Virus record (IMG/VR): IMGVR_UViG_3300040856_001514
Coordinates: 1 to 28,101 of that record
Source of the DNA: a virus
DNA length: 28,101 nucleotides
Direction: 5' to 3' (one strand)
A program made the position numbers and the translations under genes. Below, piece by piece: positions 1-28,101 of this stretch. Within the stretch, counting starts at the first letter, position 1; the number at the start of each line of letters is the position of its first letter. Below the pieces are notes generated by a model. The model was given only the letters and a program-made list of their open reading frames with translations. It was not told the DNA's origin and did not search any database.

Positions 1-1015
1 TTGCTGAATAATCACCACCTGTACCCAAACTTGGATCAAGTGCCGCCACATAAGTGTTTCCTTTTTTGATCTTTTCATACCATCTAACTTGACCAGTTTT
101 TCTCAAAGGATCTTTACCAGCCAATGTGATCAGTTTCATTGAATCAATTAAGGTTTCATCAAACACAATAAATTCACATTCGTGTTCACGTTTGAATCTT
201 TCTTCACCTATTCTTGCTTGTTCGTCTTTGGCCCATTTTTCATCTCTGTCTGGATGTTCTGACCAATGTACACCTATTGATCTAAAACCATTTATACCTG
301 TGCCATCTCTTGTGGGTTGACCAAATTCATCAACTCTTTTGTTTGCACCTCTCCATAAACCTGCAAACACATCATCATCATTGTTTGGTGTTGATGTGAT
401 AATACATTTACCACCTGTTGACAATGTAGGTGACAAGGAAGTCCAAAACTCTTGTGCTTTGGTTTGTGGTTCCACAAACGCAAACTCATCCATGTACACT
501 AAAGATATACTCATACCTCTACCTGTTGTTTCAGTTGTGGTCTGTGCTATAATTCTTGAACCATTGTCAAAATCCATTGACCCTTTGTTGTAACTGGTCA
601 CACCACAACGAATGTAGTCTGGACTTTCTTCATATGCAAATCTCACACGTTGCATGATATCTTGAGCACCTTGATATTTGTGTGCCGCAATTAGAATCAA
701 AACATCTGGATTAAACATTGCATACCATAATAGAAATCCAGCCGCACAGGTTGTTTTACCTGTTTGTCTTGCACACATGGCAATAGCAAATCTATTATTA
801 TTGTAAGTTTCAAGTAATTTCTCCTGGAAAGGATATGGATCAAATTTCATTCTACCTTTGGTAGGATGTTGAATCCACATAAAATTTTTCATAAAATAGA
901 GATAGCCAGTATCTTTGTCAGCACATTTTTTCAGATCAAGCAATTTTTTTTCTGAATATGCCGTTTTGGCATAAGCTCTTTTTGTTAGATTTCCGTCAAG
1001 GCTTTTTCTTTGCAT
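1..1015 (-). CDS. gp17: Terminase large subunit, gp17-like (3' end outside window)
   Basis: ATPase-nuclease motor that pumps and cuts concatemeric DNA at the portal. The 338 residues visible contain a Walker A motif CARQTGKTT (81-89, Lys87), a Walker B LVYMDEFAF (172-180, Asp176 and Glu177), a coupling motif CIITSTPN (204-211) and the start of the RNase H-like nuclease domain, ALDPSLGTGGDYS, whose Asp327 should be the first metal ligand. This matches the T4 gp17 order ATPase then nuclease. The gene begins at the ATG at 1015-1013 and runs off the left edge, so the rest of the nuclease domain is missing here. An ATAAATA box lies a few bases upstream. It is separated from the small subunit gene by five other reading frames, unlike T4, where 16 and 17 are adjacent. 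Identification is firm from the motifs. Confidence 0.96.
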   Translation of the reverse strand, partial: MQRKSLDGNLTKRAYAKTAYSEKKLLDLKKCADKDTGYLYFMKNFMWIQHPTKGRMKFDPYPFQEKLLETYNNNRFAIAMCARQTGKTTCAAGFLLWYAMFNPDVLILIAAHKYQGAQDIMQRVRFAYEESPDYIRCGVTSYNKGSMDFDNGSRIIAQTTTETTGRGMSISLVYMDEFAFVEPQTKAQEFWTSLSPTLSTGGKCIITSTPNNDDDVFAGLWRGANKRVDEFGQPTRDGTGINGFRSIGVHWSEHPDRDEKWAKDEQARIGEERFKREHECEFIVFDETLIDSMKLITLAGKDPLRKTGQVRWYEKIKKGNTYVAALDPSLGTGGDYSA

Positions 1016-1019
1016 AATT

Positions 1020-1028
1020 GTATTTATG
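1020..1028 (-). promoter_or_regulatory. T4-type late promoter box upstream of gp17
   Basis: Minus-strand reading is CATAAATAC, close to the T4 late -10 element TATAAATA, ending 4 bases before the gp17 start codon. The same ATAAATA core precedes several other late genes here. The very short leader makes either a near-leaderless transcript or a chance match possible. Confidence 0.45.
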
Positions 1029-1035
1029 TACGTAT

Positions 1036-1470
1036 TTAATGGTTTGCTAAAAACAATGAAGTACCAAATTGTTTTTCATTGGTAACACAAACATTGATAA
1101 ATTTGGAAAGAAATTTAAAATGATCTCTCAAATCTGAAAACAGTTTGTCATCTAAATATGATGTGGCTATATCGTAACTTGATCTTCCTATGTTGGAAAA
1201 ATACTCTTGTGTTAATCCTTTTCTTTTTCCATATTCAGGAAACACACCCACAGTAAACAAACATGCGTCACCTAATTCTTTGGCTTTGATACCTTTCAAC
1301 TTCATATAACTTTCAGCAAAACTATCATGTGGTAAAAAATCTTTTTTGTCTACATGAGATGACAGCAACATGACCACATATACTTCTATGTCAAAAGGCA
1401 AGTCATATCCGTATCTGCTTTGTGTTTGTTTGACAACTTTGTAAAAAGCCGATGTGTATTCGTCACGCAT
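1036..1470 (-). CDS. Hypothetical protein, 144 aa
   Basis: Not firmly recognised. The 144-residue protein is mostly helical by composition, with no signal peptide or membrane segment. It has a central stretch, GDACLFTVGVFPEYGKRKG, followed by YFSNIGRSSYDIA. From memory this resembles an uncharacterised proteobacterial family with a GxFPE...YxxxGrsaY pattern, but the link was not tested. It lies between the radical SAM gene and gp17 on the same strand, with 20 bases to gp17. There is no clear Shine-Dalgarno sequence before the ATG at 1470, where the upstream sequence is A/T only. It could be a virion component or an accessory host-derived protein. Coding status is supported by gene packing and unbroken length. 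Confidence 0.75.
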   Translation of the reverse strand: MRDEYTSAFYKVVKQTQSRYGYDLPFDIEVYVVMLLSSHVDKKDFLPHDSFAESYMKLKGIKAKELGDACLFTVGVFPEYGKRKGLTQEYFSNIGRSSYDIATSYLDDKLFSDLRDHFKFLSKFINVCVTNEKQFGTSLFLANH

Positions 1471-1510
1471 AAAAATATTTAATTGTATGCGTTAAATTTA
1501 ATATGATGTG

Positions 1511-2830
1511 TTAAGTTGTTAGAAAGTTATAATTAGGAAATGTATTAGTAAAATTTTTATTACGTCTACGGTCAATTTCTTTGATAAAAGTTTTAGCATC
1601 TTGTGTTAATTTTATCTGTTCTTGTTGTTCTAAGCTGTTTTGTGCAAAATACTTGCACAATCTGTCAATGTAATTGAATTCATTTATATCAGTGGTCTGT
1701 TGTGCTTTCACAAAGTCAAAAAGTTCTGTGAATTTGTCTTGCCAATACTGTGTTTTTGGCAAATTTAACACATTTAAAAACTTAGGACTATGCAGTATAC
1801 TGACCCCATATGTAACCCCCTTATATTCTTGTTTTAAGCGGTATACAGCCGTCATTAAGTCAATCATGGTATCTATGCTCAACATATTGGCTGTGACCAT
1901 TATATGCAAGGATATGCCACGTTTAAGCACCATTTTGCAGTGCGATAACCACTGATCATACTGCATTCCTTCACGTATGTATTCTGCCTGTTCTCCTGCA
2001 CAATCACAACTGGTATGTATCACAGCATTGTTGATGGATTTGGTCAATTTTAAATCAGCAATTTGATCCAGTGTTTTACTCACTGTTGCTGTGTTCACTG
2101 ACAGATTGGTATTGATTTCCAAATTCATTGCCGGTTGTGGTTCCGTGTCTAATTCATCCAACAGTTTAAAAGTGTTTTTGTTTAGCAATGGTTCACCTCC
2201 TGTGATTCTCAAAGTTCGCAATTGACTTTTGATTTCAGGCCACCACTTCCACCATGCTTCCACATAAGGATTGTGTTCTCTATTGAGATAAGGAGTTCTG
2301 TTGGATTGTTCTATCCATTCCAAATTGTTGTATCTGTCACTTGTGGGATATGCACCTTGATGTTTGATTTCACTCCACCATTCACTGCTGAACACTGGCG
2401 AGCAATACACACATTTCATGTTGCACACATTACCAAAACTCACTTCTACTTGTGCTGGTGTCACATTGGCATTCCAATTAGCATTGACCACTTGATCAAA
2501 ATAAGGCATGGCCCAAGTACTGTTACTGCTTTTTTTGATTCTGTCACTGTAGTGATCACCTTTGGTGTCTTCTACCTTCCAACAGTAATCACATTCGTCA
2601 GGTCGTGTACCTTCCAACATTAATTTTCTTTGAAACTTTTTGTAAGTTGTGTTATGCAAAGCACTGGGATTTTTTTCCAGTTCTTCCAGTGGTACTTTGT
2701 GTGTTTGTGGATGATGACAACTGTGTGTATGTCCATTTTGCAAATGCACAGTGACCTGTTGCCATTTTGCTAGACACAAACTTGGAGACACAGAGTCTAA
2801 TTTTTTTTTGGTTTTTTCCAGTTTGTTCAT
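1511..2830 (-). CDS. Radical SAM protein (twitch-type, phage family)
   Basis: A 439-residue radical SAM enzyme. The 4Fe-4S motif is NVCNMKCVYC, with Cys136-x3-Cys140-x2-Cys143. The SAM-binding GGEPLL follows at 211-216, and a strand with EINTNLS lies at 238-244, as in the radical SAM barrel. The N-terminal 90 residues hold further Cys and His residues (Cys19, Cys38, His39, His40, Cys80, Cys83, with the last two in CDYCW), which could bind a second cluster. In SPASM/twitch proteins the auxiliary cluster is usually C-terminal, so this arrangement is notable. Similar genes occur in marine T4-like phages, where they are annotated as twitch-domain radical SAM proteins of unknown substrate. It sits in the late strand between gp16 and gp17, 10 bases after the preceding frame, without an obvious Shine-Dalgarno site. 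The substrate, protein or RNA, cannot be told from sequence. Confidence 0.93.
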   Translation of the reverse strand: MNKLEKTKKKLDSVSPSLCLAKWQQVTVHLQNGHTHSCHHPQTHKVPLEELEKNPSALHNTTYKKFQRKLMLEGTRPDECDYCWKVEDTKGDHYSDRIKKSSNSTWAMPYFDQVVNANWNANVTPAQVEVSFGNVCNMKCVYCSPVFSSEWWSEIKHQGAYPTSDRYNNLEWIEQSNRTPYLNREHNPYVEAWWKWWPEIKSQLRTLRITGGEPLLNKNTFKLLDELDTEPQPAMNLEINTNLSVNTATVSKTLDQIADLKLTKSINNAVIHTSCDCAGEQAEYIREGMQYDQWLSHCKMVLKRGISLHIMVTANMLSIDTMIDLMTAVYRLKQEYKGVTYGVSILHSPKFLNVLNLPKTQYWQDKFTELFDFVKAQQTTDINEFNYIDRLCKYFAQNSLEQQEQIKLTQDAKTFIKEIDRRRNKNFTNTFPNYNFLTT

Positions 2831-2840
2831 AAGAACTTTT

Positions 2841-3254
2841 TTAACTACGTTTGAAAGGCTGAGCTAAAATGTCTGCGGTGTTTCCTGGGTTTGAAACAGC
2901 GCCACTAAAATCGCTAAATGCTTTTGCAGGATTTCTAACATAGTCTTTTGCTTTTTGTACAGTTTTATTTGTTTTTACAAATTTTGAAAAAGTTGTTTGA
3001 TCTCTATTTAAAATTGCTGTGAATGTTTTTGCAAATGCTTGTATCTTTTGCATGTCTTGATCACTGCTGGCATTATTGATACCAAATGCAGGATCACCGT
3101 AACCACTAGAACTAATTGCATTGTTAAGTTCTTGCATGTTAGTTGCTGATATAATTTTCTTTAAATCTCTTTTGATATCATTAACACTGCTGGATGTTGT
3201 CAATCCTCTTTCACCGTTTGATGATCTTCCTAGGTAAAAAATATTACTCATCAT
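2841..3254 (-). CDS. Hypothetical protein, or -1 frameshift extension of the upstream ORF
   Basis: The conventional start is the double ATG at 3254/3251, giving 137 residues with no recognised domain. However, the frame stays open upstream to 3428, and the 58 codons before the ATG contain no ATG, GTG or TTG. That stretch reads like normal protein (for example SQLALLTQLTNQKYLPILKS). There is no Shine-Dalgarno sequence at the ATG, and a 140-base gap would be unusual in this tightly packed region. The open frame overlaps the end of the 151-residue ORF at 3395-3850 in the -1 frame, exactly over a nine-A run. I infer that it is normally translated as the C-terminal 188 residues of a 336-residue fusion. 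A homopolymer sequencing error giving one broken gene is the main alternative. Confidence 0.7.
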   Translation of the reverse strand: MMSNIFYLGRSSNGERGLTTSSSVNDIKRDLKKIISATNMQELNNAISSSGYGDPAFGINNASSDQDMQKIQAFAKTFTAILNRDQTTFSKFVKTNKTVQKAKDYVRNPAKAFSDFSGAVSNPGNTADILAQPFKRS

Positions 3255-3394
3255 TTTTACAAATGCAGGATCTCTTATAAGGTTCTGTGGTAGAATACCT
3301 ATTTCGCCTTGTAAACTTTTAAGAATTGGTAGATATTTTTGATTTGTTAATTGAGTCAGAATTGCTAACTGACTTTTAGTTACATTCTGTTCAC

Positions 3395-3850
3395 TTAATC
3401 TCGAGTCTTTTTTTTTACCTGCTCGTTTTCAACAACAAATTCTTTGTACTCTTTCATCAGTTTGCTATAGGCTTCTTCATTAACTTTTTCATCTTCATTA
3501 GTTAAAGGATTGTCACCATTTCTAGCAGGAACATATTTGAATTTTTTTTGATTTTTTATAGATGTTGTAAAATCGTCTTGCTTGTAAGTGTTTGGTCCTG
3601 TGTGAACCATTACGCTGTCTTCTTTCATATCAATTTCTACTTCCATATCATCGTCTTGAAATGCTTTTTGCATTTCTGGCAGTGTTGCAGAAGTTTGTAT
3701 TTCTGCTTCTGCTCTGTTAAATTCTGACACATCAATCTGAGCATCTAAAATGCCTGAGTTTCTCAAAGCAAACTGCAATGATGATTCAATTGATCTATCT
3801 TCGTCTAAATCAAAATCTCCTTCGTCAACTCTTACAACGTAACTGTGCAT
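3395..3850 (-). CDS. Hypothetical acidic protein, zero-frame part of a possible frameshift fusion
   Basis: 151 residues, acidic and rich in Asp, Glu and Gln, with no domain I recognise, no signal peptide and no membrane segment. The start at 3850 shares one base with the stop of the preceding gene (TAATG), so the two are translationally coupled, and AGGAAAG is a good Shine-Dalgarno match. The C-terminus VKKKTRD is made by reading through a nine-A run into a stop at 3395. The same run is a plausible -1 slip site that would replace the last three residues by 188 more. The neighbours (a capsid-targeted protein, gp16) suggest a head or packaging role, but nothing in the sequence shows it. Confidence 0.8.
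   Translation of the reverse strand: MHSYVVRVDEGDFDLDEDRSIESSLQFALRNSGILDAQIDVSEFNRAEAEIQTSATLPEMQKAFQDDDMEVEIDMKEDSVMVHTGPNTYKQDDFTTSIKNQKKFKYVPARNGDNPLTNEDEKVNEEAYSKLMKEYKEFVVENEQVKKKTRD
3407..3413 (-). promoter_or_regulatory. Candidate -1 ribosomal frameshift site (A_AAA_AAG)
   Basis: In the mRNA of the 3395-3850 ORF the codons run GTA AAA AAA AAG ACT. The last seven bases of the A-run plus G form A_AAA_AAG in the zero frame, the same heptamer used by E. coli dnaX. Slipping back one base gives GAC next and opens a frame that runs to the stop at 2841-2843; without a slip the ribosome meets TAA four codons later. A 6-bp hairpin (arms 3369-3374 and 3354-3359) lies about 32 bases downstream, further than usual stimulators. 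No strong upstream Shine-Dalgarno-like stimulator is visible. Confidence 0.55.
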
Positions 3851-4494
3851 TATTTTGCTTTCCTGTTATCTTGTGTTAGTGGTGATTTTGCTTTGACATC
3901 ATCTTCTTTGGGCTGACTGTTGTCTACTGCATCAGTTTTGGTTTTTACACTCAAAGGACCTTCTGCTTCAACTTTGCCTCTGTCTGGATCATTGTCTCTA
4001 AAATCTTTTACGTCTTTTAAAAAATTCTTTTTGTGTTCTTCACCTGCTATGGGTGTTTCAGATTCGTTTGATTTCTTTTCATCGTCACTGTAATCTTGGC
4101 CCATTTTTGGTTCATAATCTTCTGGTTCAGCCTGCTGTCTGTTCACTTCAGCTTCTTGCTCTTGCTCTATTGGATCATTTGGACCTTTGACAACAATAGT
4201 TTCGTATGCTATTGCTAATTTGTCTGATAAATTTCTTCTAAATGTTTCATGTGATATTGGCATATTAATAATAGCATCAATTATATAAACTTCTGCATTT
4301 TTAACTTTAGTGCCAAAATCTAATGGATGTTCTTGCATAATTGTTTTAACAGGCTTGTTGATAGATACTATGTCATATCTTTCAAGCTCACGCTCAATTA
4401 TGTTCATCATGTCATCAGTTACTTCACAGGCAATCTTGATTCTAACTGGATTTTCTTGCACTGCTTCTGATAGATATTGTTTAAAACTTTTCAT
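3850..4494 (-). CDS. Putative internal head protein with T4-type capsid-targeting peptide
   Basis: I start this gene at the ATG at 4494, not at an in-frame ATG at 4524. The later start lies just after the gp16 stop, has AAGGA upstream, and gives the N-terminus MKSFKQYLSEAV. This matches position by position the T4 capsid-targeting sequence of internal protein I, MKTYQEFIAE followed by Ala, including the gp21 cleavage site (here LSE|A after residue 10). The mature 204-residue protein would have a compact alpha/beta-looking region (about residues 15-110) followed by a highly charged, probably disordered tail ending KAKSPLTQDNRKAK. T4 internal proteins are packed in the head and injected with DNA, so an injected or head-internal protein is the inference. 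The gene is coupled to the next gene by a TAATG overlap. The function after targeting is unknown. Confidence 0.78.
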   Translation of the reverse strand: MKSFKQYLSEAVQENPVRIKIACEVTDDMMNIIERELERYDIVSINKPVKTIMQEHPLDFGTKVKNAEVYIIDAIINMPISHETFRRNLSDKLAIAYETIVVKGPNDPIEQEQEAEVNRQQAEPEDYEPKMGQDYSDDEKKSNESETPIAGEEHKKNFLKDVKDFRDNDPDRGKVEAEGPLSVKTKTDAVDNSQPKEDDVKAKSPLTQDNRKAK

Positions 4495-4498
4495 ACTA

Positions 4499-5083
4499 TT
4501 ATTTATCATCCTTGTCATTTTCATTAACCTTTTTAACCAACTGATCTAGCAATTTGTTGCGATCTCCTACAATATAGCCCTCTCCTTCAATAAAATCATC
4601 ATTTTTACCTTCAGATTTTTGCTCCCATTGATCTACTCTTTGCTTTTTCAATTGTAGCTCAATCATACGCAGTTTTTTGTCTGCTTTGGCGTTTTTGGCT
4701 TCAATGGCATTTTTCATCATAGTCTGTGCCACTTCAAACATTTTACCAGCATGTCGTGATTCTGAGTTCATACCCAAATCCATTAATTCTTTATAACTTT
4801 TCATGGCTTCAACAGCATAGTCATCCATGTCGTGATCATGTGCTTCAAGATCTTTCACCTGAGGCAATGCACGATCAATTTTTTCTGCTGTAGATAATGC
4901 CTTTTTAATTTCTACTGCTTCTTCTTCTTTTTCACTGTCTTCTGTTATTGCATTTTCTATTGCTTCATATTCAGACAACGGTGTAGACAAAGTATTTTCC
5001 TCAACATGGTCTTTTATTTGTTGCTCGTTGAGAGCATCTTCCATGCTTGGTAAATCAAATGTTTTTTCTAATTTTTTATTCAT
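4499..5083 (-). CDS. gp16: Terminase small subunit, gp16-like
   Basis: 194 residues. The recognisable part is the central pair of long helices (about 95-160), with SRHAGKMFEVAQTMMKNAI followed by a Lys/Ala/Gln-rich helix. It corresponds to T4 gp16 SPRHMEVFATLMGQM and the oligomerising coiled coil used by T4-like small terminases to form a ring on DNA. The acidic N-terminus and a C-terminal EGYIVGDRNKLLDQL, resembling T4 gp16 FMGSPTELMDEI, complete the match. It would recognise concatemer DNA and stimulate gp17. It lies on the same strand as gp17 but about 3.5 kb away. An ATAAATA box precedes it. Length is close to T4 gp16 (164 residues) with a longer N-terminus. Assignment rests on pattern and context. 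Confidence 0.78.
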   Translation of the reverse strand: MNKKLEKTFDLPSMEDALNEQQIKDHVEENTLSTPLSEYEAIENAITEDSEKEEEAVEIKKALSTAEKIDRALPQVKDLEAHDHDMDDYAVEAMKSYKELMDLGMNSESRHAGKMFEVAQTMMKNAIEAKNAKADKKLRMIELQLKKQRVDQWEQKSEGKNDDFIEGEGYIVGDRNKLLDQLVKKVNENDKDDK

Positions 5084-5101
5084 ATTAAGTACCTATATTA
5101 C

Positions 5102-5108
5102 TATTTAT
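5102..5108 (-). promoter_or_regulatory. T4-type late promoter box upstream of gp16
   Basis: Minus-strand GATAAATAGTAATATAGG contains ATAAATA about 18 bases before the gp16 ATG. It overlaps the stop codon of the upstream gene. The spacing is right for initiation just before the Shine-Dalgarno region. Confidence 0.55.
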
Positions 5109-6007
5109 CCAAGTATTGCACCACCACTAAAATTTATACCGCTAGACGCTGTAATATGTTCATAATCTGCTTGGTATCCTGAGTTATCACCGGAAGCAAA
5201 TATAGTTGACATTGTTGTTGTGTTGGGTGCTGTCAAAACTTTTGCCGCGGTGTCTAAATATAATTGATGTCCTAGCGAGTTATATGTTTGTACTCCTGCA
5301 GAATTAATTGCACTATCATTCCATTCTGGTGCCATTGAAGTTGAAAACGTTGATATGTAATTCCATTCAGCCGCAACTAACAAGTAGTAATATTCTCGCA
5401 TTAACAATGCTCTGAAATCTGCATCGTTGGCAAAGTCACCTGAATATCCTGACGTGTCAAATATTGGATTGCCATCTGATCCATTTGTGGTTCTTGCCTG
5501 TTGCATAGCATTGTAAATATCACTTGTTTGATTCATTTGATTCATCTTAGTTGAAAATGTTTGTTGTAGGCCAAACACTGTGATTGTGTGTAACAAGTGT
5601 TCAACAACTTCCATCACTGCCCCATTGCCAGGAGATACTTCCCAAATAAAATCAACATTTGGATTTGTATACTTTGTATAATCAATGCCTGGATAGTTGT
5701 CATTGGCATTATCTGCCACTATGCTTGGTGTGTAAGAACTTGGTCCTGAATAACCAAGTAACTGTGATGTGCTTGACTGTGCCATTTGATTCATAGTGTC
5801 GTTTTGATTTGTGGTGTTGATTGATGCTCCTGACCCAAACATCAGTTGCACTGTCTTTGCAACTTTTTTAATCCATGCATCTGATACTGCTGTTGCACCA
5901 CCTAACGTTGGCAGTGCTAATAATTTTATTCCATTTACTAAACAAAATTTTGTCCATGGTGGGTAACCAGACGTTGATGTAATTGGGCCTCCTGTTTTCA
6001 CTGACAT
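5105..6007 (-). CDS. Unknown protein with EHxxH motif, probable virion component
   Basis: 300 residues, not recognised with certainty. The sequence is rich in Ser, Thr, Asn and Gly like a structural protein, but also has a helix VMEVVEHLLHTITVFGL (131-147) carrying Glu136-His137-x2-His140, and a later helical stretch MREYYYLLVAAEW with two further glutamates. Two histidines one helical turn apart plus a downstream Glu on another helix is the kind of arrangement found in metal-binding helices; it is not the classical HExxH zinc-protease motif. There is no signal peptide. It lies between gp4 and gp16 with only 3 bases to the gp4 stop, so it is probably late and head- or neck-associated. Both the structural role and any metal binding are inference. 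Confidence 0.75.
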   Translation of the reverse strand: MSVKTGGPITSTSGYPPWTKFCLVNGIKLLALPTLGGATAVSDAWIKKVAKTVQLMFGSGASINTTNQNDTMNQMAQSSTSQLLGYSGPSSYTPSIVADNANDNYPGIDYTKYTNPNVDFIWEVSPGNGAVMEVVEHLLHTITVFGLQQTFSTKMNQMNQTSDIYNAMQQARTTNGSDGNPIFDTSGYSGDFANDADFRALLMREYYYLLVAAEWNYISTFSTSMAPEWNDSAINSAGVQTYNSLGHQLYLDTAAKVLTAPNTTTMSTIFASGDNSGYQADYEHITASSGINFSGGAILG

Positions 6008-6010
6008 AAT

Positions 6011-6433
6011 TTACTTTATAGCATAGATTGAGTCTTCATTCAAGACCCTAAATCTAATTCCTTTCCTCTTTGCCCACTCTCCTGCCGCTAACCATTTGGC
6101 TCTGTTAATCAAATAATTTACTTTATCTTGTTGGCTTTTGATACTTTCCAATGTGGTCTGTTTCTTTGGCTTTATTTCAACCATTTCAGCAATCTTTTTT
6201 CCTTTTTTGTTAACATACACCATCATAAAATCTGGTACATACATACTCATTTTTCCAGTGAACGGATGTTTGTATGGTATCCTTACAGGTTCGCTAGCCC
6301 ATTGTATCACACTAGGGTGGTTGTCACACATTCTCATAAAAGTCAATTCCCATCCAGAACGATAACGAGGAGATCTGCTTCCCACATATTTTTGTTCATT
6401 TTTAACTTTGTAAAACCCTTGATGAAACTTCAT
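6011..6433 (-). CDS. gp4: Head completion nuclease, gp4-like
   Basis: 140 residues, the usual size of T4 gp4 (head completion protein, also called gp50). The conserved block runs RSGWELTFMRMCDNHPSVI (Glu29, His39, Pro40), then WASEPVRIPYKHP (Glu48), then MYVPDFMMVY (Asp68), then MVEIKPKK (Glu86, Lys88). Asp68...Glu86-x-Lys88 fits a PD-(D/E)xK nuclease core, and the arrangement resembles TnsA-like endonucleases. In T4 the protein is needed to finish filled heads before tail joining, and probably trims DNA or seals the portal. It sits among neck and tail genes on the late strand, as gene 4 does in T4. All active-site residues appear intact. Confidence 0.9.
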   Translation of the reverse strand: MKFHQGFYKVKNEQKYVGSRSPRYRSGWELTFMRMCDNHPSVIQWASEPVRIPYKHPFTGKMSMYVPDFMMVYVNKKGKKIAEMVEIKPKKQTTLESIKSQQDKVNYLINRAKWLAAGEWAKRKGIRFRVLNEDSIYAIK

Positions 6434-6441
6434 ACACTTAT

Positions 6442-6903
6442 TTAAGCAATAATATGACGTTTAACAAATTTGTTTGTATCTAATTCTAAATTGGTTTTTC
6501 TTCTTGCTATTTGACTAGTTGCTGGTCTATAATGATTTAATAGTGCAATACCTACTTCAGTGAATTGCAAAGTATCGTTTTTTGTAGTTTCAACTAGGTC
6601 ACTAAATCTAACACCAAACTTGTTAATGGCATCCAATGCCAACAGTGTGTATGCTTCAACTAAAGAACTGTTATCAGAATACTTTTCAAATATTCCTTTG
6701 ATCAATTCGTATGTTCTTGGATTGATTTGATCTTGTGTCAAACCTAAATTTTCTAATATGGCACTTGAAATATCTTGTGATGTGTTGTAAGATTGTCCAC
6801 CTAGTATCTGTTTGGTTATTGATCCAAACTGAGAAACAATAGTTGATATCCCACCAACTGTTTCAACAGTAGACGTACTGTTTCTTACTTGATTGTATGC
6901 CAT
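6442..6903 (-). CDS. Hypothetical virion-associated protein, 153 aa
   Basis: Not recognised. The N-terminal 45 residues are Ser/Thr/Gly-rich; the rest is helical (for example SSLVEAYTLLALDAINKFG), and the C-terminus is basic, ending NKFVKRHIIA. There is no signal peptide and no metal motif. Its ATG overlaps the stop of the preceding tube-fold gene by one base (TAATG), so the two are coupled, and gp4 follows 8 bases downstream. This tight linkage makes a tail or neck component likely. A baseplate or tail-terminator role cannot be excluded, but no sequence signature supports one. Confidence 0.75.
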   Translation of the reverse strand: MAYNQVRNSTSTVETVGGISTIVSQFGSITKQILGGQSYNTSQDISSAILENLGLTQDQINPRTYELIKGIFEKYSDNSSLVEAYTLLALDAINKFGVRFSDLVETTKNDTLQFTEVGIALLNHYRPATSQIARRKTNLELDTNKFVKRHIIA

Positions 6904-7919
6904 TACTTGCCTAATCCTGTAAAGTTACCCACAGCACTCTTTGTACTGTTTTTTACACCAGAAACTATTTTGGCTTTGGTGTTACCATAACCTTGTATAA
7001 TTTCATTGCCTGCTCCGGCAATTTGATTGCTAACTTGATTTAAAGAAAGTGAACCTTTTGTGCTGTCACCTACTTTGCCTGAATCTCCTGTTACACCTTC
7101 CTTGTTGTCTTTTTTACCAAGTGCAGGCGGGTTTTCAGTTTCAGTAACAGCAGGCGTATCTAAAAAATCTCCTGCTGTGTCTCCAAACATTTCTTCTAAT
7201 GGATATTCTGTTTCACTTGAATCTAATGGTTGTGCCACCTGATCAATTAAAAAGTTTTCATACTGAAAACCAAAACTCAAATTAACTACACCGCTTTGAG
7301 CATAATCAAGTTGATCCATATCAAATCTTGCCAATCTTGGATATATCACTCTTGTTTTGCTGTACATCTTTCCTGCAACCTGATATATGTCTATGTGTTT
7401 TAAAAGACGACTGTGAAAATTGTTGTGTGTAGCAAGACCAAAATGATGACTTTTTGTAAACTGATCTTCTGTTTGATATAAATTTCTATTGTAGTTGTGA
7501 TCTTCAGATCTTGATTCTCCTTGAACACCACTTTTCTTTTGTGTTAATCTTGCACCTTGAAATTCAAATTCATACAACAGTTTTGCAAATTTTAATCCCA
7601 ACCCATCATGTGTGTCATACATTCTAAAACTCAAAGGATCAAATGTAATTGACCTATTAACAACTCTTTTTCTGTTGTATTGATTTAACACAGTTTGATC
7701 CACTGTGAACTTGGGTTGATCAACACTGTTTACTAAGAAGTGCAATCTGTCTCTGAATTGATTTAATTCGTCGTAAGTTGTCTTTAAATGCTCCGGTACT
7801 GCCAACTGGTACATATTGAAAACCACAACATATTGATGTGCTTGTCTTGGAGCTGGGTCATGATTTGAGCCGCGAAGATAAAGATTCGCGGCTCTGTTAG
7901 CTGGTTTTAAAACTGCCAT
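6903..7919 (-). CDS. Tail-tube-fold protein, possibly gp54/gp48-like tube initiator
   Basis: 338 residues. Residues about 25-240 look like the tail-tube fold of gp19/gp48/gp54: a first strand HQYVVVFNMYQL, a segment VDQPKFTVDQTVLNQYNRKR followed by RSITFDPLSFRMYDTHDG, and a final strand pair IYPRLARFDMDQLDYAQSG then VVNLSFGFQYENFLI. T4 gp54 has the same order (strand, KMPENRL, ITGRELDPLVISFRM, terminal FDVTFAYR). About 100 C-terminal residues are low-complexity and rich in Gly, Lys and Asn. It lies directly after gp19, with a CGGAG Shine-Dalgarno site before the ATG. A baseplate protein that starts tube polymerisation is the best guess; a divergent second tube protein is the alternative. Confidence 0.7.
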   Translation of the reverse strand: MAVLKPANRAANLYLRGSNHDPAPRQAHQYVVVFNMYQLAVPEHLKTTYDELNQFRDRLHFLVNSVDQPKFTVDQTVLNQYNRKRVVNRSITFDPLSFRMYDTHDGLGLKFAKLLYEFEFQGARLTQKKSGVQGESRSEDHNYNRNLYQTEDQFTKSHHFGLATHNNFHSRLLKHIDIYQVAGKMYSKTRVIYPRLARFDMDQLDYAQSGVVNLSFGFQYENFLIDQVAQPLDSSETEYPLEEMFGDTAGDFLDTPAVTETENPPALGKKDNKEGVTGDSGKVGDSTKGSLSLNQVSNQIAGAGNEIIQGYGNTKAKIVSGVKNSTKSAVGNFTGLGK

Positions 7920-7962
7920 ATTCTATTACTCCGCTGGTAAGGATTAAACGAAATAGTAATTA

Positions 7963-8556
7963 TTATACTAATCCGCCAGATCCACCTAAACCAAGTAGAG
8001 GGAATATAGTGTCGCCTGGTGCTTGATGTATTGCATTATCATATTTCAGTGTCAAGATAACTTGTACTGGTTCTGATACTGCATAGTCACCATCTGAATA
8101 ATCAACATTTTGTAAGAAACAACCTTCTAAATCCCATTGTTCTAGTTCTGTGTCATTTGTACCATCTAAGATTTCAATTTTAGTTCCGAACTTGTAAACT
8201 GATCCCGATGTTGCAGAAGTTTGTTCAAAGTGATTTAACTGTTTCTGTACTTGTTGACCAACAAGTTTAGAAATGTTATTGTTGATATCATCTCTAAGTG
8301 TTATGTTAACTGATTCCCATGTGTGTTTACCTTGCATGTATGCAACTGAGTTGTATGAATGAATTGGTACTTCTTCATGGTTAATCTTTGGTCTCGTAAC
8401 CGACATAACTTGTTGAGTCAGTTGAAGAGGTGACGCACCTAGGTTACCAAAGTTAGTGAATCTAACTCTAAATCTATATTTCAGTTTAGGCTGTAAAATA
8501 CCGCCTCTACCTGTTGATCCATCTATCGGTACACCAAATTTTGAAAGTGTTGCCAT
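7963..8556 (-). CDS. gp19: Tail tube protein, gp19-like
   Basis: 197 residues (T4 gp19 has 163). The fold-defining strands are visible: KYRFRVRFTNFGN, then QQVMSVTRPKINHEEVPIHS, then GKHTWESVNITLRDDINNNI, and a C-terminal strand pair around VQVILTLKYDNAI. This is the pattern of contractile-tail tube proteins, which stack as hexameric rings inside the sheath. It follows gp18 on the same strand, as in T4. A strong AAGGAGAG ribosome site precedes the ATG, which suits a highly expressed protein, and a late promoter-like box and a terminator separate it from gp18, giving it its own transcript. Confidence 0.9.
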   Translation of the reverse strand: MATLSKFGVPIDGSTGRGGILQPKLKYRFRVRFTNFGNLGASPLQLTQQVMSVTRPKINHEEVPIHSYNSVAYMQGKHTWESVNITLRDDINNNISKLVGQQVQKQLNHFEQTSATSGSVYKFGTKIEILDGTNDTELEQWDLEGCFLQNVDYSDGDYAVSEPVQVILTLKYDNAIHQAPGDTIFPLLGLGGSGGLV

Positions 8557-8580
8557 TTTGTTTTCTCTCCTTAATACTAT

Positions 8581-8587
8581 TATTTAC
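8581..8587 (-). promoter_or_regulatory. Late promoter-like box upstream of gp19
   Basis: Minus-strand GTAAATAATAGTATTAAGG, a one-base variant of ATAAATA, lies about 25 bases before the gp19 ATG and downstream of a hairpin that would end gp18 transcripts. It shares the TAAATA-N-TAgTA pattern with the boxes before 18144 and gp16. Confidence 0.45.
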
Positions 8588-8635
8588 ACTTTTGTATGAA
8601 TTATAAAAATTTTTATATCCATTTAAAGGTAAATT

Positions 8636-8662
8636 AAAGGGATAAGGTTCGCTTACCCCTTT
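8636..8662 (-). terminator. Terminator after gp18
   Basis: In minus-strand RNA an 11-bp stem (AAAGGGGUAAG with CUUAUCCCUUU, one G-U pair) encloses the loop CGAAC and is followed by AAUUU. It starts 6 bases after the gp18 stop codon. The trailing U tract is short, so efficiency may be moderate. The opposite strand has an A-C mismatch at the G-U position, which favours the minus orientation. Confidence 0.55.
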
Positions 8663-8668
8663 ATTTTA

Positions 8669-11600
8669 TTAACTTGTTAAACTTTCTCCAGTGTTTTTGA
8701 TACGAAGTGGAATATAGATAAATTCAATTGCTTTCACTGGTTGAATAGCAATATCAATCCATAATTCATTTCTATCAATTCTGGCACCAGTATTGTTTGT
8801 TTCATCACAAACTACTAAGAAATCAAACACTGCTCTCTTAGAAACAAGATCTTCAAAGAATCTATTGAAAGTATCTGTAACTTGATCTCTAGTAATTCTG
8901 TCATTTGGTTCAAACAAGAAAGGTTTTGCAAGTTGGTCTAATTGGTATCTTAGATACACAATCAGTCTTGCTACATTAACTCTATCAAGTGCTGACGCAA
9001 TTGGTGATAGTGTCTTCTGACCAAATACCACTAATCCTCTGTTTGGAATAAACGCAATTGGATTTAACTTGTTTGCGTATAGTGTGTCTCTTTGACCTTC
9101 TGACAATGTTACTGCTTTAAACTCTTCTTCGCTAGTGATATAACCAACTGAAGTTGAGTTGTCTACTAAACCTCTTGTGAAGCCTGCTGGTGCAAACCAT
9201 GGAAACGCCACCTGATCATTAAATGCCATTGTTCTCATAGCAATATGTGTTGGTGGAACTGTTACATTGTTGCCTGCTAGATCTGATGTAAATCCTGAAG
9301 GATAATACACAGCCGCATACGGAGTACCAGTCAATAAACCATCTTCTCCATTTGTTGGAGCCTTGTTGGCATTGGTTGCCCAATTTTGAATTGACGTTCC
9401 GTCTGGTGCTAATCTAAATGGTGTGTCAGCAAGTACAAATGCTGTTAATTTTCTATCTGTACTTAATGCAACCATTTCGTCAAGTAACTCTGGATAACCA
9501 GGAGCGGCAATCAAGTTAAAGAATCTTGATTCTGCTCTGATATCTTCGTTGCCTTGTAACGCACCTTGCATTGCTGTAACAATCACATTTCTTTGTGCTT
9601 GTCTGCCAGTGTATGGTGACCCATCAGTTTTTAATCCTGATTCAGTTACCCAAATGTTACCATTGTTTGTGTTATCAAAAGTGTAATTAGTTACATATTT
9701 TTTAACATTGTAACCTGACAATCTTGTGTTAAACAATAGTATGCCTTCTGGATAAACAGCAGGATCTGGAGCATCTGAATGGAAGTTAGCATACGCTGAA
9801 CCCCAATCTTGATCATCTTCGTTTGCTCCACCTGGGTTACCTACTGCATCACCAAACACAACACCTGATGCTGTGCTTTGATCTGCATTGTCTAGTAATA
9901 CCCAAGCTGATGTGGCTGTACTGTATTTGTAAATTTTTGGATAAGCATCTAATTCATCAGAGTCAATCCAAACATCACCGTCTTGTAAGTTTGAAGTTTC
10001 GTCTGATCTCTTAGTTGGTTCACCTGATACAATTTGTAAATCTCTAATACCGCCTGATACTACAGAATTTGCATCGTATCTATCTTTTGAGTTAGCATAA
10101 GCCAACCATTTCATAGTACCGCCATCGTTTTCTGCAATGTACAAGTCTGCGTCTTGAGTTGTTTTGTACCATAGTGAGCCATTTACTGGATCACTTGTTG
10201 GTGCTGAAGCTGATGCTTCGTAAGTTGCATCTGACCAAAGTGATTTGTAGTAAAATGCTGGTGTGCCTGATGATGTGTTATCAGTAAATCCAAGATCTGA
10301 AGTTGACGCACCTTTGATGTTTGTGTCATCAGCACCGTCTTGAATGTAAACTGCATAACCACCAGTTCTTGTTAATTTTAAATATTGTCTTGTTGCACTA
10401 ACATAATCAATACTAGCAGTGATGTTTGCTGACTGTAGTGTTGAATCATTATTAACTGCTGTGACAATCTCAGCAAGTGTTACTGGGTTACCTGCACCTG
10501 CGGCACCTGTTACTGTAATAGTTTGGCCATTAATTTCCATTCTAATTGCAGTGTTGGATCCACCTGTTGCTACACCATTGTGTAATGATGCGGCATTACC
10601 AGTTGCAACTGTTGATGTACCTGCTCCTCTAATTCTAACTTCGTATTGAATTTCCGGAGTTGCAGTTGCACCGCTAAATGCTTCAATTGATTTTTTAGCA
10701 AAATCAGTTGATGATACAGTTGATGAGGTTGCTGTGAAATTTGCTCTTAATTCTGATGCAATGTTACCATCATCAAAATCATCAAATCTTACGTACACAT
10801 CATTAGCAGATAGTGAGCTACCACCTTGTGCTGTAGCGGCATCATCTCTTGAATATATTTCAGATGAGATTGATGACCATGAGCTTGTTGCTGTGCTGTA
10901 TGATTTCATTACAATGTTTGCACCTTGACCACCTGATGTTGATTTTAACCAAACATCTTTGTAGTTACCAGATACTGCCACAGTTGGTGCTGTACCGTTA
11001 CCTGATTGAATGTAAACATTGGCGCTTGTTGCTGTTTTCCATGATGGTGAACCTACCACTTCCCATGTGCCTGAAACTTTTTGATAAAGTTTTGCTGGTG
11101 AAGTAGAAGCCACTAACACATAATCTAAATCTTGGCCATAAGTTGTAACCGGATCACCATTAGATGCTACGTTACCGCCTGCGGCACCTGGAGTATCAAG
11201 TAATACTGTTGGTGTCATCTTATCCCAAGCATTTGGAGTTGCTGTTGTGTTTGCTGTAAATAATCCCCAATCTGTGTTAGTTGTGTCTAACCAGTATGTT
11301 CCATCTGCTGGAGCAAGTTTTGGAGCGTTTGTAGAACCTTCTAACTGATCTAAGTCTATGTTAGCTCTTACTACATATGATCTATTAGAAATTCCTAAGT
11401 ATGAATATGTTGATAGCAAACCGTATTCATTTCTTTCATCACCGTGTAGCATTGTGCCTTGTAGTGATTTGAATGATGGTTCGCCAAAGGTTGTAACCAG
11501 TTCTCTTTGCGAAGTGATCAAAAATGGTACTCCAGCATTTGCTGAAGTTGTACCAACAGCAGTATTGCCTGTGCTCGGATCTGTTTTGTCCTGTGCAGTA

Positions 11601-11698
11601 GCAACAACTACCAAAGGTACTGTACCTTGACCAGCTGATGCATACATTGATTCGTCAATGACTGAAACTGATACACCTGGTGATACTAAAGTTGGCAT
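8669..11698 (-). CDS. gp18: Tail sheath protein, gp18-like, with large modular insertion
   Basis: 1009 residues, against 659 in T4. The contractile-sheath parts are the N-terminus SPGVSVSVIDESMYA with FGEPSFKSLQGTML (71-84), and the C-terminal third: PGYPELLDEMVALSTDRK (733-750), FPWFAPAGFTRGLVD (832-846), IAFIPNRGLVVFGQKTL (881-897) and RITRDQVTDTFNRFFEDL (934-951). Between about 125 and 690 lies an insertion containing four tryptophan-centred repeats (near GTYWLD 133, KDVWLK 247, GSLWYK 507 and GDVWID 574) and a flagellin/hook IN-like segment, INGQTITVTGAAGAG (389-403) with TLAEIVTAVNND. These probably decorate the tail surface. A GGGAG ribosome site precedes the ATG. Sheath identity is firm; the roles of the insertions are inferred. 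Confidence 0.94.
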   Translation of the reverse strand: MPTLVSPGVSVSVIDESMYASAGQGTVPLVVVATAQDKTDPSTGNTAVGTTSANAGVPFLITSQRELVTTFGEPSFKSLQGTMLHGDERNEYGLLSTYSYLGISNRSYVVRANIDLDQLEGSTNAPKLAPADGTYWLDTTNTDWGLFTANTTATPNAWDKMTPTVLLDTPGAAGGNVASNGDPVTTYGQDLDYVLVASTSPAKLYQKVSGTWEVVGSPSWKTATSANVYIQSGNGTAPTVAVSGNYKDVWLKSTSGGQGANIVMKSYSTATSSWSSISSEIYSRDDAATAQGGSSLSANDVYVRFDDFDDGNIASELRANFTATSSTVSSTDFAKKSIEAFSGATATPEIQYEVRIRGAGTSTVATGNAASLHNGVATGGSNTAIRMEINGQTITVTGAAGAGNPVTLAEIVTAVNNDSTLQSANITASIDYVSATRQYLKLTRTGGYAVYIQDGADDTNIKGASTSDLGFTDNTSSGTPAFYYKSLWSDATYEASASAPTSDPVNGSLWYKTTQDADLYIAENDGGTMKWLAYANSKDRYDANSVVSGGIRDLQIVSGEPTKRSDETSNLQDGDVWIDSDELDAYPKIYKYSTATSAWVLLDNADQSTASGVVFGDAVGNPGGANEDDQDWGSAYANFHSDAPDPAVYPEGILLFNTRLSGYNVKKYVTNYTFDNTNNGNIWVTESGLKTDGSPYTGRQAQRNVIVTAMQGALQGNEDIRAESRFFNLIAAPGYPELLDEMVALSTDRKLTAFVLADTPFRLAPDGTSIQNWATNANKAPTNGEDGLLTGTPYAAVYYPSGFTSDLAGNNVTVPPTHIAMRTMAFNDQVAFPWFAPAGFTRGLVDNSTSVGYITSEEEFKAVTLSEGQRDTLYANKLNPIAFIPNRGLVVFGQKTLSPIASALDRVNVARLIVYLRYQLDQLAKPFLFEPNDRITRDQVTDTFNRFFEDLVSKRAVFDFLVVCDETNNTGARIDRNELWIDIAIQPVKAIEFIYIPLRIKNTGESLTS

Positions 11699-11723
11699 AG
11701 TTTATTTTCTCCCTACTATATGT

Positions 11724-11738
11724 GACAATTTTATTGTC
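11724..11738. promoter_or_regulatory. Inverted repeat in the gp18/HNH divergent intergenic region
   Basis: Perfect 6-bp inverted repeat GACAAT/ATTGTC with a 3-base spacer, 26 bases upstream of the gp18 start, in the 127-base gap between two divergent genes. It could be a 5' leader hairpin or an operator. The same gap holds a CTAAATA box (11759-11765, minus), a possible distal late promoter for gp18, and a 10-bp palindrome CCTTTAAAGG (11799-11808) before the HNH gene. Confidence 0.3.
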
Positions 11739-11825
11739 TACTCTATATTATATAATGATATTTAGCCAATCTTTATAAAAAACACCAGAAGTACATTCCC
11801 TTTAAAGGTATTAAATAAACATAGT

Positions 11826-12197
11826 ATGAGCGTGAAAGACGATATAAAGCACATAAGACCATTATGTAATTCTTGTAAAACTAGACCTGCGGCTTTTAAT
11901 TACAAAAGAAAAGGCAAAGTTTATTATCGTAAAAAATGTGATCAATGTATCAAAACTGATGCAGGTGAGAGAACAAAATACAATTATTCATGGGTCAAAA
12001 GCGGATATAGAAAGAAAAGTATCTGTGAAAAATGTGGCTTTAAATCAAAACATCCTTCACAAATGGACGTTTATCACATAGACGGCAACTTAAAAAATTC
12101 TAGTTGGGATAACTTAAAAAGTATATGTGCTAATTGTAGTAGAATCAAAAGTCTTGACGAAGTAGGGTGGAAACAAGGTGATTTATTACCAGATTAG
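11826..12197 (+). CDS. HNH-type zinc-finger endonuclease
   Basis: 123 residues with two metal-binding units. The N-terminal CNSC (14-17) and CDQC (38-41) form a zinc-ribbon pattern. The C-terminal HNH part has CEKC (67-70), the core YHIDGNLKNS with His84, Asp86 and Asn88, a second NLKSICANC with Asn96, and Cys101/Cys104 completing the zinc knot. This is the small phage HNH protein type that nicks or cuts DNA, either as a free-standing homing enzyme or in packaging. It is transcribed opposite to gp18 and converges on a lipoprotein gene, with stop codons overlapping in TTAG. Its position beside tRNA genes and between tail genes of the other strand suits a mobile insertion. All key residues are present. 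Confidence 0.85.
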   Translation: MSVKDDIKHIRPLCNSCKTRPAAFNYKRKGKVYYRKKCDQCIKTDAGERTKYNYSWVKSGYRKKSICEKCGFKSKHPSQMDVYHIDGNLKNSSWDNLKSICANCSRIKSLDEVGWKQGDLLPD

Positions 12198-12358
12198 TAA
12201 TTGCAACTGACTTTGGTTTCAGGATTAATTTGATCTTGTATAGGCTTTTCAATATCAAATTCTTCATTGATAGATGCTGAAGGTTTGAATTCACAGTCTG
12301 TAACTTTAAAAGAACAAGCACTAAACAGCAGTAAAAAACATATAAAAATTAGTTTCAT
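12194..12358 (-). CDS. Small putative lipoprotein, 54 aa
   Basis: A 54-residue frame from the ATG at 12358 to a TAA at 12194-12196. It begins MKLIFICFLLLFSACSFKV: a Lys, a hydrophobic core and the lipobox-like LFSAC, so Cys15 would be the lipidated residue after signal peptidase II. The mature part is about 40 residues, polar and acidic, with two more cysteines (DCEF and VSCNY). It is convergent with the HNH gene and lies just downstream of a tRNA on the same strand. Small phage lipoproteins include outer-membrane spanin subunits and superinfection-exclusion proteins; the low proline content does not point strongly to a spanin. The signal sequence makes coding likely. Confidence 0.7.
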   Translation of the reverse strand: MKLIFICFLLLFSACSFKVTDCEFKPSASINEEFDIEKPIQDQINPETKVSCNY

Positions 12359-12373
12359 AGAACATATTTATTG

Positions 12374-12467
12374 TGGTAGTCCTGACAGGATTTGAACCTG
12401 TATCGCTCTCTAATCTGGAGACTGTGCCGAGTATAAGCCGGGTGTTTTACCATTAAACTACAGGACT
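12374..12467 (-). tRNA. tRNA with UAU anticodon (Ile, AUA) and long variable arm
   Basis: The acceptor stem is a perfect AGTCCTG/CAGGACT, followed by A and an encoded CCA. The D arm is GTTT-AATGGTA-AAAC and the T arm ACAGG-TTCAAAT-CCTGT is perfect. The anticodon arm CCCGG-CTTATAC-TCGGC has one C-C mismatch at the base and a G-U at the top, and gives anticodon UAU with U33 and A37 in place. The variable region is about 24 nt with a TCTC/GAGA stem, which is normal for Leu, Ser or Tyr but not for Ile. The amino acid is therefore uncertain. AUA codons are common here (five in the visible gp17), so an AUA reader would make sense. Confidence 0.7.
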
Positions 12468-12475
12468 TTTGTTTT

Positions 12476-12628
12476 TTATTTTTTCTTTTTCTTACTGCCC
12501 CATCCCCAAGTTTTTTTAATCTTGCTAGGATCTGATTTTTGCATAGGTGGACAAATTGTTGGTTTGTTTGTTTTTAACCATTCTTTAACTGCTTGTTGTT
12601 CTGCTTCTGATTTAGTTGGTTTTTTCAT
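12476..12628 (-). CDS. Small basic protein, 50 aa
   Basis: 50 residues beginning MKKPTKSEAEQQAVKEWL and ending in a lysine run, WGWGSKKKKK. I use the ATG at 12628, preceded by AAGGAAG at ideal spacing, because an upstream in-frame start at 12679 would put the N-terminus inside the tRNA-Leu gene. Features are a predicted helix (residues 5-18), a CPP motif and two tryptophans before the basic tail, which could bind nucleic acid or acidic partners. Function unknown. It is sandwiched between two tRNA genes on the same strand and probably shares their transcript. Confidence 0.7.
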   Translation of the reverse strand: MKKPTKSEAEQQAVKEWLKTNKPTICPPMQKSDPSKIKKTWGWGSKKKKK

Positions 12629-12644
12629 ATATCTTCCTTTAAGT

Positions 12645-12731
12645 TGGTGCGAGCAGAGGGACTCGAACCCACACACCATAATTGATAACGGATTTTAAGT
12701 CCGTTGCGTCTACCTATTCCGCCATGCTCGC
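12645..12731 (-). tRNA. tRNA-Leu(UAA)
   Basis: Acceptor stem GCGAGCA/TGCTCGC, discriminator A and encoded CCA. D arm GCG...CGC with AGG in the loop, anticodon arm ACGGA-CTTAAAA-TCCGT with anticodon UAA, a class II variable arm of about 15 nt, and T arm GTGGG-TTCGAGT-CCCTC with one T-T mismatch. It reads UUA, a frequent leucine codon in this AT-rich genome. Confidence 0.93.
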
Positions 12732-12736
12732 AATCA

Positions 12737-13075
12737 CTACATTTTCTCGTCAAACGTTGACATTAAGTCTGGTTTAACTTTGCGATTAGTTTCTACTTCA
12801 TTGTAAAACTCATCTAGCTCTTTTGTTGATTGTGGCTGTGTGTTAATCTTTGGATCTTTTTTACGATATTGGTTTAATTCAAACACTTGACACATCATGT
12901 CTTCAAGATCATCGAATCTGTGTTGATAGATTGTTTCCATAGCCATAAGAAAATTATCAATTTCATCTTGAGTCATTGTTTCACGTTGCCAAAATCTATC
13001 ACGAAACAAGCGAATGTCTTCTAGCACCCAACTGGCTCGCATAATTTTTTCTTCAAGATCAAAACGATCAACCAT
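12737..13075 (-). CDS. Conserved phage hypothetical protein, 112 aa
   Basis: 112 residues. The N-terminal 70 are helical and acidic, with FDLEEKIMRASWVLEDIRLF, then TQDEIDNFLMAMETIYQHRFDDLED. From memory this FDLEEKIM...L..IY..RF..L pattern occurs in small uncharacterised proteins of many T4-like and cyanophages, usually in regions of nucleotide-metabolism genes. The C-terminal 40 residues are polar and probably disordered. The start at 13075 overlaps the end of the preceding gene by 8 bases, so the genes are coupled. No catalytic motif is visible and the function is unknown. Confidence 0.78.
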   Translation of the reverse strand: MVDRFDLEEKIMRASWVLEDIRLFRDRFWQRETMTQDEIDNFLMAMETIYQHRFDDLEDMMCQVFELNQYRKKDPKINTQPQSTKELDEFYNEVETNRKVKPDLMSTFDEKM

Positions 13076-13289
13076 AGTCTAATTCTCTTTTTGTTGTTAC
13101 ACAATAATCTATTACAAATTGTTTAAATTCTTCATAACTCACATTATGATAAGGTCCCCAATTGGCTCCTTTAATTTCGTTGCCGGTTGGGTCTTTTACT
13201 ATGTGCCAAAATTTTCTTGTGCGATCATCAGGATCATCATCATACTCGCAAAAGTATTGATATCCAAGATACTCCATATCAGATCTCAT
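13068..13289 (-). CDS. Hypothetical protein, 73 aa
   Basis: 73 residues, acidic and aromatic-rich (YLGYQYFCEYDDDPDD, then RKFWHIVKDPTG). It looks like a small globular alpha/beta domain. It has an AGGT ribosome site before the ATG at 13289 and overlaps the next gene by 8 bases. Not recognised. It is one of a run of small genes between gp1 and the tRNAs, which in T4-like phages are often early or middle proteins that modify the host. Confidence 0.65.
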   Translation of the reverse strand: MRSDMEYLGYQYFCEYDDDPDDRTRKFWHIVKDPTGNEIKGANWGPYHNVSYEEFKQFVIDYCVTTKRELDYG

Positions 13290-13293
13290 TGTG

Positions 13294-13506
13294 TTACCTT
13301 TTTTTAAGAAACAAACGAAACTCTTTCATACACGATCGAGTTAGTTCATTGACGTTGTAGATTACATATTCTTTTGAATCTGTATTGTAAAATCCCACTT
13401 GATCAATGTGACCATTTGATTTGTTTTTGTTGATACAGAGTTCAATGTTTTGGGGCTTTGATTTTTTCACTAGACCAAAGAATTCGTTGATGAACTGTTC
13501 AGACAT
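13294..13506 (-). CDS. Hypothetical protein, 70 aa
   Basis: 70 residues, basic at both ends, with a possible beta-hairpin (NIELCINKNKSNGHIDQVGF) and an ending FRLFLKKR. A good Shine-Dalgarno, AAGGA, precedes the ATG at 13506, and the next gene begins 4 bases after its stop. There is no recognised family, membrane segment or metal motif. Likely an accessory early or middle protein, judging only from its neighbours. Confidence 0.65.
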   Translation of the reverse strand: MSEQFINEFFGLVKKSKPQNIELCINKNKSNGHIDQVGFYNTDSKEYVIYNVNELTRSCMKEFRLFLKKR

Positions 13507-13570
13507 TTTGTTTTCCTTCTGTGCTGTAAATGGAAGTTTCTATTAACGTACTTTTATAGTAGTACAGGTT

Positions 13571-14221
13571 TTATTTCTTGTCAACCGTTTTTGTGTTTGA
13601 ATTTATTTTTTCTATGATTTGTTGTGTTTGTAATTGTAAATCTTCAATTGTAGAATTGTTGTGAATTTCATAATCAATTTTTTGATTGACCCAATCCCAT
13701 TCGCTTTGGTGTATACCCATTTCTGCTAGACTGTGTTGACTAAAAGCATCTCCAGATGCGGCTTCAACTGCCATTTCATACCAATGTGGAGTTCCGCCTC
13801 TTTGCACTTTAATTAAATAACCACCTAATGATTTTATCAAACTAACTTCGTTTTTAAAACGGCAATCGCTAATTACTATTTTTTTCATGCCACTTGACAC
13901 ATAACGATTTTCTAAACTGTGTAGCCAAATGTTTGGATTAAAACTATCTCTAAAAACTTCTGTGCCAATCAACTGCAAAGCTAATCTTGGTGTAAAAGTT
14001 TTGAAACCTAGTTTACTACTCCACCATGGATCAGACGCTTCTCTAAATTTACGACTGGCTTCAGTTTTGCCTTCCAGCATTTCTTTTGGCCACCCAAAAA
14101 TATGAGACACAGCATCTTTCAACGGATTAGCAAAAGACTCATGCTTATACCCATTGTCTTTGAAAACTTGAGCAACAGTGTCCTTACCGGCACCTATAAA
14201 TCCAACAATACCAACAATCAT
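13571..14221 (-). CDS. gp1: Deoxynucleoside monophosphate kinase, gp1-like
   Basis: 216 residues. The P-loop is GFIGAGKDT (7-15, Lys13). Other family features are FANPLKDAV, which follows the P-loop as in T4 gp1 and related dNMP kinases, PRLALQLIGTEVFRD around 78-92, and the Asp-Arg strand VISDCRFKNE (116-125). The enzyme phosphorylates dNMPs to dNDPs to feed phage DNA synthesis, and T4 gp1 also accepts the modified hm-dCMP. It is the only clear nucleotide-metabolism kinase in the window. A perfect 12-bp palindrome TTAATATATTAA (14223-14234) lies directly before the ATG. It lies between gp13 and the small accessory genes, on the same strand. Confidence 0.85.
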   Translation of the reverse strand: MIVGIVGFIGAGKDTVAQVFKDNGYKHESFANPLKDAVSHIFGWPKEMLEGKTEASRKFREASDPWWSSKLGFKTFTPRLALQLIGTEVFRDSFNPNIWLHSLENRYVSSGMKKIVISDCRFKNEVSLIKSLGGYLIKVQRGGTPHWYEMAVEAASGDAFSQHSLAEMGIHQSEWDWVNQKIDYEIHNNSTIEDLQLQTQQIIEKINSNTKTVDKK

Positions 14222-14262
14222 ATTAATATATTAACTTATTTTTTGTGATTAGTCAACAAAAA

Positions 14263-15009
14263 TTATCCAATAACCCAAGTTAGTGGATCTTCGCCTGTGC
14301 CGTATGTTTCAATTTCTCTGTCAAGACGTTCCATGGCAGATTGAGCTTCTGCTTTTAAATCAGCACCATTAAGAGAAACACCACCAGCCGCACCAGGTAA
14401 AGTACCATATTTAGATCTGGCTTCACCCAACATCATTTTACACTGTGCAAGTGCATAATCTCTTATCCATGGTTTACTGTATCTTTGATCAATTAAAGTT
14501 TCAGCAGGTTTTTCCATGTAAACTTGTAACAGCACATTTTCTTTGGATCTGGGTCTTCTCATTAGTATTAATTTTTGTTTTTCTGTTACATATTTGAAGT
14601 TTAAATAACCACCAAATAGTCTTCTAACAGTTTCTTGGTATTGTGCAAATGCATCCCATGTTAGCAATCCACCTATTCTACCACCCTGCAAAAAGTAAAG
14701 ATTAGTGTAAGCAAGTTCAAAAGGATCTAAATCAACAGAACTTGATGATCCTGCAACTGATCTTCTGAAGATTTCACGAACCTCAATTACTTCTCTTGCT
14801 AGTGTATATTCTTGAATATCTTGCTGTAGTTCTAAATGAATATACGCTTCTTCTGTAGAATTTGACGATCTTTGTCTGTATCTATCAACTGCTAGATCAA
14901 TTGCTTGTTCGTAGTGTTTTGGATCAAGTTCCACATCAACCATACCATCACCTAAGATGTTACGAATGTCTGTAATAAGTTCCTGTCTGTTAGTTTTCTT
15001 AGTAGCCAT
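14263..15009 (-). CDS. gp13: Neck protein, gp13-like
   Basis: 248 residues (T4 gp13 has 309). The N-terminus RQELITDIRNILGDGMVDVELDPKHYEQAIDLAVDRYRQR is a helical opening typical of phage connector or neck proteins. The C-terminal block (ALAQCKMMLGEARSKYGTLPG, SLNGADLKAEAQSAMERLD, DPLTWVIG) matches what I know of gp13 in marine T4-like phages. Gp13 forms a ring below the portal that closes the head and receives the tail with gp14. It diverges from gp14 across a 56-base gap with a late box on each strand. No clear Shine-Dalgarno is seen before the ATG, where the leader is only 8 bases from a TATAAATA box. Confidence 0.8.
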   Translation of the reverse strand: MATKKTNRQELITDIRNILGDGMVDVELDPKHYEQAIDLAVDRYRQRSSNSTEEAYIHLELQQDIQEYTLAREVIEVREIFRRSVAGSSSSVDLDPFELAYTNLYFLQGGRIGGLLTWDAFAQYQETVRRLFGGYLNFKYVTEKQKLILMRRPRSKENVLLQVYMEKPAETLIDQRYSKPWIRDYALAQCKMMLGEARSKYGTLPGAAGGVSLNGADLKAEAQSAMERLDREIETYGTGEDPLTWVIG

Positions 15010-15017
15010 GTTAATAG

Positions 15018-15025
15018 TATTTATA
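15018..15025 (-). promoter_or_regulatory. Late promoter TATAAATA for gp13
   Basis: Exact minus-strand TATAAATACTATT, the T4 late promoter core with its usual downstream bases. It ends 8 bases before the gp13 ATG and would give a very short leader. It is paired with an opposite-facing box at 15041. Confidence 0.65.
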
Positions 15026-15040
15026 AAAAGATTTTAATAC

Positions 15041-15049
15041 AATAAATAC
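15041..15049 (+). promoter_or_regulatory. Late promoter AATAAATAC for gp14
   Basis: Plus-strand CAATAAATACTATGTAAGG places the late box 16 bases before the gp14 ATG, with the AAGGA ribosome site just downstream. It faces away from the gp13 box, so neck genes are expressed divergently from one 56-base region. Confidence 0.6.
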
Positions 15050-15065
15050 TATGTAAGGAATAACT

Positions 15066-16313
15066 ATGCCAAGAATTAGCTTATGGAAACCAGATAAAGG
15101 AAACGACTACAAATTTGTTGATCGTGTAGTAAAAGAACACCTATATGCAGGTGGTACGGGCGTATTTGTACACAAATACTTAGGTCCCCATGTTAATACA
15201 AACAGTATATCACATGATCAGCCAAAGAATAGCAGTTTGGGTCCAGCAAACATACAAGATCTATTATTTTTAGAAAATAGAGATAGAAAATACGATCCAG
15301 ATGTATATGATTTAAGAGGTAATTATTCTTTAAATGATCAAGATTTTGATTTGACACAATTTGGCTTGTTTCAAACCAGCGATACAATTTACATTACATT
15401 TCATTTAAACAGCATGGTTGAACAACTTGGTAGAAAAATCATGCCAGGTGATGTATTTGAATTGCCGCATTTGAGAGATGATTTAAGACTTGAAGCGGCC
15501 ATGATTACCTTAACAAGTAAACCAACTAAAAAGTTTAGAAAAGGCGAAACTGTTACAGGTGAAACATCAGGTACTGTTGGCACTGTTATTGATTACAATC
15601 ACAATGCTAAAACTATTAGATTGTCCACTGATGGATTGTTTGATGCTAATGAAACTCTCACAGGTGAAACCAGTTCAGCAACACAAACTGTTTCATCTTT
15701 TACTCCATCAGAAAATTTAGCCATTAATAAATTTTATGTGGTTGAAGACACTGCAAGAGGTCAAGAAGGTTATGATCCAGGTTGGTGGCCACACATTTGG
15801 AGATGCAAAGCAGTGGCTATGCAAGACACACAAGAATTTAGAGATATTCTTGGCAGTGGTGAAGATGCCGGAGATTTAAAAAATATTATTTCAACATATC
15901 AGTCAGATATTAATATCAATGATGCAGTTATCAATGAAGCTGAAAGAAATGTTCCAACAAAAGGAAATCAAGTTGGTCATTTATATGTTGAAGGAGAAGC
16001 ATTACATAAAGTTGATCCAAAGAGTCAAGACGGAACTGCTGGAAAAGGTATTACAATATCGCACACTGGAAACAGTTTTCCAAGTTCAATACAAGAAGGA
16101 CAATATGTGTTACGTACTGATTACTCTCCAAGCAGATTATTTAGAAAACAAGGTAACAGATTTATCAAAATCTCAGACAATTACAGAGGTAATTATGTGA
16201 GTTCAAACAAAGGTCTTGACAGTTTTATCAACAACAAATCTTCATCAACAGTGACAGGTGATGGCAGTGAAAAACAAAATTTAAGTAAGGTGATACCACC
16301 AAAGGCAGATTAA
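15066..16313 (+). CDS. gp14: Neck protein, gp14-like, with inserted repeat module
   Basis: 415 residues (T4 gp14 has 256). The neck-protein core is recognisable as LLFLENRDRKYDP, DLTQFGLFQTSDTIYITFHL (95-114), GRKIMPGDVFELPHLRDD (122-139), KFYVVEDTA (222-230), then WRCKAVAMQDTQEFRDI. These correspond to T4 gp14 FGIHIPDELTITI, RPQEGDLIYFP and YKLSCELFQYSDE. Between the strands, 156-212 holds two copies of a short motif (KGETVTGETSGTVGTV at 159-174 and ANETLTGETSSATQTV at 194-209), a small beta module seen in marine phage virion proteins. The last 150 residues are a polar extension. Gp14 forms the neck ring that joins head and tail. It is followed by gp15 after one base. Confidence 0.78.
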   Translation: MPRISLWKPDKGNDYKFVDRVVKEHLYAGGTGVFVHKYLGPHVNTNSISHDQPKNSSLGPANIQDLLFLENRDRKYDPDVYDLRGNYSLNDQDFDLTQFGLFQTSDTIYITFHLNSMVEQLGRKIMPGDVFELPHLRDDLRLEAAMITLTSKPTKKFRKGETVTGETSGTVGTVIDYNHNAKTIRLSTDGLFDANETLTGETSSATQTVSSFTPSENLAINKFYVVEDTARGQEGYDPGWWPHIWRCKAVAMQDTQEFRDILGSGEDAGDLKNIISTYQSDININDAVINEAERNVPTKGNQVGHLYVEGEALHKVDPKSQDGTAGKGITISHTGNSFPSSIQEGQYVLRTDYSPSRLFRKQGNRFIKISDNYRGNYVSSNKGLDSFINNKSSSTVTGDGSEKQNLSKVIPPKAD

Positions 16314-16314
16314 T

Positions 16315-17679
16315 ATGGATTACTGGTACGATCAACAAATAAGAAGATACATTTTACAATTCATAAGAATTTTTGATAATTTTTCTATTCGTGTAGGAAA
16401 AAAAGATAATTCTGACAGTGAATCATATATCAGAGTTCCTGTAAGATATGCTGATATGAGTAGAATGGTTGCACATTTACAAAGACATAATTCTGAAAAT
16501 GTTATGAGTTCTGCACCTTTTATGTCTGTGTATGTTGCTAACTTGCAACTTGCAAGAGATAGATTACAAGAACCTAGACTTGTTGACAAAGTACAGGTAC
16601 AAGAAAGAAAATATGATGAAGTAAACGACTCTTATTTGCATGAGATTGGTAACACATACACTGTAGAAAGATTTATGCCGGTTCCATACAATTTAAACAT
16701 GGCAGTTGATGTTTGGTGTTCAAACACTGACCAAAAATTACAACTTTTAGAACAAGTGCTAACACTGTTCAACCCAGCAGTAGAACTACAGGCAAATGAC
16801 AATCCTTTAGATTGGACCAACATCACTAATGTTGAATTAATTGATATCAACTGGAGTTCACGTGCTGTGCCACAAGGAGTTGACACACAACTAGACGTGT
16901 CAACATTGACTTTTAGTTTACCAATCTGGATTAATCCTCCTGCAAAAGTTAAAAAGCAATCAATTATCAAACAAATAGTTGCTAGAGTAAACAACACAGA
17001 ATCAATCGATGATTTAGATTATGATCCAAGATTTATTGACTTTTTTGAACAGTTTCCAGGTCAAATATCAACACAGATTATTACACCAGAAAATGCACAG
17101 ATATCAATTGCTGGCAATGAAGTATCATTGCTTGGTGCATACGGAGCCAATGAAGATGAAAGTTGGAAAGAATTTTTAGATATTTACGGAGAACTGCAAG
17201 ACGGCATTTCAAGATTAATTATTAATCATTCAGACAAGTTAGATTCAACAACAGATTTAATTTACGGTACTATTGCATACCACCCAACAGATAAAAACAA
17301 ATTATTGTTTACACTGGACTCAAGCACACTGCCTTCTAATACTCAAAGTGCAGTTGATAAAATTATTGATCCAGAAACAACGTATCCAGGCAACGGATTA
17401 CCTTTATCAATGAACGGACAAAGATATCTTGTTATTAATCCTATTGCCACTAACAATAATAGTTTTAAAGGTTTTAGTTGTGGAGAAAATGACATCATTG
17501 CTTATAATAATGGAGCATGGTCAATTGTGTTTGATGCATCAGAAAATACTCGTGCTGAATATGTAACAAACACAAACACAGGTATACAATACAAATGGAC
17601 AGGATCGCAATGGATAGATAGCCATAGAGGACAATATAACAACGGTTATTGGAAATTAGAACTTGCACCTACGCCATAA
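16315..17679 (+). CDS. gp15: Tail completion / sheath stabiliser, gp15-like, with C-terminal extension
   Basis: 454 residues; T4 gp15 has 272. The core (1 to about 215) matches gp15: YWYDQQIRRYILQFIRIFDN, SYIRVPVRYADMSRMVAHLQ (38-57), RFMPVPYNLNMAVDVWCSNT (119-138), QLLEQVLTLFNPAVELQAN (143-161), and FSLPIWINPPAKVKK (200-214). Gp15 caps the tail tube and sheath and is the contact point for the neck. Residues 227-454 are extra, with repeats of tryptophan-containing Gly/Asn-rich segments (NGAWSIVFD, TGSQWIDSH, NGYWKLEL) like those in the sheath insertion and fibre proteins, so they probably add a surface-exposed domain. The gene is translationally close to gp14. Identification is strong for the core. 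Confidence 0.88.
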   Translation: MDYWYDQQIRRYILQFIRIFDNFSIRVGKKDNSDSESYIRVPVRYADMSRMVAHLQRHNSENVMSSAPFMSVYVANLQLARDRLQEPRLVDKVQVQERKYDEVNDSYLHEIGNTYTVERFMPVPYNLNMAVDVWCSNTDQKLQLLEQVLTLFNPAVELQANDNPLDWTNITNVELIDINWSSRAVPQGVDTQLDVSTLTFSLPIWINPPAKVKKQSIIKQIVARVNNTESIDDLDYDPRFIDFFEQFPGQISTQIITPENAQISIAGNEVSLLGAYGANEDESWKEFLDIYGELQDGISRLIINHSDKLDSTTDLIYGTIAYHPTDKNKLLFTLDSSTLPSNTQSAVDKIIDPETTYPGNGLPLSMNGQRYLVINPIATNNNSFKGFSCGENDIIAYNNGAWSIVFDASENTRAEYVTNTNTGIQYKWTGSQWIDSHRGQYNNGYWKLELAPTP

Positions 17680-17708
17680 AAAGTGTACAATAAAAAAAAG
17701 GAAAAAAA

Positions 17709-18125
17709 ATGTACGAGGCAGTTGGTACAACATTTATTGCACAAGATACAAAAAAGATTTTATTAAATCTTAGAAGCGAAGAAGTGTCATATCCAAACAC
17801 TTGGAGTTTTTGGGGTGGTAAAATTGAAAAGGGAGAACTTCCACTAGATGCTTTGAGAAGAGAACTCAAAGAAGAAATGGGTTTTGTGCCACCAATGGAA
17901 AAAATTAATCCGCTAGATACATTTCAATCAAATGACAACGGTTTTAAATATTACACTTACGTTATTGTTACACCAAAAGAATTTATACCATCTCTTAATA
18001 ATGAAAGCAACGGATATGCTTGGGTCAAAGTTGGTCAATATCCAAGACCTTTACACAACGGTGCTAAAACTACATTAAACAACGAAAAAAATATAAAAAA
18101 GATAAAAAAAATTCTTAACCAATAA
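17709..18125 (+). CDS. Nudix hydrolase
   Basis: 138 residues with a complete Nudix box at 37-59: GKIEKGE, then LPLDALR, then RELKEEMGF, fitting Gx5Ex7REUxEExGU with all catalytic Glu and Arg residues intact. It should hydrolyse a nucleoside diphosphate linked to another group. Candidates include mutagenic or surplus dNTPs, ADP-ribose, NAD-type or capped RNA substrates (T4 has the Nudix protein NudE.1). AAGGAAA precedes the ATG. It lies directly downstream of gp14-gp15, an odd place for a metabolic enzyme, so it probably shares the late transcript. The exact substrate cannot be read from the sequence. Confidence 0.93.
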   Translation: MYEAVGTTFIAQDTKKILLNLRSEEVSYPNTWSFWGGKIEKGELPLDALRRELKEEMGFVPPMEKINPLDTFQSNDNGFKYYTYVIVTPKEFIPSLNNESNGYAWVKVGQYPRPLHNGAKTTLNNEKNIKKIKKILNQ

Positions 18126-18131
18126 CTATTT

Positions 18132-18138
18132 GTAAATA
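18132..18138 (+). promoter_or_regulatory. Late promoter-like box before the 18144 gene
   Basis: Plus-strand GTAAATAGTAGTATG, with the same TAAATA-N-TAGTA shape as the box before gp19. It lies only 5 bases before the ATG, so a transcript from it would be nearly leaderless. Weak evidence. Confidence 0.3.
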
Positions 18139-18143
18139 GTAGT

Positions 18144-18809
18144 ATGGGAAAAGTTTATAAAATAGAACAAATCAAATTGTTTGAATCTTTTAAAAAGTTT
18201 CAAAAAGATGGTACATTTGATAAACATATCATTCAGTATATGGATCAACATAGTATTACTAAACAAAGATTTTATGAATATTTTTCAAATTTACCAAGAA
18301 ACGAAGTTAAAAAATATTACAAAATACTAGTTTCTGCTTTTCAATATTATATCAAAGATTCAAGTGAAATAGATTTGCAGTTACGATATGATTTAGAAGA
18401 TGTTTATTACACTATTACTAACAACTTAAAAACTAGTAATGAAAAATACAAACTTCCTGTAATACTGAAAAAATATCACAAAAATATCAATCCAGTAAGA
18501 TCAATTTATTTTGAAATACAAGAAATTGATATTAATTTCAATAAAAAGAATGAAGATCATATGGCGGTTATTAAGTTAATAAAAGACAAAAAATTTATCG
18601 ATAATCTAGTACAAGATATAAAACAAGACATTAAATCTTTGCAAAGTTTAGAAAAAAGATTTTATGAAATGAAAAAGTTGTATAAATTTTTTACATTTCC
18701 AATGACATTTTATCATACACAAGAAATGATAAAAGACATGAAAAAATGGAATGGTATTTTTTTAAGATTTTACGCCAAATACAATGATAAAAATTACAAA
18801 TATGATTAG
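18144..18809 (+). CDS. Unknown lysine-rich protein, 221 aa
   Basis: 221 residues, highly helical, very rich in Lys, Tyr and Phe, with few Gly or Pro. There is no signal peptide, metal motif or nucleotide-binding motif. A weak helix-turn-helix-like segment (HSITKQRFYEYFSNL, about 35-49) is followed by long helices, including VQDIKQDIKSLQSLEKRFYEM. It is the last plus-strand gene of the gp14 block and converges on the fibre gene, their stop codons overlapping in TTAG. The composition is more A-rich than its neighbours, as often seen for accessory genes. Not recognised; a DNA-binding or host-directed protein is only a guess. Confidence 0.72.
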   Translation: MGKVYKIEQIKLFESFKKFQKDGTFDKHIIQYMDQHSITKQRFYEYFSNLPRNEVKKYYKILVSAFQYYIKDSSEIDLQLRYDLEDVYYTITNNLKTSNEKYKLPVILKKYHKNINPVRSIYFEIQEIDINFNKKNEDHMAVIKLIKDKKFIDNLVQDIKQDIKSLQSLEKRFYEMKKLYKFFTFPMTFYHTQEMIKDMKKWNGIFLRFYAKYNDKNYKYD

Positions 18810-21208
18810 ATTACACAGTAAATTAATCTAGTTAAATTTTCTGTGTCATCATTTTCAATGCATTTACCAATCACATAAACACAGTTTGTAACACCGTCAT
18901 GTGCTTCACCAACACCTGGTTCGTTACTAGATACAATCAAGTCACCTTTTTTAACAGGACCTTTAATCATCACTGGTACTTTACCTCTTAATGCTACAGC
19001 AACAGTTAGACCTTCTTCACCTGAATTCATCAAGTATGCTGGTTCTTCAGAAACTACTCCAGCAATCTTATGATCCATTGCTTGAATTGATTGTGTTACT
19101 TCTGCATCACCACCAAAGACCATAACTGTACCACGTGGATATTCTGCATCACTGGTATATAACTCTGCCAAGTCAGCATATTGAGCCGACGTTGCTGTGA
19201 CATGAGCTGTAGCGGCTTCTACATCTGCTAGTGTTATGTTTGTGACCACTGTTGTAGTACTTGTGACACTTGAAGATGTTAAAAATTTAAATCTGTCTGT
19301 TGACTCTTGCCATATCATACCAGCATGATCTTCTGTTGAACCTCTTTCAATTAAAAGACCAGAGTCAAATGCATTAGTTGAGCCTGTGTCAGCATTTCTA
19401 TTCAAATAAATCATTGGATCATCAACTTCTAATTGTGTTACATCAATTGTAGTTGTTGAACCATTAACTGTTAAGTTTCCTTGTACTGTTAAATTTCCTG
19501 AAAATTCTGCATTACCTGTGGTATTGATATTACCTGTGCCTGTGATATTTTGTGAATTAAGATCTAAATCTCCGCCTAATTGTGGAGTAGTGTCCTCTAC
19601 AATACTTAAAATTCCTGTATCTGTGTCAACATCTACACCTGCTTCCCAACGAGATGTGCTTGTGTTGTATTTCAATACATCTCCGTTTGATGGAGTACCT
19701 ATGCTTACATCTGTGAGTTCACTTAATTCATTTGCTGTGGCCACCTGTGAGTCAACGTATGCTTTGATTGATTCTGCTGTTGCCAATTTAGTAGCATTAG
19801 CAGTAGCAAAAGTATCGTCATCTATTACATCGTTAATTGTGGTTGTTGGAAATTGAATATTTTGTGAATTAACATCTAGTGTTCCACCAAGAGATGGTGT
19901 TGTGTCTTCCACAATATTCAGTGTTGCAATTCTAACTTCTGTGGCTGTGATATAACCTTTTGATGCTGTTGTATCAGAGTGTTGTGGATTAGGTGTCAAT
20001 GTACCATTGGCTGTGGAAGCATCATAATAAACTGAATATGTTGCTGAACCACCCGGTATGTCATACACGTTAAAATTACTTTGATAAATTGTTGGTGTGT
20101 TAGCAGATTCATAAACTGTGTCTTCTGCTAATAGTGTTTCACCAGGACCTCCTTTGTTTCTATATAATCTAATATAGAAAGCAGTTGTACCTGTGCTTGA
20201 CTGTACTTGATATTTTACATGTGCTGTGACTAAAATATTATTAGAGTTACTTGATGGATTTAGTGCAACTGATAATCCTGAAGCCGCTTCTGCCTCTAGT
20301 GTGGCTCCTGAAATTGCTGTTGTGCTGTTGTCATCATCAACACTGCTATTAACTACATTCTGTGCTTGAGCTTGATTGATCCATGCAGTGCCGCTCCAAG
20401 TTAGAACTTCTCCTGAGTTTACACTGGCAATAGTTACATTGTTTAAATCAGTTAAGTTGGCCGCATTAATTCTTGCATCTGCTCTTGAGTTTGTGTAATA
20501 AAGATTTGACGCACCTTCTATCACATTGTCTGTTGTTTTAGTTGCTAATCTATTGTCCCATCTTGTGTCAGTATAATATAAATTTGTTGTGCCTTCACCT
20601 AAATTATCTGTGTCATGATTTGCAATACTTGACACTTGTCCTGTTAACATAGCTGGACTTGAACCAACATTTAAAATTACATCTGTATTGGCCGCTAACA
20701 CATTTCCAGTGTGTAAACCTGTTGTATCGCCTGTTAATGTACCCGAATGAGCACCAAGTGATACTGTGCCTGTTGCTGTTAAATCTGTAAATGAACCTGT
20801 TGATGGTGTAGTAGAACCAATTGCTGTTGAATCTATATAACCACCAGTTATGTTTGCACCTGGTGATGCTAAATTAGAAGTTACATTGATACTTGCAACT
20901 GTTCCTATTGAAAAATTATTAAAAGTAGCATTTTGAAAGTCAACTGTCATTGATCCTTCGCCTACAAATGCCCAATTACCGTTACCTGCAGAAGATGTAT
21001 ATAACAAACTTGCTACTGCAACGTTGCCGGCTGAAACTTCTAAACCTGATCCTGCACCTGGTACAGTTCCTGCTTGATCATTAACAGTAATAATTGGATC
21101 AGTGGTTGTTAAATCTGTTGTGCTAACAGCGAGTAAATCATTCACAAAATTCACGTTTGAATCAAACGAAATTGTTCCTGATGAACGTCTAACTACTTTT
21201 GCTGGCAT
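18806..21208 (-). CDS. Tail fibre-like protein with repeated modules
   Basis: 800 residues, almost free of cysteine, rich in Thr, Ser, Asn and Gly. Repeated units include EGTTNLYYTDTRWDNRL (205-221) and EGASNLYYTNSRADARI (231-247), two copies of IVEDTTPxLGGxLDxNSQNI, and a beta-helical stretch with SGNLTVQGNLTVNGS. The C-terminal 130 residues (ADLAELYTSDAEYPRGTVMV, HKIAGVVSEEPAYLMNSG, VALRGKVPVMIKGPVKKGD) form a compact domain that ends many marine phage fibre proteins. The likely role is a trimeric fibre or head/neck-attached appendage in host recognition. It follows gp23 behind a strong terminator and has its own late box and AAAGGAGC ribosome site. T4 gp34-37 homology is not visible, so exact location on the virion is unknown. 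Confidence 0.85.
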   Translation of the reverse strand: MPAKVVRRSSGTISFDSNVNFVNDLLAVSTTDLTTTDPIITVNDQAGTVPGAGSGLEVSAGNVAVASLLYTSSAGNGNWAFVGEGSMTVDFQNATFNNFSIGTVASINVTSNLASPGANITGGYIDSTAIGSTTPSTGSFTDLTATGTVSLGAHSGTLTGDTTGLHTGNVLAANTDVILNVGSSPAMLTGQVSSIANHDTDNLGEGTTNLYYTDTRWDNRLATKTTDNVIEGASNLYYTNSRADARINAANLTDLNNVTIASVNSGEVLTWSGTAWINQAQAQNVVNSSVDDDNSTTAISGATLEAEAASGLSVALNPSSNSNNILVTAHVKYQVQSSTGTTAFYIRLYRNKGGPGETLLAEDTVYESANTPTIYQSNFNVYDIPGGSATYSVYYDASTANGTLTPNPQHSDTTASKGYITATEVRIATLNIVEDTTPSLGGTLDVNSQNIQFPTTTINDVIDDDTFATANATKLATAESIKAYVDSQVATANELSELTDVSIGTPSNGDVLKYNTSTSRWEAGVDVDTDTGILSIVEDTTPQLGGDLDLNSQNITGTGNINTTGNAEFSGNLTVQGNLTVNGSTTTIDVTQLEVDDPMIYLNRNADTGSTNAFDSGLLIERGSTEDHAGMIWQESTDRFKFLTSSSVTSTTTVVTNITLADVEAATAHVTATSAQYADLAELYTSDAEYPRGTVMVFGGDAEVTQSIQAMDHKIAGVVSEEPAYLMNSGEEGLTVAVALRGKVPVMIKGPVKKGDLIVSSNEPGVGEAHDGVTNCVYVIGKCIENDDTENLTRLIYCVI

Positions 21209-21227
21209 TTCCTATGCTCCTTTACTA

Positions 21228-21238
21228 TATTTATTTAT
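21228..21238 (-). promoter_or_regulatory. Late promoter box(es) for the fibre gene
   Basis: Minus-strand CAATAAATAAATATAG contains two overlapping ATAAATA elements about 20-30 bases before the fibre ATG, between it and the gp23 terminator. The well-placed ribosome site AAAGGAGC lies between box and start. Confidence 0.6.
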
Positions 21239-21272
21239 TGTCAATGATTTGATTAAAATGTGCTTAAAAGAA

Positions 21273-21300
21273 AAAGCCCCCCAGTTTCCTGGGAGGCTTT
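21273..21300 (-). terminator. Strong intrinsic terminator after gp23
   Basis: In minus-strand RNA a 12-bp GC-rich stem (AAAGCCUCCCAG with CUGGGGGGCUUU, one U-G pair) closed by a GAAA tetraloop is followed by UUCUUUU. It begins 24 bases after the gp23 stop. It is the clearest intrinsic terminator of the window and would also protect the abundant capsid mRNA from 3' decay. Confidence 0.9.
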
Positions 21301-21323
21301 AATATGTTTAACTTGTTTGTGGA

Positions 21324-22496
21324 TTACACAAATGACAAGTTTGATACACCAATTTTTGAGATGTAGTCTTGTGCATTACCAAGTGATGATGCAGTGTTGT
21401 TTAACTCTACATAACCGTATCTTGTCATGAACGATACTACTGGCTCAAATGTACCTGGATCAATTACAACGCCAGAAGACATTAGAGGAATGTATGGGCA
21501 ATAGAAAGCCGCCGCATCCACTTCGCCTGGACCTTTGTAACCAACTAGTACGTTAGCACTATCAGAAGCATATGAATTAACGTATACTCTCATAGAACCG
21601 TTTAATGTACCAACAAATTTAGTGTTAGTTGGTGCATCAAATGTACCTTCAGTTGTTCTTGCAAACGCTGAAGTTGTCGCTGATTGAAGAATTGTAAGTG
21701 CTGTTGGAGACATTACTGCCCAGTTACCTGCACCTCTTCTTGTTCTTTGTGCAATCAAGTTTGCTTCTCTGTTGATCAGGATGGCTAAAACTGCATGTTT
21801 GTCACCGATATATGTGTGTGTACCAGTTACAGTGCTCATGTCAAAGTTTGTTGCCGCCGATGTTGCTAGAGAATTTAGTGAACCTAAAATTTCTTGATCG
21901 ATTTCAGCTGTTATTTCTTGTGCTAGAGCCGCCATAATTTCAGCTTCTACATCAAGACCGTGCATTGCGTTAGCATCTTGAGCCGACTCAAAAGTCCATC
22001 TTGCTGATAGCTTTCTTGTCTTAGCTTCTACAGTTTGTTTTAACACTTGAATTGACATTCTGTTACCAGCCGCACCTTCTAGTGTTGATGTTGAAGCCGC
22101 TTTGTCGTCAACTGCACCTGAATAACCTTCAGCAATTTTGAACGGAGAAAGTGCTTCTTCGCCTGCTGTAGTATCAGTACCTGATGTTGAATTGAATGAG
22201 TCAGCGTATCTAACTCTTAATGTGTGGATTTGTCCAACTGGACCTGTCATTGGTTGTACACCAACGATTTCGTTTGCGATCACAGTGGGCATAACCCTTC
22301 TGATTACTGGAAGGATAACCTTGTTTAAAGCCGCAACATTACCAGCGCCTGTGGCACCGGCTGTAGCCGCTTCAGCCAAATAAGTTTGAGTGTTCTCTAG
22401 GATTGCACCCATAGTCTCTTTTCTTTGACCTTCAAGTCCTTCTAGCAGAGCAGATTTTGTATTTTCCCAATTTTCAGTAATTGTTTTGTCTGTCAT
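21324..22496 (-). CDS. gp23: Major capsid protein, gp23-like
   Basis: 390 residues, shorter than T4 gp23 (521). The N-terminal helix ends in YLAEAATAGATGAGN, and LAE|A (40-43) is the expected prohead protease site, leaving a mature protein of about 348 residues. The start of the HK97-type core is typical of T4-like capsids: VILPVIRRVMPTVIANEIVG and VQPMTGPVGQIHTLRVRYAD. Later marker segments are RKLSARWTFESAQDANAMHG and the C-terminal FEPVVSFMTRYGYVELN. It makes the hexamers of the head. AGGAG precedes the ATG, the gp22 stop is only 2 bases upstream, and a strong terminator follows. The short length suggests the T4 insertion domain is reduced or absent. Confidence 0.96.
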   Translation of the reverse strand: MTDKTITENWENTKSALLEGLEGQRKETMGAILENTQTYLAEAATAGATGAGNVAALNKVILPVIRRVMPTVIANEIVGVQPMTGPVGQIHTLRVRYADSFNSTSGTDTTAGEEALSPFKIAEGYSGAVDDKAASTSTLEGAAGNRMSIQVLKQTVEAKTRKLSARWTFESAQDANAMHGLDVEAEIMAALAQEITAEIDQEILGSLNSLATSAATNFDMSTVTGTHTYIGDKHAVLAILINREANLIAQRTRRGAGNWAVMSPTALTILQSATTSAFARTTEGTFDAPTNTKFVGTLNGSMRVYVNSYASDSANVLVGYKGPGEVDAAAFYCPYIPLMSSGVVIDPGTFEPVVSFMTRYGYVELNNTASSLGNAQDYISKIGVSNLSFV

Positions 22497-22498
22497 GT

Positions 22499-23587
22499 TT
22501 AACTCCTTAGACCTGCTAGTCGTTTAATATTAACGATATCATTATTTTCGTCGTTGCTAATTGTTTCAGCTCTATCTCCAGTGTGCTCTGTGATTACTAC
22601 TTTGTTTGTTTCAACTTCAGTAGTTGTTTCATTTAACACTGCTGGTAGATATTTTTCAAACTGCTTCTTAAGATTAACAGTTTGAACTGATTCAAGTAAC
22701 TCTGACATTACTTGACGCTTATCTTTTGATAGTGGTGAAACAAGTTCGTTAAGAGTTTTTTCTCTAACAATCTTGTCTTCAGCTATTTTTAGCTTTGTTT
22801 CCACTGTCTTAATTTCAGCGTCTTTTTCAGCGAGGCTACCTTCCAATGTCTTGGTCATTTCCTGCTGATCAGTAAGTTGATCATTCAACTTACGAATTTC
22901 TCCACCTTCGTTTAGGTAAGAACTCATGTATTCACCTGCAAACGCTTCAAACACTTTTCTACCAAAATTGTTTTCTTTTGCAACTTTGATGTCTTCTTTA
23001 AGTGCTGTCATTTCGTTTTTCAGTGTTGAACTAACTGTGTCTTCAACAAGACCAGCCGCTCTTTTAACAAATGCCGCTTTAGTATCTTCGATAACTTTCT
23101 TACCTTCTGCTACTAATTTAACTTTTGTTTCAACAACGTCTTTTTTGTCTTGTGCGAACTCAGATAATTCATTGGAGAGTTGTCTGACTACAAACTCTTC
23201 TAAGTTTGTAAATTGACCTTTGAGTGACTCTCTGTCGCCATGTAATTCTTGCACTTCTTTTACAAGAGTTTCATTAACGAACTTAGTCAACAGTTCCGAA
23301 TGTTCTCCCATTTTTTGTTTGTATGCTACAGTTTCAGCAACAAGTTTTTGCTTGTCTTCTGCTAGTTCACTCATCTCTTTTTTAAGAGAATCAGTAATCA
23401 TATTGTCCATAGCTTCAACAATTTGAGATTTGTCGTTTTCGTAACGTTGTGCAAACTCCTCACGAAGTTCTGCAGAAAGTTCCTCACGAGCCTCAGACAG
23501 CTTTTTCTCCCACGCTTCCTGAACTTGAGTTTTTACCTCTTCAGAAAGGGTTTCGGATCCAAAAATTTCATCAGTTATATTTGCCAT
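22499..23587 (-). CDS. gp22: Prohead scaffold protein, gp22-like
   Basis: 362 residues (T4 gp22 has 269), almost entirely charged coiled coil, rich in Glu, Lys and Leu. It fills the growing prohead and is removed by gp21. Sites fitting the (L/I)xE|(A/G/S) cleavage rule are visible: KKLSE|A near the N-terminus, SYLNE|GGE in the middle and ELLE|SVQ later. That is what is expected of a scaffold cut to small peptides. The position between gp21 and gp23 is the T4 order. AAGGAG lies before the ATG. The identity rests on composition, cleavage sites and gene order more than on direct similarity. Confidence 0.88.
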   Translation of the reverse strand: MANITDEIFGSETLSEEVKTQVQEAWEKKLSEAREELSAELREEFAQRYENDKSQIVEAMDNMITDSLKKEMSELAEDKQKLVAETVAYKQKMGEHSELLTKFVNETLVKEVQELHGDRESLKGQFTNLEEFVVRQLSNELSEFAQDKKDVVETKVKLVAEGKKVIEDTKAAFVKRAAGLVEDTVSSTLKNEMTALKEDIKVAKENNFGRKVFEAFAGEYMSSYLNEGGEIRKLNDQLTDQQEMTKTLEGSLAEKDAEIKTVETKLKIAEDKIVREKTLNELVSPLSKDKRQVMSELLESVQTVNLKKQFEKYLPAVLNETTTEVETNKVVITEHTGDRAETISNDENNDIVNIKRLAGLRS

Positions 23588-23597
23588 CTGAATCTCC

Positions 23598-24236
23598 TTA
23601 TTTTAACCTTAGTTCTGTTATTATTTTCATAACTTCTTCTGCCAAATACTTTTCAGCTACTGCATCATATGTGGCATCACGACTCAAATTTAATATTTTT
23701 TGTCCGCCACGCATATTTAGTAGACCTTCGTAAATGGCTTTTGGATATGCATCAGGGGCCGAAGGCTGTGCAACAACGTCTACAGTAACGATTTCAAATT
23801 CTGACACTTTACCATCGTTACCAACATTGCCAGCGCCTCTGGAACTTACTCCCAATTTACATCCGCCTTTAAGCAAAGTTGATACTATTTTACCCATCGG
23901 GGTTTCTAGTATTTTTAGTTTTCCGTATCCATCTGGACCATCCATCCACATATTTTCTATCATATGAGAAACTCTGTCTAAGTTGATCTGTAAACCTTGT
24001 GGATGATCACATTCACCCATTACAGAATAACCACCATTGATTTTCTCTTTGATTGAATCTACTGCGCCACGGATTTGTTCAACCGGATAAACACGTTTGT
24101 TTTCGTTAACTACTCCACCTTGAATAAAAACACCTTCCATATAGTAGTGTTTTTGATCCTCTTTGCCTTCTTGTACGACATTGATCTTTGCTTGATCAAA
24201 TGTCAAACTTTCTGTTAGTGGACGCATAACTCTCAT
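23598..24236 (-). CDS. gp21: Prohead core protease, gp21-like
   Basis: 212 residues, the same size as T4 gp21. The herpesvirus-type serine protease features are visible: VFIQGGVVNENKRVYP (36-51), the histidine in MGECDHP (His78), the nucleophile in LGVSSRGAG (Ser131/Ser132) and an acidic strand VTVDVVAQPSAPDA with Asp153. It matures the prohead by cutting after Glu in (L/I)xE. Its own N-terminus has RPLTE|S (7-10), a probable self-cleavage site. It is expressed with the scaffold and core genes; an AGGAG site precedes the ATG. All catalytic residues appear to be present. Confidence 0.94.
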   Translation of the reverse strand: MRVMRPLTESLTFDQAKINVVQEGKEDQKHYYMEGVFIQGGVVNENKRVYPVEQIRGAVDSIKEKINGGYSVMGECDHPQGLQINLDRVSHMIENMWMDGPDGYGKLKILETPMGKIVSTLLKGGCKLGVSSRGAGNVGNDGKVSEFEIVTVDVVAQPSAPDAYPKAIYEGLLNMRGGQKILNLSRDATYDAVAEKYLAEEVMKIITELRLK

Positions 24237-24256
24237 TTGCTACTCCTGTTGAGTAA

Positions 24257-25087
24257 TTACTTACTCGCTACTGGTGATTTTGCAGATGAGTCTGAACCGT
24301 CATTATGATCTGCTTTTACTTCAGACATATTAGGTTCTGTTGTAGCACCCATTTCACTTGGCTTTGCTACTTGACCACCTTTTTCTTCACCACCTTTGCC
24401 AGTTGCAACTGGTGCCGCGCCGTTGGCGTTTTCTTTTGGTGCACCTGCTACTGGTGATTTAGTAGAATCCGATCCATCAGCATTGTCTACATTAACTGCT
24501 TTTAAAGATGCTTCTTCTAACGGCAGTTCTGCAGATTCTTCTGCCGGCATTTCTTCTTCTGCTGGCATTTCTTCTTCTGCTGACTCTTCTTCGTCTTTGT
24601 TACCAATAAGCTCATTGAATTTTGCTTTTAGTTCTTCTAAAGCGTCTTCGATGTCATCAGCTTTGTCTTTTAAATCTTCGACTTCTTCTGCATCTACTTC
24701 AGCTTCACCTTCAGCTTCTTCATCATGATCTTCTTCGTTTGTTTGTTCATAGTCAATCTCTTCAGCATCTTCTTCAGCTTTTTGCTTTAGTTCTGCTTTA
24801 AGATCTTCTTCTGAATCTCCTGTACCACCTACTGTTTCTTCAACTTCTTCAGCATCATCTTCTGATTTTGCTTCAGTTGTTTCTTCTGATTTTGCTTCAG
24901 TTGTTTCTTCAGTTGATTCTTTGGTTTCTGCTTCTGTGTCAGTTGCTTCTTGAGTGTTAACGATTTCTTCGTGTATTTCTCTAGCTTTTTCTACGATTGT
25001 GTCGTGTAAAAGTTCTTGAGCTTTGTCGTTTTCACCGTTCACTAAGAATTCTAACACTTGTTCTAATTTTGAACTCATTTGTGACAT
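24257..25087 (-). CDS. Acidic prohead core protein (gp67/gp68-like position)
   Basis: 276 residues. The first 45 form a helical domain (KLEQVLEFLVNGENDKAQELL, then VEKAREIHEEI) that recalls the N-terminus of T4 gp67. The middle (about 46-192) is extremely acidic, with tandem repeats such as TTEAKSEE and MPAEEE. The C-terminus has two copies of DGSDS...KSPVA (204-213 and 263-274). PLEE|A (189-193) fits the gp21 cleavage rule. Core proteins in T4 determine prohead shape and are degraded to internal peptides. It lies between portal and protease genes, as gp67/gp68 do, with AAGGAG before the ATG. The divergence is high, so assignment to 67 or 68 is left open. Confidence 0.78.
   Translation of the reverse strand: MSQMSSKLEQVLEFLVNGENDKAQELLHDTIVEKAREIHEEIVNTQEATDTEAETKESTEETTEAKSEETTEAKSEDDAEEVEETVGGTGDSEEDLKAELKQKAEEDAEEIDYEQTNEEDHDEEAEGEAEVDAEEVEDLKDKADDIEDALEELKAKFNELIGNKDEEESAEEEMPAEEEMPAEESAELPLEEASLKAVNVDNADGSDSTKSPVAGAPKENANGAAPVATGKGGEEKGGQVAKPSEMGATTEPNMSEVKADHNDGSDSSAKSPVASK
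24543..24578 (-). repeat. Tandem 18-bp repeat coding MPAEEE
   Basis: Two adjacent 18-bp units differing at one base, giving two copies of a Pro-Ala-Glu-rich hexapeptide in the acidic core protein. Likely from slippage in low-complexity coding DNA. Confidence 0.8.
24861..24908 (-). repeat. Perfect tandem 24-bp repeat in the acidic core gene
   Basis: Two exact 24-bp units, in frame, encoding ETTEAKSE twice. The identity at every base, including third positions, points to recent duplication by replication slippage; repeat number may vary among relatives. Confidence 0.85.
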
Positions 25088-25220
25088 GTTAAATCTCCTT
25101 TTACGATATTATTCGCGAATGTTCGTATATTATAAACTATATTTACACAAAAGGTTAAAAATACCGGTTAATTAGAGAGATTTTAGGTGTTTTTTTTTAG
25201 ATTTTAGATAAAACTCTGTT

Positions 25221-25427
25221 TTACTGGACAATTTCTGCTGGTTGTCCGTACATTTTTGATACAAATTCTCTGTTTTGCTCTTGGTCTTGCTTTCTGATTT
25301 CTCTGACTTTTCTTAGTTCATTTAAATGTTTAAGTGTAAGTCTAGTTTTTCTTGATGTGCCTATGTCAGCACGATGATATGCATCTTTTTCAGGAAAGTA
25401 AGCCTCTTTAAGTTCATTGTATCTCAT
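25221..25427 (-). CDS. Small basic head-region protein, 68 aa
   Basis: 68 residues beginning MRYNELKEAYF; LKE|A (6-9) fits a gp21 cleavage site. The core TSRKTRLTLKHLNELRKVREI is a basic helix, and the C-terminus ends FVSKMYGQPAEIVQ. From memory a protein with a TLKHLNxLRK segment sits next to gp20 in T4-like marine phages, where it is uncharacterised. The size and position are comparable to T4 gp67 or other small prohead core proteins. An ATAAATA box lies about 10 bases upstream of the ATG. The downstream gap (25088-25220) holds the leader of the core protein gene, a 10-bp palindrome and an A-rich stretch. Confidence 0.75.
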   Translation of the reverse strand: MRYNELKEAYFPEKDAYHRADIGTSRKTRLTLKHLNELRKVREIRKQDQEQNREFVSKMYGQPAEIVQ

Positions 25428-25435
25428 AACACTTT

Positions 25436-25442
25436 TATTTAT
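25436..25442 (-). promoter_or_regulatory. Late promoter box before the 68-aa gene
   Basis: Minus-strand ACATAAATAAAAGTGTTATG places ATAAATA 8 bases before the ATG at 25427, in the 45-base gap after gp20. It resembles the boxes of the other late units. Confidence 0.5.
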
Positions 25443-25472
25443 GTGAGTTCTACTTATATTATATGTAATTGA

Positions 25473-27200
25473 TTATTCTTGTTCGGGTGTTGGTGATGTT
25501 GGCGATTCTGCACCTGATATTGGAGATTCTGTGCCACCTGTGTCCACATCATCTGCGCCACCTGTAAACCCTGAGCCTGGCATTGGTGCCGCACCCACTG
25601 AACCTAGACCTTCTGTGCCTTCATTGCCTGGCATAGAGTTTTTGTTTTCTTCTGCCCATAGTCTTTCATTGTCATGAATTTCATCTTCAGTCATTTTTAA
25701 GAAACGTTTCATTGCAAAACGTTTACTGATATGAGGCACCTGCTGTACTTGATTCCAAATCTGTACCAATTGTGTGTCAAGTTCAATCTGTCTGTACTTG
25801 CCAAAGTTTTGTGGTTCATTAAATTGTAATTCAAACATACCAGAATCAATTTCAATTCCTCTGTGTTTCAAAAACATTTTAAATTCATGATCAATTGCTG
25901 GCTGTAAAAATGTTTGAAGTCTTTTACAGAATTTTGTAAATCTATATTCTTGAATGTATGCTGTACCAACTCTGCCATCTGTGAATGCAGTTTGTGGATC
26001 ATTTGGTGAGCTTGGCATGTATGCACTTGGTATTCTCAAACCTTTCATCAGTTTATCATTGAAATATCTCAAGTCATCAATTTCACCCAAGTTAGTACCG
26101 CCCGGTAATGTTTCAACTTTAGAACCTCTACCTTCAGCCGTTTGTGCAAAGAAATAATCTTCAATCATTGACAACGGATTGTAAGTGGCATCCATAATAT
26201 TTGTACCACCACCTGTTTGTGATGGAATACGTCTTTGATGAATTTCATTTTTGATTCTTTCAATGAATCCCATTGCTTTTGAAGTTGGCATGTTACCCAC
26301 ATCAATATAAAACACTCTACGTTCAGGTGCTCTTTGCACTCTGTAAATGATAATTGAGTCTTCTAACAATTCTTTTTGTTTGAATGTTTTAAAGATTGGT
26401 TCTAAAATTGACAACCCAAAAGGCCAAAATCTATCCATACCTTCTGTCATACTTAAATGAATTACATGTGTGGCATCAATTGGGTAAACTGTGGCGTCTC
26501 TTTGAAATCTTGATCCATAGCCGCCTGGTAAATTTGCTGTTGTGGCACCTCTTGGCTGATATGCTTTATTTGATCCCATACCACCAACAGGGAATGGAGT
26601 TGCATTTGCATAACCCATTTGTGTGTTGAATTTTGAATAAGAGTCAGAAGTTAAATTTAAATTTTTAATATTTAAATCTAAGTTTCTAATAAAGTATGCT
26701 TCTGGCTTTTTGCCTTTGCCTTCGTTGACAACAATCTTGTCTACAAATCCTGGATCAACCCAAAACCATTTGTAAGTTTTAGGATCACGCACAAACATTT
26801 GATCACCATACTTGATAGTGTTTCTAAACATTTTAAAAGCACGTTTGTTCCACTCATTAACTTTGTTCCATTGCTGTAATGCATTTTGCAATAATGCTGT
26901 TTCAGTTGTGGTTGGTTCTTGTTTGTAAAATACTGTGAAAGGTGATTGTGTTTTTTCGTCAACTTGAGTACAAAATTCTGCAATAGTGTCTAATGCAGAA
27001 TTAACTTCTGTGTCAAGATCCATCATGTCATACTGATAGTATCTTTCAATTCTGTTTGGTTGTCCTGCATAAACCTCAGGTAACCATGTGTTGTATCTTG
27101 CGTGACCTGTGTTTGATGTTGCACTGGCTGGCGCTGACCCCATTGGGCTTTTAGAACCTTCGGCTGTGTCGTATTCTCTGAAGTACTTTTTCCAACTCAT
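25473..27200 (-). CDS. gp20: Portal protein, gp20-like
   Basis: 575 residues (T4 gp20 has 524). Typical T4-like portal segments are RYNTWLPEVYAGQPNRIERY, DLDTEVNSALDTIAEFCTQ, FWVDPGFVDKIVVNEG, VIHLSMTEGMDRFWPFGLSI, IIYRVQRAPERRVFYIDVGN, IKNEIHQRRIPSQ and DLRYFNDKLMKGLRIPSAYM. It forms the dodecamer at the unique vertex, nucleates prohead assembly and docks gp17 and gp13. The N-terminus has SKSPMGSAPAS (16-26), recalling the KSP motifs of the core protein. The C-terminal 60 residues are low-complexity and rich in Gly, Pro and Ser. It is preceded by a late box and by a possible sigma70 promoter. The gene appears intact. Confidence 0.96.
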   Translation of the reverse strand: MSWKKYFREYDTAEGSKSPMGSAPASATSNTGHARYNTWLPEVYAGQPNRIERYYQYDMMDLDTEVNSALDTIAEFCTQVDEKTQSPFTVFYKQEPTTTETALLQNALQQWNKVNEWNKRAFKMFRNTIKYGDQMFVRDPKTYKWFWVDPGFVDKIVVNEGKGKKPEAYFIRNLDLNIKNLNLTSDSYSKFNTQMGYANATPFPVGGMGSNKAYQPRGATTANLPGGYGSRFQRDATVYPIDATHVIHLSMTEGMDRFWPFGLSILEPIFKTFKQKELLEDSIIIYRVQRAPERRVFYIDVGNMPTSKAMGFIERIKNEIHQRRIPSQTGGGTNIMDATYNPLSMIEDYFFAQTAEGRGSKVETLPGGTNLGEIDDLRYFNDKLMKGLRIPSAYMPSSPNDPQTAFTDGRVGTAYIQEYRFTKFCKRLQTFLQPAIDHEFKMFLKHRGIEIDSGMFELQFNEPQNFGKYRQIELDTQLVQIWNQVQQVPHISKRFAMKRFLKMTEDEIHDNERLWAEENKNSMPGNEGTEGLGSVGAAPMPGSGFTGGADDVDTGGTESPISGAESPTSPTPEQE

Positions 27201-27205
27201 AACGT

Positions 27206-27212
27206 TATTTAT
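27206..27212 (-). promoter_or_regulatory. Late promoter box before gp20
   Basis: Minus-strand AATAAATAACGTTATG puts ATAAATA 5 bases before the gp20 ATG. It is one of the repeated boxes but very close to the start; the sigma70-like site further upstream is an alternative source of transcripts. Confidence 0.4.
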
Positions 27213-27229
27213 TTAAATTCCTTTTTAAT

Positions 27230-27258
27230 ATACTAACAAAATGAATACTATATGTCAA
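27230..27258 (-). promoter_or_regulatory. Sigma70-like promoter upstream of gp20
   Basis: Minus-strand TTGACA (27253-27258), a 17-base spacer and TAGTAT (27230-27235). The -35 is a perfect consensus and the -10 matches at 4 of 6 positions. It ends 29 bases before the gp20 ATG and would allow host polymerase to transcribe the head cassette without late factors. Confidence 0.5.
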
Positions 27259-27288
27259 CCTTGTTTTGTTGGTAAAATTGCATATGGA

Positions 27289-28101
27289 TTAAGATGTTGT
27301 GTTTTGCAACGTATTTGTCTGTTTATCAATAGAAGTCACTTGATTTTTTGAATTAGTGTTGATTTTGTTTAGTATGTTAATCTGTTCTTGGAGTATTTCA
27401 ATTTGTTTTCTTCTATACTCTCCTTCAGTCATTTCACCTTGTTCAAGATATTTGGTTGGATCACCAAACATTGGTAAAATTTTAATTTTTTGCCTGCTAG
27501 TGCCACTTATACCGTCTGACTGTTGTGTTCCACCTTGTGTTCCACCTTGCTGATTGGGATTTACAATGCCAGTTGGCGAACCCATTTCACCTGATTGTGG
27601 AAACAGCGGCTTGGCAAAATATTTGCCTATTTCATCCTGGATATAGTTCTGTATAAAATCTGATCCTCTATTGTTGTAAGCATACTCGGCCCACGGATCA
27701 GTTGATTCTGCATCTTCTCTACCTCTACGTAACATTGCGTATGCTTTTTTAAGTGTGTCAGGATCATTAGGATTGGTTTTGAGCATACTTTGTATCTTAT
27801 CATACATTGCTAATTTTTCTGCATTGTCACCTGTTGGTAATGCTAGTGCAACACCTCTGGCAATACCTGCTGATATTCCGTTAGTTAATGCACTTGAAAT
27901 AAAACTTGTGAATCCTTCAACAGTGTTTGTAAAAAAGTCTTTGACGTTTTTTATAAAGTTTTCTGAATTGTTTAGTGCTTGAGTTATCTTGTTGCCAATT
28001 GTGTCAATGAAGCCACCTTGCTCGCCAAGTTTTTGCACTAACTTTATAACCCCATCCATAATATTGCCAAACGTATCAACTACACCTGATGTCAAAAATG
28101 A
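27289..28101 (-). CDS. C-terminal part of an unassigned virion protein (5' end outside window)
   Basis: The frame is open to the right edge, so the gene starts outside the window; a TTG at 28095 is in frame but need not be the start. The visible 270 residues begin with a helical, partly hydrophobic stretch (VVDTFGNIMDGVIKLVQKLG, FTSFISSALTNGISAGIARG), have a middle region with TDPWAEYAYNNRGSDFIQNY and a Gly/Gln-rich linker, and end in a coiled coil (KQIEILQEQINILNKINTN). This pattern would suit the end of a tape measure or a hub/tail protein, but no family is recognised. It is on the same strand as gp20 and ends 88 bases before it. Confidence 0.75.
   Translation of the reverse strand, partial: SFLTSGVVDTFGNIMDGVIKLVQKLGEQGGFIDTIGNKITQALNNSENFIKNVKDFFTNTVEGFTSFISSALTNGISAGIARGVALALPTGDNAEKLAMYDKIQSMLKTNPNDPDTLKKAYAMLRRGREDAESTDPWAEYAYNNRGSDFIQNYIQDEIGKYFAKPLFPQSGEMGSPTGIVNPNQQGGTQGGTQQSDGISGTSRQKIKILPMFGDPTKYLEQGEMTEGEYRRKQIEILQEQINILNKINTNSKNQVTSIDKQTNTLQNTTS

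Follow-up and report, generated by a model that had tools for sequence, protein, structure and literature searches.

We propose that gene X, which lies on the minus strand of the window (the IMG/VR virus record IMGVR_UViG_3300040856_001514, analyzed over its whole 28,101 bases), encodes a core head protein with a T4-type loading peptide, which would be cut off in marine phages and in many cases left in place elsewhere; we regard this reading as rather probable. It draws on homology, gene order, the presence of relatives in virions, the pattern and variation of the peptide, the protease encoded alongside, and a matching gp23 site, and all that we state on marine X derives from sequence and from its distant relatives. 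The gene and its parts are listed here, with a slash marking a cleavage point.

3850 to 4494, minus strand: gene X as a whole, a phrog_14802 member (PHROGs E 7.8e-11; tblastn matches to jumbo phages)
4465 to 4494, minus strand: putative capsid-targeting peptide, residues 1–10 (MKSFKQYLSE), the one N-terminus of its genome that fits the T4 pattern
4462 to 4467, minus strand: predicted gp21 cleavage point Glu10/Ala11, where YLSE/A resembles the gp23 site of the same phage, YLAE/A
4150 to 4464, minus strand: mature domain, residues 11–115, predicted by AlphaFold2 to be ferredoxin-like (beta-alpha-beta-beta-alpha-beta)
3853 to 4149, minus strand: acidic, mostly disordered C-terminal tail, residues 116–214, with pLDDT mostly under 60

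The open reading frame translates into 214 amino acids plus a stop with the N-terminus MKSFKQYLSEAVQENPVRIK, which reads MKSFKQYLSE/AVQ around the predicted cut. The start call is supported, since every marine copy shares the start codon and has AAGGA or AGGAGG upstream, and since the distant RaK2-type relatives begin at the aligned Met, which GGAG closely precedes. A first-pass annotation, made from the sequence alone, had found no recognized relative of the mature part, and this claim did not survive database searching. Residues 1–163 of X match positions 1–157 of the 179 in the phrog_14802 profile (E 7.8e-11), a family annotated in PHROGs as "virion structural protein" under head and packaging, and tblastn detected relatives, some of them known from virions, in jumbo phages of the RaK2/GAP32/CBB/121Q/Munch, PA5oct, Atu_ph07/Phosso and Vibrio 2.275 types at E values down to 1e-12, with 20–33% identity to X over the peptide and the domain. 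Judged by sequence, X is thus a member of an already known family, the copies of which include CBB_210, GAP32_204, 121Q_557, RaK2 ORF047, PA5oct gp282 and Atu_ph07 gp113, and the profile match together with the tblastn relatives ruled out that it is an orphan. A Pfam match to a GDSL lipase fell below the cut-off and was disregarded. The source phage is marine and related to the giant phages of the RaK2/PA5oct kind; its portal and gp23 are 52% and 66% identical to those of PA5oct.

A search with the X profile recovered 15 of 15 relatives and found the gene in a single copy in 15/15 records, yet it gave zero matches in T4 at E values up to 10, and no homologue was found with it in P-SSM2 or HTVC008M. 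Likewise, a homologue was not found in SCTP-2, XacN1 or CM1, phages whose gp23 is related to that of the phage studied here, unlike XaC1, which carries one. Relatives of X were found neither in bacterial genomes nor among solved structures searched by sequence.

The gene order around X, together with the head genes of the window, places it in a structural setting. The features concerned are these.

4499 to 5083, minus strand: upstream neighbor phrog_16202, a conserved helical protein that is small-terminase-like by position only
6011 to 6433, minus strand: gp4 head-completion protein (PF08722, E 4.6e-20), part of the conserved gene order
22368 to 22382, minus strand: gp23 maturation site YLAE/A, residues 39–43, aligned with FLTE/A of T4 gp23
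22499 to 23587, minus strand: gp22-type scaffold (phrog_10922, E 8.3e-93), between gp21 and gp23
23598 to 24236, minus strand: gp21-type prohead protease (PF03420, E 1.2e-26; phrog_207, E 4.7e-59)

The order sheath, tubes, gp4, phrog_16202 (a coil protein) and X was conserved when the window and a second marine record, G007, were compared with nine jumbo phages, with extra genes inserted between gp4 and X in Phosso and Atu_ph07. The phrog_16202 gene also adjoins X in GAP32, Munch, Vibrio 2.275 and PA5oct, and Phosso has a relative of it a few genes away from X; no similarity was found between the downstream neighbor of X, protein Y, and GAP32_205. A gp21-type protease was present in 13/13 records checked. 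The gp22-type scaffold, which shares 40% identity with its PA5oct counterpart, is the likely docking partner of X in the prohead core.

Members of the family have been recovered from virions. CBB_210, the CBB copy of X (the numbering being anchored to the locus by CBB_208, which is gp4), was detected in CBB virions by mass spectrometry from 13 unique peptides that cover 60.5% of it (PMC5259590), and PA5oct gp282 is flagged ESI-MS/MS. The phAPEC6 protein gp270c (PMC7247149) is assigned through mass and order alone: its 16.20 kDa equals exactly the mass of the PBECO4 copy when that is counted from Met38, and the neighbors gp273c and gp267c likewise agree in mass. These mass spectrometry data on relatives speak to membership of the virion and not to a place inside the head, and they include no report of an N-terminal peptide or of cleavage for any relative. 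As a side observation, the gp270c annotation appears to lack the first 37 residues of X, the peptide included, given that the published mass fits a start at Met38.

To characterize the peptide, N-terminal start candidates of ten genomes or contigs were scanned with the strict pattern M[KR]x[FYL]xx[FYIL][LIV]xE[ASGN] and with a looser version of it. Exactly one strict match, X itself, was obtained in each of four records, namely the window and the longer marine G001, G003 and G007 (the last of 242 kb), which rules out a genome-wide habit of MKxF...LxE starts, and internal Met codons in the same four gave zero matches even to the looser pattern. Shuffling residues 2–20 yielded chance expectations of 0.000–0.003 strict and 0.01–0.12 looser matches per genome; since the strict pattern was devised after X had been seen, the control on T4 outweighs these expected counts. 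In that control, the strict pattern retrieved two ORFs and the looser one three, namely ipII, ipIII and gp61.1. T4 IPI was not matched; its propeptide may be longer, because 10–19 residues are given for these peptides in a review (PMC9026906). The T4 product gp61.1 (gene 61.1, L187 467–631), which begins MKTFKEFIKED, was the sole looser-pattern match there besides ipII and ipIII. Among the start candidates of the window and G001, a gp21-like site fell within the first 25 residues only in X and at an internal Met of gp23, the latter being just ahead of the gp23 maturation site. Compared with the T4 peptide letter by letter, M1, K2 and E10 are identical and positions 4 (Y/F), 7 (F/Y) and 8 (I/L) are conservative exchanges, so that identity is modest.

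A reading of the peptide as a functionless chance resemblance would draw on its length of only ten residues and on the after-the-fact design of the pattern, but we consider it very improbable: the specificity of the pattern was demonstrated on T4, L8 is nearly invariant across the family, and among 16 distinct marine sequences residues 1, 2, 4, 7, 8, 10 and 11 are invariant, with variation only at 3, 5, 6 and 9. The T4-like head-loading tag on X is probably real as far as sequence can tell, and the first-pass claim of a T4-type targeting peptide with a gp21 site was supported, at the level of sequence, by the sole match in the genome, the T4 control, the encoded gp21 and the matching gp23 site. 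The same annotation had proposed a search for other genes starting MKxFxxxLxE/A; in the window, G001, G003 and G007 only X matched the strict pattern, and in P-SSM2 such a start was encountered in PSSM2_115. The latter (L188 1770–2030), a hypothetical protein that adjoins an annotated virion structural protein, opens with MKSFKQFLEEA, which is almost the peptide of X.

In the marine copies, conservation of residues 1–11 (64% invariant) is barely higher than that of the rest of the domain (57%). In the family at large, F or L occupies position 4 and Y, I or F position 7, and L stands at position 8 in all but PA5oct. The residue at position 10 is Glu in all marine copies, all of which have Glu10/Ala11, and also in GAP32, CBB, PBECO4, Atu_ph07 and Vibrio 2.275; it is Asp in BF, Hallingskeid, Muenster and RaK2, Ser in Munch and Phosso, and Ala in PA5oct and XaC1. 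PA5oct X, with Tyr at 8 and Asp at 9, has a degraded pattern although the protein was found in virions. The gp23 maturation site, by comparison, kept its Glu in every phage aligned (T4 FLTE/A, marine YLAE/A, Munch MLRE/S), and the marine X site, YLSE/A, is nearly the same as that of its own gp23. With regard to the earlier concern that homologues might lack the peptide, the hydrophobic peptide was always present, while the cleavage Glu was absent from many non-marine relatives. Two close contigs, L081 and L083 (position 4001), differ at residue 10 of X in having Asp and Glu, respectively; the cleavage residue therefore changes over short times.

In T4, residues 4 and 7 of the targeting peptide mainly govern targeting, whereas 8 and 10 govern processing, and an Asp10 substitution blocked processing while still allowing targeting (PMC9026906). 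Variation within the X family fits this division, as read from sequence, with the targeting half retained (positions 4 and 7 stay hydrophobic throughout) and the processing half optional. The gp22 scaffold of RaK2-type phages itself opens with a targeting-like peptide bearing Glu10 (MSKLDKFLNE/S and MTKLEKLLKE/S; L055, L196–L199, L117, L120), which lends indirect support to a core head role for X. Against that role count the marine gp22, which lacks such an N-terminal peptide, the degraded pattern of PA5oct, the shortness of the pattern, the barely raised conservation of residues 1–11 among marine copies, and the possibility that a conserved amphipathic helix serves another contact.

Such a contact is the basis of a second explanation, in which X is a neck, portal-vertex or tail-head-joint virion protein, its N-terminal helix makes an ordinary assembly contact and the likeness to T4 is convergent. 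In its favor, genes for the tail sheath, the tail tubes and gp4 lie beside X, conservation of residue 10 stops at the marine clade, and any helix of this kind would keep its hydrophobic residues 4, 7 and 8. On the other hand, these genomes contain almost no other strict matches, the marine site copies that of its own gp23 down to the Ala at P1', and PHROGs places phrog_14802 in head and packaging; we therefore deem a neck or tail-joint role possible but unlikely.

Structure prediction of residues 11–115, proposed in the first-pass annotation, returned a confident ferredoxin-like fold (AlphaFold2 on this segment alone: pLDDT 89.4, pTM 0.83). Among solved structures, ribosomal protein S6 and HPPK came closest in fold (Z 6.6–7.6); the modeled fold would thus be the common ferredoxin-like superfold, and no function was inferred from it. 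In the full-length model, the peptide forms a helix at residues 4–10 with a pLDDT of 63, below the confidence of the domain, and a low-confidence peptide beside a well-modeled domain is as expected of a detachable tag. The tail shows one low-confidence helix at 151–168, and residues 111–214 have a pI of about 4.7. A fold search also gave a weak match to Ip7 of phage MX01 (E 3.7e-3, rank 27 of the viral list), which is one among many ferredoxin-like matches of similar score.

This match bears on a third explanation, in which X would resemble the T-even internal proteins as an injected effector that is loaded, cleaved and ejected with the DNA to act on host defence. The internal proteins of T-even phages are variable accessory proteins that target host defences (PMC12373910, PMC9026906), with T4 Ip1-3 being injected inhibitors of type IV restriction (PMC12373910). 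X shares with T4 IpII and IpIII an N-terminal peptide of ten residues that is hydrophobic at 4, 7 and 8, ends in Glu10 and is followed by Ala11; the protease family is common to both phages, and the mature X is small with an acidic tail. No homology of the mature parts was detected, the X profile finding nothing in T4 at E values up to 10, and the Ip7 match does not stand out from its many neighbors in the list. Moreover, a gene of the Ip1–Ip10 type would be expected to be accessory and variable and to lie outside the conserved head cluster. X belongs instead to the conserved core, keeps its synteny and occurs in all records of its group that were searched, and it sits in the structural cluster in the regions read. 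Because X is a conserved single-copy gene of that cluster and the T-even internal proteins are accessory and variable, a standard head part is more likely than a specialized injected weapon, and we judge the effector explanation improbable. The first-pass suggestion of an injected effector or an internal head protein of a new type was accordingly weakened in its effector part by the single copy and synteny of X in all its phages, and the family, being phrog_14802, is not new.

In the core head role that we prefer, residues 1–10 would form a short amphipathic helix that docks on the prohead scaffold core, like the T4 capsid-targeting sequence, and the forming gp23 shell would enclose X. The gp21-type protease of marine phages would then cut X after Glu10, at the same kind of site as in gp23, to release a 204-residue mature protein, made of the ferredoxin-like domain and the acidic tail, that would stay in the finished head. 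Many non-marine relatives have Asp, Ser or Ala at position 10, and X would therefore be loaded but not cut in those phages. The RaK2-type members of phrog_14802 resemble marine X in having a homologous peptide and domain, the same gene order and, for CBB and PA5oct, a place in virions; they differ from it at residue 10 (Glu, Asp, Ser or Ala) and in their C-terminal tails.

By analogy, X may be likened to the inner-body proteins of phiKZ/SPN3US-type phages, which are head proteins targeted and trimmed by a gp21-related prohead protease. Both 121Q and phAPEC6, which carry X, show an inner body (PMC5646251, PMC7247149), and sequence relatives of the phiKZ inner-body proteins were not found in phAPEC6 (PMC7247149); X may thus be a candidate component of the inner body of RaK2-type phages. 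A fuller version of our proposal, in which X is a T4-type targeted core protein whose targeting is kept throughout, whose cleavage residue switches between Glu and Asp, Ser or Ala even between close relatives, and which may form part of the inner body of 121Q and phAPEC6, is put forward tentatively, as a combination that we find rather doubtful.

The literature naming these jumbo phages, as searched, does not mention capsid targeting. X offers a testable entry point to the head loading of proteins in RaK2-type jumbo phages, as it is a conserved component of virions and bears a plausible signal for loading, in phages such as 121Q and phAPEC6 that have an inner body. The Glu, Asp, Ser and Ala found at its residue 10 constitute a natural counterpart of the T4 Asp10 mutants, which are loaded and uncut.

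Two further features of the region were observed. A radical SAM protein (PF04055) is encoded at 1511–2830, within the structural gene cluster, and in G007 a radical SAM protein and a second, similar-looking protein lie between X and the large terminase. A small plus-strand ORF at 11826–12197, next to the gene for the tail sheath, has zinc-ribbon and HNH-like matches below the Pfam cut-offs and is possibly a homing endonuclease.

Follow-up and report, generated by a model that had tools for sequence, protein, structure and literature searches.

The isoleucine codon AUA is served in bacteria mostly through TilS, while tRNA-Ile3(UAU), which also reads it, has a standard short variable loop of 4–5 nt. 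The isoleucyl-tRNA synthetase (IleRS) and the UAU tRNAs of lactic acid bacteria are reportedly the subject of papers by Tomikawa (2018) and Uesugi (2022), to judge from their titles, and the Mycoplasma mobile system is said to rely on an adapted IleRS rather than on a second arm, Taniguchi (2013) reportedly being the primary paper. AUA is an awkward codon, since the matching UAU tRNA is reportedly charged inefficiently in E. coli (PMC4810244). Where tRNA-Ile2(CAU) serves AUA, the twin problem of decoding and charging is solved enzymatically, CAU being converted by TilS to the lysidine-bearing LAU (PMC10128029, PMC11938285). In Mycoplasma, Bifidobacterium and Neorickettsia, AUA is read by tRNA-Ile3(UAU) (PMC8450103, PMC4810244), which the M. 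mobile IleRS charges efficiently, this being 'not the case in E. coli' (PMC4810244). In an E. coli laboratory strain with conditional tilS, growth is reported to be restored by a pair of M. mobile IleRS and tRNA (PMC4810244). A tilS deletion in B. subtilis is described as suppressed by a CAT-to-TAT change in the anticodon of tRNA-Ile2 (PMC10128029). Among the features that the synthetase inspects, a review lists the C29-G41 pair as a determinant for E. coli IleRS and t6A37 as a strong determinant for bacterial-type IleRS (PMC9976931). Long structured variable regions belong to the class II tRNAs (Leu, Ser and bacterial Tyr), and a UAU anticodon is combined with an extra variable arm in the nev-tRNA-Ile(UAU) of Caenorhabditis, whose arm is Leu-like and which is charged with leucine in vitro (PMC4300185).

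Here we describe a tRNA-Ile(UAU) in which the variable region forms a hairpin resembling the anticodon arm of tRNA-Ile(GAU). It is encoded in a stretch of 28,101 nucleotides (positions 1 to 28,101 of the IMG/VR virus record IMGVR_UViG_3300040856_001514), which we refer to in its entirety as the window. Our literature survey covered open-licence articles in PMC, as distinct from subscription journals, and within it we recognised no description of a tRNA with a second, GAU-bearing arm.

Structure of the tRNA gene

The gene lies on the minus strand of the window (Table 1). ARAGORN calls it as an intact tRNA-Ile with anticodon TAT, and its score of 60.8 bits against the Rfam model RF00005, for which the gathering score is 29, is neither that of a weak nor of a degenerate tRNA. 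Its acceptor stem pairs perfectly over 7 bp, and a 4-bp D stem bears a 7-nt D loop; a T arm, A73 and an encoded CCA are present, as are U12-A23 and C4-G69 alongside UAU. Read 5' to 3', the first half comprises AGUCCUG, UA, GUUU-AAUGGUA-AAAC, A and CCCGG-CUUAUAC-UCGGC (acceptor strand, D arm and the regular anticodon arm, here called arm 1); the second half comprises the linker ACAG, the variable-region hairpin UCUC-CAGAUUA-GAGA (arm 2), the linker GCGAU, the T arm ACAGG-UUCAAAU-CCUGU, the acceptor strand CAGGACU, A and CCA.

The initial annotation, made from the letters alone, had described a real UAU tRNA with good acceptor, D and T arms and CCA, and with a 24-nt variable region possessing its own stem; it had also proposed a tRNA covariance model as a check. 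Each of these descriptions is borne out, the Rfam model scoring the gene above its threshold and ARAGORN calling the UAU anticodon. The 24 nt separate the anticodon stem from the T stem and form a hairpin in which four base pairs close the 7-nt loop CAGAUUA, and such a long structured variable region is, as the annotation had remarked, most unusual for isoleucine. By its minimum free energy this fold does not stand out (z -0.38, with equally good folds in 56 of 200 shuffles), so fold energy is uninformative and the case for arm 2 is built on comparison. The stem of arm 1 has 4 bp with a C27/C43 mismatch, which is common to the window tRNA and three Lactobacillus phage relatives, occurs in 28 of 69 distinct relatives and possibly loosens arm 1.

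Table 1. Positions in the window of the tRNA gene and its parts.
Feature	Position	Strand	Basis
Whole tRNA gene with encoded CCA (CCA at 12374-12376)	12374..12467	-	ARAGORN; Rfam RF00005
Arm 1, predicted decoding anticodon arm; loop CUUAUAC, U33 and A37 present	12426..12442	-	sequence, Rfam, folding
Anticodon UAU, predicted to read AUA	12433..12435	-	sequence; ARAGORN
Arm 2, resembling the tRNA-Ile(GAU) anticodon arm; UCUC/GAGA stem, loop CAGAUUA	12407..12421	-	folding, family comparison
GAU, the ordinary Ile anticodon, at positions 34-36 of the arm-2 loop	12413..12415	-	family comparison
Arm-2 pair equivalent to C29-G41 (its C is 12420, its G 12408)	12408..12420	-	family comparison
5-nt linker GCGAU from arm 2 to T stem; last base U48 with A15, Levitt-type pairing	12402..12406	-	

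A family in phages and bacteria

Relatives, for which the initial annotation had proposed to look, are numerous. BLAST matched the whole tRNA, including the variable arm, in the Lactobacillus phages LpeD (83.7% over 97%), ENFP1 and 3-521; named cyanophages were rejected as a source, none appearing among the 60 listed of 87 BLAST records for the window tRNA. A second query, from another member of the family (L120), matched Acinetobacter phage qsb1 and Vibrio phages, with coverage of at least 80% in 44 of 54 records, and all three matches inspected (qsb1, henriette 12B8 and Luma) encode a tRNA-Ile(TAT) with a long variable region, hereafter a long-V TAT tRNA. A plasmid search with one member (L008) gave no match. 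Three pattern scans of IMG/VR matched 80, at least 120 and at least 120 stretches, two of them selecting for UUAUA and the other, like a scan of genomes, for the AGAUUAG loop. The genome scan returned eight stretches, in seven of which ARAGORN calls tRNA-Ile(TAT); four are acidobacterial, each with the long-V gene adjoining a tRNA-Ile(GAT), and three of these four share the order Thr-Asn-Lys-Ile(GAT)-Ile(TAT)-Gln.

When the 119 genomes of an acidobacterial order were searched with a covariance model, 17 of them yielded a total of 18 matches scoring at least 73 bits, a count that leaves aside a 91-nt match of 60 bits (G114) and weaker ones, mostly of 71–76 nt, which look like ordinary tRNAs. 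All 18 loci, read one per match, have a long variable region, with a GAU loop in 17 and GAC in one (L274), although the model, trained on all 84 aligned family sequences, is biased towards GAU. The gene sits among other tRNA genes in 17 of these loci. Altogether the collected loci yield 251 long-V TAT tRNAs, 147 of them unique, the scan-derived sources being represented by the matches listed and some loci being mutual duplicates (the window and L006; LpeD twice; L265-L272, which repeat genome hits). The carriers are IMG/VR contigs, phages of Lactobacillus, Vibrio and Acinetobacter, and acidobacterial genomes.

TilS was found above cut-off in all six gene-bearing metagenome-assembled genomes tested (four acidobacterial, two marine), by which mutual exclusion of the long-V tRNA and TilS is rejected; the tRNA is therefore not the sole AUA solution there. 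Ten TAT tRNAs with short variable loops occur in the collected loci, eight of them beside a long-V one, and 65 of the 251 long-V tRNAs are in loci that also hold a separate tRNA-Ile(GAT).

Several minor features of these loci deserve mention. A divergent subgroup (L088, L092, L103, L111, L115, L128 and others), several genes of which ARAGORN misses, combines a shrunken D arm with the same GAU second arm. In L230 near 13433 and L213 near 5685, 3' halves of the gene are placed next to a complete copy or follow a foreign 5' segment, a pattern suggestive of recombination inside the gene. The short-V TAT tRNAs at L151 6404 and L209 408, each beside a long-V one, are identical to the tRNA-Ile(GAT) of L227 except for the wobble base. 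Dense tRNA arrays occur in the acidobacterial order, with 18 (L278), 18 (L284) and 17 (L286) tRNAs in about 3 kb.

Conservation and covariation of the second arm

Because of the bias of the scans, loop counts are restricted to the 69 distinct variable regions found without the V-loop pattern. GAU is present in the V-arm loop of 67 of these. In 66 the arm parses with at least three of its four pairs formed and GAY at the centre of a 7-nt loop, the triplet being GAU in 65 and GAC in one. The three others do not enter the per-position counts: L054 and L151 have GAU in an unparsed loop, and L138 is without it. The exceptions to GAU are L138, L274 with GAC and L003 (Lactobacillus brevis phage 3-521), in the last of which we would guess that selection on arm 2 is relaxed. 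Tree and pair counts use all 84 sequences; in 63 of these variable regions the best stem leaves a 7-nt loop, and in the 21 that differ pairing can enter the loop or the best stem lies elsewhere.

On a parsimony tree of the 84 sequences, built from a short alignment of related members from which the variable region was excluded, loop positions 34, 35 and 36 of arm 2 change 0, 0 and 2 times, against 12 changes at position 32, 6 at 33, 13 at 37 and 11 at 38. Within the stem, pair 29-41 changes 4 times while 28-42 changes 32 times, 30-40 30 times and 31-39 10 times; the 29-41 pair of arm 1 changes 25 times. The stem sequence of arm 2 varies widely, with compensation: both sides have changed in 23 of 24 pairs of the tRNA, including all four of arm 2, and none of 500 shuffles reached any of five covariation measures. 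What is held fixed in arm 2 is the triplet of the ordinary tRNA-Ile and a single stem pair, C29-G41. The equivalent of this pair is C-G in 63 of 66 second arms, in 27 of 43 distinct tRNA-Ile(GAU) arms of the collected loci, and, among the remaining anticodons represented by at least 12 distinct arms, in no more than 33% of the arms of any one.

Features needed on the ribosome are mostly absent from arm 2. Loop position 33 is A in 60/66 and U in only 2/66, and position 37 is U in 52/66 and A in 8/66, whereas the tRNA-Ile(GAU) arms of the same loci have U33 in 37/43 and A37 in 41/43. Arm 1 has UUAUA in all 69 distinct relatives, a motif for which the patterns and the choice of TAT calls themselves select. 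Positions 15 and 48 are A/U in 44 of the 69, G/A in 13, G/C in 11 and A/A in one, position 15 having been taken by a fixed offset that misfits members with a shrunken D arm. Two further ideas were rejected: that the V loop and D loop make a loop-loop contact, as the D-loop bases vary and the V loop does not, and that the hairpin is an intron-like insert of 21 nt, as the insert is conserved and we know of no mechanism for one.

Isotype of the second arm and its link to UAU

A classifier blind to the triplet, which used the stem pairs and positions 32, 37 and 38 with 34-36 withheld, called 28 of 44 distinct second arms as Ile, compared with 24 of 43 native tRNA-Ile(GAU) arms, 51 of 1158 non-Ile arms and 5 of 69 first arms; with the pair order of arm 2 permuted, the mean was 13.4 and the maximum 18 of 44. 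Stem pairs 28-31 alone gave these numbers of Ile calls (arm 2, 32/44; native, 31/43; non-Ile, 84/1158; arm 1, 9/69; permuted stems, mean 9.0 and maximum 15). Arm 2 is Ile-like by its stem as well as by its triplet, and since about 30% of the permuted stems still receive an Ile call, composition carries part of this signal.

Arm 2 is also tied to the UAU anticodon. The V-loop scan sets no anticodon, and the 44 loci fetched by that scan only hold 44 motif sites, 40 of them in TAT tRNAs; among the matches listed, one further site is uncalled with TTATA upstream, two look like 3' fragments (L213 and L230), and one has a CAG call (L200) without TTATA upstream. Across all loci 157 of 168 motif sites lie in TAT tRNAs and 10 are uncalled, eight of these with TTATA.

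Body identity and class membership

The body alone is not clearly that of a tRNA-Ile. Among the 147 unique sequences the best body isotype is Arg in 41, Lys in 38 and Ile in 18, with Ile in the top three in 76; the body is called Leu twice, Tyr once and Ser never, isotypes for which the classifier had leave-one-out accuracies of 0.95 (Leu), 0.93 (Ser) and 0.86 (Tyr). Individual Ile features are frequent in the 69 distinct relatives: A73 in 68, C4-G69 in 47 and U12-A23 in 54. Of the long-V TAT tRNAs, 163 have a linker of 5 unpaired nt between hairpin and T stem and 78 have one of 6 (241/251 together). In the same loci the V-stem linker is 0–2 nt in 147/148 Leu and 145/146 Ser tRNAs (1 nt in 115/148 and 115/146 respectively) and 3 nt in 31/46 Tyr tRNAs.

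If arm 2 is taken as five pairs long, 4 nt are left to the T stem in 48, 5 nt in 17 and 6 nt in 1 of 66, while among 1734 short variable regions in the same loci 555 have 4 nt and 1088 have 5 nt. Together with the following 4–5 nt, arm 2 matches in size a class I anticodon arm and its variable loop, which would be compatible with a swap of the two arms.

In common with class II the window tRNA has a variable region of at least 10 nt with a stem (24 nt, 4 bp), and it departs from that class in lacking both a linker of 0–3 nt and a Leu, Ser or Tyr body, as well as in its conserved GAU loop. With its Ile-codon anticodon, A73, C4-G69 and U12-A23 it has the marks of an Ile tRNA. It shares UAU for AUA with tRNA-Ile3(UAU), but has 24 nt in place of the short class I variable loop. 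It has U34, not the C34 of tRNA-Ile2(CAU), and both its UAU and its GAU arm are genome-encoded rather than made by an enzyme. UAU and an extra arm are common to it and nev-tRNA-Ile(UAU), although its linker is unlike the Leu V arms of the same loci, the nematode tRNA being compared by its published description (PMC4300185). The closest likeness is between arm 2 and the anticodon arm of tRNA-Ile1(GAU), in GAU, C29-G41, mostly A38 and a 7-nt loop; the differences are the location in the variable region and mostly A33 for U33 and U37 for A37.

A proposed division of decoding and identity between two arms

We consider it probable that arm 1 decodes AUA and that arm 2 is a stand-in presented to IleRS, a proposal that stems from the inefficient charging of plain tRNA-Ile(UAU) reported for E. 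coli. Arm 1, in the normal place and with UAU flanked by U33 and A37, would read AUA on the ribosome; being a poor substrate for an E. coli-type IleRS, it would be complemented by arm 2, which may mimic the features that IleRS inspects in the tRNA-Ile(GAU) arm, namely G34-A35-U36, C29-G41 and mostly A38. An unmodified host IleRS could then charge the tRNA with isoleucine through arm 2, making TilS and lysidine unneeded. To our knowledge, IleRS does not bind at a variable-region hairpin; since arm 2 lies outside the known IleRS site, the two arms would have to swap which of them stacks under the D stem, or IleRS would have to bind in another pose. The comparisons establish an intact tRNA family whose second arm is conserved, covaries, looks Ile-like and goes with UAU; charging with isoleucine, IleRS as the reader and the conformer swap are what we infer. 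The fuller picture, for which we judge the chances to be barely better than even, is of a tRNA with two heads that uncouples identity from decoding: a GAU 'identity anticodon' within the variable region would serve the synthetase and a separate UAU the ribosome, perhaps through an arm swap, as an encoded alternative to lysidine that has been spread at least partly by phages.

Some observations weigh against this interpretation. Arm 2 mostly lacks A37, despite the role of t6A37 in bacterial IleRS recognition (PMC9976931), and the short-V TAT tRNAs of the collected loci speak against a universal need for the second arm. The B. subtilis suppressor likewise implies that a UAU tRNA presumably without arm 2 suffices in that host (PMC10128029), so the help of such an arm is not required by every IleRS. 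The ambiguous isotype of the body, the location of arm 2 in the variable region, the presence of TilS in carriers, the exceptions to GAU, the 21 variable regions with a different loop and the share of composition in the classifier signal count against it as well. A different reader of arm 2, while AUA is still decoded by arm 1, is a less likely alternative; it might be a modification or processing enzyme, or the arm might be a sacrificial decoy for an anticodon nuclease that attacks tRNA-Ile(GAU). A loop like that of tRNA-Ile(GAU) except at 33 and 37 is what a decoy might have, many carriers are phages (though most scans covered viral collections), and HNH genes neighbouring this tRNA, both in the window and in LpeD, 3-521 and qsb1, suggest mobility. 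Such a reader would presumably have to be near-universal across the hosts of Lactobacillus, Vibrio and Acinetobacter phages and the Acidobacteriota, and to care about C29-G41, a known IleRS feature. A decoy had been raised in the initial annotation and is conceivable for phages, but the tRNA occurs in 17 of 119 genomes of a bacterial order, almost always among other tRNA genes, and these acidobacterial clusters make a purely phage-defence role less likely.

The initial annotation was right about an unusual UAU tRNA with a long variable region; its suggestion of a re-purposed class II tRNA is unsupported. That a Leu, Ser or Tyr tRNA acquired a mutated anticodon and is mischarged has a precedent in the combination of UAU and a long variable arm in nev-tRNA-Ile(UAU), charged with Leu in vitro (PMC4300185), but we regard it as very improbable in view of the linker lengths, the near-absence of Leu, Ser and Tyr bodies and the 4-bp D stem and 7-nt D loop of the window tRNA. 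Nothing positive favours mischarging as such, arm 2 being Ile-like even if the body outside it shows no clear Ile identity. We give equally little credence to decoding by both arms, with UAU reading AUA and GAU reading AUC and AUU through alternative conformers so that one tRNA would serve all Ile codons; the class I dimensions of arm 2 would permit it, while the bases at 33 and 37 and the separate tRNA-Ile(GAT) in 65 of the 251 cases oppose it. A functionless duplicated or inserted hairpin is the least probable reading of all: the stem sequence is widely variable, as a neutral relic would be, but the near-invariance of the triplet beside changeable neighbours and the covariation of the stem make a relic difficult to defend.

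In place of the class II reading we arrive at Ile tRNAs of a class whose second arm resembles an Ile anticodon arm, and recognition of that arm by IleRS is, on balance, the best-supported mechanism. If correct, it would add a further solution for AUA in which the charging signal resides on a second arm, imply that synthetase identity and decoding are separable onto distinct anticodon-like arms, and suggest a way of re-assigning codons without engineering a synthetase; phages could gain AUA decoding independently of host TilS.

Genomic setting in the window

AUA makes up 112 of 437 Ile codons (14.0 per 1000 codons) in the 27 window ORFs counted, in agreement with the initial remark that it is used regularly. 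A tRNA-Leu(UAA) called by ARAGORN lies upstream of the tRNA-Ile on the same strand, at 12645-12731. The window encodes tail sheath, portal, major head and tail tube families, and the best-listed capsid matches include Vibrio phage 2.275.O (67.6%) and Pseudomonas phage PA5oct (65.9%), both large phages, which suggests that the virus is a large T4-like phage.

HNH endonuclease genes lie close to the long-V tRNA in the window (11826-12197, plus strand), LpeD (L001, 3252-3872), phage 3-521 (L003, 3122-3778) and qsb1 (L251, 3527-3808), LpeD and 3-521 both being Herelleviridae, and possibly help the tRNA to spread; no HNH gene is annotated near the long-V tRNA in ENFP1, henriette or Luma. A radical-SAM protein (phrog_14086) is encoded at 1511-2830 on the minus strand of the window, near virion genes.
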